Shown here: one piece after another, positions 1 to 64,000 of the stretch
How the letters are laid out: each line of letters starts with the position of its first letter
How positions within the stretch are numbered: position 1 is the first letter of the stretch
Source of the DNA: Geomonas sp. RF6
Lineage (GTDB): Bacteria > Desulfobacterota > Desulfuromonadia > Geobacterales > Geobacteraceae
Direction of reading: 5' to 3'
NCBI RefSeq assembly: GCF_021044625.1
Contig: NZ_CP087999.1
Span: 4,981,001-5,045,000 of the forward strand
DNA length: 64,000 nucleotides
Position numbers and translations under genes: made by a program
The notes under the pieces: model-generated
The model's database searches: none
Seen by the model: only the letters and a program-made list of their open reading frames with translations
What the model was told of the DNA's origin: nothing

Positions 1-2
1 CC

Positions 3-1307
3 CTCACCGGGCTGCCGAACCGTCTCCTTTTCAACGAATTGCTGCACCAGGCGCTGGCCCAGGCACAACGCCAGGGGTGGCATCTGGCGGTCCTGTACCT
101 CGATCTGGACCGCTTCAAGACTGTCAACGACACACTCGGGCACGCAGTGGGGGATGAGTTGCTGCAAGCCGCTGCACAGCGCCTGAAGGAATGCTGCCGC
201 CGCGATCAGGACGTGGTGGCCAGACGCGGCGGGGACGAATTCGTGATACTCCTCTCCGACTTCGACAGCACCGGCGAAGCGGTGCGGGTGGCGCAAAAGA
301 TTCTGGACGCCTTCGCAAGACCGATGGCGCTTGCGGAGCACGAGGTGTTCATAAGCCCGAGCATCGGGATCAGCCTCTTTCCCGACGACGGTACGACAGA
401 GGACGAGCTGATAAAGCACGCCGACGTGGCGATGTACAGCGCCAAGGAGGAAGGTCGCAACCGCTACCACCTCTTCAACCAGTCGATGAACGAGCAGTCG
501 CGGCGCCGCCTGTCACTGGAGACGGGGGTGCGCGCCGCGTTGCAAAAGGAGGAGTTTTTCCTCCAGTACCAGCCGAACGTCGACGTAAAGAGCGGGCGGG
601 TGGTGAGCATCGAGGCGCTCCTGCGCTGGCAGCACCCGGAACTCGGGCTCGTCCCCCCGCGCGAGTTCATCCCCCTTGCCGAGGAGAGCGGGATGATTGC
701 GGCGGTGACGGAGTGGGTCGTACGCAAAGCCTGCACTCAAAACAAGAAGTGGCAGGATGGAGGATTTCCCCCCATGCGCGTCGCGGTGAACATCTCGCCG
801 CGGCAGTTTCAGAGCATGCACTTTGCGCAGATGGTCCAGGAGATCCTGTCGGAGACGGGGCTCGATCCTCACTGGCTGGAACTCGAGGTAACGGAAGGTG
901 TGATGCTGCAGGATGTGGAGACGACGGACGCCACCATGCGCCGCCTGAACGACATCGGGGTGCAAATCACCATCGACAACTTCGGCACCGGATTTACTTC
1001 CTTTTCTTATATAAGGAAGCTGCCGATAAGGACGGTAAAGATCGACCGCTCACTGGTGAGCGACGTCACTGTCGACACGGATGACGCCGCGGTTGCCACA
1101 GCGGTCATAACGATGGCGCACACTCTCGGCCTCAACGTCGTCGCGCAAGGGGTGGAAGCGCAGGACCAACTGGCCTTTCTCTCTTCACACGACTGCCCGG
1201 GGATGCAGGGATATCTCTTCACCGAGCCGCTCATGCCGGAGGAGGTGTCCCGCCTTCTGGCGAGCGATTCGTGGAAGGAGCGAATTTCCGGGCGGAAAGA
1301 TCAGTAG
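3..1307 (+). CDS. GGDEF-EAL c-di-GMP protein, 5' end outside window
   Basis: This is the C-terminal part of a diguanylate cyclase/phosphodiesterase. The frame is open from base 3 and already reads LTGLPNR, the usual start of a GGDEF domain, so the true start lies left of the window. The GGDEF signature is intact (228-242), which predicts cyclase activity. The EAL domain keeps EAL (612-620), but two metal or catalytic positions are changed: the DDFGTG motif reads DNFGTG (Asn at 978-980) and AEGVE reads AQGVE (Gln at 1146-1148). The phosphodiesterase half is therefore probably weak or inactive. Sensory domains would lie upstream. The family call is secure; the activity prediction is inference from conserved residues. 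Confidence 0.93.
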   Translation, partial: LTGLPNRLLFNELLHQALAQAQRQGWHLAVLYLDLDRFKTVNDTLGHAVGDELLQAAAQRLKECCRRDQDVVARRGGDEFVILLSDFDSTGEAVRVAQKILDAFARPMALAEHEVFISPSIGISLFPDDGTTEDELIKHADVAMYSAKEEGRNRYHLFNQSMNEQSRRRLSLETGVRAALQKEEFFLQYQPNVDVKSGRVVSIEALLRWQHPELGLVPPREFIPLAEESGMIAAVTEWVVRKACTQNKKWQDGGFPPMRVAVNISPRQFQSMHFAQMVQEILSETGLDPHWLELEVTEGVMLQDVETTDATMRRLNDIGVQITIDNFGTGFTSFSYIRKLPIRTVKIDRSLVSDVTVDTDDAAVATAVITMAHTLGLNVVAQGVEAQDQLAFLSSHDCPGMQGYLFTEPLMPEEVSRLLASDSWKERISGRKDQ

Positions 1308-1441
1308 GGTCGCGCTTCTCAACTTGCACTACCCCCGTTCATTGGTGCATAATATCAGCCGCGCTAACGTGGCGATGTAGCGACGATAATCGGGGCAGGA
1401 GGCCCTCCTCCCGGTTTTGATTTCACACCCGAAGGTACACC

Positions 1442-2323
1442 ATGAAGATACTTCTTGCAGAAGACAACGTCGGCATCCGCACCATCATCCTCAACATGCT
1501 GATCACCTGGGGGTACGACGTCGTGGTCGCCGCGGACGGCACCGACGCCTGGCAGAAGCTGCAGGCGCCGGACGCGCCGCGCCTCATCATCCTGGACTGG
1601 ATGATGCCGGGACTGAACGGTCTGGAGATTTGCCGTCGGCTGCGGGAGATGAATACCCCCACCCCCCCCTATATCCTCTTTTTCACCTGCCGCGACAACA
1701 CCAAAGATATCGTGACCGCGCTGGAGGCAGGCGCCAACGACTACATCACCAAGCCGTACCAGACCGAAGAGCTGCGGGCGCGGCTCCAGGTGGGGTTGAG
1801 AGTGCTCGAGCTGCAGGAGACGCTGAACCAGAGGGTGGAGGAGCTGCGACTGGAAAGGAACCGGGCGAAGCTTTGCCTCGATGTGGCAGGAGTGCTCCTT
1901 ATCGCGCTCAACAAGGAAGGTGAGATCATCCAGGTCAACCGTAAGGGGTGCGAGATCCTCGAGTACACGGAGCAGGAGCTACTGGGGAAAAACTGGTTCA
2001 CCACCGTTCTTGAGCCCGAGTGCCGGAAGGAAGCCCGCCAGCTCTTTTCGCAGGCCCTCCTCTGCCAGTTTGGACGAGAGCAGTTCGTGCAGAAGGTGCT
2101 CACCAGAAACGGCGAGGAGCGGGTGCTGGAGATGCGCAGCGGGCTCATCCACGACAGCTACGGCCATGTGGAGGGACTGCTCTACTCCGGCGGCGACATC
2201 ACCCAGCGGCAGCATACGGAGTTGGCGCTGCGGGAGAGCGAGAAAGCGTACCGTGAGATTTTCGACCAGTTCGTCACCAACACCGGCGCAATTTCGGCGT
2301 ACAAGACGCATTCGCGCGGGTAG
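1442..2323 (+). CDS. Response regulator with REC and PAS domains, apparently truncated
   Basis: The 293-residue protein starts with a receiver domain (about residues 1-120; phospho-acceptor Asp52 in LDWMMPG, Lys in TKPY). A coiled-coil linker (about 120-145) and one PAS domain (about 145-262, ending GGDITQRQ) follow. A second PAS-type repeat begins at ALRESEKAYREIF but stops after about 20 residues with unrelated sequence. Proteins with this start normally continue into further PAS and histidine kinase domains, so the gene looks truncated at its 3' end. A dispersed repeat lies just downstream. GAAGG precedes the ATG. The preceding 134 bases hold only a weak hairpin near 1396-1412. It may still act as a REC-PAS protein. 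Confidence 0.8.
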   Translation: MKILLAEDNVGIRTIILNMLITWGYDVVVAADGTDAWQKLQAPDAPRLIILDWMMPGLNGLEICRRLREMNTPTPPYILFFTCRDNTKDIVTALEAGANDYITKPYQTEELRARLQVGLRVLELQETLNQRVEELRLERNRAKLCLDVAGVLLIALNKEGEIIQVNRKGCEILEYTEQELLGKNWFTTVLEPECRKEARQLFSQALLCQFGREQFVQKVLTRNGEERVLEMRSGLIHDSYGHVEGLLYSGGDITQRQHTELALRESEKAYREIFDQFVTNTGAISAYKTHSRG

Positions 2324-2360
2324 TCCCACCTCATCCACACAAATCCCATCCCCCCCTTCT

Positions 2361-2505
2361 TCCCAAGCTCTTGCTTGGAAGACAATTGCCCGGGAGGCTC
2401 AGCCTCCCCTGCTCTGCGACTCTGCACATCCGCTCTCGCGGAGGCAAAGCTGGAGCTTTGCTGGCAAGTGCGTTCCCAAGGTGGAGCTTGCGAACGAGTA
2501 GTCAA
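2361..2505. repeat. Dispersed palindromic repeat (AAGCT...TTGCTTGG type)
   Basis: This intergenic stretch holds nested short palindromes: CCCAAGCTCTTGCTTGG, GGGAGGCTCAGCCTCCC, and AAGCTGGAGCTTTGCTGG followed by CGTTCCCAAGGTGGAGCTTGC. Elements built on 'GTTCCCAAGCT..AGCTTGGGAAC' are scattered through many bacterial genomes. Only this copy was seen in the window. It separates the truncated response regulator from a convergent gene. Confidence 0.55.
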
Positions 2506-2519
2506 GTAGTCTGCGTCGG

Positions 2520-3662
2520 TCAAAAATGATCCCCTGCCGACCGCGCCCTGCGCTTCGGCTTTTTCTGCGAAAGCTCCTCATCCCACGCGCTCACTTCCCA
2601 GTTGTCCTTCCTCTCCCCGTCCATCATCCACGGCGGAACCTGAAGGTGCAGGTACTCCCCCAGGCTCTGCACGTACGGTTCATACATGAGCCGCAGCCGC
2701 GCCAGTTCAGGCTCCACTCTTTCCGCCTCCGCCATCTTCACCCCTGCCTCCGCGAGATATCGAAGGAGTTCCTCCAGGCGCTTCGTCGGCAGACGGTCGG
2801 CGCCCGACCTCTGCGGCGCCCGCTTGAAGACCAGGGAGAGGTCCACAACTGCATGGCGCGCCATGGCAAAGGTCAGTCGCGCCTGGCGCGAACACCCCGG
2901 TGCCTGACCGGCGACGGAGAGCGCGCAGGTGTCGAGGACGGCGCAGAGAGCGGCGAGCCACGACTGGTTTTCGTGCTGCGATCGAAAATAGGCGAGCACG
3001 GGGTAGGAAAGATGGCTCTCCAGGAGCTCTGAAGACCAGAGCTCCCACTCGTGAAGGAGCTGGCGCAAGGAGTCGAGCGAAGAGGGCTCGCTGTGCCGGC
3101 GCAGCATCTCCGCCGCGGTCGGAGGGGAGCCCGCCCGGCTGTCCAAAAGGGAGATGTTGACCTCGCGCCGCGCGAACGACTGGTTGAGTAGAGGGAGATA
3201 GCTTATGACCAGAGCGAGGAAGCCGAACCCCATCCCCCCCTCGAGAGCGGTCAGAAAACGTGATACCGTAACGACCGGAGTAACGTCCCCCAGACCGAGG
3301 GTGAAAAAGGTCGTGCCGCTGAAGTAGAGATCTGTGAAAAAGCCGTAGGAGCCATCCGGAGTCTTCAGGGGGGTTCCGAGCCCCCAATGCATGAGGGCAA
3401 AGCCGGTGATCAGGCCGCCTGCCCAGAGGATGAGGAGCAAAAGGAGGGAGATCGGGCCGAAGAAGCTCAGAAATGTCTCCCTGAGCCCTGTGGGGATAAG
3501 GGTGGTGACGGCAGAGGACCAGGCATCCCACGTCGTCCGGTAGAAAAGACGGGTGAGGCGAAAGCGGCGGGTGACACGGCGCGGCAGGACGATCGACTCG
3601 AATCCCTCCCACAAAACGAGCACGATGAGGAAGACCCCGGCAACGACCGCTTCAACCGTCAC
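2520..3662 (-). CDS. Two-TM potassium channel-like membrane protein
   Basis: The 380-residue protein has an N-terminal membrane helix (about 5-20), further hydrophobic segments (about 65-92 and 135-160), and between them a pore loop with the sequence TLGLGD, close to the K+-channel selectivity filter TxGYGD. This matches the Ion_trans_2 family. The C-terminal half (from about 170) is soluble, helical and of unknown function; no RCK/TrkA-N nucleotide-binding motif (GxGxxG) is visible. It likely forms a homotetrameric inner-membrane cation channel. The filter has Leu where K+ channels usually have Tyr or Phe, so ion selectivity is uncertain. It converges on the response regulator and stands alone. 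Confidence 0.75.
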   Translation of the reverse strand: MTVEAVVAGVFLIVLVLWEGFESIVLPRRVTRRFRLTRLFYRTTWDAWSSAVTTLIPTGLRETFLSFFGPISLLLLLILWAGGLITGFALMHWGLGTPLKTPDGSYGFFTDLYFSGTTFFTLGLGDVTPVVTVSRFLTALEGGMGFGFLALVISYLPLLNQSFARREVNISLLDSRAGSPPTAAEMLRRHSEPSSLDSLRQLLHEWELWSSELLESHLSYPVLAYFRSQHENQSWLAALCAVLDTCALSVAGQAPGCSRQARLTFAMARHAVVDLSLVFKRAPQRSGADRLPTKRLEELLRYLAEAGVKMAEAERVEPELARLRLMYEPYVQSLGEYLHLQVPPWMMDGERKDNWEVSAWDEELSQKKPKRRARSAGDHF

Positions 3663-3738
3663 GAACCCTCCCTCGCAGCATCAGGCGCTACACATACCTT
3701 TCCCAAATCAGACGCTCTGGGCGGATGGTTCCTTGAGC

Positions 3739-3850
3739 GTCCCCCCTCCCTTGACGGGAGGGGGATAGGGGGTGGGTGAAGCCGCTAGCTGCTGCAACAG
3801 TGGCACGTTCCCCCCCACCCTGTCCCTCCCCCGCAAGGTGGGAGGGAACG
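3739..3850. repeat. GC-rich paired-hairpin repeat, family A copy 1
   Basis: Two short hairpins (CCCTCCCTTGACGGGAGGG and CCCTCCCCCGCAAGGTGGGAGGG) flank a core with GGTGGGTGAAGC on one side and GTTCCCCCCCACCCTGTC on the other. The same arrangement recurs near 8917, 15258, 50871 and 53455, and as a half copy near 23771. All copies are intergenic. This one lies between the channel gene and the cytochrome genes and may stabilise or terminate transcripts. Confidence 0.8.
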
Positions 3851-3879
3851 TGGCTGCCGCGCCGGCATGAAGCCGCGAT

Positions 3880-4740
3880 CTAGTTGCTCATCCCCCCATG
3901 GCACCGCCTGCAGTCATTCATGGGAAAAGCCACCTGCATGTGGCAGGCTCCGCAGAAGTTGCCGAAGACATTGCGATCCATGGTGAAGGACGCAGTGGTC
4001 TTCTTCTTGATGTTGAAAATATCGGGATGGCAGCTGGAGCAGTCGAGCTCGGCGAAGTGACTCTCGTGGGAAAAGAGGACATCGCTTCTGGGGGCGGAGG
4101 TACCGAGCTTTATCGGCGCGCGAAGCTTGTCCGGAATAGGAATCTGTTCATAGGCGGGATTAAGGGTGTTCACCGGCTTCACCATCCCGTCTTTCAGCGC
4201 GGCGGACCAGTCGATGCCGTTGCCGAATGGCGCCAACGGGAGGTTTTGGGAGAATGCGGCAAACGATTTTTCCAGTGACGCCGTACTCTTCATGTGGCAC
4301 TTGTCGCATTGACGCTGCGGGGCGTCTTTCACGGTGAAGGCGGTCGCGCCGTCGTGGCAATATCCGCAGTACTTCCCGGCGAGGTACTCCTCCCTGGTGA
4401 TCCCGGTGTCCCCCGAGCGCATGCTGAAACCGAGTTCCTGGTGGCAGACGCGACAGGTAAAGCGGGCGCGGTGGCTCCAGTGTGAAAAGACCACCGGCTG
4501 CATCCCCGACCTGAGCGACGCACTCCGCATAATCACGTTGCCGTACTTCCAGAAGGGCCCGTTCGGTGGCATCGACTGCAGCACCTTGCCGAGCTCGAAG
4601 TGATCGAGGCCGAAGCTGTGGGACGAGAGTGCCAGCACCAGGATGAGGGAGCCGAGAAGAAGCCCTCCCCCCGAGTGCCGTAGCGGCGAAACCTCACTGC
4701 TCCCCCTGCGCCTTCGTCTTGTACTCCAGTACATAGGCAT
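3880..4740 (-). CDS. Hexaheme c-type cytochrome (two c7-like triheme units)
   Basis: The protein carries six CxxCH heme sites (CRVCH, CGYCH, CDKCH, CSSCH, CGACH, CRRCH) in two groups of three, each with preceding His residues as in triheme cytochrome c7 domains. A hydrophobic segment (LLLGSLILVLAL, about 28-39) is a signal peptide or anchor, so it should be periplasmic. It is a clear paralogue of the cytochrome at 5009-5812: both contain the pattern VxFxHWxHR...CRxCHxxxGFxM. The start is uncertain. ATG at 4740 or 4734 overlaps the upstream gene by about 45 bases, and no better start with a ribosome-binding site exists. Its role is probably periplasmic electron transfer; the partner is unknown. 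Confidence 0.85.
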   Translation of the reverse strand: MPMYWSTRRRRRGSSEVSPLRHSGGGLLLGSLILVLALSSHSFGLDHFELGKVLQSMPPNGPFWKYGNVIMRSASLRSGMQPVVFSHWSHRARFTCRVCHQELGFSMRSGDTGITREEYLAGKYCGYCHDGATAFTVKDAPQRQCDKCHMKSTASLEKSFAAFSQNLPLAPFGNGIDWSAALKDGMVKPVNTLNPAYEQIPIPDKLRAPIKLGTSAPRSDVLFSHESHFAELDCSSCHPDIFNIKKKTTASFTMDRNVFGNFCGACHMQVAFPMNDCRRCHGGMSN

Positions 4741-5005
4741 ATAGGTTCCTGCACATCTGCAGCCTCTTTAGATACACCTTTCGCACCGTTTCATCCTGCT
4801 GCTCGATCGCCTTTTGCACGCGGTCGCACTTGTCCAGGAGCGCCTTGATCTGCGGAACCGAAAGGCCCATGGCATTGGTGGTACTGGCGCAGGCAGTGTC
4901 GAACTCGAGCCGCCAGTCCTCCTCGCCATACGAGGGAGAGACCAAGAGGAGCAGAGCAGCGATCATGGCGACAAGGAAACGGACCCGACGCAGTGAACTC
5001 TTCAT
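4694..5005 (-). CDS. Small secreted protein of unknown function
   Basis: The 103-residue protein has a clear Sec signal peptide (positively charged start, hydrophobic stretch about 10-22, cleavage likely near SYGEE). The mature part is helical and charged, with three Cys (CAST, DKCDR, QMCRN) that do not form heme motifs. It sits between two paralogous hexaheme cytochromes, 3 bases after the upstream one and overlapping the downstream one, so it is probably co-expressed and may assist or bind them. No family was recognised. Confidence 0.7.
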   Translation of the reverse strand: MKSSLRRVRFLVAMIAALLLLVSPSYGEEDWRLEFDTACASTTNAMGLSVPQIKALLDKCDRVQKAIEQQDETVRKVYLKRLQMCRNLYAYVLEYKTKAQGEQ

Positions 5006-5008
5006 ACG

Positions 5009-5812
5009 TCAGCTCCGCACCGGCTTGGCATGGCAGCGCTTGCAGTCGCTCTGAGGGAAGGCGACCTTGTCGTGACAGACGCCGCAATACTTGCCGTCAA
5101 AGATCTCTATCATCGAATACTTCGTCGTCCCGGTCTTGATGCCGACGAAGATGTCGGGATGGCACAGCTCGCACCCGTTCCATGCGGTGTGCTTGCTGTG
5201 GGAGAAGATAATGTCCGGCATCCCCTCCACCTTTGACTTCAAGGCGAAGTCATTTTCCACCTTCATATCCGACCTCTTCACAGAAACGCCGTCCAGTCGG
5301 TCAACGAGCTTCAAAAGCCCCTTCTGCTCCGCTACTTCCCAGTTTATGCCGTTTCCCAGCGTCTCTCTCGGCATGCTGTCCCTGAAGGCGGCGAAAGCCT
5401 CCTCCCGCGCCGGATCCTTTTCCAGCACGTGGCACTTCACGCAGCGCTTGTACTCTTCACGGGTGTAGGTGGCAGAACACGCCTCAAAGATTTTGTTCTT
5501 GCCGAAGGTGCTGCGCCCGTTGTGGCAGGTGCCGCAGAAATATCCTTTCATATTGTCGGCAGCACGGATCTTCGTCGACCCCGCGGTCATGCCGAACCCG
5601 ATGTCCACATGGCAGAGGCGACAACTGTAGTTCTTCCTGTGCACCCAGTGATCGAAGACGACAGGAGAAAGCCCTGCCTGCTGGGAATAGTTGGCGATGG
5701 TGACGGCTCCGAAGTCGGCGGGAAGAGGCTTCTTTTTCTTTGTTCCGGCAGCGTGGATGGCGGTCGAAGCGGCGAGCAGGATGATAGAGATTAGCAGCAA
5801 TGCTTTTTTCAT
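5009..5812 (-). CDS. Hexaheme c-type cytochrome (two c7-like triheme units)
   Basis: The 267-residue protein has a signal peptide (MKKALLLISIILLAAS) and six CxxCH motifs (CRLCH, CGTCH, CVKCH, CELCH, CGVCH, CKRCH) arranged as two triheme halves, as in cytochrome c7/c3 proteins. ATG at 5812 is chosen because GGGAGGGGG lies just before it; the frame is open to 5845. It is a paralogue of the cytochrome at 3880-4740, and the two flank a small secreted protein in one operon. It likely carries electrons in the periplasm, a common role for such proteins in metal-reducing Geobacteraceae. The specific partner is unknown. Confidence 0.88.
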   Translation of the reverse strand: MKKALLLISIILLAASTAIHAAGTKKKKPLPADFGAVTIANYSQQAGLSPVVFDHWVHRKNYSCRLCHVDIGFGMTAGSTKIRAADNMKGYFCGTCHNGRSTFGKNKIFEACSATYTREEYKRCVKCHVLEKDPAREEAFAAFRDSMPRETLGNGINWEVAEQKGLLKLVDRLDGVSVKRSDMKVENDFALKSKVEGMPDIIFSHSKHTAWNGCELCHPDIFVGIKTGTTKYSMIEIFDGKYCGVCHDKVAFPQSDCKRCHAKPVRS

Positions 5813-6030
5813 GGCCCCCTCCCTTTCACTCTCATTGCAGTGCAAGACAGCATGTATCGCAGTTGATCCATTAGCGCAGGATCATTACATTACTACAAAA
5901 ATACATTGTGTCAATGTAGTAGCCGAGACTTTGACAGAAAGTGGTGGGGCAATGAGAGACGCGAATCCCCTCTGTGAGAGAAGGTATTGCGATTGAAGCA
6001 TTTTGGAGAGCGATTGAAACCAGGAGGGTA

Positions 6031-6624
6031 TCAGGGATTCTTTTGCACCTCGCTCCACCTGAAGCAGTCCAGGGTATGATCGTTCACCAGTCCCGCAGCC
6101 TGCATGAAGGCGTAACAGATGGTAGAGCCGACAAAGCGGAAACCGCGCCTTTTCAACTCGCGGCTCATGGCATCAGAGACGGAACTTGTGGCGGGGACTT
6201 CGGAGACCGAGCTCCAGCGGTTGACGACGGGAGCGCCGTCGACGAAGCCCCAGATGAAGCGGTCGAAGGAGCCGCACTCCTCCTGTATCTGCAGGAAGGC
6301 GCGGGCGTTGGAGATGGCAGAGGCGATCTTGAGGCGGTTTCGCACGATGCCCGGATCGGCCATCAGGCGAGCCGCGTCGGCCTCATCAAAGGCGGCGACC
6401 GTTGCAGGATCGAAGCCGCAAAAGGCGCGCCTGTAAGCCTCGCGCTTCCGGAGGATGGTGATCCACGAAAGCCCCGCCTGCGCCCCGTCGAGGATGAGGA
6501 ACTCGAAGAGGCGCCCGTCGTCATGGAGCGGCACCCCCCATTCAGAGTCGTGGTAGGAGACATAGAGCGGGTCCGTCCCCGCCCAGGAGCAGCGGACGAG
6601 ACCGGGGTCATATGAGGCGATCAT
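6031..6624 (-). CDS. tag: DNA-3-methyladenine glycosylase I
   Basis: The 197-residue protein matches the constitutive 3-methyladenine DNA glycosylase (Tag), which removes 3-methyladenine from alkylated DNA to start base-excision repair. Visible family features are the N-terminal RCSWAG, YHDSEWGVP, the helix LSWITILRKREAYRRAF, and the C-terminal FVGSTICYAFMQAAGLVNDH. The length fits the family (about 190). The start at 6624 has GAGGA directly upstream. It is monocistronic, with a pair of REP elements just upstream. Confidence 0.94.
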   Translation of the reverse strand: MIASYDPGLVRCSWAGTDPLYVSYHDSEWGVPLHDDGRLFEFLILDGAQAGLSWITILRKREAYRRAFCGFDPATVAAFDEADAARLMADPGIVRNRLKIASAISNARAFLQIQEECGSFDRFIWGFVDGAPVVNRWSSVSEVPATSSVSDAMSRELKRRGFRFVGSTICYAFMQAAGLVNDHTLDCFRWSEVQKNP

Positions 6625-6652
6625 AGGAGTCCTCGATGTTCCAGGTATGTTT

Positions 6653-6747
6653 GTAGGCCGGAATAAGCGAAGCGTTTCCGGCGGTCCACCTGCATGACGT
6701 TGCGGCAATGGAATTGCCGGGAACGCCTGCGGCTTATCCCGGCCTAC
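6653..6747. repeat. REP pair in inverted orientation
   Basis: Two REP-like units face each other: GTAGGCCGGAATAAGCGAAG... (6653-6685) and TGCCGGGAACGCCTGCGG... ending GGCCTAC (6715-6747). Each unit is an imperfect palindrome of about 33 bases ending in GGCCTAC. The same unit recurs at 7674, 32960, in an array at 40385-40687, and at 42863 and 52107. Confidence 0.85.
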
Positions 6748-6759
6748 AACTACACGCTG

Positions 6760-6981
6760 CTACTGCTTTCCTCCGAGAGCAGCCAATCTCTCCTGTGCCT
6801 GCTTCGCCAGCGGACTGTCCGGGTATTTCTCCACGATTTCCTGGTAGAGTTTCCGCGCATGCTCCCGATTGTTCTGCTTCTCTTCAAACTGCGCAGTATC
6901 AAAGAGTTCCTTGCTCTTGTCGCTGCTGCACCCTCCCAACAGAGCCAACACCATAAACAGAGACAGTAGCAGCCTCTTCAT
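6760..6981 (-). CDS. Small TPR-like lipoprotein
   Basis: This is a 73-residue lipoprotein: basic start, hydrophobic stretch and lipobox LGGC place the lipidated Cys near residue 18. The mature part holds one tetratricopeptide-like helix pair (AQFEEKQNNREHARKLYQEI followed by PDSPLAKQAQERL), as in the YbgF/BamD type of tail. Two in-frame ATGs lie after GGAGG; the second, at 6981, has the better spacing. It is likely anchored in the inner or outer membrane facing the periplasm. Its partner is unknown. Confidence 0.8.
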   Translation of the reverse strand: MKRLLLSLFMVLALLGGCSSDKSKELFDTAQFEEKQNNREHARKLYQEIVEKYPDSPLAKQAQERLAALGGKQ

Positions 6982-7247
6982 TGTCATTTACCTCCATAGA
7001 AGATACCCACCGAACGGGCACGTACACAGTACTTTCGGCGCCTGCGCATGTCAAGGGCCAGGAGCCCGTACCTGCGACCTCAACCCGCTACACCGTCGTG
7101 ATATCAAGTGGTTATGGCAAGAGCTATTGAATAAGGAGATAGAGGATTTAGACTTATATTTAGGGCTAGTTAATTATTATTACAGCATTCTTCTCTGCCG
7201 TTTCAGGAGGTTTACCTGTCGAAAAGCGACAGACGGAGGCTTTCGGT

Positions 7248-7658
7248 ATGAAATACGAAGATTTTTTGGAGCAGGCCCGCAGAGTAGAGTTTTTCCAGGA
7301 CGAGAAAACGATCGAATCGGCGGTAAGGATGGTCCTCGGCATACTGGTAAGCCGCCTTGACGAGGACAATGCCCGCCTCCTGACGAGCACCCTGCCGCAG
7401 CCGCTCACCTACGAGGCATTGCGCAGGCCGCAGGCGCGCTACCGCGACATTTCCGCGGACGACTACATCGAAACAATCGCCGAGCAGTTCCACCTGCGCA
7501 AGGAGCATGCGCTGCGCGTCGTGACATCGATACTGTGGATCGTGAAAAACGAACTGCCGCGAGAAATATACATGACGGTCTCCAACACATTGCCTGCTGA
7601 CTGGAAAGAGTTGCTGGAGACGGGACACTACAATCGGGCTGAAGAGGAGTTGGGGTAG
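7248..7658 (+). CDS. DUF2267 family protein
   Basis: The 136-residue soluble helical protein matches the DUF2267 pattern: MKYEDFLEQA at the start, then two related helical halves (IESAVRMVLGILVSRL and ALRVVTSILWIVKNELP). The function of the family is not established. GGAGG lies 8 bases before the ATG. It stands alone, with AT-rich sequence upstream (7130-7190) and a REP element downstream. The 266 bases upstream hold no other recognisable gene. Confidence 0.82.
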   Translation: MKYEDFLEQARRVEFFQDEKTIESAVRMVLGILVSRLDEDNARLLTSTLPQPLTYEALRRPQARYRDISADDYIETIAEQFHLRKEHALRVVTSILWIVKNELPREIYMTVSNTLPADWKELLETGHYNRAEEELG

Positions 7659-7673
7659 GAGATTATCAGGTAT

Positions 7674-7704
7674 TGCCGGAAACGCTTCGCTTATTCCGGC
7701 CTAC
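7674..7704. repeat. REP element
   Basis: A single unit, TGCCGGAAACGCTTCGC followed by TTATTCCGGCCTAC, of the same family as the pair at 6653-6747. It lies between the DUF2267 gene and the convergent cytochrome gene. Confidence 0.85.
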
Positions 7705-7773
7705 ATACACTTTCCACATCCTGCCGGGACAGCGGTGGTAGCTTCCCGGCTTTGTCTTTACTTCACCCTGCCG

Positions 7774-8274
7774 TCACCGTTTCTGCAGCGATCGCACAAA
7801 CGCCACGAGATACCACCGATGCTCCTGCGGTACCACCTGCTCCAGCACAGGCTGGTGGCCGATTCCCGTGAGCATCCCCCGCAAGAGAGTCCCGTCATCA
7901 TACGCTGCTATTTTCCCCCCTCGCAAGTCGGCAGGCTTCGGCACATAGCTCTCCCCGACTGGGCCGTCTCCCGCCCCCTCATCGCCGTGGCAAAAGACGC
8001 AGTAGTACTCGTAGTAGACCTTGCCGCGGCCGAGAGTGTCGGCACTCTCCGACAGGGGATTCTTGAACCGGCCCGCCTCCGCCGCGGACGGCAGGGGCGA
8101 GGGTGCCTGCACCGGCACCGTTCCCTTCGGCGGCAGCGGCGCCACCGTCTGGTATGCCCTTATATGCGGCTGCACTTTCATGCGCGGACCGGTGTAGAAG
8201 ACGTAGGCATAGAGAGCGGCAAGAGCCAGGGCGGGGAGACCGATAAAGATGGCGAGGAGGGCATACTTCTTCAT
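7774..8274 (-). CDS. Monoheme c-type cytochrome, probable ActE of ACIII-oxidase operon
   Basis: The 166-residue protein has an N-terminal membrane helix or uncleaved signal (about 5-27), a proline-rich linker, and one heme site, CVFCH, at about residue 92, with downstream GDGPVGESYVP and GIGHQP typical of CccA-like class I cytochromes. It is the last gene of the operon that begins with actB. Alternative complex III contains a monoheme membrane-attached cytochrome (ActE), which fits its position and size. An oxidase-associated electron shuttle is the alternative. It overlaps the preceding gene by 4 bases. Confidence 0.8.
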   Translation of the reverse strand: MKKYALLAIFIGLPALALAALYAYVFYTGPRMKVQPHIRAYQTVAPLPPKGTVPVQAPSPLPSAAEAGRFKNPLSESADTLGRGKVYYEYYCVFCHGDEGAGDGPVGESYVPKPADLRGGKIAAYDDGTLLRGMLTGIGHQPVLEQVVPQEHRWYLVAFVRSLQKR

Positions 8275-8570
8275 TTAATCTCCCGCTCGCGCAACGGCAC
8301 GTTGCGCGGCTTCTTCGGCAGCGGCCCCTTCGCCTCCGGCAACCGCGGCAGCTGGCGCTCCGGCGCCCTGCTCGTCCACGGCTCTTCGGTGGAATAGATC
8401 GACTCCGCCGGAGCGTCGGGCAACTGCCCCACGTCCCACCGGCGCGGGCCGTCAGGAACGATCCAGTACACGAAGAGCCCGAAGAGAATCAGAGATCCGC
8501 TCAGGGCCGACACGATGATCCACTCCCACGGTGATGGCAGCTCTCGCTTTTCGTCGTACTTCGGAATCAT
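8271..8570 (-). CDS. Small single-TM membrane protein in ACIII-oxidase operon
   Basis: The 99-residue protein has one membrane helix (about 17-36, WIIVSALSGSLILFGLFVYW) and a proline- and charge-rich tail that probably faces the periplasm. No family was recognised. It sits between two other membrane genes of the ACIII-cbb3 operon and is translationally coupled to the cytochrome gene after it (4-base overlap), so it is probably an accessory subunit of the complex or oxidase. Confidence 0.72.
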   Translation of the reverse strand: MIPKYDEKRELPSPWEWIIVSALSGSLILFGLFVYWIVPDGPRRWDVGQLPDAPAESIYSTEEPWTSRAPERQLPRLPEAKGPLPKKPRNVPLREREIK

Positions 8571-8577
8571 GGTCGCC

Positions 8578-8862
8578 TCACCAGTTCGGCAGCGTCGTTG
8601 CCGCCATGTAGAGGTGGGTTACGGTGTACAGGGCGCTGCCGAGGATGATGAGGATGAGCGCCCACGGCATGAAAGTGGTGACCCAGCTGAAAAAGGTGAT
8701 CGGCCCCCGTACCTTCACCTTGCTCTCCTCTTCTCTCTCGCTCTCGCGCGGCCCCCACATGCCGCGGTAGGTGAGGCAGGTGAGAATCACCAGCACCGCG
8801 CCCCACAGGAGGGCCACCACGATCCACTGGTTCTGTTGCACGTACAGGCTGAAGAGCATCAT
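8578..8862 (-). CDS. Small two-TM membrane protein in ACIII-oxidase operon
   Basis: The 94-residue protein has two predicted membrane helices (about 9-30 and 60-82) joined by a charged loop rich in Glu, Lys and Arg. The start is taken at 8862, where GAAGGA precedes ATGATG; the frame extends to 8892. No family was recognised. It is separated from the upstream ccoS gene by a family A repeat. A structural or assembly role for the oxidase or ACIII is inferred from position only. Confidence 0.68.
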   Translation of the reverse strand: MMLFSLYVQQNQWIVVALLWGAVLVILTCLTYRGMWGPRESEREEESKVKVRGPITFFSWVTTFMPWALILIILGSALYTVTHLYMAATTLPNW

Positions 8863-8916
8863 GGCGACCGGTCCTTCGACCCTCTTTCTCATCTGGGGCC
8901 GACTGCTGCAGGAACA

Positions 8917-9025
8917 TCCCCTCCCCCCTTGCGGGGGAGGGACAGGGTGGGGGGGAAGGTGCCACCAGCTCAGCAGATGGCAGCTTCACCCACCCCCTGT
9001 CCCCCTCCCGTCAAGGGAGGGGGGA
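8917..9025. repeat. GC-rich paired-hairpin repeat, family A copy 2, inside an operon
   Basis: Hairpins CCTCCCCCCTTGCGGGGGAGG and CCCCTCCCGTCAAGGGAGGGG flank the family A core. Unlike most copies, this one lies between two genes of the same operon and in the same transcript, so it could modulate relative expression of the distal genes. Confidence 0.82.
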
Positions 9026-9074
9026 TCTCAAGCAGAACTACCCTGGTATTACCGCAATCTCGCAGAACGGGAGG

Positions 9075-9302
9075 TCACCCTCGCCGTCGTCCAACACCAC
9101 CGTCACTGTCACCATCATCGTCATCGTCTTCATCATCCGGGATGCCGCTCCAGAGCGGCAGGTGCCGGGCGCGGTCCTGGTTCTCGAACTGGCGGTTGCG
9201 CACCCCCCAGAGGAAGACGAGAGAAATCCCCACGACCATGAGGACCGTGAACCCGATCCAGATAATGATAAAGGTGCCGTTGTCGGCGGGGCTGTGGCTC
9301 AT
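9075..9302 (-). CDS. ccoS: CcoS-like cbb3 oxidase maturation protein
   Basis: The 75-residue protein has one membrane helix (about 10-32) followed by FLWGVRNRQFENQDRA, which matches the CcoS pattern FLWxVxxGQFDDL, and an acidic tail. CcoS is needed for heme and copper insertion during cbb3 oxidase assembly. The start at 9302 follows GGAGGGTGAA and overlaps the stop of the ccoO-like gene by 4 bases. The position directly after the oxidase subunits supports the call. Confidence 0.72.
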   Translation of the reverse strand: MSHSPADNGTFIIIWIGFTVLMVVGISLVFLWGVRNRQFENQDRARHLPLWSGIPDDEDDDDDGDSDGGVGRRRG

Positions 9303-10291
9303 TTCACCCTCCCCCCCTGCGGTGGCGGCTGGTACGGGTTGCGCCACTCCTCTTCATAGGAGGCGTCGATGCCGCGCGGCTCGGTGTTGGCATCGGTGTA
9401 CCCGACGAAGAAGACGGCGAGGTAGTTGGAGACGTCCCAGATCTTTTCCGACTCCAGATGCTTCTTGAAGTACGGCATGGCGGTGCCGGTGATCCCGTTC
9501 ATCACCTGGTAGTAGAATATCCCCCCGATGTAGCGTCCCTCAACCAGATGCCGGCGCAAAAGAGTGAAGTTGAGGGGCTTCGGGTGGAGGTACTTCGCCG
9601 CCAGCCCCATGCCGTCGCCGATCGGGCCGTGGCAGTTCACGCAGAAGTCCTGGTAGATGCGCTTGCCGCGCTGCAGGGCAGCCTCCGTGGCAGGGTACGG
9701 GTTCGGCATGCGGCGCCACACCTCCGGCACCTGGCCGTGCAGCCACTCCACGTTCCCATCCGCTCCGGAGGCAAACGCTGCCAGCGAGGCTCCTTTCCAG
9801 CGGTTCTGCCTTTTCATACGCACGTCCGCCTGCTTTCCCCCCTGCGCCTGCACGTATGCCGTCAGGAGGCGGATGTTCCCCTCACCGAGGAAGGTCCAGG
9901 AGGGCATGAGGGAGACGGGGCTGGTGTAACGGGGATTGACGAAGTGCGCCCTGTGCCAGTCGTCCGGATGCTCCCCCCCTTCCTGCGACAGGTCCGGCCC
10001 GGTGCGCTCGCTCCCCAGAATAGCCGGCTCCACGCCGACATAGTCACCTTCGGCCGCTATCCGTTCCGCCCCGATATCCCAGTCGTTGATGCGGATGTAC
10101 AACGAGTGGCAATAGCTGCAGCCATTCTGCACGTAGAGTCTGTGCCCCCTCTCCTCGTCCGCGCTCAGCGGTCGCCAGATCTCCGAGGGGGTCTCCTTCA
10201 TGGTAAGCGCCGGGAGGCCGACGATGATGAAGGAGGAGGCCCAAAAGACCATGAGGGCGCCGACTATGAGGATGGCGGGGGGCATCTTCAT
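9299..10291 (-). CDS. ccoO: CcoO-like subunit fused to a class I cytochrome c
   Basis: The 330-residue diheme protein starts with a membrane helix (about 7-25). Its first module matches CcoO: NGCSYCHSLYIR, GSERTGPDL, DWHRAHFVNPR and axial Met in SLMPSW. A second heme module (CVNCH at about 220, GDGMG, then AMPYF) resembles a CcoP-type domain, so one chain combines subunit II and subunit III-like functions. It would carry electrons from a periplasmic donor to CcoN. The ATG at 10291 overlaps the ccoN stop (ATGA). No separate ccoP is present. Confidence 0.88.
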   Translation of the reverse strand: MKMPPAILIVGALMVFWASSFIIVGLPALTMKETPSEIWRPLSADEERGHRLYVQNGCSYCHSLYIRINDWDIGAERIAAEGDYVGVEPAILGSERTGPDLSQEGGEHPDDWHRAHFVNPRYTSPVSLMPSWTFLGEGNIRLLTAYVQAQGGKQADVRMKRQNRWKGASLAAFASGADGNVEWLHGQVPEVWRRMPNPYPATEAALQRGKRIYQDFCVNCHGPIGDGMGLAAKYLHPKPLNFTLLRRHLVEGRYIGGIFYYQVMNGITGTAMPYFKKHLESEKIWDVSNYLAVFFVGYTDANTEPRGIDASYEEEWRNPYQPPPQGGRVK

Positions 10292-11706
10292 ACCGCTTCC
10301 TCCGCCCTGCGCAGCTCGGCGACCTCCATGCGGCGCCCCTGCCAGAGGGTCAGTACGATATTGGCGAGCCCGACCGTGGCGCCGGTGAGGATGAAGACCC
10401 CGAGGGCGGCGCGAGACACCATGTAGGGGCGCAGCTGCGGCAGGACCCGGTACACCGTCTCCCCGTTGTTCCAGGCGTTCCCCTGGTTCAGCCCCGCCAT
10501 GGTGAGGACGAGGAAGAAGCCGACAAGCCCGAAGGTGATGAGGCCGAACTGGAGGCTCACCAGCCGGCTCGACCAGAGCTCGCGCCCCGTGATGAGCGGC
10601 ACGATGTGCCACATGGCACCGAGCGCGATGTAGCCGCCGAAGCCTAACATGGCGATGTGGGCGTGCCCCACCGTCCAGTTGTTGAAGTGGGTGACCCGCT
10701 GCAGATACGGCAGGGACTGCAGCGGCCCCTGGATGCAGGTGATCAGGTACCAGACAATCCCTCCCATGACGAGGCGCCCCGCGGGGTCGTGCCAGATCGC
10801 GCTCCCCTCTCCCCTCGAGGTGAGCCACAGGTTCATCACCACGATGCTCACCGGGATGACCATGGCGACCGAATCGACGATCGAGACCGCTTTCAGCCAG
10901 TTCGGGATCGGCGACTGCAGGATGTGGTGCCCGCCAATGTGGGTGTAGAGCGCCACGAGGATCCAGAAGCCGAGGAGCGACAGCGTGTGGGAGTTCAATG
11001 GGGTCTTCGAAATACGCGGGATCACGAAGTACGCCGCGCCGGTCGCAAGGGGGGTGATCAGGAGCCCGGGGAGGTTGTGCCCCCAGAACCAGAGGAAGAT
11101 GGAGTCGATGAGTCCCGGCATCGCCCCGGTCGCCGGATGCCACATGACGTTGCCGATCGGATAGTTCCCCGCCGTCCAGAGAAAGGTGGCCATGAAGTAC
11201 CAGATGGAGACGTAGAGCTGCTCCTCGGTGCGGGAGGCGATCGTCATCACCATGTTGACGATGAGGAGCGCGACAGCCAGCACCAGCGCCACATCGGCGA
11301 GCCACACGTACTCGTTGTACTCGCGCCCCTGCGTGTAGCCGAAGGAGAAGCAGAGGGGCCCGCTCAGGATGACCAGGTTCCACAGGAAGAAGCTCCACCA
11401 GGCAAGGGGCTCCGACCAGAGCTTCGTCCGCAGCAGTGCGGGAGTGTAGTAGAGGCCGCACCCGATCAGCATGGTGCCGACAAAGCCGTACAGCATGGTG
11501 TTCACGTGGATCGGGCGCTCCCTGCCAAAGACGAGCCACTGGAGGCTCGGGAAAAACTCCGGCGCCACCAGGTGGATCGCCGAGAGCATGCCGTACAACG
11601 CACCCACCACGAACCAGGCGGCGCCAGCCACCATGAAGGCGAGAGCTGCGGATTGAGGTTTTTGCAAGGCTCGTAGCATGGCTGGTATCCGTTCTCGGTC
11701 CGGCAT
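10288..11706 (-). CDS. ccoN: cbb3-type cytochrome c oxidase subunit I
   Basis: The 472-residue membrane protein of about 12 helices is the catalytic heme-copper oxygen reductase subunit. Visible ligand regions are RPIHVNTMLYGF (low-spin heme His), FWGHNLPGLL and THIGGHHI (CuB histidines), and VGHAHIAMLGFGGY (heme histidines near the C-terminal third). The length fits CcoN. It reduces O2 to water at the cytoplasmic membrane. The start is uncertain: ATG at 11706 lies 4 bases after the actA stop without a clear ribosome site; ATG at 11679 is the alternative. Confidence 0.93.
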   Translation of the reverse strand: MPDRERIPAMLRALQKPQSAALAFMVAGAAWFVVGALYGMLSAIHLVAPEFFPSLQWLVFGRERPIHVNTMLYGFVGTMLIGCGLYYTPALLRTKLWSEPLAWWSFFLWNLVILSGPLCFSFGYTQGREYNEYVWLADVALVLAVALLIVNMVMTIASRTEEQLYVSIWYFMATFLWTAGNYPIGNVMWHPATGAMPGLIDSIFLWFWGHNLPGLLITPLATGAAYFVIPRISKTPLNSHTLSLLGFWILVALYTHIGGHHILQSPIPNWLKAVSIVDSVAMVIPVSIVVMNLWLTSRGEGSAIWHDPAGRLVMGGIVWYLITCIQGPLQSLPYLQRVTHFNNWTVGHAHIAMLGFGGYIALGAMWHIVPLITGRELWSSRLVSLQFGLITFGLVGFFLVLTMAGLNQGNAWNNGETVYRVLPQLRPYMVSRAALGVFILTGATVGLANIVLTLWQGRRMEVAELRRAEEAV

Positions 11707-11709
11707 GAA

Positions 11710-12252
11710 TTATCTATGACAGGCGAAACAATCGTGGGACGCGTTGTTGTCCCGGTGGCACTCGATGCAAAATCCCATCTTGAAGTTCCTCGCCTTCATG
11801 ACCCGATCCATCATCGTCACGTTGCCGTGGCAATGACCGCAGTCGATGCCGTAATGGATGTGCATCGAGTGGTTGAAATAGACGAACTCCGGCAGCCAGT
11901 TCACCCGCTCCCATATCACCGGCTTCCCCTGCTCAAAGCGCCGCCGCAAGAGACGGATGTACGGGTAGTTGGTGATGATCCGCTCGTGGCAGAGAAGGCA
12001 CGTCTGCAGGGGCGGAATGCCGGCGCGCGCGGTGGAGGCGACCTGGCTGTGGCACATGACGCAACTTAGCCTCTTCACATGCACATGCACCTTGTGGCTG
12101 AAGGGGATCGGCTGCTTCGGCCCCAGGCCGTACGGGTAGAGCCGGTCGAAGAGGAGAAAGGTGCTTATCACCACGAACACCACCACGAGCGCCGAGGCCA
12201 CCCCGGGGAGGTACTTGAACCTCGTCCCCATTTCGTCCTTTCCGCTAGTCAT
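11710..12252 (-). CDS. actA: Pentaheme c-type cytochrome, ActA of alternative complex III
   Basis: The 180-residue protein has an N-terminal membrane anchor (about 17-37) and five heme motifs (CVMCH, CLLCH, CGHCH, CIECH, CFACH). This number and the c7/NapC-like layout match ActA, the pentaheme subunit of alternative complex III, which receives electrons from the Fe-S subunit ActB and hands them on in the periplasm. The start at 12252 overlaps the actF stop. It is homologous to the pentaheme protein at 43935-44441; both share the VYFxHxMHxxxxxxCxHCHGNV region. Confidence 0.9.
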   Translation of the reverse strand: MTSGKDEMGTRFKYLPGVASALVVVFVVISTFLLFDRLYPYGLGPKQPIPFSHKVHVHVKRLSCVMCHSQVASTARAGIPPLQTCLLCHERIITNYPYIRLLRRRFEQGKPVIWERVNWLPEFVYFNHSMHIHYGIDCGHCHGNVTMMDRVMKARNFKMGFCIECHRDNNASHDCFACHR

Positions 12253-13333
12253 GGCGCTCTCTTTCCCCTCCCTTGTCGAGAACGGGCAGGAGCCGCCCCC
12301 CCAGCTCCATCCCGAGTCCGAGAAGCCCGAGGAGGGCGACGAAGATGGCGGCTTCCGCAAGTCCCGGGGACGGTACCGGCTCGAAGGTCGGTGCGATGAG
12401 CCACCACCGCTCCACGCACATGCCGCAGAGGATCACGAGGGATACCCCTCCAAGGTACCAGCGGCTCCGCTTCCCCCTCTCGGTAAGGAGAAAGACGAGG
12501 GGCCCCAGGTAGACCGAACAGATGAGGGCAAGGCTCACCGTCTTCCACGGCTGGACGTTCATGCGCGGCGCCACGAAACGGACCTCGTGGGGGAGCACCT
12601 CGTACCAGATGGGGAGAAGGTGGGCGTACATGAGGTAGGTGGCGATCATGCTGAAGGCGACGATAAGACGCCCGAGGTCGTGGAGCTGCTCCGGCTTCGC
12701 CTCCACCCGCCACGCGGCGAGAAAGGCCCAGGCGACGATGGCGATGTAGAGCCCGGTCATGAAGAAGTAGGCGCCGGCGAGAGTACTGTACCAGTGCGGG
12801 TCGAGCGCCATGATCAGGTCAAAGCCCAGCAGCGAGAAGACCCCGGCGTACAGCGCTATCAGTACGGCACCGGTCACGCTGCCGCGCCCGCGACGCAGCA
12901 GGAAGTGATAGCGGGCGGCGACGAGCCAGAAGAGGAGGAGCGCCGCCAGATCGCGCCCGAAGAGGAAGGAATTCTCCAGCCACACCCCCTGGTGATGGGT
13001 CACCATGTACCAGGGCGCCCAGGAAGCGCTGCCACCCCAGAGAAGCACGAGAAGCGCAAGGGATGGAAGGGAGAAACCGAGTGCTGCGAAGGCAAGCCTC
13101 TCGATCCCGCTGTGCCAGACCCCGTTGGCGCTGCGCACGATGGCGGGCCAGACCACCAGCCCCCCCGCCAGGGAGATGAAGAAGGTGAACGCCGCCAGAA
13201 GCGCCCGCCACCCCCTCGCCGCCTGCGCGCCGTCCAGAAGGGGCGCCCACAGGAGGAAGCCGAGCACCGCGAGGACGAGCCACACCACGGAGCGCAGAAC
13301 GAGAGCGGAAGTGGCGCGGTCAGCGGTGGACAT
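12245..13333 (-). CDS. actF: ActF-like membrane subunit of alternative complex III
   Basis: The 362-residue protein has about ten predicted membrane helices and no metal motifs. It matches the ActF type: paired Trp/His-rich segments such as WYMVTHHQGVWLENSFLFGR and LDPHWYSTLAGAYFF. ActF is a heme-free integral membrane subunit of ACIII. The start at 13333 is preceded by GGAGGAG and overlaps the actCD stop by 14 bases. The second ACIII locus in this window has no equivalent gene. Confidence 0.85.
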   Translation of the reverse strand: MSTADRATSALVLRSVVWLVLAVLGFLLWAPLLDGAQAARGWRALLAAFTFFISLAGGLVVWPAIVRSANGVWHSGIERLAFAALGFSLPSLALLVLLWGGSASWAPWYMVTHHQGVWLENSFLFGRDLAALLLFWLVAARYHFLLRRGRGSVTGAVLIALYAGVFSLLGFDLIMALDPHWYSTLAGAYFFMTGLYIAIVAWAFLAAWRVEAKPEQLHDLGRLIVAFSMIATYLMYAHLLPIWYEVLPHEVRFVAPRMNVQPWKTVSLALICSVYLGPLVFLLTERGKRSRWYLGGVSLVILCGMCVERWWLIAPTFEPVPSPGLAEAAIFVALLGLLGLGMELGGRLLPVLDKGGERERHD

Positions 13334-15194
13334 GGATCTCCTCCGGTTGGGCAGTGAGCAGGAGTTTCTGCAGAATTTCGACCTCACCTCCGCTGCAGGT
13401 CACCAGAAGCCCGAAACGGTCGCGGCTGAAACGCCGGTCGTAAAACGGGCGGGTCTTTGCCCTGAAGAGACGGGTGTGGAAGATCATTCCGACGAGATTA
13501 AAGAGACTCCCCAGGAGCACCGTCCCCTCGAAGGCGACCACGCAATAGGGGATCGGCGAAACCGGGACCTTCCCCCCGACCACGAGGCTGTTGACCGTGG
13601 CTGTGCCGATGGCGAGCCAGAACCCACCGGATAGTCCCGCCAGAGCCCCCGCCAGAGTCCAGAAGCGCACCGGGCTCTTCGGGTGCCCCATGACCTTGTG
13701 CACCTCTTCCACCTTCACAGGAGAAAAGGTCTCCATGACGGAGAACCCGCCGTCGCAGGCGGCGCGGACCCCCTGGATCATCCGGCCGGCATTGGAGAAG
13801 ACCGCCAGCACTGCCGGCCGGGCGGGGTTTATCTTTGCCTGCACCGCGGTTTCGCACCGCTCGCACGGCTCGATCTCCTCGTCCGCGATCCGCTCCTTCA
13901 GGTCGCTCACCGGCACCGTCGGGAAGGTCTTGCAAAAGACGAAGAAGAAAAAGAAAAAGAAGGCGAAGGAGCCGACGGTGATCGCCGCCTCCGTCCAGGA
14001 GATGGTGTAGGTCCCCCAGTTGTGCGGCAGAAAGTCGCGGGCCACCGAGGTATAGACGATGAAGAGACGCTCCAGCCACATCCCCACGTTGATGAGAAGG
14101 GAGATGAGGAAGAGCCAGGCAAAGCTCGTCCGGAACTTCCTGAAACAGAAAAGGAGCGGGATCAGCACGTTCAGGGGGATCAGGAGCCAGTAGATCCAGC
14201 CGGCCGTCCCGAACATGCGCCACCGGTAAAACTGCCATTCGAAGGGGTCCCCGGAGTACCACGCGATGAAGGGCTCCACCGCGTAGGAGTACCCCACGAT
14301 TGCGGCGGTGACGATGATGGTGCGGGCCACCATCTCGAAGTGGTGCAGCTCTATCAGCCGCTCCAGGCGCAGGAGCTTGCGCATGGGGATGAGGAGGGTC
14401 AGTACCATGGCAAGCCCCGAGTGGATGGCGCCGGCGACGAAATACGGGGGGAATATCGTGCTGTGCCACCCCGGAAGGAGGCTCATGGCGAAGTCCCAGG
14501 AGACGACCGAGTGGACGGAGATGACCAGCGGTGTCGCCAGCGCCGCGAAAAAGAGGTAAGAGCGGCCGTAGTGGCGCCACTGGTTGCCGGTTCCGGACCA
14601 GCCGAGGGAAAGGGCGCGATACAGGCGGGTGCGGAAGGCGTCGTCGCCGTGGGTGATTTCGAAGCGGTCGCGGGCGGCGGCAAGATCGGGGATGAGACCG
14701 ACGTACCAGAAGATGAGGCTGACGGTGAAGTAGGTACCGACGGCGCACACGTCCCAGATGAGCGGGCTTATGAAGTTCGGCCAGATCTGGCGCTGCGAAG
14801 GGTACGGGAGTATGTAGTAGAAAACCCAGGTGCGCCCCAGGTGGATCATGGGGAAGAGCCCTGCGGTCATGACCGCAAAGATCGTCATCGCCTCCGAGGA
14901 GCGGGATACGGCATCGCGCCACTTCGCGCGCAGCAGGTAGAGGATTGCGGAGATGAGGGTGCCGGAGTGGGCGATCCCCACCCAGAAGACGAAGTTGCCG
15001 ATGTAGGTGGCCCAGCCGACTGGGTGGTTCAGCCCGGTCACCCCCATACCCACCAGCATCTGGTTCGCCCACACGACGGCCGCGCCGCCGACCATGAGGG
15101 CGAGGAGGGCGATGGTCACCAGATACGGGAGATGCGGCTTCTGCATCGCCCGCAGTGCGTCGTCGTTGATGTCTCCGTACTTAAGCTGTGCCAC
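13320..15194 (-). CDS. ActC-ActD fusion (NrfD-type quinol subunit plus DUF3341)
   Basis: The 624-residue protein joins two ACIII subunits. Residues 1 to about 420 are an NrfD/PsrC-type membrane protein of about ten helices (WVFYYILPYPSQRQIWPNF, HSVVSWDFAMSLLPGWHST), the quinol-binding ActC. A linker with ERCETAVQAK leads into a C-terminal ActD-like DUF3341 region (about 465-624: FSPVKVEEVHKVMG, then two helices with GGKVPVSPIPYCVVAFEGTV). In most organisms, and in the second locus here, ActC and ActD are separate. It overlaps actF. Confidence 0.9.
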   Translation of the reverse strand: MAQLKYGDINDDALRAMQKPHLPYLVTIALLALMVGGAAVVWANQMLVGMGVTGLNHPVGWATYIGNFVFWVGIAHSGTLISAILYLLRAKWRDAVSRSSEAMTIFAVMTAGLFPMIHLGRTWVFYYILPYPSQRQIWPNFISPLIWDVCAVGTYFTVSLIFWYVGLIPDLAAARDRFEITHGDDAFRTRLYRALSLGWSGTGNQWRHYGRSYLFFAALATPLVISVHSVVSWDFAMSLLPGWHSTIFPPYFVAGAIHSGLAMVLTLLIPMRKLLRLERLIELHHFEMVARTIIVTAAIVGYSYAVEPFIAWYSGDPFEWQFYRWRMFGTAGWIYWLLIPLNVLIPLLFCFRKFRTSFAWLFLISLLINVGMWLERLFIVYTSVARDFLPHNWGTYTISWTEAAITVGSFAFFFFFFFVFCKTFPTVPVSDLKERIADEEIEPCERCETAVQAKINPARPAVLAVFSNAGRMIQGVRAACDGGFSVMETFSPVKVEEVHKVMGHPKSPVRFWTLAGALAGLSGGFWLAIGTATVNSLVVGGKVPVSPIPYCVVAFEGTVLLGSLFNLVGMIFHTRLFRAKTRPFYDRRFSRDRFGLLVTCSGGEVEILQKLLLTAQPEEIHVHR

Positions 15195-15257
15195 TCATCC
15201 CCCAGGTCATGCGTCGGCTTCCTCGAAGTCTTCGGGACTACGGAGAGTCCGCTAAGA

Positions 15258-15368
15258 ATCCCCTCCCCCCTTGCGGGGGAGGGCCAGGGTGGGGGGGAAG
15301 GTGCCGACAATACAGATGATGGCAGCTTCACCCACCCCCTGTCCCCCTCCCGTCAAGGGAGGGGGGAC
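15258..15368. repeat. GC-rich paired-hairpin repeat, family A copy 3
   Basis: A full family A copy (CCCTCCCCCCTTGCGGGGGAGGG ... CCCCCTCCCGTCAAGGGAGG). It sits between actB and the actC-D fusion within one operon, with the same orientation and core as the copies at 8917 and 53455. The remaining bases of this 237-base gap hold no gene. Confidence 0.82.
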
Positions 15369-15431
15369 TTACTGATGCCGGCTCCCCGAACTTCGCGGTC
15401 AGCTTCAATCGAGGCATCGGCCCCGCCACCA

Positions 15432-18341
15432 TCACGCACTATCGTTTTCCACCCGACGCAGGTAGATCACGGCCGGCTTCGTGTTCAGCTCGTGCAGAAC
15501 CTGGTAGCGCCGCGGGTCGGTGCGCACGAGCTGCGATACCTTCGAGTGCGGGTCCAGGAGATTGCCGAATGTGTACACCCTGGTGGGGCAGGACTGGCCG
15601 CAGGCGGGCTGGATCTCGCCGTCGCGCACCGCACGCCCCTCGCGAACCGCCCGGTACTCCGCGTTGCGGATGCGCTGGATGCAGAAGGTGCATTTCTCCA
15701 TCACCCCGCGGCTTCGCACCGTCACCTCCGGGTTCAGCTGCAGGTCGAGCGGCTTTGGCCACTCCACGTTCAGCCAGTTGAAGCGGCGCACCTTGTAGGG
15801 GCAGTTGTTGTTGCAGTAGCGTGTGCCGATGCAGCGGTTGTACACCTGGGCGTTCAACCCCTCCTCGTTGTGCACCGCCGCGTACACGGGGCAGACAGGC
15901 TCGCACGGCGCAGAGTCGCAGTGCTGGCAGAGCATCGGAAGCCACGCAAGCCCCGGCACCTTCCCCTCTTTCCTGTACGGCACGACGCGCAGCCAGGCCA
16001 TCTCCAGCTGTCTCGCGACCTGCTTCTTCCCCATCACCGCGACGTTGTTTTCCGCGTAGCACGAAACGGCGCAGGCGCCGCAGCCGATGCAGCGCTGCAG
16101 GTCGATCGCCATCGCCCAGCGGTAGCTTAAGTACTCCCGTTTCGGATAGAGATCCTTCTCCTTCCGGTACCCCTCCGGCAGGGGCCAGTCAAGCTCCTCC
16201 CCTTCCCGCTTCTTCGCGAGATCCGACAGATTCTGCCACTGCAGGAGCTTCCTGTCGAACTGGTTCCTCGTGAGGGTCGTGTAGGTAGGGTCGTATAGCC
16301 TCTTTTCCCCAACCTTGCGCAGGCGGCAGACCGGCACGACGGGACCCGGCTCCGGAGCACCGAGGAGGGCGAACACATTTGCGCCGGTCCCGGCGGCGTG
16401 CCTCCCCATGGTGCGGTGCCCCTGCCCAAAGGAAAGGGCCGCCACCCGCTCCGGCACCTCCTCGGTGATGCGCACCGGCGCGCGTACGGCGGCAAGGGAG
16501 TTGGAGAGCTCGGCGACGTCTCCGTCTGCCAGCTGCATCGCCGCCGCCTGGGTCGGGTGAAGGTCGATCCAGTTCCCCCAGGAGATAAAGGTCACCGGAT
16601 CGGGCGCCTCCTGCAGCCAGGGCCGGTTGCTCACCCTGCCGTCAAAAAGGGTGATCCCGGCCCACGGCCAGAGCTCCACCTCGGCAGCATCCAGATGGTG
16701 CGACACCGGCTCGCCGAAAAGATTGTCGGGCACCCCCCGCAGCGCCACGGTTGCAGCTGGCGCCCCTTTCACCCACACACCTCCGGAGCGAAGCGCGCTC
16801 TTCCAGAACTCCTCGAAGGAGTTACCTGCAGAGTGCTGGCGGTGCAGCGTTTCCCAACGCGCCGACAGCCACCTCTGAAAGGCGGCGTCTGGCGGGACTC
16901 CTTCCGCTGAAAGGTGCTTTCCGGCGGCACGCGCAATATCGAGGAAGATGTCGCCGGCCAGCCGGCTGTCGGTGGTGCGCCCCATGGTCGGCTGCTGGAG
17001 GGAGTGGACCCCAAGGGTCGGATCGTAGTCCCCCCACGCCTCGAGAGGGGAGTCAACGGGCAGGACCCACTCCGCTATCCGGGCCGTCTCGTCCGGCATC
17101 GTCCCCAGATACACCACCGTCCCCGCCCGCTGGACCTGGCGCGCCCCCTGCGGAAAGGAGTAGAGGAGGTTGCTGTCGTGAATGAAAAGGACGTCGCGGG
17201 CATCGAGCGTGGCGAGGAAACGCTGCAGGTCGAGGGAACCGGCAGCCTCCCCCACGGCATGGGGACGGGAGAAATCGACCGTCTCCCCCACGCGCCCCGC
17301 CGCATAGTTCAGGAGCGCGCAGGCGGCGGCGGTCTCTTGTGCGTAAGGGGCGAAGCTTCCGAGAGGACCCGGAAGGGCGACGCTCCCCTTGCTCCCGGTA
17401 AACCAGGTCACGAGCTGCAGCACCGTTTCCTCGGTGACGCCGGGAATTTGCGATCCGGCCGGCAGGGCACGGTCGAGAAGCGGCTTCACCCGCGTGATGT
17501 CGCGCTTTGCGAGCCCCTTTTCCATGATCATTCTCAGCATCGCCAGGGCGAGAAGGCGCTCTCCCCCCGGTGGGAGTCGCAGGAAGAGGTCGGCATTGGC
17601 CGCGGTCATCGAGAGCCTCGGTCCCGCATACGCCATCCGGGCCGGGGGACGATCAGGGCGCCAGGCGCGCATCTCACCGAACTGGGAGGCAAAAGAGACC
17701 GGAGAGACCCAGCTCTCCAGGAAGTCCGCCGCGAAGCTCAGGATGAAGTCGCAGCGATCGAGGCGATACTGCGGGACGACCGGCAGGCCGAAGAGCTGCC
17801 GGTGCGCGGCCTTCTGATATTCGTAGTGCAGCGGCTCGTAGAAAAGGAGGCGCTGCGGCGGAAAGGCCCCGGCAAAGGAGCGCATGACCTGCGCGAGCGT
17901 CCCGGTCTGCACGGAGGAGATGACAGCCGCCCTGGCGCCGGAGGCGAGCTTCCCGGCGATGTCGGAGATCGCCCCCTCCCAGGTGGCGCTTCTTTCACTC
18001 CCGCCCCGCGGACGGTGCCGCACCCCCTTCACCCGATCGGGATCGTACACCCCCTGCAGGCTCGAGTGCCCTCTCGGGCAGAGCCCTCCCCGGTTCACCG
18101 GGTGGTCCGGATTTCCTTCCGCCTTGGTGACTCGGCCGTCACGGTGCCACAGGTGCATCCCGCAGCCGGCGGGGCATTCACGACAGGTCGTGGCGTAGAG
18201 GGCCCACTCTCCGGAGGGGATCGCTTCTGGAGGGACGACGAGGGGGACGAGCTGGTTCACCAGCTTGCGCTGCGGGTTGGTGGCGAGCGCGATACTGCTC
18301 CCGCCGGTAAGCCACAAAAAGGTCCGCCTCGATATCCCCAT
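15432..18341 (-). CDS. actB: ActB of alternative complex III (fused B1 molybdopterin-like and B2 Fe-S domains)
   Basis: The 969-residue protein begins with a Tat-type signal (SRRTFLWL). The first about 700 residues resemble molybdopterin oxidoreductases (CRECPAGC, then LCPRG). The last about 230 residues form a polyferredoxin domain (CIGCGACAVSC, CQHCDSAPCEPVCP, CNNNCP, CTFC) for four Fe-S clusters. This B1-B2 fusion is typical of ActB. The start at 18341 follows GGGGAGCGGGA; the open frame continues to 18491. ActB links quinol oxidation in ActC to ActA. The N-terminal C-x2-C-x3-C...C set is retained, unlike in the structurally characterised ACIII enzymes as I recall them. Confidence 0.92.
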   Translation of the reverse strand: MGISRRTFLWLTGGSSIALATNPQRKLVNQLVPLVVPPEAIPSGEWALYATTCRECPAGCGMHLWHRDGRVTKAEGNPDHPVNRGGLCPRGHSSLQGVYDPDRVKGVRHRPRGGSERSATWEGAISDIAGKLASGARAAVISSVQTGTLAQVMRSFAGAFPPQRLLFYEPLHYEYQKAAHRQLFGLPVVPQYRLDRCDFILSFAADFLESWVSPVSFASQFGEMRAWRPDRPPARMAYAGPRLSMTAANADLFLRLPPGGERLLALAMLRMIMEKGLAKRDITRVKPLLDRALPAGSQIPGVTEETVLQLVTWFTGSKGSVALPGPLGSFAPYAQETAAACALLNYAAGRVGETVDFSRPHAVGEAAGSLDLQRFLATLDARDVLFIHDSNLLYSFPQGARQVQRAGTVVYLGTMPDETARIAEWVLPVDSPLEAWGDYDPTLGVHSLQQPTMGRTTDSRLAGDIFLDIARAAGKHLSAEGVPPDAAFQRWLSARWETLHRQHSAGNSFEEFWKSALRSGGVWVKGAPAATVALRGVPDNLFGEPVSHHLDAAEVELWPWAGITLFDGRVSNRPWLQEAPDPVTFISWGNWIDLHPTQAAAMQLADGDVAELSNSLAAVRAPVRITEEVPERVAALSFGQGHRTMGRHAAGTGANVFALLGAPEPGPVVPVCRLRKVGEKRLYDPTYTTLTRNQFDRKLLQWQNLSDLAKKREGEELDWPLPEGYRKEKDLYPKREYLSYRWAMAIDLQRCIGCGACAVSCYAENNVAVMGKKQVARQLEMAWLRVVPYRKEGKVPGLAWLPMLCQHCDSAPCEPVCPVYAAVHNEEGLNAQVYNRCIGTRYCNNNCPYKVRRFNWLNVEWPKPLDLQLNPEVTVRSRGVMEKCTFCIQRIRNAEYRAVREGRAVRDGEIQPACGQSCPTRVYTFGNLLDPHSKVSQLVRTDPRRYQVLHELNTKPAVIYLRRVENDSA

Positions 18342-18376
18342 TCCCGCTCCCCATTTCCCTCTGAATTTATTAATGA

Positions 18377-18404
18377 ATTTTAAAGTTACAGCCATATTTG
18401 TCAA
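18377..18404 (-). promoter_or_regulatory. Candidate sigma-70 promoter of the ACIII-oxidase operon
   Basis: On the minus strand, TTGACA (18399-18404) and TAAAAT (18377-18382) are separated by 16 bases, 36 bases before the actB start. It is divergent from the promoter of the formate dehydrogenase operon. Confidence 0.65.
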
Positions 18405-18472
18405 GGCTCGTAAACCCGTGCCAGGACGGCGAATCCGCCCCACCACCACGATTCTGAAGGACAGAAAAGGCA

Positions 18473-18500
18473 TTGACACACCCCCTCGCAACGTTAAAAC
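18473..18500 (+). promoter_or_regulatory. Candidate sigma-70 promoter of formate dehydrogenase 1 operon
   Basis: TTGACA (18473-18478) and TAAAAC (18495-18500) are spaced by 16 bases and lie 43 bases before the fdh ATG. The two divergent operons share about 200 bases of upstream DNA. Confidence 0.55.
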
Positions 18501-18542
18501 TTGGCAATGTTGGACGTAAATCCGTCGGTAAAGGAGATGTCC

Positions 18543-21500
18543 ATGAAAAAGAAGTCGTCACGCTCGATGTGGCCGGCGCTGCGGCAGCTTTTCTCGGCTG
18601 ATCTCGCAGGGCTCGGGGAGTCAGCGATGTCGGGGCGCAGCGCCGCACTCGCCCCCCGTATCAAGGATGCCGAGAAAGCTGTCGGCTCGGTCTGCCCCTA
18701 CTGCGGGGTGGGGTGCGGTCAGAAGGTGTACGTGAAGGACGGGAAGATCATGGACATCGAGGGGGACTACGACTCCCCGATCTCGGGAGGGTGCCTCTGC
18801 CCGAAGGGGGCGGCCGCCATGCAGCTCGTGACCGGGACGCACCGGGTGGACACGGTGCTGTACCGCCCCCCGCACGGCAGGAGATGGGAGAAGATCCCGC
18901 TGGAGCGCGCCCTGGACATGGTGGCGCAACGGGTGAAAAAGACCCGGGACGAGAATTGGGAGGAGCTGCACGAGCAGGGGCACCCGCTGCGGCGCACCCT
19001 CGGCATCGCGCACCTCGGCGGGGCGACCCTCGACAACGAGGAAAACTACCTCATCAAGAAGCTCTTCTGCTCCCTCGGGATCATACAGGTGGAGAACCAG
19101 GCCCGTATCTGACACTCCTCCACGGTCCCCGGTCTGGGGACCTCCTTCGGCAGGGGGGGCGCCACCACTTTCCAGCAGGACCTGCAAAATTCCGATTGCA
19201 TCGTCATCGAAGGGTCCAATATGGCGGAGTGCCATCCGGTGGGGTTTAGGTGGGTGATGGAAGCAAAGCGCCGCGGCGCGAAGATAATCCACATCGACCC
19301 GCGCTTCACCCGCACCAGCGCAGTCTCCGACATCTACGTCCCGATCCGTGCCGGAAGCGACATCGCCTTCCTCGGTGGGCTCATAAACTACATCATCGAA
19401 AACGACCTGTGGTTCCACGAGTACGTGGAGAACTACACGAATGCCTCCGCCATCGTCGACCCGAAGTACCGCGACACCGACGAGCTGGACGGTCTTTTCA
19501 GCGGCTGGGACGAGGAGAAGGGGCAGTACGATCCGGAGAGCTGGCAGTACCGCGGCGTGCAGCTCGCGCCGGCGGCCGGGCACCGGGAGATGTTCTCGGG
19601 GGAGCCGCGTTCCGAGCGAGGCGCGAGCATCTCCGCTGAGGAGCACGACGACACCCTGCAGGACCCGAACTGCGTCTTCCAGATCGTTAAGCGCCACTAT
19701 TCCCGCTACACCCCGGAGATGGTGGAAAGAATAACAGGCATCCCGCAGGACCTCTTCCTGACGGTGGCAAAGACCCTGTGCGAAAACTCCGGACGGGAGC
19801 GCACCAGCGCCTTCTGCTACGCTGTCGGGTGGACGCAGCATTCGGTCGGAGTCCAGTACATCCGCTGTGCCTCCATCGTGCAACTCCTTCTGGGGAACAT
19901 CGGCCGCCCGGGGGGAGGGATCATGGCGCTGCGGGGGCACTCGTCCATACAGGGCTCCACAGACATCCCCACCCTCTACAACATGCTCCCCGGCTACCTC
20001 CCGATGCCGAAGGCCTCCTACGACACGGAACTCAAGAAGTACATCGAATACAACGAGTCCGCCTCCGGCTGGTGGAGCGACTTCGGAAAGTACATCGTCT
20101 CGCTTCTGAAGGCGTGGTACGGGAGTGCTGCCACCGCCGGGAACGACTGGTGCTACGACTATCTCCCCCACATAAGCGGCGACCACTCCCATATGGTGAC
20201 CGTTTCCGCCATGGCGGACGGCGTTGTGAAGGGGTACTTCGTGATGGGGCAGAACCCGGCGGTGGGATCGATGAACAACGCCCTGCAGCGGAAAGGGCTG
20301 CGCGCCCTCGAATGGCTCGTGGTGCGCGATTTCGCTCCCACGGAGACCGCGGAGTTCTGGCGCATCGGGCCGGAGTTCGACCGCGGCGAGGTGAGGTCGC
20401 GCGACATCGCCACGGAGGTCTTCTTCTTCCCCTGTGCGGCCCACACGGAAAAGGACGGCTCATTTACCAACACGCAGCGACTCCTGCAGTGGCACCACAA
20501 GGCAGTGGAGCCGCCGGGGGACTGCCGCAGCGACCTGCACTTCATCTACCATCTCGGCAAACGGCTGAAGGAGTTGTACGCCGGCTCGACCGAAAAGAAG
20601 GACCGCCCGATCCTCAACCTGACCTGGGACTACCGTCTCCTCGGAGAGCAGGAGGAGCCGGACGCAGAGGAGATCCTTGCGGAGATAAACGGCTACACCC
20701 TCCCGGAGAGACGCCCGATCAGCGCCTACACGGAGCTTGCCGCCGACGGCAGCACCGCCTGCGGCTGCTGGATTTACTGCGGCTGCCGCAAGGACGGCGT
20801 GAACCAGCCCTCGAGGCGCAAACCGGCAAAGGAGCAGAGCTGGGTCGCACCGGAGTGGGGATGGGCGTGGCCGGCGAACCGGCGCATGCTGTACAACCGC
20901 GCCTCCGCCGACCCGGAGGGGCGCCCCTGGTCAGAGCGGAAGAGCTACATCTGGTGGGACGCCGAGAAGAAGGCCTGGACCGGGCACGACAACCCCGACA
21001 TGATCCCGGACCGCCCCCCCGACTACCGCCCCCCGAAGGACGCGGAGGGGAAGGACACCCTCTCGGGTATCGATCCCTTCATCATGCAGGCGGAGGGAAA
21101 GGCCTGGATGTACGACCCCACCGGGCTTCTGGACGGCCCCCTTCCGACCCACTACGAGCCGGAAGAGTCGGTGGTGCAAAACGCCCTCTACGGCCAGCAG
21201 TGCAACCCGGCGCGCATCGAGTGGGTGCGACCGGAGAACCCGTACCACAAGGCGTACGACGACCCGCGCTACCCCTTCGTCGCCACCACCGCCCGCGTCA
21301 CCGAGCATCACACCGTAGGGGGAATGTCGCGCTGGCTCCCGTGGCTTTGCGAGCTGCAGCCGGAGATGTTCGTGGAGATCTCTCCGGAGCTTGCCGAGCT
21401 GCGCGGGCTGAAAAACGGAGGTTGGGCGACGGTCCGCACGGTTCGCGGCGAGATCGAGGCGAGGGTCCTTGTCACGGCGCGCATGCAGCCCCTGACGGTG

Positions 21501-21812
21501 CAGGGCAGGGTCGTGCACCAGATCAACCTGCCGTACCACTGGAGCTACGTCGGACGCTCCACCGGCGACTCGGCAAACGAGCTCACAGCCTTTGTAGCGG
21601 ACCCGAACGTATCCATCCAGGAGTCGAAGGCTTTCTCGGTCGATATCGTCGCGGGGCGGCACAGCGAGAAGCGCCGCGCCGCCACCTCGGGGCCGCTGTC
21701 GCGCCCGGCCGATATCGAGGAAGAGCCGCGCGACCTCCCGCCGGTGCAGAAAAAGCCGGTGGGGAGCCACGGTGTGCGGGTCGGGAAAGTCGAGCTTACG
21801 GAGGAGGCCTGA
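18543..21812 (+). CDS. fdhA: Formate dehydrogenase 1 large subunit, selenoprotein without Tat signal
   Basis: The 1089-residue catalytic subunit oxidises formate to CO2 at a Mo/W-bisMGD centre. An in-frame TGA (19110-19112) encodes selenocysteine at residue 190, in the context NQARI-Sec-HSSTV, the conserved site of formate dehydrogenases. A bacterial SECIS hairpin follows directly, and the frame stays open to 21812. The [4Fe-4S] motif CPYCGVGC...LCPKG lies at about residues 48-84. The start is the second of two ATGs (18543), 6 bases after AAGGAG. No twin-arginine signal is present, so the enzyme probably faces the cytoplasm. The next two genes encode its Fe-S and membrane subunits. Confidence 0.95.
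19110..19142 (+). promoter_or_regulatory. Selenocysteine codon and SECIS element of fdhA
   Basis: The TGA at 19110-19112 is followed 14 bases from its first base by a perfect hairpin: GGTCCCC (19124-19130), loop GGTCT (19131-19135), GGGGACC (19136-19142). The GGUCU loop is the typical SelB-binding apex of bacterial SECIS elements. Confidence 0.93.
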
Positions 21813-21813
21813 T

Positions 21814-22605
21814 ATGGCAGCGACAGGTTTTTTCACGGACACCACCGTGTGCATCGGGTGCAAGGCGTGCGAGGTGGCGTGCAAGCAGTGGAACCAGCTT
21901 CCCGCCGACGGCAACTTCTTCAGCGGGCGCTCCTACGACAACACCGTGCACCTGGAGGCGACGAGCTGGCGCCACGTCGCCTTCGTGGAGCGGGAGAAAA
22001 AGCTCTCAGGGCAGATCAGCGGCACGCGCCCCTTCTCCTGGCTTTTCATGTCCGACGTCTGCAAGCACTGCCGGCGCGCCGGGTGCCTGGAGGCGTGCCC
22101 CACCGGCGCGATCGTGCGCAACGAGTTCGAGAGCGTCTACGTGCAGCCGGATGTCTGCAACGGCTGCGGCTACTGCGTCGTCGCCTGCCCCTTCGGGGTC
22201 ATCAACCGCAGGGACGACGACGGGCGGGCCTGGAAGTGCACCCTCTGCTACGACCGGCAAAAGGAGGGGATCGAGCCCGCCTGCGCGAAGGCGTGTCCCA
22301 CCGACTCCATCCTTTTCGGGGAGGTGGAGAGTCTGAAGGAGCACGCCCGCAAGCGCCTGTCCGAGCTGCACGCGCGCGGGGTGACGGAGGCATATCTGTA
22401 CGGGATGACCGCCGACGACCAGCCGGGGACGGAGGGGCTCAATGCCTTCTTCCTCCTGGTGGACCGCCCCGAGGTGTACAACCTTCCCCCCTCCCCCGGC
22501 GTCCCGACGAAGACGACGGGAATCTCCTGGGCCTCCATGGCCCTGGCAGCAGCAGGAATGACGGTCGCAGCCCTCGCTGCGGCGCGAGCCGGAGGTAAAC
22601 GATGA
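21814..22605 (+). CDS. Formate dehydrogenase 1 Fe-S subunit
   Basis: The 263-residue electron-transfer subunit has four [4Fe-4S] binding sets: CIGCKACEVAC near the start, CKHCRRAGCLEACP, CNGCGYCVVACP, and CTLC...CAKACP. This matches FdnH/HybA-type polyferredoxins. The C-terminus has a hydrophobic tail (about 235-258) that could anchor it to the membrane. No signal peptide is visible, in agreement with the large subunit. ATG at 21814 has GGAGGAGG upstream, and its stop overlaps the next start (ATGA). It carries electrons from FdhA to the NrfD-type subunit. Confidence 0.93.
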   Translation: MAATGFFTDTTVCIGCKACEVACKQWNQLPADGNFFSGRSYDNTVHLEATSWRHVAFVEREKKLSGQISGTRPFSWLFMSDVCKHCRRAGCLEACPTGAIVRNEFESVYVQPDVCNGCGYCVVACPFGVINRRDDDGRAWKCTLCYDRQKEGIEPACAKACPTDSILFGEVESLKEHARKRLSELHARGVTEAYLYGMTADDQPGTEGLNAFFLLVDRPEVYNLPPSPGVPTKTTGISWASMALAAAGMTVAALAAARAGGKR

Positions 22606-23687
22606 ACCTCCCGTGGAAACAGAAGGCAACGGTGGGAAGGGAACTCGACCCGAAGCTGGCGATCGTGACCGGCGAAGGGTCGCAGATCGCGGTGCGGCGT
22701 CCCGAACCTGCGTCCACACCGATTCCGGTATGGGAGGTGCTCCCGTCGGTAGATCGCCAGGGGCGCCCCGACTACTACGGGATTCCCCTGCTAAAGGAGC
22801 CGGTGTGGATCTGGTCGGTGCCGGTCTACTTCTGGGCGGGGGGTGTGGCGGGGGGAAGCGCAGTTCTCGGCGCGGCGCTGCACGGAAAAAGAAAGATGCG
22901 CAAGCTCGCCTCGGCCTGCCGCTGGCTCTCATTCCTCGGCACCACCGTCGGACCCGCGCTCCTCACCTGGGACCTTGGAAAAAAGACGCGCTTTTTGAAC
23001 ATGCTGCGGGTCTTTCGCCCGACTTCACCGATGAGCATCGGGTCGTGGGCATTGGCGGGCTCGGGGATGCTCTCCACCATCGCACTCCTGCAGGGGGATC
23101 GCCCCTCCGCGCGCCCGACAAACATGGCGCTCGCCGGAGGAGGGATCGTCCTTTCCGGGTACACAGGGGTGCTCTTGGGGAACACGGCAAACCCGCTCTG
23201 GTGGCAGACGCGCCGCACCCTTCCGATCCTCTTCACGGCGTCCGCGATGGCAAGCACCGCGGCGGTCCTCGAGATGCTGCCGCTGAAGAAGCGCGAAGAA
23301 AGGGTCGTGCAGGTATTCGGCACGATCGGAAAAGTCGGGGAAGCTGCCGGCATGATGGCGATGGAGAAGATCGCAGGGCGGGTGCCCGAAGTCGCCAACC
23401 CCTTCAGGGAAGGAAAGTGCGGTTTCCTGTGGCAGAGCGCCCGAGGACTCGTGGCCGCTGGAATAATTCTGAACCTCCTCCCCGGCAAATCCCCCTTCAA
23501 GAGGAGGCTCGGCGGAGCGCTCACCACCGTAGGCGCGCTCTGCCTCAGGTACGCCCTCCTGGAGTCGGGGAAGTGTTCCGCACGCGATCCGCAGGCGGTC
23601 TTCGAGGCGCAGCGGGCGCATCAGGATGCCGTCCCGATGCAGCAAAACGGTGGGGAGCTGCAAGGGGAGTACCCCCAGTTCATTTAG
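22602..23687 (+). CDS. NrfD/PsrC-type membrane subunit of formate dehydrogenase 1
   Basis: The 361-residue integral membrane protein has an N-terminal soluble stretch (about 1-65) and about eight helices. The segment WIWSVPVYFWAGGVAGGSAV matches the NrfD/PsrC family, which exchanges electrons with the quinone pool without heme. It replaces the cytochrome b subunit (FdnI) of classic formate dehydrogenase N. It is translationally coupled to the Fe-S subunit (4-base overlap). With a cytoplasm-facing catalytic unit, the complex would transfer formate electrons from the cytoplasm to menaquinone, or run in reverse. Confidence 0.88.
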   Translation: MNLPWKQKATVGRELDPKLAIVTGEGSQIAVRRPEPASTPIPVWEVLPSVDRQGRPDYYGIPLLKEPVWIWSVPVYFWAGGVAGGSAVLGAALHGKRKMRKLASACRWLSFLGTTVGPALLTWDLGKKTRFLNMLRVFRPTSPMSIGSWALAGSGMLSTIALLQGDRPSARPTNMALAGGGIVLSGYTGVLLGNTANPLWWQTRRTLPILFTASAMASTAAVLEMLPLKKREERVVQVFGTIGKVGEAAGMMAMEKIAGRVPEVANPFREGKCGFLWQSARGLVAAGIILNLLPGKSPFKRRLGGALTTVGALCLRYALLESGKCSARDPQAVFEAQRAHQDAVPMQQNGGELQGEYPQFI

Positions 23688-24066
23688 CGCCCACCGGGCC
23701 AAGTGAACACGCGAGCAAGGGGACAGGCACCTTTTAAGAGGATGCCTGTCCCCTGAAGGCGTCGCAGCAACGTCCCCCCTCCCTCGACGGGAGGGGGTCA
23801 AGGGGTGGGTGAAGCTGCCATATGGGGAACTGCCGGCACTTCACGCGGGCCCCTGAAGTGTTACCGATGTCACCGAACAGGTCCTAGCCGATGCTCCCCC
23901 GGCCACAAGCCAGCTTTCCCCTGCACTTCCGGCCCCTTTCCTTGCGGGCGCTCACCCTGTCTGGTATAAGCACACTTTAATCATGCAATCAGACCCGCGG
24001 GTTTCGCGCCTCATCACCTGCACTTTCCCGCGGCACCCCGCGCCTGGCGGAAGGGAGGGCACCGCA
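23688..24066. other. Intergenic region before moeA: hairpin and half repeat, no gene
   Basis: This 379-base gap contains the hairpin at 23718-23754 and a half copy of repeat family A (about 23771-23820: CCCCCCTCCCTCGACGGGAGGGGG then GGGTGGGTGAAGC). No open frame with a credible start was seen. A Moco riboswitch could not be recognised by eye. Confidence 0.6.
23718..23754. terminator. Strong hairpin after the formate dehydrogenase 1 operon
   Basis: AGGGGACAGGCA (23718-23729) and TGCCTGTCCCCT (23743-23754) form a perfect 12-bp stem with a 13-base loop. No T-run follows, so it may be an mRNA-stabilising or repeat-derived hairpin rather than an intrinsic terminator. Confidence 0.5.
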
Positions 24067-25287
24067 ATGATCAGCATCGAAGACGCGCAGCGCACCGTGT
24101 TGGAGAGGATCAGCACCGTAGAGGGCGAAGAGGTGCCACTCCTGCAGGCTCTGAACAGGGTCACCACCGAAGACCATATCTCCCCCTGGGACATCCCTCC
24201 CGCAGACAACTCCGCCATGGACGGGTACGCCTTCTGCCGCGCCACCACAGCGGACCGGCTGCAGGTCACCGGGTTCCTCTCCGCCGGAGAGGTGCGCCTG
24301 ACGCCGGTTCCCGCCGGGGAAGCGGTGAAGATAATGACCGGCGCCCCTGTGCCGCCGGGGTGCGACACGGTGGTCCCCGTCGAGGAGGTAGAAGTCGAGG
24401 GGACGAGCGTGAGAATCCTTTCCGACATAAAGGAAGGGAGGCACCTGCGCCGCCGCGGTGAGGACATCGCCGCAGGAGAGGTCGCTCTCGCGAAGGGAAC
24501 GGTCCTGAGACCGCAGGAACTCAGTCTCCTCGCCGCGATGGGGAAGACCGCGGTGAGGGTACATCGTCGCGCCCGCGTCGCCATCATCTCCACCGGGGAT
24601 GAGCTGGTGGAGCCGGGATGCGTGCCGACTCCCGGGAAGATCATCAACAGCAACAGCTACGCCCTCGCCGCCCAGGTCCTGGAGGCGGGAGGGGAGCCGA
24701 TCCTCCTGGGGATCGCGCCGGACACGTTGCACGACACGGCCGAGAAGATCAGGGCGGGAACGTCTGCCGACTTTGTGGTGCTAAACGGCGGAGTATCGGT
24801 AGGTGACAAGGACTACGTGAAGGCTGCGATAGAGGAACTCGGCGGCTCCTTCGCGTTCTGGAAGGTCGACATGAAGCCGGGGAAACCTCTCGCCTTCGGA
24901 GAGGTGATGGGAAAGGCGGTGTTCGCCCTCCCCGGTAATCCGGTAGCGGCGGCCGTCTCCTTCGAGCTCTTCGTGCGCCCCGCGCTCCTCAGGTGCATGG
25001 GACACCGGCACATCTTCCGCCCGACGGTGAAGGCTTTTCTTCAGGAAGTGGTACATAACTCCGCGACCCGGCCGCACCTTATGCGCAGCATGGTGACCAG
25101 AGAGGAGGACCGCTACGTCGTCTCCACCACAGGAGTGCAGTGCTCGGCTAAGATCTCCTCCCTCACGAGGGGAAACGCGCTCATGACGCTCCCCCCCGAG
25201 TGCTCGCTCGCCACCGGCGCCGAGGTGGAGGTCATGCTCCTGGACAGCTCTTTTGGAAAAAGCCTGGTGGAGGCAGGGGTTGCATAG
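24067..25287 (+). CDS. moeA: Molybdopterin molybdenumtransferase MoeA
   Basis: The 406-residue enzyme inserts molybdate into adenylylated molybdopterin to form the Mo cofactor. Family motifs are PPADNSAMDGYA (about 46-57), IMTGAPVPPGCDTVVPVE, the MPT-binding STGDEL, SNSYALAAQV and GGVSVGDKDYV, and LPGNPVAA. ATG at 24067 is chosen for the upstream GGAGGG; the frame is open from 23983. It lies 380 bases after formate dehydrogenase 1 on the same strand, which fits a role in supplying the cofactor to that enzyme, though probably from its own promoter. Confidence 0.95.
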   Translation: MISIEDAQRTVLERISTVEGEEVPLLQALNRVTTEDHISPWDIPPADNSAMDGYAFCRATTADRLQVTGFLSAGEVRLTPVPAGEAVKIMTGAPVPPGCDTVVPVEEVEVEGTSVRILSDIKEGRHLRRRGEDIAAGEVALAKGTVLRPQELSLLAAMGKTAVRVHRRARVAIISTGDELVEPGCVPTPGKIINSNSYALAAQVLEAGGEPILLGIAPDTLHDTAEKIRAGTSADFVVLNGGVSVGDKDYVKAAIEELGGSFAFWKVDMKPGKPLAFGEVMGKAVFALPGNPVAAAVSFELFVRPALLRCMGHRHIFRPTVKAFLQEVVHNSATRPHLMRSMVTREEDRYVVSTTGVQCSAKISSLTRGNALMTLPPECSLATGAEVEVMLLDSSFGKSLVEAGVA

Positions 25288-25313
25288 TCTGCCGGAAACG
25301 CGGCTGGAAATGG

Positions 25314-25350
25314 AAGCGGCTCCGCATAAAGTATGCGGAGCCGCTTCTTT
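25314..25350 (+). terminator. Intrinsic terminator after moeA
   Basis: A perfect 14-bp stem, AAGCGGCTCCGCAT (25314-25327) with ATGCGGAGCCGCTT (25333-25346), has a 5-base loop and is followed by CTTT. The T-run is short but the stem is very stable. It probably works for both the plus strand and the convergent FmdB gene. Confidence 0.8.
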
Positions 25351-25385
25351 ATGGCGGCACCGACCGGTGCCGTTGGTCAGATCCT

Positions 25386-25559
25386 TCAGCCACCTCCCGG
25401 TGAACAACCGGGAGGGGTTACCTCAGCAAAGCCCGACACCTCCCTGCCGACATCGGAGGATCCGCAGGCTGGGCAAGGGGGGAGCTCGGTTTCCCCGCTG
25501 CGCAGCAACTTCTCGAACCGTTTGCCGCAGCTCTTGCAGCTGAATTCATAAAGTGGCAC
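25386..25559 (-). CDS. Short FmdB-family zinc ribbon protein, GTG start
   Basis: The 57-residue protein starts with GTG and reads MPLYEFSCKSCGKRFEKL, then PPCPACGS, the two CxxC pairs of FmdB-type (putative regulatory) zinc ribbons, with a Gly/Pro tail. GGAGGAGAC precedes the GTG. The function of the family is poorly known. It is a shorter relative of the protein at 29692-29943. It lies 60 bases after the end of the possible read-through frame of the small gene at 25619-25783 and is probably co-transcribed with it. Confidence 0.82.
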   Translation of the reverse strand: MPLYEFSCKSCGKRFEKLLRSGETELPPCPACGSSDVGREVSGFAEVTPPGCSPGGG

Positions 25560-25693
25560 GTCTCCTCCTTCTCACCTTCCGGCCGACGGTGATCATCTCG
25601 CCAGAACCGTCAACTCCCCTACTTTCTCCCCTCTTCTTCTCCGCATTCCTTCTTTTTGTCGCCCCGCGCCGCGAGGTCGCACGCATCGGACAT

Positions 25694-25783
25694 TCAGGTG
25701 GCAATCCCGAAACGCGGCAGGATATATTTCTGCAGCGCCACCCAAACGACAACCACTCCTACGAACACCAATATTCCCGTCAT
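25694..25783 (-). CDS. Tiny membrane peptide; possible selenocysteine read-through form to 25619
   Basis: A strong ribosome site (AAAGGAGAGGAAAGCC) precedes an ATG that encodes 29 residues: a membrane helix (about 3-17) then LQKYILPRFGIAT and TGA. After the TGA the frame stays open for 24 more codons, containing MSDACD, a KKKEC segment and an acidic tail, to a TAG at 25619. If the TGA (25694-25696) were decoded as selenocysteine, a 54-residue protein with a Sec-x4-Cys pair would result. The organism clearly uses selenocysteine, but the hairpin after this TGA (stem 5'-GCGTGCG, loop ACCT) lacks the GGUCU loop seen in the two fdh genes. The start is well supported; the read-through is speculative. 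Confidence 0.5.
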   Translation of the reverse strand: MTGILVFVGVVVVWVALQKYILPRFGIAT

Positions 25784-26017
25784 GGCTTTCCTCTCCTTTC
25801 TATTTTAGCTGAAAGCGCACCCATGCAGTAACCTTCCGCACCGCAGCCCCCTCTTCACCACAAGAAGTATATATATTACTTTATGTATATGTGCAAGACG
25901 AATCTCACTTTTCAGGCAGGAACAGGGAAAGACGAGGAGAGGACCCAACTGCCTCAGAGGGTAATAGGCGGCGATCGCCATGAATGTGAATACTTTACTA
26001 TAGGGATTAGCTTTTCA

Positions 26018-26066
26018 TTGACAGAAGTACAGTCGGCTTATAAAGTAGGCGGTCAGTTATAAGCCG
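26018..26066 (+). promoter_or_regulatory. Promoter and inverted-repeat operator of the ArsR gene
   Basis: TTGACA (26018-26023) is followed after 15 bases by TATAAA (26039-26044). A perfect inverted repeat, CGGCTTATAA (26034-26043) and TTATAAGCCG (26057-26066), spaced by 13 bases, overlaps the -10 region and reaches the ribosome site of the ArsR gene. This layout fits autorepression. The 294-base gap upstream (from 25784) is AT-rich near 25865-25895 and probably also holds the promoter of the divergent small genes. Confidence 0.68.
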
Positions 26067-26077
26067 GAGGTGAGCTA

Positions 26078-26359
26078 TTGGAATTCGATAAAAGCAGGGA
26101 CTTTAGCAAGGAAGCGGAGATGCTGAAGGTGCTCGGTCATCCGATCCGATTGAAGATAGTGGCGGGCCTGTGCGCACAGGCATGCAACGTAAAAACCATG
26201 TGGGAATGTCTCGAACTCCCCCAGGCAACCGTCAGCCAGCATCTCGCTCTCCTGAAGAACAAGGGGATCATCGAGGGGACCCGCGAGGGGGTCGAGGTGC
26301 GCTACTCAGTGGTGAGCCAGTTCGCCCGCGACCTGGTCAGAGTCCTCATGCAGCAATAG
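26078..26359 (+). CDS. ArsR-family transcriptional regulator, TTG start
   Basis: The 93-residue protein is a winged-helix repressor: MLKVLGHPIRLKIVAGL (helices 1-3), then the recognition region LPQATVSQHLALLKNKGIIEG and a wing with EGVEVRYSV. Cys residues in LCAQACNVKTMWEC could bind metal or sense thiol redox state, but the classic ArsR metal motif ELCVCDL is absent. The start is TTG at 26078, five bases after GGAGGTGA. A perfect inverted repeat overlaps its promoter. The small genes at 25386-25783 are divergent and are plausible targets. Confidence 0.88.
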   Translation: MEFDKSRDFSKEAEMLKVLGHPIRLKIVAGLCAQACNVKTMWECLELPQATVSQHLALLKNKGIIEGTREGVEVRYSVVSQFARDLVRVLMQQ

Positions 26360-26364
26360 CATCG

Positions 26365-26388
26365 GTGCCGGTCCTTCCCGATCGGCAC
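26365..26388 (+). terminator. Hairpin after the ArsR gene
   Basis: GTGCCGGTC (26365-26373) and GATCGGCAC (26380-26388) form a 9-bp stem with one G-U pair and a 6-base loop, six bases after the ArsR stop. No T-run follows. The remaining bases to 26619 hold no gene. Confidence 0.5.
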
Positions 26389-26619
26389 TCACCCCTTCTC
26401 TCCCAGCACTTCCCACCAATTCCGCAAACCTCATCCTGCCGCACCCAGAGTCGCGGAAAAGGCAGTTCCGGCTTGCTTTTTCACCGTCCATCTCTTAACA
26501 TCGACCAGTTGCGACGACACCCGGCAACAATCTGCGCCTTCTTGCACAGGTTACGCCGCGTGACGAGCCGCACTCCCCCATAGATATTCAGGATCCGCTT
26601 CCCCTGAAGACAGAGATAC

Positions 26620-27543
26620 ATGTCCGATAAATACGTCGAAAAAACGTTTCTCTACCTGCTTGCTCTGTCCATCCTCCTGCACGTGGCGGGATACTTCGTG
26701 TTTTCCCGGATGGAGACCGCAAAGCCTGAGGTAAAGGACGAGCCGATGATGGTCGATCTGAGCACCATCCCGGACATCCCCCCTGCACCGCTTCAGGCTC
26801 AGAAGGAACCTCCGCTGCCGGAGTCCCCCCCCGTACCGAAAGCCCCCGCACCGGAGAAATCCCCTGTCCCGACTCCAAAGCTCGCCGAGCGCATCGACAA
26901 CCCGCCACCGCTCCCCGCATCCCGCGCCCCCCAGAGAGAAGCGAAGATCGCACCGCGTGTGACTACCCCCGAAGCGGATCGCGGCACTGCAGGAAAGCAG
27001 CAGGGGGGGAAGCCGCCTGCCGTCTCGGAGGACGGCATCCGTCCGCCCGACGCGGATGCGAGAAGAGGCACCGGTGGTAATGACATCTTCAGGGTGCGCA
27101 AAGGGGAAGGGAAAGGGGACGAGATAGGACTTTCGAAGCTCTTCCCGAGCCAGAAGAGGCTCGCGAGCCTCGAGGAGGGGTACCGGAAGAAGTATGAGGG
27201 GGCGGAGCAGGGTGACACCCGGATGATGGACACGGACGACCCGACGATCGCGGTGTACAGCCATCGGCTCCTCGTCGCCGCCAACGACAGCCTGAAAGTG
27301 CTGGCGCGCAGGACGGCGAGTCACGGTGCCGGTGTCGGCGTGCTGCAGGTAACGATCAGGCGGGACGGGTCGATCGAGAGCGTGAAGATGGTGGAAACCA
27401 CACGGAGCGCCGCTCTGGACAACCTCGCCCTCACGGCAGTGCGGGAGACGGGGTACGTGGGGCCGCTCCCGAAGAAGTGGCAGCACGAAAAGCTCAACCT
27501 CCTGTGGATCTTCGTGTCGTCGCAGTCACCGCAAGGATACTGA
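26620..27543 (+). CDS. TonB-like energy transducer
   Basis: The 307-residue protein has a short cytoplasmic N-terminus, one membrane helix (about 10-28), a long Pro/Lys/Glu-rich periplasmic linker (about 45-120) and a C-terminal TonB/TolA-type domain (about 235-307: GVLQVTIRRDGSIESVKMVETTR, ALDNLALTAVRE). It likely couples the proton gradient (through ExbBD, not present here) to an outer-membrane transporter. It stands alone between repeats. The C-terminal domain lacks an obvious YP motif, so TonB versus TolA-like is unresolved. Confidence 0.82.
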   Translation: MSDKYVEKTFLYLLALSILLHVAGYFVFSRMETAKPEVKDEPMMVDLSTIPDIPPAPLQAQKEPPLPESPPVPKAPAPEKSPVPTPKLAERIDNPPPLPASRAPQREAKIAPRVTTPEADRGTAGKQQGGKPPAVSEDGIRPPDADARRGTGGNDIFRVRKGEGKGDEIGLSKLFPSQKRLASLEEGYRKKYEGAEQGDTRMMDTDDPTIAVYSHRLLVAANDSLKVLARRTASHGAGVGVLQVTIRRDGSIESVKMVETTRSAALDNLALTAVRETGYVGPLPKKWQHEKLNLLWIFVSSQSPQGY

Positions 27544-27549
27544 GCACCC

Positions 27550-27588
27550 AAATCCCCCCTGTCCCCCCTTCGCAAAGGGGGGAACGCG
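27550..27588. repeat. GC-rich hairpin repeat, family B copy
   Basis: The sequence AAATCCCCCCTGTCCCCCC, then TTCGC and AAAGGGGGGAACG, forms a hairpin. Related copies occur at 31738-31778 (inverted) and 31949-31986. It lies between the TonB-like gene and galU. Confidence 0.75.
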
Positions 27589-27648
27589 ACGGCTCCTGCA
27601 GTGCTGCGTGGGGAAATCCCTTGATGGGGGTGCAGTGGTGGGGGGCGT

Positions 27649-28551
27649 CTAGGAGGCGTTCACCTTCTTGAGCTCCATGTTGTCGAGGGGGCCAAGCCGC
27701 TGCCGCAGAAACTCCAGGAAGTCGCCGTTGAATTCCGCCCTCTTGAGCGCCATATCCACAGTCGCCTTCAAAAAGCCCAGTTTGTCGCCGCAGTCGTGGC
27801 GCACCCCATCGAACTCGTATCCGAAAATCGGCTCGTCATGCGCCAGCGTCCTTATGGCGTCCGTTATCTGGATTTCCCCCCCCTTTCCCGGTTCCTGCTT
27901 CTCGAGGATCGGGAAAATTCCGGGGGTGAGGACGTAGCGGCCGATAATGGCGAGATCTGAAGGAGCCTCCGACTTCTTCGGCTTCTCCACCATGTCGAGC
28001 ACCTCGTACACCCGGTCCTCCAGGGGGGTTGCCCGCACGCACCCGTACGCGGAGATATTCTCCATCGGCACCTTTTCCAGCGCCAGCACCGTGCCGCCAT
28101 GTCTTTCATAGACTTTCAGAAGTTGGGAGAGGCAGGGAATGCGGGAATCGATGATGTCGTCCCCGAGAAGAACGGCGAACGGCTCGTCGCAGACGAACTC
28201 CTTCGCGCAAAGTATGGCGTGCCCGAGCCCGAGCGCCTGCTTCTGCCTCACGTAGAAGATGTTCACCATCTCCGCGATCTGGCGAACCTGGGAAAGTTCC
28301 TTGTCCTTCCCCTTGTCATAAAGAAGCGATTCCAGCTCCGGCGCGATGTCGAAGTGGTCCTCAAGGGCCCGCTTGCTGCGGCCGGTGACAAAGAGCACCT
28401 GCTCGATCCCCGCGGCTACCGCCTCCTCGACGACGTACTGCACCAGCGGCTTGTCGATGAGGGGGAGCATCTCTTTCGGGGTCGATTTGGTCGCCGGAAG
28501 AAACCTCGTTCCGAGACCCGCCACAGGGAAAACGGCCTTTCTCACTTTCAT
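27649..28551 (-). CDS. galU: UTP-glucose-1-phosphate uridylyltransferase
   Basis: The 300-residue enzyme makes UDP-glucose from UTP and glucose-1-phosphate for cell-surface polysaccharides. Motifs are AVFPVAGLGTRFLPATK (nucleotide binding), PKEMLPLIDKPLVQY, QKQALGLGHAIL, LLGDDII, GGEIQITDAI and YEFDGVRHDCGDKLGF. ATG at 28551 is chosen for AAGGAG upstream; the frame extends to 28584. The gene is in line with folD upstream but separated by a hairpin, so it is probably expressed independently. Confidence 0.96.
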   Translation of the reverse strand: MKVRKAVFPVAGLGTRFLPATKSTPKEMLPLIDKPLVQYVVEEAVAAGIEQVLFVTGRSKRALEDHFDIAPELESLLYDKGKDKELSQVRQIAEMVNIFYVRQKQALGLGHAILCAKEFVCDEPFAVLLGDDIIDSRIPCLSQLLKVYERHGGTVLALEKVPMENISAYGCVRATPLEDRVYEVLDMVEKPKKSEAPSDLAIIGRYVLTPGIFPILEKQEPGKGGEIQITDAIRTLAHDEPIFGYEFDGVRHDCGDKLGFLKATVDMALKRAEFNGDFLEFLRQRLGPLDNMELKKVNAS

Positions 28552-28639
28552 GACAAGACTCCTTTTCGTTGGCGCTCGCTGCACCGATCGCCCCTGCCGC
28601 CAGCTCGCTGCCCCTCCTGGTGAGCGCCTGAAGAAGGAG

Positions 28640-28673
28640 GCAGCCCCGAAGGAGAATCCTCCACCGGGGCTGC
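28640..28673 (-). terminator. Hairpin terminator after folD
   Basis: GCAGCCCCG (28640-28648) and CGGGGCTGC (28665-28673) form a 9-bp stem enclosing a second small hairpin (GGAGAATCCTCC). On the minus strand it lies just after the folD stop and is followed by CTCCTTCTTC. Confidence 0.7.
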
Positions 28674-28680
28674 GATCGGC

Positions 28681-29529
28681 TTATTTCATATGTCTCTTCG
28701 CTGCTTCGAGGGTGTTGTAGAGGAGCATGGTTATGGTCATGGGACCGACCCCTCCCGGCACCGGCGTAATGGCGGAGGCCCGGGTGCTGGCGGTGGCGAA
28801 CTCCACGTCCCCCACGAGCTTCTTCTCCCCCACGCGGTTCACACCGACGTCGATGACGACCGCCCCTTCCTTGATCCACTCCCCCTTGATCATCTCCGGC
28901 TGTCCCACCGCAGCGATGAGGACGTCGGCATGTGCGACCTTCGCCGGCAGATCCTTTGTTTTGGAGTGGCACAGGGTGACGGTGGCATTCTGCTGCAGGC
29001 ACATGAAGGCGACGGGCTTCCCGACGATGTTGGAGCGCCCGACTACCACCACTTCCTTCCCGGAAAGGTCGACGCCTGCTTCCTTCAGCATGACCATAAC
29101 GCCGTAAGGGGTGCACGGCTGGAAAAGGGGTTTCCCTATCACGAGGCGCCCCACGTTGTAGGGGTGGAACCCGTCGGCGTCCTTCTCCGGTGAGATCGCT
29201 TCCAGGACCTTTTCGGTATTTATGTGCTTCGGGAGGGGCAACTGGACCAGGATCCCGTGGATCTTGTCGTCCTTGTTCAGCTTCTCTATGAGGGCGAGGA
29301 GCTCGCTCTCCGTCGTCTCCGCGGGGAGCTTGTACTCGTCGGAGTAGATCCCCACGTCGCTGCACGCCTTCTCCTTCATGGAGACATACACCTTGCTCGC
29401 CGGGTCCTCACCTACAAGAACCACCGCAAGGCCCGGCACTACGCCCGCCTCCTTGAGACGCGCCGTCTCTGCCGAAATCTGCGCACGGACTTTGGCGGCG
29501 ATTGCCTTGCCGTCAATGATATTTGCCAT
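28681..29529 (-). CDS. folD: Bifunctional methylenetetrahydrofolate dehydrogenase/cyclohydrolase
   Basis: The 282-residue enzyme interconverts 5,10-methylene-THF and 10-formyl-THF in one-carbon metabolism. Family marks are the catalytic Lys region [25 protein letters not shown], the signature [13 protein letters not shown], the NADP-binding [15 protein letters not shown] and the C-terminal [15 protein letters not shown]. The ATG at 29529 follows AAGGATG. It links formate-derived carbon to biosynthesis, but nothing in its local layout ties it to the formate dehydrogenases. Confidence 0.97.
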
Positions 29530-29576
29530 AGTATTGCATCCTTTCCTGGGGCGGATAAAACCGGCTCCCGCTCCTA

Positions 29577-29605
29577 ATTAAACACCATAATTAGAGTAAT
29601 TTCAA
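29577..29605 (-). promoter_or_regulatory. Candidate promoter of folD
   Basis: On the minus strand TTGAAA (29600-29605) and TTTAAT (29577-29582) are spaced by 17 bases, about 48 bases before the folD start, in an AT-rich island. Confidence 0.55.
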
Positions 29606-29656
29606 TTTTTTGACTGGTGAAAAAGGTTACCGCGAAGGGACTTTGCAGTGGGGCGT

Positions 29657-29681
29657 AAAAAAAACCCCCGTTTCCGGGGGT
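29657..29681 (-). terminator. Intrinsic terminator after the FmdB-family gene
   Basis: On the minus strand ACCCCCGGAAACGGGGGT is followed by a run of seven further T residues, a textbook Rho-independent terminator, 10 bases after the stop codon. Confidence 0.93.
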
Positions 29682-29691
29682 CTGGAATTTT

Positions 29692-29943
29692 TTAGGAAGC
29701 GGAAGGGCAACCTGAGCAACTTCCCCCCGAAGAGCAGGGCTTCGGAGTGGCGGGCTTGCTGTTTGCGGAGCTGTACCCGTCCCCGTACCAGCCCTGTCCC
29801 TTGAGGGAGAACCCGGACTGGGAGATCATTTTGCGCACTTCGCCGCCGCAGGCGGGGCACTCGGTCGCCGGCGCATCGGAAAATTTCTGGCGTACCTCGA
29901 AGACGTTGTCGCAGCTTGTGCACTGATATTCGTAGAGCGGCAT
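29692..29943 (-). CDS. FmdB-family zinc ribbon protein
   Basis: The 83-residue protein starts MPLYEYQCTSCDNVFE and contains ECPACGGEV, the two CxxC pairs of the FmdB/putative regulatory zinc ribbon family. A Gly/Ser/Cys-rich tail follows (PCSSGGSCSGCPS), which adds four more Cys. FmdB was named from a formamidase operon; the molecular function is unclear. GGAGGTAGTG precedes the start. It is monocistronic with its own strong terminator. Confidence 0.88.
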   Translation of the reverse strand: MPLYEYQCTSCDNVFEVRQKFSDAPATECPACGGEVRKMISQSGFSLKGQGWYGDGYSSANSKPATPKPCSSGGSCSGCPSAS

Positions 29944-30064
29944 AATACACTACCTCCTGTTAAGTCTTGTCGAGGTCAATATAAGTATTACCCCCTCAGG
30001 TTGTCAAGGTGTAAACCCGGACCTTTCGCGAGCGCCGGAGAGAAATCCGCACGCCGCAGATCCG

Positions 30065-30364
30065 TCAGCTCGCTGGCGCCAGGAACAGGATCTCCTCCTC
30101 CCCTACCCCTTCGACCTCCACGACCTTGTGCCGCGACTTCGCGCCGGAGCGGATGCTGACGCGCGACTTCGCCACCCCGAGCGCCTTTGCTATCAGCTCC
30201 ACGCACTGCTTGTTCGCCGCATCCTCGACGGGGGGGGAGGTGAGCCGAAGCCTCAGCTCACCCTCCTTCACGCCGCAGATCTCGGCGCGCGAGGCGCGCG
30301 GCTGCACATGCACGGGGAAAAAGACCCCGTCCTCTGTCCGGGTGAGCTGCAGCCGGTCACTCAT
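30065..30364 (-). CDS. DUF167 (YggU-type) protein
   Basis: The 99-residue protein fits the DUF167/YggU family: VHVQPRASRAEICGVKEGELRLRLTSPPVEDAANKQ, then LIAKALGVAKSRVSIRSGAKSRHKVVEV. The function is unknown, but the gene is often found after yggT, as here. It overlaps the divIVA-like gene by 8 bases and is the last gene of a three-gene operon. The stretch 29944-30064 downstream has no gene. Confidence 0.92.
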   Translation of the reverse strand: MSDRLQLTRTEDGVFFPVHVQPRASRAEICGVKEGELRLRLTSPPVEDAANKQCVELIAKALGVAKSRVSIRSGAKSRHKVVEVEGVGEEEILFLAPAS

Positions 30365-30806
30365 TGTCGAGTGCGAGGAGCTTGTAGTAGTTGTCCAGAA
30401 GCGCCTTGAAGCTCCCCTCGAACTGCGACCTTTCCCTCTTGAGCTCCTGGATCTGGTTCCGGAGAGTGGCGAGGGTATGCTCCGCGTCGGCGACGATCCG
30501 CTCTCCCTTGAGCTCCGCCTCGGAGATCAGGAGCTGCGCTTCCTTCTGGGCGTTCGCCTTCATCTCCTCGGTGATGCGGTGCGCCGCCAGCATCGTCTCC
30601 CTGAGCTGGCTCTCGCGCGACTCCATCTCCGTGATCTGCGTCGCGCTCCTCGCGAGTTTCTCCTTCAGCTCGTTGTTCTCGCGCAGCAGCTCCTCCATCT
30701 CCTCCGCCACGGTCTGCAGGAAGGCGTCCACATCCTCCGGGTCGAGGCCGCCGATCATCTTCCCCTTGAACTGCTGCTGCTGGATATCCATCGGAGTGAT
30801 TTTCAT
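30357..30806 (-). CDS. DivIVA-domain protein
   Basis: The 149-residue protein starts with the DivIVA N-terminal module (MKITPMDIQQQQFKGKMIGG, DPEDVDAFLQTVAEEME) and continues as a long coiled coil (about 40-140). DivIVA proteins bind curved membrane and scaffold division or polar growth factors. It is translationally coupled to the YggT gene upstream (ATGA overlap) and to DUF167 downstream, an arrangement seen in many bacteria. In Gram-negatives its exact role is uncertain. Confidence 0.9.
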   Translation of the reverse strand: MKITPMDIQQQQFKGKMIGGLDPEDVDAFLQTVAEEMEELLRENNELKEKLARSATQITEMESRESQLRETMLAAHRITEEMKANAQKEAQLLISEAELKGERIVADAEHTLATLRNQIQELKRERSQFEGSFKALLDNYYKLLALDNE

Positions 30807-31132
30807 AGACCCTGACCCTTAAGCTGCGCGCTGTACATCATGAGATAGGCGTAGGCCGTATCGAACAAGATGATCTGAACCACATAGATAAGCAGGAAAA
30901 CGACAATGGGAGAGAGATCGACCATCCCTGTCGAGGGCATGTAGCGGCGCACCCTGTAAAGGACCGGCTCCGTCGCTCTGTAGATGAAGTTGACGATGGG
31001 ATTGTACGGGTCTGCATTGACCCAGGAAATAATGACTCGAGCCAGAAGGATGTACTTGTAGAGGGTGAGGAGACCGCTGGCTATCTCAACAATCTTTGCC
31101 AGGGCCAGAAGAATATTGCCAAAAAGAATCAT
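30803..31132 (-). CDS. YggT-family membrane protein
   Basis: The 109-residue membrane protein has two or three helices and the family signature LLARVIISWVNADPYNPIVNFIYRATEPVL, with a conserved YMPSTGMVDLSPIV before the last helix. YggT proteins are of unclear function, linked to osmotic stress and cell division. The start is ATG 31132, after GAAGGGGGAACG; the frame opens at 31165. It is the first gene of the yggT-divIVA-DUF167 operon. Confidence 0.92.
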   Translation of the reverse strand: MILFGNILLALAKIVEIASGLLTLYKYILLARVIISWVNADPYNPIVNFIYRATEPVLYRVRRYMPSTGMVDLSPIVVFLLIYVVQIILFDTAYAYLMMYSAQLKGQGL

Positions 31133-31247
31133 CGTTCCCCCTTCAACCAAAGTGGCTGCCTGCAAGCTATACAGAAAAGCGTAGTCGTTGTCAATATAAG
31201 CACGCGAGCGCGACTGTATGGCTGAAGGGGGATCGACCGGTGGGGGT

Positions 31248-31415
31248 CTATCTCTTTTCTTCTATGGGGAGCGCGTCTTCACCGGAGCTCGCCTTCTTGA
31301 AATTCCTGATACCGCTGCCGAGCGCCTGCCCGAGCTGGGGGAGCTTCCCCGGCCCCACGACAACGAGTGCGATCACCAGTATCACCATTATCTCTGGCAT
31401 CCCTAAACCGAACAT
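31248..31415 (-). CDS. tatA: Twin-arginine translocase subunit TatA
   Basis: The 55-residue protein has the TatA/E layout: a short N-terminus with MPEIM, a membrane helix (about 8-20), the hinge [13 protein letters not shown], and an amphipathic helix (SGIRNFKKA) with an acidic tail. TatA oligomers form the pore for folded, cofactor-containing proteins with RR signals, such as the formate dehydrogenase at 35125-38151. ATG at 31415 follows AAGGAGG; the open frame starts at 31502. tatB and tatC are not in the window. Confidence 0.93.
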
Positions 31416-32141
31416 GTACTGCCTCCTTTTTCTCCATTTACAGAAGTTTTGGTTATCTCTTGCTGACCCGGGCCCCGATCCCCGCCCCGCCCCTCCCTTC
31501 AAAGGAAGGAGTTGCCGTCACATCGATTGGCGGGAACGGCGTCATTTCATATCACGGCATCATGGAAGCCGGCGCCCCCGTCACTTCGAAGGGAGGGGCG
31601 GAGCGGGGTTCGGGATCAAGCCTAGGGTGTTTCGGGACGCGGAGTCTTCCCCACGGCGCATTGCACGAGACCTCGCGTCGCGCCGCAGGAATTCCGGGGA
31701 AGCCGTAGTCTCAACGAAGCGCCGCATGGGACCTCGCGTCCCCCCCTTTGCGAAGGGGGGACAGGGGGGATTTGACTTGGCCACGACCGTCCTGCAAAGT
31801 GCGCAACTGCTTTGGTCTCAGACAATTTCTTTGAATCCAGTTTGCTGGTAGGGCCCATGTCGTTGATCTTCAGACTGCCGCAGCACCGCGGTTCGACGAC
31901 CGAGATGTACTGTTAAGCGGCTGCGGTTCTGGAGGAGAGTTGAAGATCAAATCCCCCCTGCCCCCCCTTCGCAAAGGGGGGAACGTTAGGCCTTCTGCAC
32001 TGCTTCGTGGCAAAGTACCCAGCTCCCCCGGAATTCCCCGATGGACCTTTGCAAAGGGGGGAACGTAAGGGCTCGCCTACTCCTTCGACGGAACGGAACC
32101 TTCGCTCCAAGCGATTCGTCCAGCTCTTCCCGATCCTTTTT
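31416..32141. repeat. Gene-free repeat cluster with inverted GC-rich elements
   Basis: This 726-base gap contains no credible gene. It holds an imperfect inverted repeat (about 31468-31507 against 31583-31620, arms with CCCCGCCCC and CCTCCCTTC), a family B hairpin at 31738-31778, an inverted family B copy at 31949-31986 and a fragment at about 32045-32070. It looks like nested insertions of short palindromic elements between tatA and fdhD. Confidence 0.7.
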
Positions 32142-32924
32142 CTACGCCGCGACTTCGGCAGTTGTGACACTGACGGTCGGTGCGCTGATCCGCTGCGGAT
32201 GGGCGTAGACATTGAACCGCCCCCCCCGCACGTACCCCACCAGGGTGATCCCCGCTTCCCTGGCCATCTTCAGCGCCATGTCGGTCGGGGAGGTCCGCGA
32301 TGCCACGAGCTCGATTCCCAGGAGCGAGGCCTTCGCGATGAGCTCGGTGGAGACGCGCCCGGAGGTCGCGAGCATCGCTCCGGAAAGGTTGATCCCCTTT
32401 AGAAGCGCCTCCCCCGCCAGGCGGTCGATGGTGTTGTGCCGTCCGATATCCTCTGCATGCAGAAGGAGGGATCCTTTCGCCACCGCAGCGGAGTGCATGC
32501 CGCCGTGGCTGCGGTACTGCAGCGACCGTTTCGCCATTTCCTCCATGAGGGAGAAGATCGACTCGGGGGTGTAACTCCCCCTTCCCACCAGCCGGGGGGG
32601 AGCCTTCGGCATGTTGAAGGTGATCCCGGTGCCGCACCCGGAGGTCAGTACCGGTTTCAGGCGCTCAGGGAGCTCCCCCTTGATCGTCACGCTCGCCGCG
32701 CCAAAATCGCTGCAGATGGAAAGGGCCTGGAAATCATCCACCGACTGCACGAACCCCTGCATCCTCAAAAAACCGGCAACGAGGAAGCGCAGGTCGTGCG
32801 GAGATGCGATCAAGGTGGCGATTTCCCTGCCGTTGACATGCAGGTTCAAAGGATACTCAGCCACCACGTCGGCTTCCTCGCGGGTGAGGACGCCTTTGCT
32901 GAAAGTGTAGATATCGTTGGCCAT
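32142..32924 (-). CDS. fdhD: Formate dehydrogenase accessory sulfurtransferase FdhD
   Basis: The 260-residue protein matches FdhD, which passes sulfur from a cysteine desulfurase to the Mo/W cofactor and is required for formate dehydrogenase activity. Seen are EYPLNLHVNGREIATLIASP, DLRFLVAGFL, the Cys loop TSGCGTG, GGMHSAAVA, AEDIGRHNTIDRLAG and the C-terminal GITLVGYVRGGRFNVY. The loop carries one Cys, where the E. coli enzyme has a CxxC pair. ATG at 32924 follows AGGAGTGCG. It lies 119 bases after formate dehydrogenase 2 on the same strand, separated by a REP element, and probably serves both formate dehydrogenases. Confidence 0.95.
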   Translation of the reverse strand: MANDIYTFSKGVLTREEADVVAEYPLNLHVNGREIATLIASPHDLRFLVAGFLRMQGFVQSVDDFQALSICSDFGAASVTIKGELPERLKPVLTSGCGTGITFNMPKAPPRLVGRGSYTPESIFSLMEEMAKRSLQYRSHGGMHSAAVAKGSLLLHAEDIGRHNTIDRLAGEALLKGINLSGAMLATSGRVSTELIAKASLLGIELVASRTSPTDMALKMAREAGITLVGYVRGGRFNVYAHPQRISAPTVSVTTAEVAA

Positions 32925-32959
32925 GTCACGCACTCCTGTCTTTGAGACCCCGTCCGACC

Positions 32960-32993
32960 TGCCGGGAACGCCTGACGGCTTATCCCGGCCTAC
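32960..32993. repeat. REP element before fdhD
   Basis: TGCCGGGAACGCCTGACGG followed by CTTATCCCGGCCTAC, a single REP unit between the NrfD-type gene and fdhD, within a likely operon. Confidence 0.85.
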
Positions 32994-33042
32994 AATGCTA
33001 CTGCTCCCCCTCCGCACGCGGAGGGGGAAATTATAATACGGG

Positions 33043-34290
33043 TTACTCGGCCGCCTCCCGCAGGGCTGCTGCGGCGGGGACCCCCTTCCCCTTCAGGTCG
33101 CTGGCACCGTGCCCCTTCTCGATCTTCCTGAAGCGGTCCGGCAGAGAGTAGTCCACCGTCTCCGGATGGTGCTCGAAGATCGGGAAGTACTTCGCGATGA
33201 GGACAAAGAGGAGGAGATGCGCGGCCACGATCCCTGCGCTCACGGTGCACTCGATGATGGAGGGGAAGTAGAACGATCCCTTCTCCATCATCCCGACGAG
33301 AGACACGTTGAAGCGATTCATGATGAGCCCCGCGATCACCAGGAAAGCCGCGGCAAGCCTCAGACTGCTGTTGGTGGCCACCTTGCGCTGCAGGAGCAGA
33401 TAAAGGGGGAGTGCGGACCCTATGGCGATTTCCACGAAGCACGAGACCAGCAGCCCGGGCCTGTCGAAGAGGTTCCCCTGCGAAAGGAAGAACATGGTGT
33501 ACAGCCTGAGCGCGAAGTACGTCCCCAGCACCCAGGGGAGGATGCGGGCGAGGATCGCCAGGAGCTCGGAGGCGTCGTGCTGACCCATGTACCTGTGGCT
33601 CATGGTCGCCTCGATGATGACGATGGAAATCCCCGCGCAGATCGCCGAGAGGTAGAAAAGAAGCGGCAGGAGCGGGTTGTACCAGAGCGGGTGCAGCTTT
33701 CCTACCGCGATGAGAAAGAAGGTCCCCAGCGACGACTGGTGCAGGGTGGAGATCGCCGCGGCGGCAACGACCAGCGGCACCTCCAGGGTGCGCAGGAGGC
33801 GCAGCGGCACGTGGTAGCCGAACTTCTCGCACACCGGGTTCAAAAACTCCAGGAAGAGGACCGTGGTGTACGCCATGATGCACATCGACACCTCGAACAT
33901 CGGGGAGTGCGGGTTCCAGTACACCAGCGGGTGCCAGGCGCGCTGCGGCTGCCCGAGGTCGAGGAAGAGCCCGACGCTCACCAGCGAATACCCGAGAAAT
34001 CCGGTGACGATGGCCGGGCGCACCAGCGGCTCCAGCTTCTTGATGTGGAAGCAATGCACTATCGCTCCCAGGGTGAAGGCGCCCGCCGCCAACGGAACGG
34101 CGGTGACGACGTCGAAACAGATCCAGAGCCCCCACGGGAAAGTGTCGTTCAGGTTCGTGGTGGCGCCGAGGCCGAAGGCGAAGCGCGCCATGGCGGCGAG
34201 TACGCCGAGTGCTACGAGCCCCATCAGTACCTTCACGAAACTGTGATACGCCTTCACTTCGGTGACTATCGCTTTAGCCGCGGTCATCAT
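33043..34290 (-). CDS. HybB/NrfD-type membrane subunit of formate dehydrogenase 2
   Basis: The 415-residue protein has about ten membrane helices and matches the HybB branch of the NrfD family: DTFPWGLWICFDVVTAVPLA, GQPQRAWHPLVYWNPHSPMF, and ISTLHQSSLGTFFL with a His in the quinone-site region. It passes electrons from the periplasmic formate dehydrogenase to menaquinone without heme b. It overlaps the Fe-S subunit gene by 17 bases. It is much longer than the NrfD-type subunit of formate dehydrogenase 1 (361 aa) and only distantly similar. Confidence 0.9.
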   Translation of the reverse strand: MMTAAKAIVTEVKAYHSFVKVLMGLVALGVLAAMARFAFGLGATTNLNDTFPWGLWICFDVVTAVPLAAGAFTLGAIVHCFHIKKLEPLVRPAIVTGFLGYSLVSVGLFLDLGQPQRAWHPLVYWNPHSPMFEVSMCIMAYTTVLFLEFLNPVCEKFGYHVPLRLLRTLEVPLVVAAAAISTLHQSSLGTFFLIAVGKLHPLWYNPLLPLLFYLSAICAGISIVIIEATMSHRYMGQHDASELLAILARILPWVLGTYFALRLYTMFFLSQGNLFDRPGLLVSCFVEIAIGSALPLYLLLQRKVATNSSLRLAAAFLVIAGLIMNRFNVSLVGMMEKGSFYFPSIIECTVSAGIVAAHLLLFVLIAKYFPIFEHHPETVDYSLPDRFRKIEKGHGASDLKGKGVPAAAALREAAE

Positions 34291-35128
34291 CCCCCCCTTT
34301 CTCCGGCTTCCCGCCGGTCTTTTCCTGCAACTCCTCGTTCTTTACGCGCTCCTTTCTCTGGGTGAACCAGGAGAGAAGCGAGAGCGAGCCCCCGACGGTG
34401 AGGAAGATCCCCGGCACCAGCCGCAGCGACGCCCAGGTGTAGGACGGCAGCGGCCGGTCGGTGACCTTCTTGAAGCCGAGTTCGTCGAAGGGATAGCCGC
34501 TGAGATAGAGGACGCTCGTGCCCCCCGCTTCCTGCGCGCCGTAGATCTTCGACAGGTAGCGCTCGGGGCGCGACGCCACGCGCTTTTGCGCCTCCTTTAT
34601 CATCTCGTCCCGCGGGCCGTAGCTTATGGCGGAGGGGCAGGCGGTGGCGCAGGCCGGTTTCATCCCCTCCTTTATGCGGGAGTAGCAGCCGGTGCATTTG
34701 CGCACCAGCGGCAGCCCCTTGCTCCACTGGTACTTCGGGACGCCGAAGGGGCAGGCGACCATGCAGAAGCGGCAGCCGATGCAGCGCTCGGCGTTGTACA
34801 CCACCGGCCCTTCCTTCGACTTCTGGAAGGCCCCGACGGGACATACCGAGGCGCAGGCCGGCTCGTTGCAGTGCATGCACATCTCCTTGAAGAAGGCAAA
34901 GCGCTGCTCACCCTTGGCGGTGTAGTCGCGGAAGCGGATCCGGGTGAAGGTGTGCTCCGACATCGCCGGCGGGTTCTGGTAGGCGTCCCCGGTGAAGAAG
35001 GTCGTCTTCTCCCCGGGGAGCTGGTTCCACTGCTTGCAGGCGACCTGGCAGCCGCGGCAGCCGGTGCACTTCGTGGTATCGATCAGAAATGCCTTGTTTT
35101 TGGAAAAATCTTCGGTCCCGTTGCTCAT
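34274..35128 (-). CDS. Formate dehydrogenase 2 Fe-S subunit
   Basis: The 284-residue polyferredoxin has four [4Fe-4S] sets: CTGCRGCQVAC (near residue 18), CNEPACASVCP, CIGCRFCMVACP, and CTGC...CATACP. A C-terminal membrane helix (about 235-258) anchors it. It resembles the Fe-S subunit of formate dehydrogenase 1 in order of motifs. It lacks its own signal peptide and would be exported together with the Tat-targeted large subunit. ATG at 35128 overlaps the large-subunit stop (ATGA). Confidence 0.93.
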   Translation of the reverse strand: MSNGTEDFSKNKAFLIDTTKCTGCRGCQVACKQWNQLPGEKTTFFTGDAYQNPPAMSEHTFTRIRFRDYTAKGEQRFAFFKEMCMHCNEPACASVCPVGAFQKSKEGPVVYNAERCIGCRFCMVACPFGVPKYQWSKGLPLVRKCTGCYSRIKEGMKPACATACPSAISYGPRDEMIKEAQKRVASRPERYLSKIYGAQEAGGTSVLYLSGYPFDELGFKKVTDRPLPSYTWASLRLVPGIFLTVGGSLSLLSWFTQRKERVKNEELQEKTGGKPEKGGDDDRG

Positions 35129-38100
35129 GCGCGTTTACCCCCTTTCTCTATGTTGCAGAGAAACGCCTTAAATTCCGGAATGCTGGTGTTGGCGCACCCC
35201 ACGGAGGGGGTAAGGACGTTTCCGCTATCCCCTTTGGCAAGCCCGGCATAGCCGAAGTGCCAGGGGAGACCGACCTGCTCCACCAGTTTCCCCGCCACCT
35301 TCAGCGGTTTGAGCCGAGAGGTCACCAGAGCAATCGCCTCTATGGAGCCGCGCTCCGTCTGGACCCGCACCTTTTCGCCGTTCTTGATCCCTTTCTTCGC
35401 GGCGAGGGACTCACTGATCTCCACGAACATGTCGGGAACCAGTTCCACCAGCCAGGGGAGGTTACGCGTCATGGCGCCCGCCTGCCAGTGCTCCGACATG
35501 CGGTAGGTTGTTCCGACGTAGGGGAAGGCCGCCGCATCACGCTTCATCTGCGGCGGGACCTTAACCACCGGGTTTGACTGCACCTTGGAAAGGAGGTTGT
35601 GCGTCGGGCTCTCCACCGGCTCGTAGTGCTCCGGGAACGGCCCGTCCTTCAGGTCGAGGGCGTAGAGGCGCGCGTGACCCTCCGGCACCATGATGAAGGG
35701 GTACTTCCCTTCCTTGTCGTCGCTCATCGGCGGCCACGGACCGTCCGGCACATCACCCTTCCACTTCTTCTCCACCCCGTCCCAGGCGATGACCGCGCGC
35801 CCGGCATTGAAGGGGACGCCGTCGGGGTTGACCGAACCGCGGTTATACAGGATGCGGCGGTTTACCGGCCAGCACCAGGACCACTTCGGGAAAAGGCCGA
35901 GGCCCGTGGGATCGCTCCCGTCGCGGCGCGCCATCTGGTTGCCCTCTTTTGTGTAGGAGCCGCAGTAGATCCAGCACCCGGAGGTGGTGGAGCCGTCCTC
36001 CTGGAGGTACTTGAACATCGGGACCTGGTCCCCCGCCTTGAACTCGAGGGTCTTGTCCTTGTCCACGATGGTCATGTCGCGGGTGAAGCGGCCGTTTATC
36101 TCCTGCGCCACCAGGTGCACATCGGGCTCATGGCCGGTGCCGTAGTTCCAGGAGAGCTTGGTGATCGGCTCGGGAAAGGTGCCCCCCTTGGCGTACTCTT
36201 CCTTCAGCTTCAGCGCGAGGCGGTGCATGATCCACAGGTCGCTTTTGGCCTCCCCTACCGGCTCCACGGCCTGGTAGCGCCACTGCGCCCAGCGCCCGGA
36301 GTTGGAGATCGATCCTTCCTTCTCGATGGAGGAAGCTGCCGGGAGCATGAAGACTTCGGTCTTTATCTCCTTCGGGTTCACCCCGGGGCGCTTCCAGAAG
36401 ACGGAGGTCTCCGTCTCCCAGAGGTCGGCGGTGACGAGCCACTTCAGTTTCCCAAGCCCCTCGCGCACCTTGAGACTGTCGGGAGCACCGACGGCGGGAT
36501 TCTGCCCCATACAGACGAGCCCTTCCAGCTCCCCTTTCGCCATCCGGTCCATGACCTTCACAAAGGAGTAGTTGCCGCTTCTCTTCGGGAGGTAGTCGTA
36601 GCAGAAACCGTTCTCGGCGGTGGCGTTCTCGCCGTACCATGCCTTCAGGAGGCTTACCGTGTACTTCGGGGTGTTACCCCACCAGTTGGCGCTCTTTTTG
36701 TCCTTTGTCTTCGGGGTCCACTTCTCCAGGTACCCTTTCAGGTCGACGTTGTCGATCTCCGGGGACTTCAGATACCCCGGGAGGATGTGGAAGAGGAGAC
36801 CGTAGTCGGTGGAACCCTGGACGTTGCTCTCGCCGCGCAGCGCGTTCACGCCGCCCCCGGCCACCCCGATGTTCCCCAAAAGGAGCTGCAGGAGAGCGAC
36901 GGCGCGTACGTTCTGGGTGCCGTGGGTCGACTGGGTGATCCCCATGGCGTAGAGGACGGTGCCTGCCCGGTCGGAGCGCCCGGTGCCGCAGAAGGCCTTG
37001 GCGACGGCAACGTAGTCGTTGCGGTCGGTGCCGGTGACGGAGCAGACGGTGTCCACGTCGTAGCGGGAGAAGTGCGTCTTCATGAGCTGGTAGACGGAGC
37101 GCGGGTCTTTCATGGTCAGGTCGCGCTTCGGGTTCCCGGCGGCGTCGAGCTCGTAGGCGAGCGCCTTCAGGTCGTACGTCTGTTCCTTCGGATCGAACGC
37201 CGCGAAGAGCCCGTCCTCGAAGCCGTACTGCTCGTTGACGATGAAGGTGGCGTTTGTGTACTCGCGCACGTACTCCTCGTGGATCATGTTGTGCGTGAGC
37301 GCGTAGTTGATCAGCCCGCCGAGGAAGGCGATGTCGGTGCCGGGGCGGATCTGTGCGTAGTGGTCCGCTTTTGAGGCAGTCCGGGTAAAGCGCGGATCGA
37401 CCGCGATGAGCTTCCCGCCGCGGTCCATCGCCTCCTCGATCCACTTGAAGGAGATGGGGTGGTTTTCTGCAGGGTTGCATCCGATAGCGAGGATGCAGTC
37501 GCTGTTTTTCAGGTCAATCCAGTGGTTTGTCATGGCACCACGGCCGAACGAAGCCGCCAGACCGGCGACTGTAGCGGAGTGTCATATTCGGGCCTGATGT
37601 TCGAGGTATCCCACCCCCATGGAACGCGCCAGCTTCGACCAGAGGTAACATTCCTCGTTGTCGAGCCCGGCGCCGCCGAGAAAGGCCATCCCGTCGGTGC
37701 GGTTTACCAGGTACTCCTTCGAGTCCTTCTTGTTGATCTCGCGGGCCTTGAAGGTCCTGTCGCGCGTCTCTTTCATGCGCTTGGCGATGGTGTCGATCGC
37801 CCACTCCCAGGAGCGTTCCTCGAAGTGGTCGCTGCCGGGAGCCCGGTACAGGACCTTTTTCAGGCGCCGCTCGTTGTTGGCAACCTGGAAAAGGGAGCTC
37901 CCCTTCGAGCAGAGTGCGCCCCTGTTGATCGGATGGGCTGTGTCGCCTTCGATGTTTACGACCTTCCCCCCCTTGGTGTGCACCACGAGTCCACACCCTA
38001 CCGCGCAGAACGGGCAGATCGTGGTGGTCGTCTTCAACCCCTTGGTGCGCAGTTGCGGGGAATCAGTCCCCGCCTGGGCAGTCTTGCCGGTGACGGCAAG

Positions 38101-38151
38101 TCCCGCCGCAGCGAGCCCCCCTTGCAGGAATCGTCTTCTTGAAACAGCCAT
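35125..38151 (-). CDS. fdnG: Formate dehydrogenase 2 large subunit, Tat-exported selenoprotein
   Basis: The 1008-residue catalytic subunit starts with a twin-arginine signal (SRRRFLQGGLAAAGLAV), so it acts in the periplasm. The [4Fe-4S] set CPFCAVGC...LCSKG lies at about residues 49-84. An in-frame TGA (37582-37584) encodes selenocysteine at residue 190, context HQARI-Sec-HSATV, followed by a SECIS hairpin; the frame then runs open to 35125. This is the formate dehydrogenase N type. AAGGAGG precedes the ATG at 38151. Downstream are its Fe-S and HybB-type subunits and fdhD; upstream is a NuoE-like gene. Confidence 0.96.
37552..37584 (-). promoter_or_regulatory. Selenocysteine codon and SECIS element of fdnG
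   Basis: On the minus strand the TGA (37584-37582) is followed 14 bases from its first base by AGTCGCC (37570-37564), loop GGTCT (37563-37559) and GGCGGCT (37558-37552), a 7-bp stem with one U-G pair. Spacing and loop are identical to the fdhA SECIS at 19110. Confidence 0.92.
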
Positions 38152-38213
38152 GTCTGATACCTCCTTGGCAAATTCGGGCGTTGCGTCCCGAGTTATCGGT
38201 GAATGTTGATGCC

Positions 38214-38738
38214 CTATTCCTGCTCTGCGTCGAAGTGCGCCAGGATCTCCTTCACCTGGTCGGCGGTCACCGCGGTGTAGGTCTTCTCCCCCACCGTGAG
38301 GACCGGCGCGAGAGCGCAGGCGCCCACGCAGCGCAGGACGTCGATGGAGAACCTGCCGTCGGCTGTGACCTCGCCGATTTCGACACCGAGCTCTGCCTTG
38401 AAGCTGTCGATCACCTTCTCCGCGCCCTGCACGAAGCAGGCGGTTCCCTTGCAGATCGAGATGGGGTACCTCCCCTTCGGCAACATCGAGAAGTAGGAAT
38501 AGAAACTGACAACGCCGTAGACCTGGCTGAGGGAGGTTCCCATGAGGCGGGCGACCGTCTTTTGGGCCTCTACCGGCAGGTACCCGTAGAGGCTTTGCGC
38601 CTTGTGCAGGGCGGTCACCAGATGACCGTCCTTGGCGGGCAGGTTCGCTATGAATCGCTCGAGTTCGCGCGTCTCCGCTTCCGGCAGATGAATCCGCGGC
38701 GAAAGGGGCGCACTTTCCGAGCAGTGGCAGCTTTGCAT
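38214..38738 (-). CDS. NuoE/HndA-like [2Fe-2S] protein at head of formate dehydrogenase 2 operon
   Basis: The 174-residue protein is a 24-kDa-type thioredoxin-fold ferredoxin. It has the N-terminal helices LERFIANLPAKDGHLVTALH and the [2Fe-2S] ligands in CKGTACFVQG and CVGACALAP. It is strikingly similar to HndA at 57344-57865 (shared SQVYGVVSFY-type and GDGRFSIDVLRCVGACALAPVL-type stretches). NuoE-like proteins normally partner a NuoF-type flavoprotein, but none lies in this operon. It has no export signal, so it stays in the cytoplasm. ATG at 38738 follows GGAGGAG. The role in the formate operon is unknown. Confidence 0.9.
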   Translation of the reverse strand: MQSCHCSESAPLSPRIHLPEAETRELERFIANLPAKDGHLVTALHKAQSLYGYLPVEAQKTVARLMGTSLSQVYGVVSFYSYFSMLPKGRYPISICKGTACFVQGAEKVIDSFKAELGVEIGEVTADGRFSIDVLRCVGACALAPVLTVGEKTYTAVTADQVKEILAHFDAEQE

Positions 38739-38807
38739 TTGTGATCTCCTCCTACATGACATTTCAATTGGCCCCCCCCCGCTGCCGCGAGGCAACCGGA
38801 TGAGTGG

Positions 38808-38938
38808 ATACTGTATACAAAGCAAGCGGCGCGCCATTTTGTATACGTCTTTTTGAAAAAACGTCTCAGGCGTAAGCCGCCGGTCCGACTGCATTTTTTT
38901 GCATGGGCGTATTTTCTGCCGCTCAATGTATACAGTAT
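38808..38938. promoter_or_regulatory. GTATAC operator cluster between formate dehydrogenase 2 and the sigma-54 regulator
   Basis: The 12-mer ATACTGTATACA occurs at 38808-38819 and, on the other strand, at 38927-38938; a third GTATAC is at 38841-38846. The sites flank the sigma-54 promoter, and the distal one is placed like an upstream activator site. The same 12-mer recurs once in front of hypB (58736-58747). Confidence 0.75.
38822..38836 (-). promoter_or_regulatory. Sigma-54 promoter of formate dehydrogenase 2 operon
   Basis: On the minus strand TGGCGCGCCGCTTGC has GG and GC separated by exactly 10 bases, matching the -24/-12 consensus TGGCAC-N5-TTGC. It lies about 85 bases before the NuoE-like start and is flanked by GTATAC palindromes. 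Confidence 0.78.
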
Positions 38939-39004
38939 TCACTTGCGTCGTTTTGTCCCATTGTGTATCCTTTTGACGCAATTTTGGGACGACGGAGGCA
39001 GGCC

Positions 39005-40357
39005 ATGGCGCGGGAACGTATTCTGATATGCGATGACGAGGAAGGGATCCTCAAATACCTGAAGAAACTTCTGGAGTCGGAGGGTTACGTGGTGGAAACC
39101 TTCAGGAGCGGGACCGAGCTCCTGGAGAGGGTGCGGAACAGGGAGACGGAGGATCCCGACCTGCTCCTGCAGGACATGCGCATGCCCGACATGGACGGCC
39201 GCGACGTGGTGCTGAAGGTCAAAAAGATACGAAGCGCGCTGCCGGTAATCATCATGACCGCATTCGGCTCGATAGACCAGGCGGTCGACGCCATCAAAAT
39301 CGGCGCCTACGATTACGTCACCAAGCCCTTCCCGAAGGAGAGGATCCTGAGCGTCCTGAAAAACGCTCTCGAGCGCGAGAGCCTGCTCCGGGAGAACCGC
39401 TCACTCAAAAACCAGATCGGGCGCCCCGTCATGCAGGACGCCATCGTCTTCAAAAGCGACACCTTCCGCGAGATCTACGAGCTCACCCTGCAGGTCGCGG
39501 CGAGCGAGGCGAACATCCTCGTGCTCGGCGAATCTGGGACGGGGAAAGAATTGATCGCGGGAGCGGTGCACTACAACAGCAGCCGCAAGAGACGCCGCTT
39601 CGTCTCGGTGAACTGCGCCGCACTCTCCGACACCCTTTTAGAGAGCCAGCTTTTCGGCCACCTGCGCGGCGCCTTCAGCGGGGCGGTCACAAATCAGAAG
39701 GGGATTCTCGAGGAAGTCGACGGCGGGACGCTCTTTCTGGACGAGATCGGCGACATGAGCCTCACAACGCAGGCGAAGATCCTTCGGGTGATCCAGCAGC
39801 GCGAGTTCCTCCCGGTGGGGGCGACCCGCGCAAAGAGCGTCGACGTGCGACTTGTGGCCGCAACAAACAAGGACCTGGAGCAGGAGGTCGATCGCGGCAC
39901 CTTCCGCGAGGACCTCTTCTACCGGCTGAACGTGATCAACATCCCCCTCCCCCCGTTGAGGGAGCGCAAGGAGGACATCGAGCCGCTGGTAGCGCATTTC
40001 ATAAAGAAGTATGCGCGGCGCATGAACAAGGAGATGGACGGCGTCACCCCGGAAGCGCTGAAGCTCCTCTCCGGGTACGGCTGGCCCGGAAACATCCGGG
40101 AGCTGGAAAACGTGGTGGAACGCGCCGTCATACTCGCGAGGGGTCGCATGATCACACCGGAGCTTCTCCCGTTATGGAGCAAGAACCAGGCGCCCCAGGA
40201 GCCGGATCTCGTCTCGCTCGACAGCGTGGAGAAGGAGCACATCGAGCGGACCCTGCAAAAGACCGGCTTCCACAAGAGCCGGAGCGCCGAGATCCTCGGC
40301 ATCTCCAGAAAGACTCTGGACAGAAAGATCCACGAGTACGCCATCGAAGTGCAGTAG
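39005..40357 (+). CDS. NtrC-family sigma-54-dependent response regulator
   Basis: The 450-residue protein has a receiver domain (Asp57 in LLQDMRMPDMDG, TKPF), an AAA+ sigma-54 activation domain (Walker A GESGTGKE, then GAFSGA, DEIGDM, and RLNVINIPLPPLRER) and a C-terminal Fis-type helix-turn-helix (KSRSAEILGISRKTLDRKI). The sigma-54 contact loop reads GAFSGA instead of GAFTGA. ATG at 39005 follows GGAGGCAGGCC. It is divergent from the formate dehydrogenase 2 operon, which has a sigma-54 promoter, and is the likely activator. The sensor kinase downstream is its probable partner. Confidence 0.93.
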   Translation: MARERILICDDEEGILKYLKKLLESEGYVVETFRSGTELLERVRNRETEDPDLLLQDMRMPDMDGRDVVLKVKKIRSALPVIIMTAFGSIDQAVDAIKIGAYDYVTKPFPKERILSVLKNALERESLLRENRSLKNQIGRPVMQDAIVFKSDTFREIYELTLQVAASEANILVLGESGTGKELIAGAVHYNSSRKRRRFVSVNCAALSDTLLESQLFGHLRGAFSGAVTNQKGILEEVDGGTLFLDEIGDMSLTTQAKILRVIQQREFLPVGATRAKSVDVRLVAATNKDLEQEVDRGTFREDLFYRLNVINIPLPPLRERKEDIEPLVAHFIKKYARRMNKEMDGVTPEALKLLSGYGWPGNIRELENVVERAVILARGRMITPELLPLWSKNQAPQEPDLVSLDSVEKEHIERTLQKTGFHKSRSAEILGISRKTLDRKIHEYAIEVQ

Positions 40358-40384
40358 CCAGTCCCGGCTTGCAATGGATGCAAT

Positions 40385-40687
40385 GTAGGCCGGGATAAGC
40401 CGTCAGGCGTTCCCGGCGGTCCACCACAGAGGCAGCCTCGCGCCAGCAATGCCGGAAACGCTACCGCTTATTCCGGCCTACATTCAGCCCGGCCCGCTTC
40501 GGGTAGGCCCGGATAAGCCGTCAGGCGTTCCCGGCGGTCCACCACAGAGGCAGCCTCGCGCCAGCGGATGCCGGAAACGCTACCGCTTATTCCGGCCTAC
40601 GATATCACCCCTTACACGAGTGAGTCCACCACAGAGGCAGCCTCGCGCCAGCGGATGCCGGAAACGCTACCGCTTATTCCGGCCTAC
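40385..40687. repeat. REP array, five units plus duplicated flanks
   Basis: Within this 362-base gap lie two units in one orientation (40385-40419, 40503-40537) and three in the other (40450-40481, 40569-40600, 40656-40687). Each inverse unit is preceded by the same spacer, TCCACCACAGAGGCAGCCTC. The last two also share the tail ACACGAGTGAG, so a block of about 85 bases has duplicated right up to the start of the sensor kinase gene. Confidence 0.92.
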
Positions 40688-40719
40688 GATGTCCCCCCCC
40701 ATTACACGAGTGAGCACCC

Positions 40720-42687
40720 ATGTCACGCATGCGTTTCCCCATAAAGCTGAAGCTCACCATAGCCACCCTTATTCCGCTATCGGTCGCCATAATCATCTGC
40801 TGGATGGCGGGGGTCTTCATCCTGCACGAGAAGATCTCCGTCCAGGCGCAGGAGAAGGTCCGGCACGACCTCAACACCGCCCACGAAGCCTACCAGCACG
40901 AGCTATCCCGCATCGCCTCGGTGGTGAGGCTTTCCGCCAGCCTGCCCCGTACAGCCGACGCCATCGCCACCGACGACATCGCAGGACTCGGCACCATCCT
41001 CTCCCCTTTGCGCGAGAGCGAGAAGCTGGACATCCTCGTGGCGGTGGACACGCGGGGAAAGGTGGTATATCGCGCCAATAACCCCGCCTGCCGGGGTGAC
41101 TCCCGCAAAGGGAACACCCTCGTGGCGCAGGCACTGCGCGGCAATGTCACGAGCGGCACCGTCATCTTTTCGGAGGACGAACTGGTGGCCGAGGGGGAGG
41201 CGCTGACGCGGCAGGCGGTGATCCCGGTGGTAGCGACCCCGCGTGCGCATCCGCGGCGGATGTCGGTGGAACGGAGGGGAATGCTCCTCATGGTCGCGGC
41301 ACCGGTACGAAACGAGAGTGGCAAGATCCTCGGTTCCCTCTACGGCGCGGTGCTGCTGAACAACAACAATACCCTCGTCGACGCCATCAAGGGGATCGTC
41401 TTCGATGGCGGAGAGGACCGCGGGAGCGCCACCATGTTCCTGTGGGATTTGCGGATCGCCACCAATGTGAGGACCGGTAACGGCTCAAGGGCGATCGGCA
41501 CCTCCCTTTCCGGAGAGGTCTACGACCGCGTCATAGTGAAAGGGCAGAAGTGGGTGGGGAGGGCCTTCGTGGTGAAGGACTGGTGCTTCAGCGCCTATGA
41601 GCCCATCTTCTCGCCCGACGGGACTGCCATCGGCTCGCTCTATGTGGGGATGCAGGAGGCGCCGTACACCGCGCTGAAAAAGCAGATGTCGCTCCTGCTG
41701 ACCGGCGTTCTCCTGCTGAGCGCCCTGATCGGCATAGCGATCTCGGGGTACCAGGGTAAGCGGCTGGCACAACCGATAAAGGAACTGGAGTCGGTGGCGC
41801 GACGCCTGGCGGCGGGAGAAAGGGGCGTCAAAAGCACCGTCGACACGAGAGACGAGATCGGCGAATTGGCCCAGATGTTCAACGAGATGAGCAGCGCACT
41901 CGCCGAGCGGGAGGACCGGATCCAGGAGCTCAACAGCACCCTCGAGCAGAAGGTTACCGAGCGGACCGCCGAGGTTGAAGAGAAGAGCCGGCTCCTGGCG
42001 AAGGCGCGGGAGGAGCTGATACGATCGGAGAAACTGGCGGCGATCGGCGAGCTTGCCGCAGGGGTCGGGCACGAGATCAACAATCCCCTCGCCATCATCC
42101 GCGGCAACACGGAGCTGTTGCAGATTGCCCTGCCGGAGAGCGATCCCAATCGCGAGGAAGTAGAGACCATTTTCCAGCAGGTGAAAAGGGTGGAGCGGAT
42201 TGTAGCGAGCCTCCTCACCTTCGCGCGGAGGCAGCCGAAGCGGATGGAGACATTTTCGGTCAATGCGCTGCTGCGTGAGATCGTGGAGCACGTCTCGTAT
42301 CAGGTCCCACTGGACGGGATAACGGTGCAGGAGCGGTATGCGGAGGACCTCAGGGAGGTGCAGGGGGATAGCGGCCAGCTGCGCCAGGTGTTCACCAATC
42401 TGATACTGAACGCGGTGCAGGCGATGCCGGACGGAGGATTGCTGACGATAGGGACGATGTTGTACGACGAGGCGGGAATCTACTGCGTGCAGGTTTCAGA
42501 CAGCGGGATGGGGATTCCGCACCAGCACGCCTCACAGCTTTTCAACCCCTTCTTCACCACCAAGTCGACCGGGACGGGACTTGGCCTCTCGGTTTCGTAT
42601 GGGATCGTGAAGGAGCACGGCGGGCAGATCGACGTGCGCAGCGCGCCGGGGGAAGGAGCAACCTTCAAGGTGCTGCTGCCGGTTTGA
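40720..42687 (+). CDS. Sensor histidine kinase with Cache-type sensor domain
   Basis: The 655-residue membrane kinase has a helix at about 11-33, a large periplasmic Cache-like sensor domain (about 35-325), a second helix (about 327-348), a HAMP domain, a coiled coil, a HisKA domain with His451 in GVGHEINNPLA, and an ATPase domain (NLILNAVQAM, DSGMGIP, GTGLGLSVSYGIVKEHGG). The ligand is unknown. The gene follows the sigma-54 response regulator in the same direction but is separated from it by a REP array, so the two may still be one transcript. It has no strong ribosome site beyond GAGTGAG in the duplicated repeat flank. Confidence 0.93.
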   Translation: MSRMRFPIKLKLTIATLIPLSVAIIICWMAGVFILHEKISVQAQEKVRHDLNTAHEAYQHELSRIASVVRLSASLPRTADAIATDDIAGLGTILSPLRESEKLDILVAVDTRGKVVYRANNPACRGDSRKGNTLVAQALRGNVTSGTVIFSEDELVAEGEALTRQAVIPVVATPRAHPRRMSVERRGMLLMVAAPVRNESGKILGSLYGAVLLNNNNTLVDAIKGIVFDGGEDRGSATMFLWDLRIATNVRTGNGSRAIGTSLSGEVYDRVIVKGQKWVGRAFVVKDWCFSAYEPIFSPDGTAIGSLYVGMQEAPYTALKKQMSLLLTGVLLLSALIGIAISGYQGKRLAQPIKELESVARRLAAGERGVKSTVDTRDEIGELAQMFNEMSSALAEREDRIQELNSTLEQKVTERTAEVEEKSRLLAKAREELIRSEKLAAIGELAAGVGHEINNPLAIIRGNTELLQIALPESDPNREEVETIFQQVKRVERIVASLLTFARRQPKRMETFSVNALLREIVEHVSYQVPLDGITVQERYAEDLREVQGDSGQLRQVFTNLILNAVQAMPDGGLLTIGTMLYDEAGIYCVQVSDSGMGIPHQHASQLFNPFFTTKSTGTGLGLSVSYGIVKEHGGQIDVRSAPGEGATFKVLLPV

Positions 42688-42699
42688 AACGCGAAACGG

Positions 42700-42895
42700 T
42701 GGCACCGGCGCTGGAGCATAGGCTTCCCAGCCTGTGCCGCGGCGCCAGCCGCGTAATCTGTGGCGGCTCCGCCGCCATCGCAAGCAAGATACCTGCGCTC
42801 CAGTGTCAGGTCCCTGTCGTACCCGAAGGGCACAATTTACCAGCACCGCCAGCGCATGAAAATGCCGGGAACGCCTGCGGCTTATCCCGGCCTAC
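42700..42895. repeat. Repeat-rich gap: 'GCTGGAGC' palindromes and one REP unit
   Basis: The first part (about 42700-42815) holds short palindromes of the type GGCGCTGGAGCATAGGC, GCCGCGGCGCCAGCCGCG and GGCGGCTCCGCCGCC, ending with the inverted CTGCGCTCCAGTGTCAGG. A REP unit lies at 42863-42895. A related GCTGGAGCGCAGGC motif occurs at about 52200. No gene is present. Confidence 0.65.
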
Positions 42896-42921
42896 ATACA
42901 CATACCATTCCCGAGGTCCCA

Positions 42922-43554
42922 TCAAAACTTCTTCGGAAACTGCTTCGCGATCCCTGCCGCCATGGCGTCGGCGATCATGTACACGTGCCTCTTCATCTCC
43001 ACGTAGACCCTCGCCTCGGCGCCATAATTCCTCACGTGAAAATTCTCGATCTGCACCATGTGATGACTGGCGTGTGCGGTGAAAAGTGGCAGCAGCGTCT
43101 CTTTCACCCAGTACGGGTTCTTCTGCGCCATGAAGGTCGAAATTTCTCCCGCATTCTGCATCAGACGAGCCTTCGCGGCGTCCTGCCCCGACTTGCTGTT
43201 GGTGTGGGTGGACATGAGATAATCCTTCACTGCCGTGTAGTGAGTGGCGAGAAGGCTGAACATCTGGTCGGCCACATTGTTTCCATAGTACGGCCTCAGC
43301 GAGTCGGCGATCGCTTTCGCATTCATCACGACCTTCTCGTCGGCGACATCGACAGCCGCCCCCTCCCCCAGACTCACCCCGAAGGCGGCATTTCTCTCCC
43401 AAAAGACATGATCGAGCCACAGATCCCGTAACGTCTCTTTCAACTCCACCGATTTCTGAGTCAGCTTCACTTGCTCTGCTGCAATCGAAGGTGCAGCAGT
43501 AAGAATCAAGGCGACCGCGATCAGCAAGGTTGTCCTAAAAAGAGCTCTCCACAT
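42922..43554 (-). CDS. Secreted helical protein of unknown function
   Basis: The 210-residue protein has a signal peptide (MWRALFRTTLLIAVALILTAA, cleavage near IAAEQ). The mature part shows two related helical units containing TLRDLWLDHVFWERN and the weaker HYTAVKDYLM/HASHHMVQIE pattern, with PYYGNNVADQMFSLLATH between them. Similar D-H-x2-W-x-R repeats occur in uncharacterised secreted or acetyl-CoA-related Gram-positive proteins, as far as I recall. ATG at 43554 follows GGAGGAAG. It stands alone; role unknown. Confidence 0.72.
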   Translation of the reverse strand: MWRALFRTTLLIAVALILTAAPSIAAEQVKLTQKSVELKETLRDLWLDHVFWERNAAFGVSLGEGAAVDVADEKVVMNAKAIADSLRPYYGNNVADQMFSLLATHYTAVKDYLMSTHTNSKSGQDAAKARLMQNAGEISTFMAQKNPYWVKETLLPLFTAHASHHMVQIENFHVRNYGAEARVYVEMKRHVYMIADAMAAGIAKQFPKKF

Positions 43555-43934
43555 GCCGGCTTCCTCCTTTGGAGTTTCTGATGCGCCAGCAAAAAAAGTA
43601 ACCAAGGGGAGGTCAAAGTCAAGGACGGAGCCGACGCACGGTATCCTCCAAAGTTTCACCTGCAGCCATACTCAACTCCTGTGACGTCCACTCTATTTCC
43701 TGCTACAGCCCCCTCTGACAACCTCAAGACGAAGCGGCCTATGAGTAGGAGCACTTGATTTAAAAAACGGTGCGTCGGCATAAAATTTCCCCTGCTAGAC
43801 AGAAAGCAGGATGGTGCCAGACATAGGAGCGGGATCACCACATCATTGACAGTCTCTCATACCCCGCTATGATAAAATCCGTAAACCTCTCCTCCTCCCA
43901 GACATCTTTTACCGGTTTTTCTCGGGTGATCAGC
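43555..43934. other. Intergenic region upstream of the second ACIII operon
   Basis: This 380-base, relatively AT-rich gap separates divergent genes. It carries the promoter described at 43846-43873. No repeat element or credible small gene was recognised in the rest. Confidence 0.6.
43846..43873 (+). promoter_or_regulatory. Sigma-70 promoter of the second ACIII operon
   Basis: TTGACA (43846-43851) and TATGAT (43868-43873) are spaced by 16 bases. The -10 element overlaps the first possible ATG at 43869, which argues for the downstream start at 43935. Confidence 0.72.
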
Positions 43935-44441
43935 ATGAAAAAGTGGTTGTTCATCGGAGCACTTGTGGTGGGTGTTCTTTTGGCCGGCGCCGCCTTGTAC
44001 AGCCTTCCGCTCGACACGGGAGACCGCTCACCCGCGCAGCCGATCGCCTTCAGCCACAAGCAGCATGCCGGAGACAACGGCATCCCCTGCCTCTATTGCC
44101 ACCGCAGCGCTGCCCGCTCAGCCTTTGCCGGAGTCCCCGCCGTCAGCGTCTGCCGCGAGTGCCATCTCTACATCGCCACCGGATCGCCGGAGATAAAGAA
44201 GCTGATCGGCTACTGGAACAGAAAAGAACCGATCCCCTGGGTCAAGGTGCACGTCCTCCCCGACCACGTCTACTTCCCGCACTTCATGCATGTCCGCGCC
44301 TCGGTCCCCTGCGCTCACTGCCATGGCAACGTGGCGGAGATGCAGCGGATCAACCGCACGGTAGCGCTAAAGATGGGGTGGTGCCTCGACTGTCATCGGG
44401 AACACAAGGCGAGTATCGATTGCTGGACCTGCCACAAGTAG
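43935..44441 (+). CDS. actA: Pentaheme c-type cytochrome, ActA of second alternative complex III
   Basis: The 168-residue protein has an N-terminal anchor (about 4-22) and five heme motifs (CLYCH, CRECH, CAHCH, CLDCH, CWTCH). It is homologous to the pentaheme ActA at 11710-12252, with the shared VYFPHFMHVRASVPCAHCHG region. ATG at 43935 is preferred because a promoter -10 element overlaps the earlier ATG. It starts a six-gene operon of ACIII subunits and would pass electrons from the Fe-S subunit to periplasmic carriers. Confidence 0.9.
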   Translation: MKKWLFIGALVVGVLLAGAALYSLPLDTGDRSPAQPIAFSHKQHAGDNGIPCLYCHRSAARSAFAGVPAVSVCRECHLYIATGSPEIKKLIGYWNRKEPIPWVKVHVLPDHVYFPHFMHVRASVPCAHCHGNVAEMQRINRTVALKMGWCLDCHREHKASIDCWTCHK

Positions 44442-44502
44442 CGGCAGCCCCGGCGGACGCACAGGATCGAGACGCAGCAACGACAAGCGACACGGAGCCG
44501 AA

Positions 44503-46677
44503 ATGAAGAGAAGAGCGTTCCTGAAATTGAGCGGCATGAGCGCCGCAACTGCACTCCTGGCGGGATGCCGGTCGAGGAATGAGAAACTGATCCCCTACCT
44601 CGTGCCTCCCGATGAAGGGATCACTCCGGGACGTGCAAATTACTACGCCAGCGCCTGCCGCTCCTGTGCTGCCGGGTGCGGCATCCTCGTGCGCGTTTCT
44701 GAAGGACGGGCAAAAAAGATCGAGGGGAACCCTTCCCACCCGGTGAACCGCGGCAAGCTCTGCGCACGCGGACAGGCGCTGGTTCAGGAGCTCTACCACC
44801 CGGACCGCATCGTGACCCCCCTGAAACGCAGCGGCGCGCGAGGGTCGGGGAACTTCACGAAGATCTCCTGGGACGAGGCGATGCGGATCCTCACCGCACA
44901 ACTCAAAGGCGTGCAGGTGCGGGGGCGCGACCGGCTTGCCCTCGTGACTCCTCCCTTCAACGGTTCCCTCGCCGAGCTCACTGCCGAATTCATGAAGGGA
45001 ATGGGCTCTCCGCACCACGTGACCTTCGACCTGCAAAGCCCCGAGTGGCTGGCAGCGGCGTATCGGGAAAACTACGGATCTGCCGCCCTCCCCTACTACG
45101 ACCTCTCCGAAACCCGCTACGTCTTGAGCTTTGGAGCCGACTTCCTGGAGCACCATCTCTCTCCGGTCCACTACGGCTACGCGTTCGGGCAGATGCGCCA
45201 GGGGCGTGACACGGTGCGGGGGCATTTCGCCTACGTCGGGGGCAGGCTCTCCCTTACCGCCGCCTCCGCCGACCGCTGGGTCCCGGCTCGTCCCGGAACC
45301 GAGGGAGCAGTCGCCCTCGCCATGGCGCGGGTTATCCTGCAGGAAAAGCTCCACGACGAGGGGTCGCTCTCGGCCAACGGGATCCAGGCCGGTTCCCTGC
45401 TGAAGGGGCTGGCAAAGTACGACGTGCCCCGGGTCGCGGAATTCGCCGGCATTCAGCCGCAGACGATCGTAGAGCTCGCCAAGGACTTCGCCACCACCAC
45501 CCCCGCGCTGGCGATGGTCGGGGAAAAGGTGGCCTTCCAGAGCAACGGGCGCGCCTCATTCAGGGCGGTCCACCTGCTGAACGTCCTTGTGGGCGGCCTC
45601 AACCGCAAGGGGGGCATCTATCCTGCGGCAGGGCCTTCAACCTCGGCTACCGGCGGCTATGCCGGGCTCGCCACTCTCGTGGAGCGTATGCGGGCAGGGC
45701 AGATAGAGGCCGCGCTCATCCACGGGAACCCCTTCCATTCGATTCCGGTCGCCACCGGCTTCCAGGAGGCTCTGGCAAAGGTGCCGTTCGTGGCGAGCTT
45801 CTCCTCCATCCTCAACGACAGTGCCATGGCGGCGGACCTGATCCTTCCCGACAGCTCGACGCTGGAGAGCTGGGGGGACGTGGTGCCTGTCTCCGGGACG
45901 CGCGAGCCCGTGGTGGGGCTCATGCAGCCGGTGGTGGCGCCGCTGCACGACACGCGTCAGTTCGGGGACGTCCTCCTCGCAACAGCGGCAGCGCTCAATG
46001 GGCAGGCGGGAGCCGGCCAGCAGAAGACGTATCTTGATTACCTGAAGGGCTCGCTCAAGAAGCGCGGGGCCGCTGATTCACCCGCCCAGTGGAATGAGCT
46101 CCTGCGTCAGGGCGTACTGCTCGGGAAACGGGGTGGAGAAAGCGCGCAATACCGCTGGAGTGGCGGTGGCGGCACCCCCGATGTGGAGCCGCCGCGCTTC
46201 GTGGGGGACCAGAAGCAGTTCCCCCTTTTCCTGGAGACCTACCCCTCCATAAAGACCAACGGCGGCGCTGCCCTCCCATGGCTTCAGCAGCTCCCGGACA
46301 CCATGACGACCGTGGTATGGGACAGCTGGGTGGAGATAAATCCGAAGACGGCTGCTCAGCTCGGGATCGCTATCGGCGACCTCGTGGAGGTAGCCTCCCC
46401 CCAGGGATCGGTGCGGCTCCCGGCGATCATCTACCCCGGCATCCGTCCCGACCTGGTGGCGATCCCGCTCGGGCAGGGGCAGTTCGCGGGCGGGCGCTAT
46501 GCCAAGGGTGTGGGGGTGAATCCCCTTGTTCTCCTGCAGGCGGCTGCTGAGGCCGGTGCGACTCACCCTGCATGGCAGGCGACCCGCGTGAGCGTGAGGA
46601 GGATTTCACCGGAGGGGAACCTGGTAATGCACGGGCACCCGCAAGGAAGCTATCGCAGCGAACTGGTAGGAGTGTAG
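44503..46677 (+). CDS. ActB1-like molybdopterin-family subunit of second ACIII
   Basis: The 724-residue protein has a Tat-type start (KRRAFLKLSG) that also contains a lipobox-like LLAGC. It resembles the B1 half of ActB: CRSCAAGC...LCARG at the N-terminus, NPSHPVNRGKLC, and a C-terminal molybdopterin-binding-like domain (EINPKTAAQLGIAIGDLVEV). Here B1 is a separate protein, whereas in the operon at 15432-18341 it is fused to B2. The four N-terminal Cys could bind an Fe-S cluster. Whether a Mo cofactor is bound is unknown. Confidence 0.9.
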   Translation: MKRRAFLKLSGMSAATALLAGCRSRNEKLIPYLVPPDEGITPGRANYYASACRSCAAGCGILVRVSEGRAKKIEGNPSHPVNRGKLCARGQALVQELYHPDRIVTPLKRSGARGSGNFTKISWDEAMRILTAQLKGVQVRGRDRLALVTPPFNGSLAELTAEFMKGMGSPHHVTFDLQSPEWLAAAYRENYGSAALPYYDLSETRYVLSFGADFLEHHLSPVHYGYAFGQMRQGRDTVRGHFAYVGGRLSLTAASADRWVPARPGTEGAVALAMARVILQEKLHDEGSLSANGIQAGSLLKGLAKYDVPRVAEFAGIQPQTIVELAKDFATTTPALAMVGEKVAFQSNGRASFRAVHLLNVLVGGLNRKGGIYPAAGPSTSATGGYAGLATLVERMRAGQIEAALIHGNPFHSIPVATGFQEALAKVPFVASFSSILNDSAMAADLILPDSSTLESWGDVVPVSGTREPVVGLMQPVVAPLHDTRQFGDVLLATAAALNGQAGAGQQKTYLDYLKGSLKKRGAADSPAQWNELLRQGVLLGKRGGESAQYRWSGGGGTPDVEPPRFVGDQKQFPLFLETYPSIKTNGGAALPWLQQLPDTMTTVVWDSWVEINPKTAAQLGIAIGDLVEVASPQGSVRLPAIIYPGIRPDLVAIPLGQGQFAGGRYAKGVGVNPLVLLQAAAEAGATHPAWQATRVSVRRISPEGNLVMHGHPQGSYRSELVGV

Positions 46678-46726
46678 AACGCTACCGGAGAGGATGGCCC
46701 CGCCCCCTCTCCGCCACGAGGTACCG

Positions 46727-47432
<706 letters not shown>

Positions 47433-47440
<8 letters not shown>

Positions 47441-48800
47441 GCAACTGGCACCGATAAAGAGCGCAAAGCAGCTAAACGACGAGATGCTTTCCTCCACCCG
47501 CACCCCGACCTGGCGCTGGTACGCCCTGGCGGGGATCCTCGGCGCCATAGTCGCCTGGGGGGCGTACGCCTTCTTTTACATGGTGACCAGCGACATGAGC
47601 TGCACGGGACTCTGCCGTCCGGTCATGTGGGGCATCTTCATCGTCAACTTCGTCTTCTGGGTCGGCCTCTCCCACTCCGGTACCATGGTCTCCTCCATCC
47701 TGCGCCTCTCCGAGGCGAACTGGCGCCGCCCGATCCTGCGCGCTGCGGAGGCGATGACGGTCTTCACCATCACCGTCGCCGGGCTCTTCCCCATCATCCA
47801 CCTCGGGCGCAACTGGGTCTTTTACTACCTCATGCCCTATCCGAACCAGCGCGAACTGTGGCCCAATTTCCGCTCCGCTCTTCTGTGGGACGCAACCGCC
47901 ATCACCACCTACATCACAGGCAGCACCCTCTTTCTCTACCTCGGCATGCTCCCCGACCTCGCCGTGGCGCGCGACCGGGCGGTGGGGTGGCGCCGCACGC
48001 TGTACACCGTCCTCGCCATGGGGTGGCGCGGCACGGCCCGCGAGTGGCTAATCTATCATAAGGCCTCGACCCTCATGGCGGCGCTGGTGATCCCAGTCGC
48101 GGTCTCCGTCCACTCCATAGTCGCCTGGGACTTCGCGGTCACCGTCGTCCCCGGCTGGCACAGCACGATCTTCCCACCCTACTTCGTCATCGGCGCCATC
48201 CATTCCGGGGTCGCCGCGGTCATCACCCTGATGATCATCATCCGCAAGGTCTTTCACCTGGAGGGGTATCTCACCCCGCTCCATTTCGACAATATGGGGA
48301 AACTCCAGCTCGTCATCGCCCTTTTGTGGAGCTACGCCTACTTTGTGGAGGTGCAGACGACGTGGTACGCCCACGAGCCGATCGAGTGGGAGACCTTTAG
48401 CTTCATGTCCAGCCACTACACCGGGCCGCTCCTCACCATGATCATCGGCTGCTCGATCCTGCCGGTCGCCCTCCTCTGCTTCAAGGCGGTGCGACGCTGC
48501 ATCCCCGCCATGCTGGGACTGACCCTCCTCATCAACGTGGGGATGTTCATCGAGCGCTACCTCATCATCATCCCCTCCCTGTCCCACAAGAACATGCCGT
48601 ACGTATGGCGCGGCTATACTCCGGGATGGGTGGAACTCTCCATCACCGTCGCCGCCTTCGCGGGGTTCGCGCTGCTGTACACCGTCTTCTCCAAGGTCTT
48701 CCCGATGGTGGCCCTGACCGACGTGCGGGAACTGGAAGCGCGCGAGGCCGAGGTCAAATTCGGTCGTGCGAAATTAACCGCCATTGCAGGAGATGATTAG
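47433..48800 (+). CDS. actC: ActC-like NrfD-type quinol subunit of second ACIII
   Basis: The 455-residue membrane protein of about ten helices matches the NrfD/ActC family: GLSHSGTMVSSILRL, HLGRNWVFYYLMPYPNQREL, HSIVAWDFAVTVVPGWHST. These segments align with the N-terminal part of the ActC-D fusion at 13320-15194. It oxidises menaquinol and is thought to contribute to proton translocation in ACIII. It overlaps the Fe-S gene by 8 bases. Here ActC is not fused to ActD. Confidence 0.93.
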
Positions 48801-48801
48801 G

Positions 48802-49338
48802 ATGGAAACGCTCGGGCTCTACAATAACGTCGAAGAGGCGGCAGTCGCGGTCGATCGTCTCGTCGCCGCAGGGTTCACGGAGGGTCAGATCACCTCGCTC
48901 ACCTCGGTTCCGTACCCTGATGGAGTGCTGGTGAAGACCTGGCGCCATTCGATCCTGCGCTGGATCACCGTAGGCTCCGGCATCGCCGGGGCGTGCGCGG
49001 GCTTTCTCCTTGCTGCGGGGACGGCATGGGTCTACCCGGTACAGACCGGGGACAAGGCGATCGTGGCGCTTTATCCGACCGGGATCATCACCTACGAGAT
49101 CACCATGCTCTTTGCCATGGTCGGCACCATAGTGGGGATGTTTCTGGAGATGAAGCTTCCCGCGTGGGGAGGAGACCGCCCCTACGATGCGCGCATCTCC
49201 GAGGGGTACGTCGGGATCTGCGTGAGGGTTGATGATGAAAAGGGGGCGGAACGGGCGCAGCAGGTGATGAAGGAGACGGGGGCGCTGCCTACCATCAAAG
49301 AGGCGCAGGTGATCCCGGCGCTGGAGGATACGGCATGA
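48802..49338 (+). CDS. actD: ActD (DUF3341) membrane subunit of second ACIII
   Basis: The 178-residue protein has an N-terminal ferredoxin-like stretch (LGLYNNVEEAAVAVDRLVAAG), two membrane helices (about 58-80 and 95-120) and the ActD-type C-terminus (ISEGYVGICVRVDDEKGAERAQQVM). ATG at 48802 follows GGAGATGATTAG, directly after the actC stop. Its counterpart in the first ACIII is the C-terminal domain of the ActC-D fusion. Confidence 0.88.
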   Translation: METLGLYNNVEEAAVAVDRLVAAGFTEGQITSLTSVPYPDGVLVKTWRHSILRWITVGSGIAGACAGFLLAAGTAWVYPVQTGDKAIVALYPTGIITYEITMLFAMVGTIVGMFLEMKLPAWGGDRPYDARISEGYVGICVRVDDEKGAERAQQVMKETGALPTIKEAQVIPALEDTA

Positions 49339-49784
49339 AAAGGATACTCCTCGCTCTTGTGCTGGCGTGCGCGCCCCTTTTGACAGCCGCCATCTGGATG
49401 GACGAGCAGCCGAGCCACAAGCCGAATCAGGCGCCGCTCCTCGCCCCGCCGGCCGGTGCGGTCCCCGTCACCGGGGTGGAGTCCGTGCCGGAGGGGGACG
49501 TGAAAAACCCTGTCCCCACAAGCCAGTCGTCCGTGAACGCGGGGCGCGCCCTTTACTCCATCAACTGTTTCATGTGCCACGGCGATGCCGCGAAGAGGGG
49601 GGCGGTCGGGCTGAAGCTGAACCCTCCGCCACCGGGGCTCACCCCCCCGTTGATACAGGCGCTGAACGACACCATCATCTTCGGGGCAATTACCAAGGGG
49701 TTCGGCCGGATGCCCCCCTTCCAGGACAAGCTGAGTCCCGAGGAGCGGTGGAACATCATCAACTATCTGCGCGCACTCCGGTAG
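49335..49784 (+). CDS. actE: Monoheme cytochrome c, ActE of second ACIII
   Basis: The 149-residue protein has a signal peptide or anchor (MKRILLALVLACAPLLTAA), a proline-rich linker and one heme motif, CFMCH, at about residue 76, with the Met ligand likely in FGRMPPF. It matches ActE, the monoheme subunit that docks at the periplasmic face of ACIII. It is coupled to actD (ATGA). No actF and no oxidase genes follow, so its electron acceptor is unknown. Confidence 0.88.
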   Translation: MKRILLALVLACAPLLTAAIWMDEQPSHKPNQAPLLAPPAGAVPVTGVESVPEGDVKNPVPTSQSSVNAGRALYSINCFMCHGDAAKRGAVGLKLNPPPPGLTPPLIQALNDTIIFGAITKGFGRMPPFQDKLSPEERWNIINYLRALR

Positions 49785-49790
49785 AGCCCC

Positions 49791-50828
49791 ATGCGTCAGG
49801 AGGGTACGACCATTTCAGAGGATGTGATCGTCTCAGGAATCCAGCCCACCGGCGAGCTGCACATCGGCAACTATTTCGGGGCGATAGCGAACTGGTTGCA
49901 TTACCAGGAGCGCTACCGCTCCTTTTTCATGATCGCCGACCTGCACGCCATGACGCTGCCGTACCAGCCGGAGCAGCTGCGTTCGAACACAGAGCAGCTG
50001 GCGATCGACCTCGCCGCCTGCGGCATCACCCCGCCCCGCTCCACACTCTTCATCCAGTCCCTCGTCCCGGAGCATGCCGAACTTTGCTGGATCCTCGGCT
50101 GCGTCTGCTCATTCGGCGATCTGACCCGGCAGACGCAGTTCAAGGAGAAATCGCTGCCGGAAGGGAGCGACTCCCCCGGCAGGTTTATCTCTGCGGGGCT
50201 CTTCACCTATCCGGTGCTGCAGTGCGCGGACATTCTTGCCTACCATGGCACGCTTGTTCCCGTGGGGAAGGACCAGCTGCAGCATCTGGAGCTGACCCGC
50301 GACATCGTGCGCCGCTTCAACTACCTTTTCGGGGATTATTTCAGGGAGCCACAGCCGCTGCAGACCGACGCGCCGAAGGTCATGTCCCTCAACGACCCGG
50401 AGCGGAAGATGAGCAAGCAAAACGGCGCCCGCCACTACATCGGGATCTTCGATGACGAAGGGACGATCCGCTCGAAAATCAGGAGTGCCGTCACGGACTC
50501 GGGGATCTCAGAGGATGGTGAGATGAGCGAGGGGGTGGCGAATCTCTTCAGGATCCTGAACGCCTGCGGCAAGAACGAGCAGGCGGATCAGATGATCGGG
50601 GAGTACCGCGATGGGAGCCGGCAGTACAGTAAGCTCAAGGAGGCGGTCTCAGACGCTCTCGTGGAGATGGCCGCGCCTCTGCGAAAACGGCGCCAGGAGC
50701 TCATGCAGGACAGGGAGTACACGCTTCGCAAGGTACGGCAGATGTCCCTTGAGGCGCGGGAAACGGCATGTAAGACGGTCGCGGAGGTGCGCAGGGCGGT
50801 GGGGCTGCCTGCGCCGATGGAGCGGTAG
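49791..50828 (+). CDS. trpS: Tryptophan-tRNA ligase
   Basis: The 345-residue class I synthetase has the HIGH-type motif GELHIGNYFG (about 21-30), VGKDQLQHLELTRDI, and the KMSKS-type loop RKMSKQNG (about 204-211). It charges tRNA-Trp. The gene starts 6 bases after actE, so it is probably read from the ACIII operon. The start is somewhat uncertain: GGAGG lies inside the first codons (49798-49803), which could serve a later, non-ATG start near VIVSGIQPTG. The length is close to the family norm. Confidence 0.94.
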   Translation: MRQEGTTISEDVIVSGIQPTGELHIGNYFGAIANWLHYQERYRSFFMIADLHAMTLPYQPEQLRSNTEQLAIDLAACGITPPRSTLFIQSLVPEHAELCWILGCVCSFGDLTRQTQFKEKSLPEGSDSPGRFISAGLFTYPVLQCADILAYHGTLVPVGKDQLQHLELTRDIVRRFNYLFGDYFREPQPLQTDAPKVMSLNDPERKMSKQNGARHYIGIFDDEGTIRSKIRSAVTDSGISEDGEMSEGVANLFRILNACGKNEQADQMIGEYRDGSRQYSKLKEAVSDALVEMAAPLRKRRQELMQDREYTLRKVRQMSLEARETACKTVAEVRRAVGLPAPMER

Positions 50829-50870
50829 GAGGGAGTGTAAGTTGCCATGGAACCTCAGCCGCCGGCAGTA

Positions 50871-50978
50871 CGTCCCTCCCCTTTCAAGGGGGAGGACAGG
50901 AGGGGGATGGGGTCCCGCACCTGCACCACCTTCTACCCCATCCCCACCCTGTCCCTCCCCTTGAAAGGGAGGGGACGC
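50871..50978. repeat. GC-rich paired-hairpin repeat, family A copy
   Basis: Two hairpins, CCCTCCCCTTTCAAGGGGGAGG and CCCTCCCCTTGAAAGGGAGGGG, flank a core that differs from the other family A copies (CTGCACCACCTTCTACCCC). It lies between the convergent trpS and dehydrogenase genes and may act as a bidirectional terminator. Confidence 0.75.
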
Positions 50979-51031
50979 TTTGACACCTGCTCTGCTGAAG
51001 GTCGGCGACCGCGGCGCAGGTCTTTTCCCCT

Positions 51032-51895
51032 CTACGGCAGCTCCACCACCTGGTACACCGCGGCAATATCTTCGTCGGCATGGCCGGCGGCGCGGGCTCT
51101 CTTGAAGAGTTCGTTCACCGACGCGCCGCAGTGGAGCGGCTGCCCCAGTTCGTCCCCCAGAGCCACGGCGAGACGCAGGTCCTTCTGCATGTGCTTCAGC
51201 GGAAAGTTCGTGGGGTACTTACCCTCAAGGAGCATCCCCCCCTTCCCTTTGAACATCGGGTTTGCCATTGCACCGGCGTCGAGGACCTCGAGTATCTCGG
51301 CAGGATCGAGCCCCCCCTTCTTCCCGAGTGCCATCCCTTCACAAAACACGGCCAGCATCCCCCCCATGATCGAATTCACCACGAGCTTCATGCGTGCGCC
51401 CTGCCCTACCTCACCGAGAAAGAGGCGCTTCTTTCCCATCTTGTCAAAGGCAGGGGCGGCGTCGTCGTAGAGGGAGCGGTCCCCTGCGGCGAGGATGATG
51501 AGGGTGCCGTCCTCGGCTGGCTTCTTCGTCCCCGAGACGGGTCCCTCGAGGAATCTCCCCCCTGCCGCCGCGATCCTTTCAGCGATGGCTCCGGCGGTCT
51601 TGTCGTCGACGGTGGACATGTCCACATAGCCGCGCCCTTCGCCGATCCCCTCCACCACGCCGTCCTTGCCGAGAGCTACCTGGAGGGCAGCTTCCGGATC
51701 TGCCAGCATGGCAATGGTGATGTCACAGGTGGAGGCGACCTCCTTCGGAGTCATCCCCCGCTTCGCTCCGAGGGCGACGAGCTGATCGCACTTTGCAGCA
51801 TTGCGGTTCCATACCGTCACATCAAACCCCGCGCGCACGAGGTTTGCTGCCATGGCGCTCCCCATGATTCCCAGTCCCAGAAAGCCGTATTTCAT
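51032..51895 (-). CDS. 4-hydroxybutyrate/succinic semialdehyde-type dehydrogenase (beta-hydroxyacid dehydrogenase family)
   Basis: The 287-residue NAD(P)-dependent enzyme has the Rossmann motif GLGIMGSAMAANLV, the substrate loop GPVSGTKKPAEDGTL, catalytic Lys in GQGARMKLVVN and the C-terminal FPLKHMQKDLRLA. The overall sequence closely resembles, from memory, the structurally studied Geobacter succinic semialdehyde reductase (gamma-hydroxybutyrate dehydrogenase). It probably interconverts succinic semialdehyde and 4-hydroxybutyrate or a related acid. AGGAGGATGTGC precedes the ATG. It is monocistronic. Confidence 0.9.
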   Translation of the reverse strand: MKYGFLGLGIMGSAMAANLVRAGFDVTVWNRNAAKCDQLVALGAKRGMTPKEVASTCDITIAMLADPEAALQVALGKDGVVEGIGEGRGYVDMSTVDDKTAGAIAERIAAAGGRFLEGPVSGTKKPAEDGTLIILAAGDRSLYDDAAPAFDKMGKKRLFLGEVGQGARMKLVVNSIMGGMLAVFCEGMALGKKGGLDPAEILEVLDAGAMANPMFKGKGGMLLEGKYPTNFPLKHMQKDLRLAVALGDELGQPLHCGASVNELFKRARAAGHADEDIAAVYQVVELP

Positions 51896-52437
51896 TGCAC
51901 ATCCTCCTTTTGAATATCATGCCCTCGTCCGGAGACGCTGCCGCCATTCTCGCGCCGGATGCCGGGCCACAGTCGGTTTACGTTCCTGGTTCGTATCCCC
52001 GTCATCAAATACAGCATAGCGGGGGCATCGTCAAGGGTTGCTGCGTGCCTCTGAATGTACGGATCAGCAGCTACCGATGGTGAAAGACGGTTTTTTCGTT
52101 TTCCATGTAGGCCGGGATAAGCCAAAGGCGTTCCCGGCAGTCCACGCGCCGCCGGTACCTATCTCGAAACCAGCCTACTCGAGTACCACAGGGTGCCCCC
52201 GCTGGAGCGCAGGCATCTGCTGCGATGCCGGCTGAGCAGCAAAAACCATTGACTTATAAGCGAAAAAAGTATTTCATTGCTCGGAATATTTCACTGAAAC
52301 AAAAGGAAATTTGCCGAGGCAGGGACACTGTTAGCCTTTGCACATTTATCGCCACTCACAAACTTCCTTAAAGAAGATAAAGAAGCCTTTCAAGCAACAA
52401 TCAGTATCCGAAATCCTTGGTCCAATGGAGGTAACAG
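51896..52437. other. Intergenic region with REP element, no gene
   Basis: This 542-base gap contains a REP unit (52107-52139) and a GCTGGAGCGCAGGC motif at about 52200-52213. AT-rich sequence (52250-52400) probably holds the promoter of the TPR gene. No credible open frame was seen. Confidence 0.6.
52107..52139. repeat. REP element
   Basis: GTAGGCCGGGATAAGCCAAA followed by GGCGTTCCCGGCA, one REP unit in the gap between the dehydrogenase and TPR genes. Confidence 0.85.
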
Positions 52438-53430
52438 ATGTCAAAGAAGGCTCCTCTACTTGCTGGCGCTCTTCTTATATTTGCACAGGGAGCAACAGCA
52501 TTTGCCGACGAGCAGGGAAACAGCTGCCTGCAGCTGTTGAAGAAAGGGGACCACCCCGCCGCGATATCGAGTGCGACGCAGGCGCTGAAGGGTGCTCCGG
52601 AAGATGCGGGGCTGCGCTACTGTCTCGGCGAGGCGTACCGCAGATCGGGGGATCTGACCGCCGCGCTGCAGGAATTGCAGCGCGCGGAGAAGCTCACCAC
52701 GGACAAGCTCTCCCTGATGCGGGTCCACAATCGTCTCGGCATGATCATGTCGACGCTCGACAACGTCGAGGCAGCGCTGAAGCATTACGGCATCTATCGC
52801 ACCCTCGCGAAAGAGCTCGGCAGGATCGACGACGAAGCGAGCGCGCTCAACAACATGGCAGTAATCTACTACAACAGAAGCCAGTACAGCCTCGCCCTCA
52901 TGTACTTCGAAAACTCGCTCAAACTGAGCCCCGACGACAGCAAGAACGCAGCGACCTACGGCAACATCGCCACTGTGTACCTTGGCAGAGGCGAGAACGA
53001 CAAGGCGATCGAGTACCAGCAGAAGGCAATCAGCATAGACCGCAAGAACAATGATGCCCACAGTCTCTCCGTCGACCTCCTGAACCTCGGCAGCATGTAC
53101 CGGCTCACCAAGTCGTACGACAATGCCAAGCAGTGCCTGCACGACGGCCTTGACGGCGTGCGCAAGGCTCAGGACGCCTACTGGGAGGGGATGGCCTTCC
53201 GCTACATCGGCTGGCTGCACAGCGACCGCGGCGAGCTCCCTGAGGCGAAGAAGTGGATGACCGGTGCGGCGGAAATATTTGCGAAGATAGGCGCGGCAAG
53301 CGATGCCGAGAAAACGAGGAAGGACCTGGAGGCTCTGTTGAACCCTGCTCCGCCAGCGCCTGCCGCTCAAACTCCGGCCGAGCCGAAGGAATCGGATCCG
53401 AGCTACTGGCCGTCGAGGGGCAGGAGCTAG
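52438..53430 (+). CDS. Secreted TPR-repeat protein
   Basis: The 330-residue protein has a signal peptide (cleavage near AFADEQ) and about six tetratricopeptide repeats between residues 30 and 285 (for example AALKHYGIYRTLAKELG, ALNNMAVIYYNRSQYSLALM, YGNIATVYLGRGENDKAIEY). A Pro/Ala-rich tail ends it. TPR domains mediate protein interactions; it is probably periplasmic. GGAGGTAACAG precedes the ATG. The repeat type is closest to those of signalling and complex-assembly TPR proteins. No specific partner can be inferred from its neighbours. Confidence 0.85.
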   Translation: MSKKAPLLAGALLIFAQGATAFADEQGNSCLQLLKKGDHPAAISSATQALKGAPEDAGLRYCLGEAYRRSGDLTAALQELQRAEKLTTDKLSLMRVHNRLGMIMSTLDNVEAALKHYGIYRTLAKELGRIDDEASALNNMAVIYYNRSQYSLALMYFENSLKLSPDDSKNAATYGNIATVYLGRGENDKAIEYQQKAISIDRKNNDAHSLSVDLLNLGSMYRLTKSYDNAKQCLHDGLDGVRKAQDAYWEGMAFRYIGWLHSDRGELPEAKKWMTGAAEIFAKIGAASDAEKTRKDLEALLNPAPPAPAAQTPAEPKESDPSYWPSRGRS

Positions 53431-53454
53431 CCCCTCTCAGCGCAGAGTCGCGTC

Positions 53455-53572
53455 GTCCCCTCCCCCCTTGCGGGGGAGGGCCAGGGTGGGGGGGAAGGTG
53501 CCACCATTCCGGCAGATGCCAGCTTCACCCACCCCCTGTCCCACTCCCGTCAAGGGAGGGGGAACCTCTACA
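53455..53572. repeat. GC-rich paired-hairpin repeat, family A copy
   Basis: A full family A copy (CCTCCCCCCTTGCGGGGGAGG ... CACTCCCGTCAAGGGAGGG), nearly identical to those at 8917 and 15258, between the convergent TPR and hydrogenase genes. Confidence 0.82.
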
Positions 53573-53595
53573 GCCGACTTCCGAAGATCCCCATG

Positions 53596-53633
53596 AAAAA
53601 AGCCCCCCCGGAATTCCTTCCGGGAGGGCTTTC
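53596..53633. terminator. Bidirectional terminator between TPR gene and hydrogenase operon
   Basis: AAAGCCCCCCCGGAA and TTCCGGGAGGGCTTT form a long stem with A-run on the left and TTCTTCTTT on the right, so it works in both directions. It ends the hydrogenase operon on the minus strand. Confidence 0.88.
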
Positions 53634-53693
53634 TTCTTTCACTTCAGCATGCGGCTGTGGCAGGGCGTGGCATTGCCACGCCCCGCCCTTTTG

Positions 53694-55454
53694 TTACGGA
53701 GTTTCCCGCTTGAAGTAGTGGGTGTGCAGCAGGTGGTGAGACTTCTCGCTCAGCGGCTTCCCGAGGAATTTCTCGTACAGCTCGATGACGTACGGGTTCT
53801 CGTGGGACTTCCTGAGCGGCTTGTTGGCGTCCTCGCGGTAGATCGCTTCGGTACGCTTGTCGAGGACGGTCTCGTCGCCGTGGTGATACGGCTGGCCGCC
53901 GCCGCCGATGCAGCCGCCCGGGCAGGACATGATCTCGATGGCGTGGAACTGCTCTTTCCCTTCACGCACCATCTCGAGAAGCTTCCTGGCGTTCCCGAGC
54001 TCGTGGGCCACACCGACCTTCAGGGTGAGATCGCCGACGCCGATGTTGGCAACCCTGACCCCTTCCATACCGCGCAGTTCGGTGAAGTCGAGCTTCGGCA
54101 GCTCGGTCTTCGTGGCGAGCTCGTAGGCGGTCCTGACAGCTGCCTCGAGAACCCCGCCGGTAGCGCCGAAGATGACTGCGGCGCCGGTGGACTCGCCCAG
54201 CGGCCTGTCGAAATCGGAGTCAGGCAGCGACGGGAAGTCGATGTTGGAACGCTTGATGAGGCGTGCCAGCTCGCGGGTGGAGAGAACGATGTCGACGTCG
54301 CGGTTGCCGTTCACGGAGAACTCCGGACGGGATGCCTCGTACTTCTTGGCAAGGCACGGCATGACGGAGACAACGACCATCTTCTCGCGCGGAATCCCGA
54401 GCTGCTCGGCGAAGTACGTCTTTGCCACGGCGCCGAACATCTGCTGCGGGGACTTCGCGGTGGAAGGAACGTCGAGGAGATCAGGGAACTGATGCTCGAA
54501 GAACTTCACCCACGCCGGGCAGCAGGAGGTCATGATCGGGAGCTTCACGCTCTTGTCACCTTCGAGGAAGCGGGTGAGGCGGTCCAGGAACTCGGACCCT
54601 TCTTCCATGATGGTGAGGTCGGCGGTGAAGTCGGTGTCGAAGACGTAGTTGAAGCCGAGTTCCCTGAGGGCGGTGGTCATCTTGCCGGTGACCAGGGTCC
54701 CTGCGGGGAGGCCGAGGTCCTCGCCGAGAGCGGCGCGGACAGCCGGAGCGGTCTGCACGACAACCACTTTCTCCGGATCGGCCAGAGCCTCGATGACGCT
54801 CCAGGTGTGATCCTTCTCGACGAGGGCGCCCACCGGGCAGACCGCGGTGCACTGACCGCAGTTGGTGCAGGAGGTGTCGGCGAGGTTCATTTCGAACGCC
54901 GGTGCGACGACGGCGGTGAAGCCCCTGTTCACGCCGGAAAGGACGTTGCATGTCTGGACGTCGTTGCACATCGTCTCACAGCGACGGCACATAACGCATT
55001 TGTCCATGTCGCGGATGATGGACTCGGAGAAGTCCTTGCGATAGGTGGACATCTGGCCGCCGTCGTACGGGGACTCACGCAGGCCGAACTTGGTGGAGAG
55101 GTCCTGCAGCTCGCACTCGCCGGACTTCTGGCAGACCAGGCAGTCCTTCGGGTGGTCGGAGAGGAAGAGCTCCATGACGGTCTTGCGGGCGTTCAGCACG
55201 CGCACGGTGTTCGATTTGATGACCATACCGTCCGTTACCGGGGTGGCGCAGGCCGGGGCGAGGTTTCTGCGCCCTTCGACTTCGACCACGCACACGCGGC
55301 AGGTAGCGAGCTGGTTGTTCACCTTGAGGTGCTCAAGGTTCAGGTAGCAAAGGGTCGGGATGTCCACGTGCAGCTTCTTTGCAGCTTCCAGAATGGTACT
55401 GCCCGCCGGCACCGTGATCTGTTTACCATCTATAGTGATGTTCGCGATTGACAT
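53694..55454 (-). CDS. hndD: [FeFe]-hydrogenase catalytic subunit (HndD type)
   Basis: The 586-residue protein starts with a [2Fe-2S] domain (CYLNLEHL, CRVC, CATP), then a His-Cys3 cluster region (HPKDCLVCQKSGEC), two [4Fe-4S] clusters (CVMCRRCETMC, CTNCGQCTAVCP) and the H-cluster domain with all three signatures: TSCCPAW, MPCLAKKYE, and MSCPGGCIGGGGQP. This is the group A3 layout of NAD(P)-linked, often electron-bifurcating hydrogenases. It makes or oxidises H2 in the cytoplasm with HndABC. The maturases HydEFG are not in the window. Confidence 0.96.
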   Translation of the reverse strand: MSIANITIDGKQITVPAGSTILEAAKKLHVDIPTLCYLNLEHLKVNNQLATCRVCVVEVEGRRNLAPACATPVTDGMVIKSNTVRVLNARKTVMELFLSDHPKDCLVCQKSGECELQDLSTKFGLRESPYDGGQMSTYRKDFSESIIRDMDKCVMCRRCETMCNDVQTCNVLSGVNRGFTAVVAPAFEMNLADTSCTNCGQCTAVCPVGALVEKDHTWSVIEALADPEKVVVVQTAPAVRAALGEDLGLPAGTLVTGKMTTALRELGFNYVFDTDFTADLTIMEEGSEFLDRLTRFLEGDKSVKLPIMTSCCPAWVKFFEHQFPDLLDVPSTAKSPQQMFGAVAKTYFAEQLGIPREKMVVVSVMPCLAKKYEASRPEFSVNGNRDVDIVLSTRELARLIKRSNIDFPSLPDSDFDRPLGESTGAAVIFGATGGVLEAAVRTAYELATKTELPKLDFTELRGMEGVRVANIGVGDLTLKVGVAHELGNARKLLEMVREGKEQFHAIEIMSCPGGCIGGGGQPYHHGDETVLDKRTEAIYREDANKPLRKSHENPYVIELYEKFLGKPLSEKSHHLLHTHYFKRETP

Positions 55455-55472
55455 AATACAGTCGCTCCTTTT

Positions 55473-56942
55473 CTATTGTTTGGTGATAGCGTCAAACTTG
55501 CACTTCTCGAGGCAGGCGCCGCACTTGATGCAGGTCTTCTGATCAATGGTGTGGACTTCCTTAACTTTGCCGGAGATGCAGTTGACCGGGCAGACGCGGG
55601 CGCAGGCGGTGCAGCCGACGCACTTTTCAGGAACGATCGTGTACTGGAGCAGGGCGCTGCACACCCCGGCCGGGCACTTGTGATCTTCGATGTGCGCCTT
55701 GTACTCGTCCTCAAACACGCGCATGGTGGAGAGGATCGGGTTGGGCATCGTCTGGCCGAGACCGCAAAGGGCGGTGTCTTTTACGGTGACGCTGAGCTGC
55801 TTCAGGCGGGCGATGTCTTCGTTCGTCCCTTTGCCCTGGGTGATCTTCTCCAGCATCTCGTAGAGACGCTTCGAGCCGACGCGGCACGGAGTACATTTGC
55901 CACAGGTCTCGTCCATGGTGAAGTCGAGGAAGAACTTCGCAACGGAGACCATGCAGTCGTCCTCGTCCATGACGATCATACCGCCGGAGCCCATCATGGA
56001 CCCTTTGGCGATGAGGTTGTCGTAGTCGATCGGGGTGTCGAGGTCCTTGTAGGTCAGTGCGCCGCCGGAAGGACCGCCGGTCTGTACCGCCTTGAACTTC
56101 TTGCCGCCGAGGATGCCGCCGCCGATCTCGAAGATGACCTCATTGAGGGTGATCCCCATGGGGACCTCGATGAGACCGACGTTCTTGATCTTGCCGGCGA
56201 GTGCGAAAACCTTGGTACCTTTCGACTTCTCGGTGCCGATGGAGGAGAACCAGTCGGCGCCCTTCAGCATGATCGGAACGATGTTGGCGAAGGTCTCGAC
56301 GTTGTTGATAGCGGTCGGTTTCCCCCAGTAGCCGGACTCTGCCGGGAAAGGCGGCTTGGTGGTGGGCTCGCCGCGCTCCCCTTCCATGGAGTGGATGAGG
56401 GCGGTTTCCTCGCCGCAGACGAAGGCGCCTGCGCCATATTTCAGCTCGATGTCGAAGCTGTGGCTGGAGCCGAAGATGTTGTCGCCGAGAACGCCGAGGT
56501 TGCGGGCGTCGTCGATCGCCTTCTGGAGGCGCTTGATGGCGAGCGGGTACTCTGCACGGATGTACACGGTCCCCTTGGTGGCGCCGATGGCGTAACCACA
56601 GATCGCCATAGCCTCCACGACGGAGTGCGGGTCACCTTCGAGAACGGCGCGGTCCATGAATGCACCCGGGTCCCCTTCGTCGGCGTTGCAGACGACGTAC
56701 TTCTGGTCGGCCTGGTACTTGGAAGCGACTTCCCACTTCACGCCGGTCGGGAAGCCCCCGCCCCCACGGCCACGAAGCCCGGCCTTCTTGATCTCGTTCA
56801 CGACGTCGGCAGGTGTCTTGTTGGTCACCGCATCCGCAAGAGCCTCATACCCACGAGTAGCGATGTACTCGTTGATGTTCTCAGGATCGATGAAACCGCA
56901 ATTCCTGGTGGCAATCCTGATTTGCTTTTTCACTGCTTCCAT
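55473..56942 (-). CDS. hndC: NuoF-like flavoprotein subunit of [FeFe]-hydrogenase (HndC)
   Basis: The 489-residue protein has the FMN and NAD(P)H-binding NuoF core (LRGRGGGGFPTGVKW, CNADEGDPGAFMDR, GAGAFVCGEETALIHSMEG), the [4Fe-4S] set CGKCTPCRVG, and a C-terminal two-cluster ferredoxin domain (CVGCTACARVCP, CIKCGACLEKC). The N-terminal [2Fe-2S] domain found in longer homologues is encoded separately by the next upstream gene. It transfers electrons between NAD(P) and the hydrogenase, and possibly ferredoxin. Confidence 0.96.
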   Translation of the reverse strand: MEAVKKQIRIATRNCGFIDPENINEYIATRGYEALADAVTNKTPADVVNEIKKAGLRGRGGGGFPTGVKWEVASKYQADQKYVVCNADEGDPGAFMDRAVLEGDPHSVVEAMAICGYAIGATKGTVYIRAEYPLAIKRLQKAIDDARNLGVLGDNIFGSSHSFDIELKYGAGAFVCGEETALIHSMEGERGEPTTKPPFPAESGYWGKPTAINNVETFANIVPIMLKGADWFSSIGTEKSKGTKVFALAGKIKNVGLIEVPMGITLNEVIFEIGGGILGGKKFKAVQTGGPSGGALTYKDLDTPIDYDNLIAKGSMMGSGGMIVMDEDDCMVSVAKFFLDFTMDETCGKCTPCRVGSKRLYEMLEKITQGKGTNEDIARLKQLSVTVKDTALCGLGQTMPNPILSTMRVFEDEYKAHIEDHKCPAGVCSALLQYTIVPEKCVGCTACARVCPVNCISGKVKEVHTIDQKTCIKCGACLEKCKFDAITKQ

Positions 56943-56957
56943 TATGGTCCCCCTCTC

Positions 56958-57329
56958 CTAAGCTCTTTGATAGTTAACGGGAATGACACCTTCGAGGAGC
57001 TCACCGTTTTTGATGTACTTCTCGACGATAGCTTCAGCCTTCGCGGCATCGACGTAGCCAAAGACGACCGGCTCCTTGCCGGGGATCTTTACCTCAACGG
57101 TCGGCTCTGCGAAGCAGTAGCACATGCACCCCGACTGGGTGAACTCGACGGAGCCGAGGCCGTTTTTGGCAACGGCGGCCTTCATGACGTCGAGAGCGGT
57201 CTGCCCGCCGGAGGCGATGCTGCAGGTGCCGAGGGAGACGTTGACGATGGTATTGGTATTCTGCACAGCCTTTTCCTGCAGCTGTTTCCTCAGGTTCGTG
57301 AGGTCAGCAAGAGACTTGATCTTTTCCAT
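56958..57329 (-). CDS. hndB: HndB-like thioredoxin-fold [2Fe-2S] subunit
   Basis: The 123-residue protein has the [2Fe-2S] thioredoxin-like fold with Cys in LGTCSIASGG and QSGCMCYCFAEP, as in HndB and the N-terminus of longer NuoF homologues. A helical start (LADLTNLRKQLQEKA) precedes it. It is the second gene of the four-subunit hydrogenase operon, between hndA and hndC, with short gaps. Confidence 0.93.
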   Translation of the reverse strand: MEKIKSLADLTNLRKQLQEKAVQNTNTIVNVSLGTCSIASGGQTALDVMKAAVAKNGLGSVEFTQSGCMCYCFAEPTVEVKIPGKEPVVFGYVDAAKAEAIVEKYIKNGELLEGVIPVNYQRA

Positions 57330-57343
57330 TTATCCCGTACCTC

Positions 57344-57865
57344 CTATTTGAATTCGGCTATGATGTCTTTGACCTGGTCGGGGGTCACGTTTGCGAACGT
57401 CTTGCCGTCGACCGTGAGGACCGGAGCGAGAGCGCAGGCGCCGACGCAGCGGAGGACATCGATGGAGAACTTGCCGTCCTTGGTGACCTCGCCAACTTCA
57501 ACGCCGAGCTGCTCCTTGAAGGCGTGGATGACCTTCTCGGAACCCTTGACGAAGCAGGCGGTGCCGTTGCAGATGGAGATCGGATGCTTCCCTTTCGGGA
57601 CCATGGTGAAGTACGTGTAGAAACTCACCACGCCGTAGACCTGGGCCAGCGAGGTACCCATGAGCTGGGCAACCGTCTGCTGAACCTCCATCGGCAGGTA
57701 GCCGAACAGGCTCTGGGCCTTGTGCAGGGCCGTCACCAGATGCCCTTCCTTGGTGGGCAGGCTGTTGACGAACTCCTCCAGCTCCCGGGTAAGCGCTTCC
57801 GGCAGCTTGGTGCGCGGCGGTAAACTACATCCCCCTGTGAACTGACACGTTGAACCGGTTTGCAT
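57344..57865 (-). CDS. hndA: HndA-like NuoE subunit of [FeFe]-hydrogenase
   Basis: The 173-residue [2Fe-2S] protein has the NuoE fold with ligands in CNGTACFVKG and CVGACALAP. It starts the hnd operon; AGGAGAGG precedes the ATG at 57865. It is a close paralogue of the orphan NuoE-like protein at 38214-38738. The 173 bases upstream hold an inverted repeat (GGTTTGTGCAAACAACC) and probably the operon promoter. Confidence 0.95.
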   Translation of the reverse strand: MQTGSTCQFTGGCSLPPRTKLPEALTRELEEFVNSLPTKEGHLVTALHKAQSLFGYLPMEVQQTVAQLMGTSLAQVYGVVSFYTYFTMVPKGKHPISICNGTACFVKGSEKVIHAFKEQLGVEVGEVTKDGKFSIDVLRCVGACALAPVLTVDGKTFANVTPDQVKDIIAEFK

Positions 57866-58038
57866 AATACACCTCTCCTTTCTTTGATGTGGCGCATCGC
57901 CTGCGACACTTGCTACCTACATACTCGGTTTGTGCAAACAACCTTGACTCAATGTTCCCTCACCTGAAGCTTCACCTTCTCTATACCAGTGCAGCGCCCC
58001 TCCGTTTCTGTCATAGCGACAGGGGAGAGACGCTCACC

Positions 58039-58710
58039 TCATTGCAGACATTTGCTCCGGAATCTCTCCAGAAGCCATTGGCACCAATTCTCCATTCCCG
58101 CGCCGGTCCGGCAGGAGATCTCGAAGAGGGGTGCTGCGGGGTTCAGCCCCTGCACCGTCTCCCGGAACCGTCCCCAGTCGAAGTCCTCGCTGTCGCGGGA
58201 GTCGATCTTGTTCAGGAGAATGGCATCGGCCTTTATGAAGATGGCCGGGTACTTCGCGGGCTTGTCGTGCCCTTCAGGCACGCTCGCGATGACGACATTT
58301 ACGTCCTCCCCCATCCCGAACTCCGCCGGGCAGACCAGGTTGCCGACGTTCTCGATGAAGAGGATGCTCGGGGTGTCGTAGGAGAAGCGATCGAGCACCT
58401 TGCCGATCATCGGCGCATCGAGGTGGCACATGTTCCCGGTGTTGATCTGCACCACCGGAATACCGGCCGCGGCGATCTTCTCCGTATCGATGCTGGAGGC
58501 GATGTCCCCCTCGATGACCCCGAAGGCAGCCTCCCCGCCGAGTCTCCCGATGGTAGCAAGGATCGTGCTCGTCTTCCCCGCCCCCGGAGATGCCATGATG
58601 TTCACGGCGAGGACGCGGTTCAGCGTGAAAAAGTCGTTGTTTTTCTGGGAGAGTTGCTGATTGGCTTCCAGGATGTTCCTGCGCACATCTATCTTCACAT
58701 CAGTACCCAT
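58039..58710 (-). CDS. hypB: Hydrogenase nickel incorporation GTPase HypB
   Basis: The 223-residue GTPase helps HypA insert nickel into [NiFe]-hydrogenase. Motifs are the P-loop ASPGAGKTS, GVIEGDIASS (Walker B region), NTGNMCHLDAPM, FIENVGNLVCPA and LLNKIDSRD. No His-rich Ni-storage stretch is present at the N-terminus. The start is set at 58710 because the earlier ATG at 58737 overlaps a GTATAC operator; neither has a strong ribosome site. It lies between hypA and the hnd operon. Confidence 0.95.
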   Translation of the reverse strand: MGTDVKIDVRRNILEANQQLSQKNNDFFTLNRVLAVNIMASPGAGKTSTILATIGRLGGEAAFGVIEGDIASSIDTEKIAAAGIPVVQINTGNMCHLDAPMIGKVLDRFSYDTPSILFIENVGNLVCPAEFGMGEDVNVVIASVPEGHDKPAKYPAIFIKADAILLNKIDSRDSEDFDWGRFRETVQGLNPAAPLFEISCRTGAGMENWCQWLLERFRSKCLQ

Positions 58711-58735
58711 CAACAACGAGGCCGATCCGCGACGC

Positions 58736-58818
58736 ATACTGTATACACCTATTTTCGTTTACACAAAAATAGAACGTATACAGTTCGTGTTCCGTATACG
58801 AACACATTGTTCGTATAC
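58736..58818. promoter_or_regulatory. GTATAC operator cluster upstream of hypB
   Basis: Four GTATAC palindromes lie within 78 bases (58741-58746, 58776-58781, 58794-58799, 58813-58818). The first sits in the 12-mer ATACTGTATACA (58736-58747), identical to the sites at formate dehydrogenase 2. The cluster occupies most of the 147-base gap between hypA and hypB. No sigma-54 -24/-12 element was found here. Confidence 0.75.
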
Positions 58819-58857
58819 GACACATTGAAAGAAACAAGTTTGGGGAGAAGTTTTACT

Positions 58858-59241
58858 CTAATGAGACATGGAAGGAATTGCGTTTACACAGTCTTCGCTA
58901 GTCTCTACTTCAATACTGTCGATATAAAACTCATACCCTTTCGTTACTAACACATCATTGCCTCCGCATGCAAGGCATTTGTAGCAATTTTGGCGGTGTT
59001 GTACATTAAAACCGCAGCTCCGGCAGGAAAATTCGGCGGGAACACGCGTGATGGAGAGCCGGGCGGCCTCCGCGATGCTCCCCTTGCTGAGGATATCGAA
59101 GTAAAACTGCACCGACTCGTCGACGATGCTGGCCAGATCCCCTATCACCAGGTTCACTCCATACACCTTCCTGACGCTCGTTCCCTGCACCTCGTCAGTG
59201 ATGATCTTCAACAGTCCTTCCGTTACCGAAAGCTCGTGCAT
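58858..59241 (-). CDS. hypA: Hydrogenase maturation nickel metallochaperone HypA
   Basis: The 127-residue protein starts with MHELSVTEGLL (His2 and Glu3 bind nickel) and has the Zn site FSCRSC...CYKCLACGG. It delivers nickel to the large subunit with HypB. It is the last gene of the Ech-like hydrogenase block, 8 bases after the ferredoxin gene. The C-terminus (YIDSIEVETSEDC) is longer than in many HypA proteins. Confidence 0.95.
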   Translation of the reverse strand: MHELSVTEGLLKIITDEVQGTSVRKVYGVNLVIGDLASIVDESVQFYFDILSKGSIAEAARLSITRVPAEFSCRSCGFNVQHRQNCYKCLACGGNDVLVTKGYEFYIDSIEVETSEDCVNAIPSMSH

Positions 59242-59249
59242 TACCCACC

Positions 59250-59627
59250 TCAGACACTCTTTGTCCCCTCATCGGGCGTCTCTGCTGCCGCAGGCTTCGC
59301 AGGCTGCGCGAAGGAGTCGGCGGACTTGTTGAACACCGCCTCGCGGTACTGGGTATCCTGCACGAGGGAGTCGGTGGGGCAGACGTCGACGCAGATCCCG
59401 CAGTAGACGCAGGAAAAGGGGTCGCATTTCCACGTCTTCTCCTTCCGGTCGACCTGGATGCACTGGGACGGACACTTTATCTGACAGACGGTGCAGAAGG
59501 TGCACTTCTCTATGTCGATCTTCAGCGTTCCCTTTACATCCTCAAAAGGCTCTCTCGTCTTGAACGGATAGAGACGGGTCGCCGAACCGGTAAAGAAGTT
59601 CTTCAAAATGGTAGTCAGCATGAACAT
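59250..59627 (-). CDS. EchF/HycF-like two-cluster ferredoxin subunit
   Basis: The 125-residue protein has two [4Fe-4S] sets (CTFCTVCQIKCP and CVYCGICVDVCP) after an N-terminal stretch RLYPFKTREPFEDVKG typical of NuoI/EchF-type subunits. It links the [NiFe] hydrogenase module to ferredoxin. A disordered Ala/Pro-rich tail ends it. ATG at 59627 or 59621 is possible. It follows the large-subunit gene in the operon. Confidence 0.9.
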   Translation of the reverse strand: MFMLTTILKNFFTGSATRLYPFKTREPFEDVKGTLKIDIEKCTFCTVCQIKCPSQCIQVDRKEKTWKCDPFSCVYCGICVDVCPTDSLVQDTQYREAVFNKSADSFAQPAKPAAAETPDEGTKSV

Positions 59628-59715
59628 GATAATCTCTCCCGGGAAGTTCGGCGCACGCAGCGCTGCGCCGAAGACCTGCCTGCAGGGTTTTCGTTTTCAC
59701 TCGCCGCGGTGGCGG

Positions 59716-60792
59716 CTACCTCTCCGTGCAGCTGATGCACGGGTCGATGGTGAGAATGAGGACCGGCACGTCGGCAAGCTCGCACCCCGGCAGGAGCTCG
59801 AGAAGCGGCGCCAGGTTGTTGAAGGTCGGCGTCCTGATTCTCAGGCGGTCCAGGAACTTCTTCCCGGTCGCCTTTATGTAGTAGACGCACTCCCCGCGCG
59901 GCTGCTCGACACGGCTCACCACCTCGCCCGTGGGGAGCCCCTTCACCTTCACGTTGATCTCCCCTTCCGGAAGCTTCGCAAAGGCCTGGCGGATCAGGTC
60001 GATCCCCTGGAAGATCTCGTTGAAGCGGCACAGGGTGCGCGCGTAGGAGTCACCGTCTGTCTCCACCACCGCGTGGAAGTCGAGCATGGAGTAGGCTGCG
60101 TACCCTAACTGGCGCATGTCCTGCTCCACGCCGCTCGCCCTGAGCATCGGCCCGCAGGCGCCGAGCTCGAACGCCCTCTCCTTCGTCAGGACGCCGATCC
60201 CCACCGTACGCCTCTTCACGGTGTAGTCGTCCATGATGACCGCCTTCAGCTGCTGCACCTCTTTCTCCACGAGCTTCAGGGTGTCGAGGATCCACTTCTG
60301 GGTTTCCGGCTTTATGTCGCGCTTCACCCCTCCGACCACGTTCACGGAGACGATGACCCGGTTCCCGGAGGTCGCCTCCTGCAGGTCCATGATCCTCTCC
60401 CTGATGCGCCAGCACTGCATGAAGAGGCTCTCGAAGCCGAAGGCGTCGGCAAAAAGGCCGAGCCACAGAAGGTGGCTGTGGATGCGGTGCATCTCCGCCC
60501 ACACCACGCGCAGAAACTTCGCGCGATCGGGGACCTCGACATCCATGAGCCCCTCAATCCCCTGACAGTAGCACATGGCGTGCAAGGTCGAGCAGATGCC
60601 GCAGGTTCTCTCCACGATCTGGATCATCTGGTTGTGATCCCTGATCTCGGCAAGCTTCTCAAGGCCGCGGTGCACGTAGCCGAGCTTCGGGATCGCCTCC
60701 ACGACGATCTCGTCTTCCAGTACGAGGGAGAGGTGAATCGGCTCGGGAAGAACCGGGTGCTGCGGACCGAACGGTAACGTAGTACGTGCCAT
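59716..60792 (-). CDS. Group 4 [NiFe]-hydrogenase large subunit (EchE-like)
   Basis: The 358-residue protein is related to NuoD and keeps both Ni-binding Cys pairs: ERTCGICS (Cys64, Cys67) and DPCISCTER at the very C-terminus (Cys352, Cys355). It is therefore a real hydrogenase, not a complex I subunit. The reading frame stops right after CTER, so there is no C-terminal peptide to be cleaved by a maturation protease. It forms the active site with the EchC-like subunit. It lies in an operon with echA-D-like genes upstream and echF, hypA, hypB downstream. Confidence 0.95.
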   Translation of the reverse strand: MARTTLPFGPQHPVLPEPIHLSLVLEDEIVVEAIPKLGYVHRGLEKLAEIRDHNQMIQIVERTCGICSTLHAMCYCQGIEGLMDVEVPDRAKFLRVVWAEMHRIHSHLLWLGLFADAFGFESLFMQCWRIRERIMDLQEATSGNRVIVSVNVVGGVKRDIKPETQKWILDTLKLVEKEVQQLKAVIMDDYTVKRRTVGIGVLTKERAFELGACGPMLRASGVEQDMRQLGYAAYSMLDFHAVVETDGDSYARTLCRFNEIFQGIDLIRQAFAKLPEGEINVKVKGLPTGEVVSRVEQPRGECVYYIKATGKKFLDRLRIRTPTFNNLAPLLELLPGCELADVPVLILTIDPCISCTER

Positions 60793-60797
60793 CTTCT

Positions 60798-61202
60798 CTA
60801 GACCTCCTGCGCGTCGGCGGGCTTTTTGGCGATCCCTATCTTGCAGAACGGGGTTCTCTGCACTTCCTCGTCGAGATAGAAGGTGCCGTTGAAGTCGATC
60901 GGCAGACCCTCGAAGTCGACGCCGAAGTGCTCCTTGATCTCGTTCTCCACCAGGAGCGCGCAGGCAAAGACGGAGGTGATGCTGGAGATCGCGCTCCCCT
61001 TCGGGACGATCACCCGCATGCTCCTCAGGTCGAGATCCTTGTCGAAGTGGTAGATGAGATCGATGGCGTCGCCAAGATCGCTCGACGACATCGTCACAAA
61101 ACGAAAGCCCGTGTCCTTGAAGATCTTGGAGAAGGAGACGACGCGCTCCGTGGGGACGGTGCTGGTGTTCAAGCCGTTTAGTACTCGTGCGTATGTGTTC
61201 AA
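60798..61202 (-). CDS. EchD-like (NuoC-type) subunit, TTG start
   Basis: The 134-residue protein resembles the 30-kDa subunit of complex I and EchD: FVTMSSSDLGDAIDLIYHFD, and the C-terminal VENEIKEHFGVDFEGLPIDF. The start is TTG at 61202, six bases after AGGAG; upstream of it the frame is only antisense-like sequence overlapping the previous gene. It is a soluble connector subunit of the hydrogenase. Confidence 0.85.
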   Translation of the reverse strand: MNTYARVLNGLNTSTVPTERVVSFSKIFKDTGFRFVTMSSSDLGDAIDLIYHFDKDLDLRSMRVIVPKGSAISSITSVFACALLVENEIKEHFGVDFEGLPIDFNGTFYLDEEVQRTPFCKIGIAKKPADAQEV

Positions 61203-61218
61203 AGTATCGCTCCTTTGG

Positions 61219-61716
61219 CTAGCGTGCGGAAATGGCTTCGCGCGTCCCGGCGAGCCGCTCGAATATCCCCTCGTCGACCCGCTTCCCCTTCTCGGCGAGC
61301 TTCTCCAGGGCGAGCACGATCCCGTCGATGATACGCTCCGGCTTCGGCGCGCACCCCGGGACGTAGGAGTCGACCGGGATGACCTGGTCGACGCCGCCGA
61401 CCACGTTGTACGCCTCACGGAAGATCCCGCCGGTGGAGCCGCAGGCGCCGATTGCCACCACGACCTTCGGCTCGGGCATCTGATCGTACACGTTCTTCAG
61501 AGCCTTCTGGTTCCTGTGGTTCACCGTACCGGTGACGACGAGGATGTCGGCGTGCTTCGGGTTCCCCACGTTCAGGATGCCGAAGCGCTCCACGTCGTAG
61601 AGGGGGGTGAGGCAGGCGAGGACCTCGATGTCGCAGCCGTTGCAGCTGCCGCAGTCGAAGTGTATGAGCCAGGGGGACTTGACCCGCGACTTGTTCAGAA
61701 GTTTCTTCGGTATCAT
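61219..61716 (-). CDS. EchC-like (NuoB-type) hydrogenase small subunit
   Basis: The 165-residue protein holds the proximal [4Fe-4S] cluster: FDCGSCNGCDIEVLAC, IGACGSTGG and VPGCAPKPE match the small-subunit/NuoB pattern. It transfers electrons between the [NiFe] site and the ferredoxin subunit. It has no Tat signal, as expected for cytoplasm-facing group 4 enzymes. The position between the membrane subunit and EchD is the standard ech order. Confidence 0.94.
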   Translation of the reverse strand: MIPKKLLNKSRVKSPWLIHFDCGSCNGCDIEVLACLTPLYDVERFGILNVGNPKHADILVVTGTVNHRNQKALKNVYDQMPEPKVVVAIGACGSTGGIFREAYNVVGGVDQVIPVDSYVPGCAPKPERIIDGIVLALEKLAEKGKRVDEGIFERLAGTREAISAR

Positions 61717-61799
61717 GTTATTCCTCTTGTTCCTTTCGCTTTCGGACCGTCAGGCCCGGCCACTTCCATCGTCATGGCGCGACTGGCGCGCCCCCCACC

Positions 61800-62654
61800 C
61801 TAGCGGACGTAGATCCAGGTGTAGTTCGCAAAGGAGAGGAGAAGCCCGGCACTCCAGACGTACCCGAGCATCCAGCGCCAGGTCAGGCGGGCGCAGACGT
61901 TGTCGATGATGATCTCGGCGAGGTAGGTAAGGACCACCAGAAGCACCATTATGTACACGTTGGTGTGCCAGAAGAGCGCGCAGATCCCCAGCACGAAGAC
62001 CGTCTCGTACCAGTGGGCGATCTCGATGATGGCGAGATACGGCCCGGAGTACTCGGTCAGCACCCCTTTCACGATCTCCTGGTGCGCGTGGTGCGAGGTG
62101 GAGATGTCGAAAGGAGATTTCCTGAGCTTGATCGTCAGCGCGTAGCCGAGCACGATGTACATCAAGGCCAGCGGGATCAGGAGCGGCTCCTGGAACTTCA
62201 GGATCTCGGAGATCTTGTAGCTCCCCGTCACGAGATAAATGGAGACAAAGACGAGGATCAGGAGCGGCTCATAGGTGAGCATCTGGATCAGCTCGCGCTG
62301 CGCCCCTATCTGGCTGTACGGCGATTGCGCCGCCAGTGCCCCGATAACGAGGAAGACACCCCCCACCGCGAGGACGAAGAAGATGAGCAGCAGGTCGGAC
62401 TGCAGCGCCAGCAGGACGACGGTCAGGATCGCGGCCACCAGGTAGACGTAGGCGCAGAGGATCTGCCACAGGTTGACGATCATGCTCTCCTTCCCGATGA
62501 GCTTCATCACGTCGTAGAAAGGCTGCAGGATCGGCGGGCCGTAGCGCCCCTGCAGGCGTGCGGTGATCTTTCTGTCGATCCCCGCCACCACCCCCCCGAC
62601 GATCGGGGAGAGGAACAGTGCCAAAGCGATAGCCACCACGTTTTCCATCTTCAT
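61800..62654 (-). CDS. EchB-like (NuoH-type) membrane subunit
   Basis: The 284-residue protein has about eight membrane helices and NuoH/HycD/EchB motifs: GGVVAGIDRKITARLQGRYG, PPILQPFYDVMKLIGKE, and RKSPFDISTSHHAHQEIVKG. NuoH-type subunits link the redox module to ion translocation. It overlaps the preceding NuoL-like gene by 4 bases. Confidence 0.93.
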   Translation of the reverse strand: MKMENVVAIALALFLSPIVGGVVAGIDRKITARLQGRYGPPILQPFYDVMKLIGKESMIVNLWQILCAYVYLVAAILTVVLLALQSDLLLIFFVLAVGGVFLVIGALAAQSPYSQIGAQRELIQMLTYEPLLILVFVSIYLVTGSYKISEILKFQEPLLIPLALMYIVLGYALTIKLRKSPFDISTSHHAHQEIVKGVLTEYSGPYLAIIEIAHWYETVFVLGICALFWHTNVYIMVLLVVLTYLAEIIIDNVCARLTWRWMLGYVWSAGLLLSFANYTWIYVR

Positions 62655-64000
62655 CTAGCAACCCCCGCGAAAAGTAGAATAAGTATCACCACCGCTGCGA
62701 TGTTGATCCAGGTGGAGATCTTCTCCTCCCCGATGAACTCCGAGGCGTAGATATTGGCTGCGGTGTAGTCCTTCCAGACGTTGAAGGGACCCCTGAAGCG
62801 CGGCTGGCCAAGATCGGGGTGCTGCTCCCCGCACATGTAGGGGGCGCTGATCACCCGGTGCCCTTTCCTGCGTGCCGCGAGGACCGCGAAGGAGTAGCCG
62901 AGGAAGGAAACGATCATGATCGGCAGCACATAGAATGATCCGGCGTCGCTCGGGGCGCCGGCCCCCGCCCCTCCCACGGCTGCGCTGAACGGCAGGGTGG
63001 CGGTGGCGACCGCAAGACGCGGGTCGATGAGGTGCGAGTAGGCCCAGGGCGCGACCAGCGAGAGGCCGATCGCTCCCGCAGCGAGGGTGAGGAGCGGGAT
63101 CTTGATGGCGATCGACTCCTTCCAGGGAGCCTTCCGCGAGCCGAAACCGTGGGTCAGGGTGTCGGTGAAGGCCTTCAGCATCGACACCTCGCGCCCCTGG
63201 TCGGTCGCCTCGAGATACGCTCCCGAGACGAGGATCCCTGCCCAGCGCGCCCAGAAGAGCATGGTAAGACCGCTGCCAAGGGCGAGCATCGCCACCACCC
63301 AGGGGATGCTCGCCGCCGCCTCGATCGCCATCCACTTGCTCATGAGGGCGCCGAAGGGGGGGATCATCATGGTGAGCATGCCGAGGATGGTGATGCGCGC
63401 CACAGCGGGAAAGCGGTTGTACAGGCCGCGCATGTCCTCGATGTCGCGGCTGCCGATGTTGTGCTCGATCGTCCCCACACAGAGGAAGAGAAGACCCTTG
63501 GAAACGGCGTGGAAGATGATGAGGAGGATCGCCGCCACAATCGCCGCAGGGGTATTGATCCCGGCGCAGGCGACGATGAGGCCGAGGTTCGCGATGGTGG
63601 AGTAGGCCAGTATCTTCTTCCCGTTACGCATGTTCACCGCCAGCATCGAGGTGGCGAGGAAGGTAAAGGCGCCGAAGGTGGCCACCATGAGGCTGAGCGT
63701 CGTGCCGGCGTAGGCGGGCGCCAGGCGCACGATGAGGTATACCCCCGCCTTCACCATGGTACTGGAGTGCAGGAGCGCCGAGACCGGGGTAGGCGCCACC
63801 ATCGCGCCGCACAGCCACGACTGGAACGGCACCTGGGCCGCCTTCGTGAAGCCTGCAAAGCAAAGGAGCGCCAGCGGCAGAAGGACGCCGAGTGACGGGT
63901 CGTGGTGCTGCACCAGGTACTGCAGCGACAACGACGCAGTCGTCCCGGTATTCTTGTACAGGAAGATGATCGCCGCGACGAAGGCGACGCCGCCGAGCAT
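62651..64000 (-). CDS. EchA-like (NuoL-type) ion-translocating subunit, 5' end outside window
   Basis: The visible 449 residues are the central and C-terminal parts of a Mrp/NuoL-type antiporter-like subunit: GFTKAAQVPFQSWLCGAMVAPTPVSALLHSSTMVKAG is the family hallmark, with conserved Lys residues for proton transfer; FHAVSKGLLFLCVG follows. The C-terminal extension contains SAPYMCGEQHPDLGQP. The frame is open to the right edge, so the N-terminus lies beyond the window. It would pump H+ or Na+ in the group 4 hydrogenase. Confidence 0.93.
   Translation of the reverse strand: MLGGVAFVAAIIFLYKNTGTTASLSLQYLVQHHDPSLGVLLPLALLCFAGFTKAAQVPFQSWLCGAMVAPTPVSALLHSSTMVKAGVYLIVRLAPAYAGTTLSLMVATFGAFTFLATSMLAVNMRNGKKILAYSTIANLGLIVACAGINTPAAIVAAILLIIFHAVSKGLLFLCVGTIEHNIGSRDIEDMRGLYNRFPAVARITILGMLTMMIPPFGALMSKWMAIEAAASIPWVVAMLALGSGLTMLFWARWAGILVSGAYLEATDQGREVSMLKAFTDTLTHGFGSRKAPWKESIAIKIPLLTLAAGAIGLSLVAPWAYSHLIDPRLAVATATLPFSAAVGGAGAGAPSDAGSFYVLPIMIVSFLGYSFAVLAARRKGHRVISAPYMCGEQHPDLGQPRFRGPFNVWKDYTAANIYASEFIGEEKISTWINIAAVVILILLFAGVAR

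Follow-up and report, generated by a model that had tools for sequence, protein, structure and literature searches.

The closest described relative of the formate dehydrogenase 2 (FDH2) promoter of Geomonas sp. RF6 is the fdnG promoter of Geobacter sulfurreducens, which is reported to be RpoN-dependent and to have an EBP gene upstream (PMC2725144). For G. sulfurreducens, PMC10599522 also names a GntR regulator, GSU3370, as a binder of the gltA promoter with a role that is little known, citing Ueki and Lovley 2010 for this statement. HgtR (GSU3364) is reported to down-regulate gltA, atpG and nuoA (PMC7726332); H2 is its reported inducer (PMC7894505). The window, that is, the whole stretch of 64,000 nucleotides analysed here, resembles the fdnG locus in its -24/-12 formate dehydrogenase promoter and the EBP gene upstream, but FDH2 differs in having a 15-bp operator over the inferred start and a NuoE-like gene before that of the catalytic subunit.

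A repeated palindrome and the genes it precedes

Within the window, ATACTGTATACA occurs exactly three times, at 38808-38819 (+), 38927-38938 (-) and 58736-58747 (+); as the sequence-only reading had reported, two copies lie between FDH2 and the sigma-54 regulator gene and one before hypB. With up to two mismatches, five matches are found where 0.39 are expected, a number reached by none of 100 shuffles. The hexamer GTATAC is, as had also been noted, denser than expected: eight copies were observed versus 2.2 expected, with none of 100 shuffles reaching eight, and they comprise three near FDH2 (38813, 38841 and 38928), four near hypB (58741, 58776, 58794 and 58813) and one further copy at 63737.

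Every copy of ATACTGTATACA is nested in a 15-bp near-palindrome, TGTATACnGTATACA. Operator 1 (38805-38819; TGGATACTGTATACA) and operator 2 (38927-38941; TGTATACAGTATTCA) each deviate from it at one position and reach weight-matrix scores of 26.9 and 21.5, respectively; candidate operator 3, at the hypB start (58733-58747; CGCATACTGTATACA), carries two mismatches with its core intact and scores 16.9. The GTATAC at 38841-38846, immediately upstream of the FDH2 -24 element, is isolated and has no high-scoring site, i.e. it is not a full operator (none of these four features is assigned to a strand). The matrix was trained on the relatives' sites alone (66 of the 77 fetched sites, all selected at no more than one mismatch), and 20 windows shuffled by single bases served as background; the lowest score of a training site is 21.9, and the top score among the shuffled windows 13.4. 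When membership of the TGTATACnGTATACA regulon is defined by at most one mismatch, both FDH2 sites are included, and the hypB site, with two mismatches, falls outside. Among openly licensed PMC papers, a search for GTATAC together with Geobacter returned nothing judged related from listings and abstracts, and TGTATACAGTATACA had no match.

The 5.26-Mb genome was searched for these patterns with the reversed pattern as control. The core ATACnGTATACA is found without mismatch 13 times at 11 places, compared with none for the control, and TGTATACnGTATACA with up to two mismatches at 18 places compared with five. Eight of these 18 places carry at most one mismatch and ten exactly two; set against the five control matches at up to two mismatches, the latter sites, that at hypB among them, are weak when taken singly. 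On its own, CGTATAC shows no genome-wide enrichment (73 and 62 matches versus 77 and 84 in the control) and was therefore dropped as a definition of the operator; its individual places were inspected among the matches listed.

Six of the 11 core places are at or before central-carbon genes: between a HIT-family gene and the malic enzyme gene (maeB), before acnB (aconitase), before gltA (citrate synthase), in the long ORF call of a succinyl-CoA:acetate CoA-transferase upstream of its conserved domain, before icd (isocitrate dehydrogenase), and between a gene of the lactate/malate-dehydrogenase family and one for a kor-type 2-oxoacid oxidoreductase. The other places lie before FDH2 (two), before hypB, ahead of the MFS-transporter domain in a long ORF call, and in an intergenic stretch with no gene recognised nearby; two of the 11 have no tie to a central-metabolism gene. 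Two weaker sites, with two and three mismatches, precede sdhC. The TGTATACnGTATACA sites of Geomonas sp. RF6 are a central-carbon regulon.

The same picture emerges in the relatives. Across the family, a site with at most one mismatch is present in 42 of 48 genomes and at least five such sites in 38 of 48; the reversed control matches in three of the 48, once each. A gene-by-gene survey covered 84 near-perfect sites in ten genomes of ten genera, of which seven, at the regulator gene, were placed by coordinates and the other 77 fetched; a site counted as assigned when a tblastn match had its inferred start between -400 and +500 bases from it. In all, 73 of the 84 belong to genes of the TCA cycle, nuo, atp or an NAD(P)H oxidoreductase, or to that of one GntR/FCD regulator. 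Sites are found in ten of ten genomes at each of icd, nuoA/hemL, an NAD(P)H-oxidoreductase-like gene and the GntR/FCD gene; gltA has eight sites across seven of the ten relatives, and further counts are seven each for acnB and sdhC/tgt, five for ATP synthase F0 b, four for the CoA-transferase (overlapping the N-terminus of a long ORF call) and two for fumarase. At gltA, icd, nuoA, acnB and sdhC, the same gene keeps the site in relatives.

The remaining 11 sites of the survey have no assignment or lie near other genes; glyQ has two of them in its vicinity, a chemoreceptor gene one, and a multiheme cytochrome gene a double site. Unassigned sites fall into those whose neighbouring gene was scanned by family models (L060, L313, L316, L329 and L334) and those for which it was not (L323, L330, L339, L342 and L344); the L323 site stands before a gene with 28% similarity to the response regulator. 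The formate dehydrogenase, hyp and hyd proteins of the window have no match at any of the 77 fetched sites, a comparison that used these proteins only, such that other hydrogenase types could escape it.

These data favour the earlier proposal that the word is a transcription-factor operator, and FDH2, with its two near-perfect copies, very probably belongs to the regulon. The further proposal that the operator is shared for formate and H2 metabolism does not survive the composition of the regulon, be it in RF6 (6 of 11 core places central-carbon) or in relatives (73 of 84 sites at central metabolism or the regulator gene). The operator is real, but its centre of gravity had been misplaced: membership of FDH2 appears specific to this lineage, and that of hypB is possible.

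The FDH2 promoter and the adjacent two-component system

The FDH2 genes occupy 35125-38738 on the minus strand, with a NuoE-like [2Fe-2S] subunit (38214-38738) preceding formate dehydrogenase alpha (35125-38151) in the operon; genes for 4Fe-4S and NrfD-like subunits follow (33043-35128). The alpha gene has one in-frame TGA, at residue 190 (selenocysteine-type). Upstream, the sequence TGGCGCGCCGCTTGCT at 38821-38836 (-) is the sole exact match of the window to TGGCRYGNNNNTTGCW, i.e. a -24 GG / -12 GC sigma-54 promoter with consensus flanks, and it abuts operator 1. Counting twelve bases from the promoter GC, the transcription start would lie near 38810, within operator 1, which would then span about -9 to +6. 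Operator 2 is 122 bp from operator 1, centre to centre, and immediately precedes TTGCGT-N17-TATCCT, read by eye as a putative promoter for the sigma-54 regulator gene. A scan for the sigma-70 consensus found no promoter in the FDH2 or hypB region. As RNA, the FDH2 region folds with a z of -2.7 (2 of 200 shuffles are as good), mostly upstream of the inferred start.

On the opposite strand, a sigma-54-dependent response regulator (39005-40357, +) and a sensor histidine kinase with Cache domains (40720-42687, +) form a two-component system. Its orthologues were compared in 30 fetched loci (RF6 and 29 relatives) out of 43 genomes with a match. In 22 of the 29 relatives, the gene opposite the regulator orthologue encodes formate dehydrogenase alpha, in three a protein resembling the hydrogenase small subunit, and in four neither. 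Those three genes carry the ECTGCSE and RRxFxK motifs typical of the [NiFe]-hydrogenase small subunit. One two-component system thus appears attached to either formate or H2 oxidation (L136, L137 and L138 versus L110-L122 and others).

TGGCN7TTGC is found on the corresponding strand in 23 of the 29 relatives, and GTATAC no more than 15 nt past the -12 element in 20 of 29, namely at 18 formate and two hydrogenase promoters. A site with at most one mismatch is present at none of the 29 fetched orthologous promoters, one of which has a site with two mismatches; the full site at FDH2 is thus kept at the same gene in none of these relatives. Promoter type and single GTATAC therefore look ancestral, and the full 15-mer appears to be new in RF6. 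Conservation opposite the sigma-54 regulator, by which the sequence-only reading had proposed to judge its claim, extends to the single hexamer and stops short of the operator. The words CGTAAAC/GTTTACG, seen by eye further upstream in L110-L138, may be enhancer sites of the response regulator. Since its orthologues stand opposite formate dehydrogenase or hydrogenase-like genes, the adjacent system may well regulate formate/H2 metabolism by way of other sites; the response regulator itself is likely the activator of FDH2.

The GntR/FCD regulator and other candidate binders

The gene of the GntR/FCD regulator lies outside the window in Geomonas sp. RF6 (G000:C1:2152739-2153392; 72% identity). 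Its protein combines an N-terminal GntR helix-turn-helix domain (PF00392) with a C-terminal FCD domain (PF07729) by Pfam, both in RF6 and in a second genome (G003). A close orthologue (65-100% identity) is present in 37 of the 48 family genomes, all of which have at least five sites; of the 11 genomes without it, ten have no site or one. Fisher's test on this co-occurrence, uncorrected for phylogeny, gives p of about 2e-9. The exception, G004, has six sites without a regulator match; this genome is 78% complete, and tblastn on a 7-kb stretch around its perfect site found no regulator. Two genera lack the regulator and nearly or fully lack the motif (G001 and G002; g13, comprising G039-G046), and their joint absence may represent just two events. 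Cytochrome c7 counts suggest that g13 is not Geobacter in the narrow sense.

The regulator is conserved across the order, where 117 of 141 genomes have it at E <= 1e-60. Among 80 regulator loci kept of 103 found, all 80 have the operator at the regulator's own start, between -300 and +100 from the start of the regulator match; the operator occurs nowhere else in the 652,573 bases of these loci, and its reversed control nowhere at all. The copy at the regulator gene of RF6 has three mismatches and lies beside a TTGACA / TACAAT pair that was judged a promoter by eye. The commonest recognised neighbours of the regulator gene are a divergent K+ channel gene and, downstream, selA or ispD; selA follows in 38 of 74 loci tallied (L139-L218), often with the divergent K+ channel gene.

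Inspection of the FCD-domain residues in an alignment of 69 of 82 sequences (13 were too short) indicated no clear effector, and the usual FCD metal-site residues appear only partly conserved. Matches to solved structures comprise 16 distinct sequences at E <= 1e-5. Like other regulators of the FCD branch of the GntR family, the protein has a GntR winged helix and an FCD domain by Pfam, an odd-centred palindromic operator and an operator at its own gene; unlike them, it would have the TCA-cycle, nuo and atp operons all under its control.

With the operator at its own start in 80 of 80 loci and the joint absence of protein and motif from two genera, the GntR/FCD regulator is the likely binder of TGTATACnGTATACA, rather than the sigma-54 regulator next to FDH2. 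That the response regulator at 39005-40357 binds these sites, as the sequence-only reading had proposed, is unlikely, and that it does so as an enhancer-binding protein coupling FDH2 and hypB is very improbable. Its position speaks for such a role, the sites lying between its gene and FDH2, as do the sigma-54 type of the FDH2 promoter, the genes opposite its orthologues, which encode formate dehydrogenase in 22 of 29 relatives and are hydrogenase-like in 3 of 29, and the single GTATAC past the -12 element at 18 such formate and two hydrogenase promoters. Against this, operator 1 is positioned on the inferred start and not upstream as an enhancer would be, the orthologous promoters have no site at up to one mismatch (0 of 29), one genome (G038) has seven sites and no orthologue at E <= 1e-120, and the sites are found at TCA genes family-wide. 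The GntR/FCD regulator is probably the orthologue of G. sulfurreducens GSU3370, on the basis of its family, the reported binding to gltA and a gene position. gltA, the target named in PMC10599522, carries a site in RF6 and in seven of ten relatives. A different protein, HgtR, the repressor of hydrogen-dependent growth, could be the binder and the motif the published HgtR site, which we consider rather unlikely. Its reported targets gltA, atpG (F0 b') and nuoA coincide with the target operons found here, its reported induction by H2 would fit formate and hydrogenase genes (PMC7726332 and PMC7894505), and the EBP gene described upstream of GSU3364 has a counterpart in RF6, where an EBP-like gene (L249:5004-7391) is located some 5 kb away from that of the GntR/FCD regulator. 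It is the GntR/FCD protein, however, that has the operator at its own gene; the response-regulator-like ORFs in the 80 regulator loci match nothing beyond the receiver-domain part; and for the GntR binder of gltA, PMC10599522 gives the locus tag GSU3370, not the GSU3364 of HgtR. GntR family and gltA binding favour GSU3370, and the overlap in targets keeps HgtR as a rival; because HgtR is reported to down-regulate gltA, atpG and nuoA, the two regulators may also share these promoters.

The hypA-hypB interval and the probable place of FDH2 in the regulon

Downstream of hypA (58858-59241, -), a GTATAC-rich interval leads to hypB (58039-58737, -), the start of which is at 58711 or 58737; operator 3 overlaps the most upstream ATG of the frame (58737), the second ATG being at 58711. 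Genes for HoxE-like and HoxF-like proteins and an [FeFe] hydrogenase (A6-type) follow hypB (53694-57865). The score of operator 3 (16.9) exceeds the shuffled maximum of 13.4 and equals that of one unassigned genomic site. No GTATAC is found at the four closest orthologous hypB loci (G001, G039, G040 and G042; 59-61% identity), so the conservation before hypB on which the sequence-only reading had staked its claim is absent there. All four are genomes without the regulator. Their having the closest hypB orthologues suggests a shared or transferred hyp-hyd cluster.

The RNA of the hypA-hypB interval (58735-58857, -) has a folding z of -5.9, and none of 200 shuffles folds as well. A 47-nt inverted repeat (58738-58784, -) would form a hairpin in the hypA-hypB transcript, its arms being the GTATAC of operator 3 and the next GTATAC; a second hairpin of 27 nt (58793-58819, -) coincides with a second motif, GTGTTCGTATACG, which is exact at 58793-58805 (-) and has one mismatch at 58807-58819 (+). 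The genome holds GTGTTCGTATACG exactly three times, once at hypB and twice before an iron-containing alcohol dehydrogenase gene; when up to two mismatches are allowed, its genome-wide matches do not exceed those of the control (16 and 16 versus 23 and 33). The two alcohol dehydrogenase copies are 30 bp apart (G000:C1:2464641-2464683; L363:3142-3184), and the enzyme is ErcA/lactaldehyde-reductase-like. On account of this separate word and the hairpins, the four GTATAC copies at hypB are not a single operator set; the extra copies are partly a different motif and form RNA hairpins. A competing terminator-like hairpin with a T-rich tail (58800-58775, hyp strand) is a possible attenuator.

The copy at hypB may accordingly be no operator at all, the GTATAC words being arms of RNA hairpins (an attenuator, a terminator or a processing signal) and the 12-mer their by-product. 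We regard this as a serious possibility, though rated somewhat below even, in view of the strong folding of the interval, the operator-3 GTATAC as an arm of the 47-nt repeat, the terminator-like hairpin, whose arms also pair in other hairpins, and the absence of the site from the four closest orthologous loci. It is countered by the core match, which runs past the hairpin arm (AT before ACTGTATACA) and has a genome-wide control of zero, by the score of operator 3 above the shuffled background, and by the fact that arrays of self-complementary words form hairpins unaided. Mere chance recurrence of an AT-rich palindrome, with which the lack of genome-wide enrichment of CGTATAC alone would agree, is hardly credible for the full palindrome, which greatly outnumbers its reversed control and reappears ahead of the same genes in ten relatives, each from a different genus.

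The motif statistics, the composition of the regulon, the operator at the regulator's gene, the joint loss and the abutment of the sigma-54 promoter come directly from the computation; the binding protein, the sign of regulation, looping and the effector are inferences. It is quite probable, judging from the DNA sequence, that the GntR/FCD regulator binds TGTATACnGTATACA to run its own gene and acetate oxidation, and that FDH2 joined this regulon in this lineage. The regulator would control, besides itself, the TCA cycle, nuo, ATP synthase F0 b and the NAD(P)H oxidoreductase, and FDH2 would have been recruited in the lineage of RF6. Since operator 1 lies over the start inferred for the FDH2 sigma-54 promoter, repression is the most likely action at FDH2; it would proceed by blocking of the start site, perhaps helped by looping between operator 1 and operator 2, which is 122 bp off and adjoins the promoter of the gene for the probable formate dehydrogenase activator. 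FDH2 would thereby track the state of the acetate-oxidation regulon, and hypB-hydABC may be a weaker member. A more far-reaching version remains doubtful in our view: a little-described, order-wide GntR/FCD master regulator would trade acetate oxidation against formate/H2 metabolism at the level of both DNA and RNA, its operator being placed on the FDH2 sigma-54 start and before hyp-hyd, where the word also forms hairpins.

In Geobacter-type bacteria, metal reduction and current production draw their power from the TCA cycle. The operator conserved at icd, nuo, the NAD(P)H-oxidoreductase-like gene and the regulator in ten of ten relatives provides both a set of targets and a means of probing for the effector of this control, and in Geomonas sp. 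RF6 FDH2 is predicted to be tied to the central-metabolism switch.
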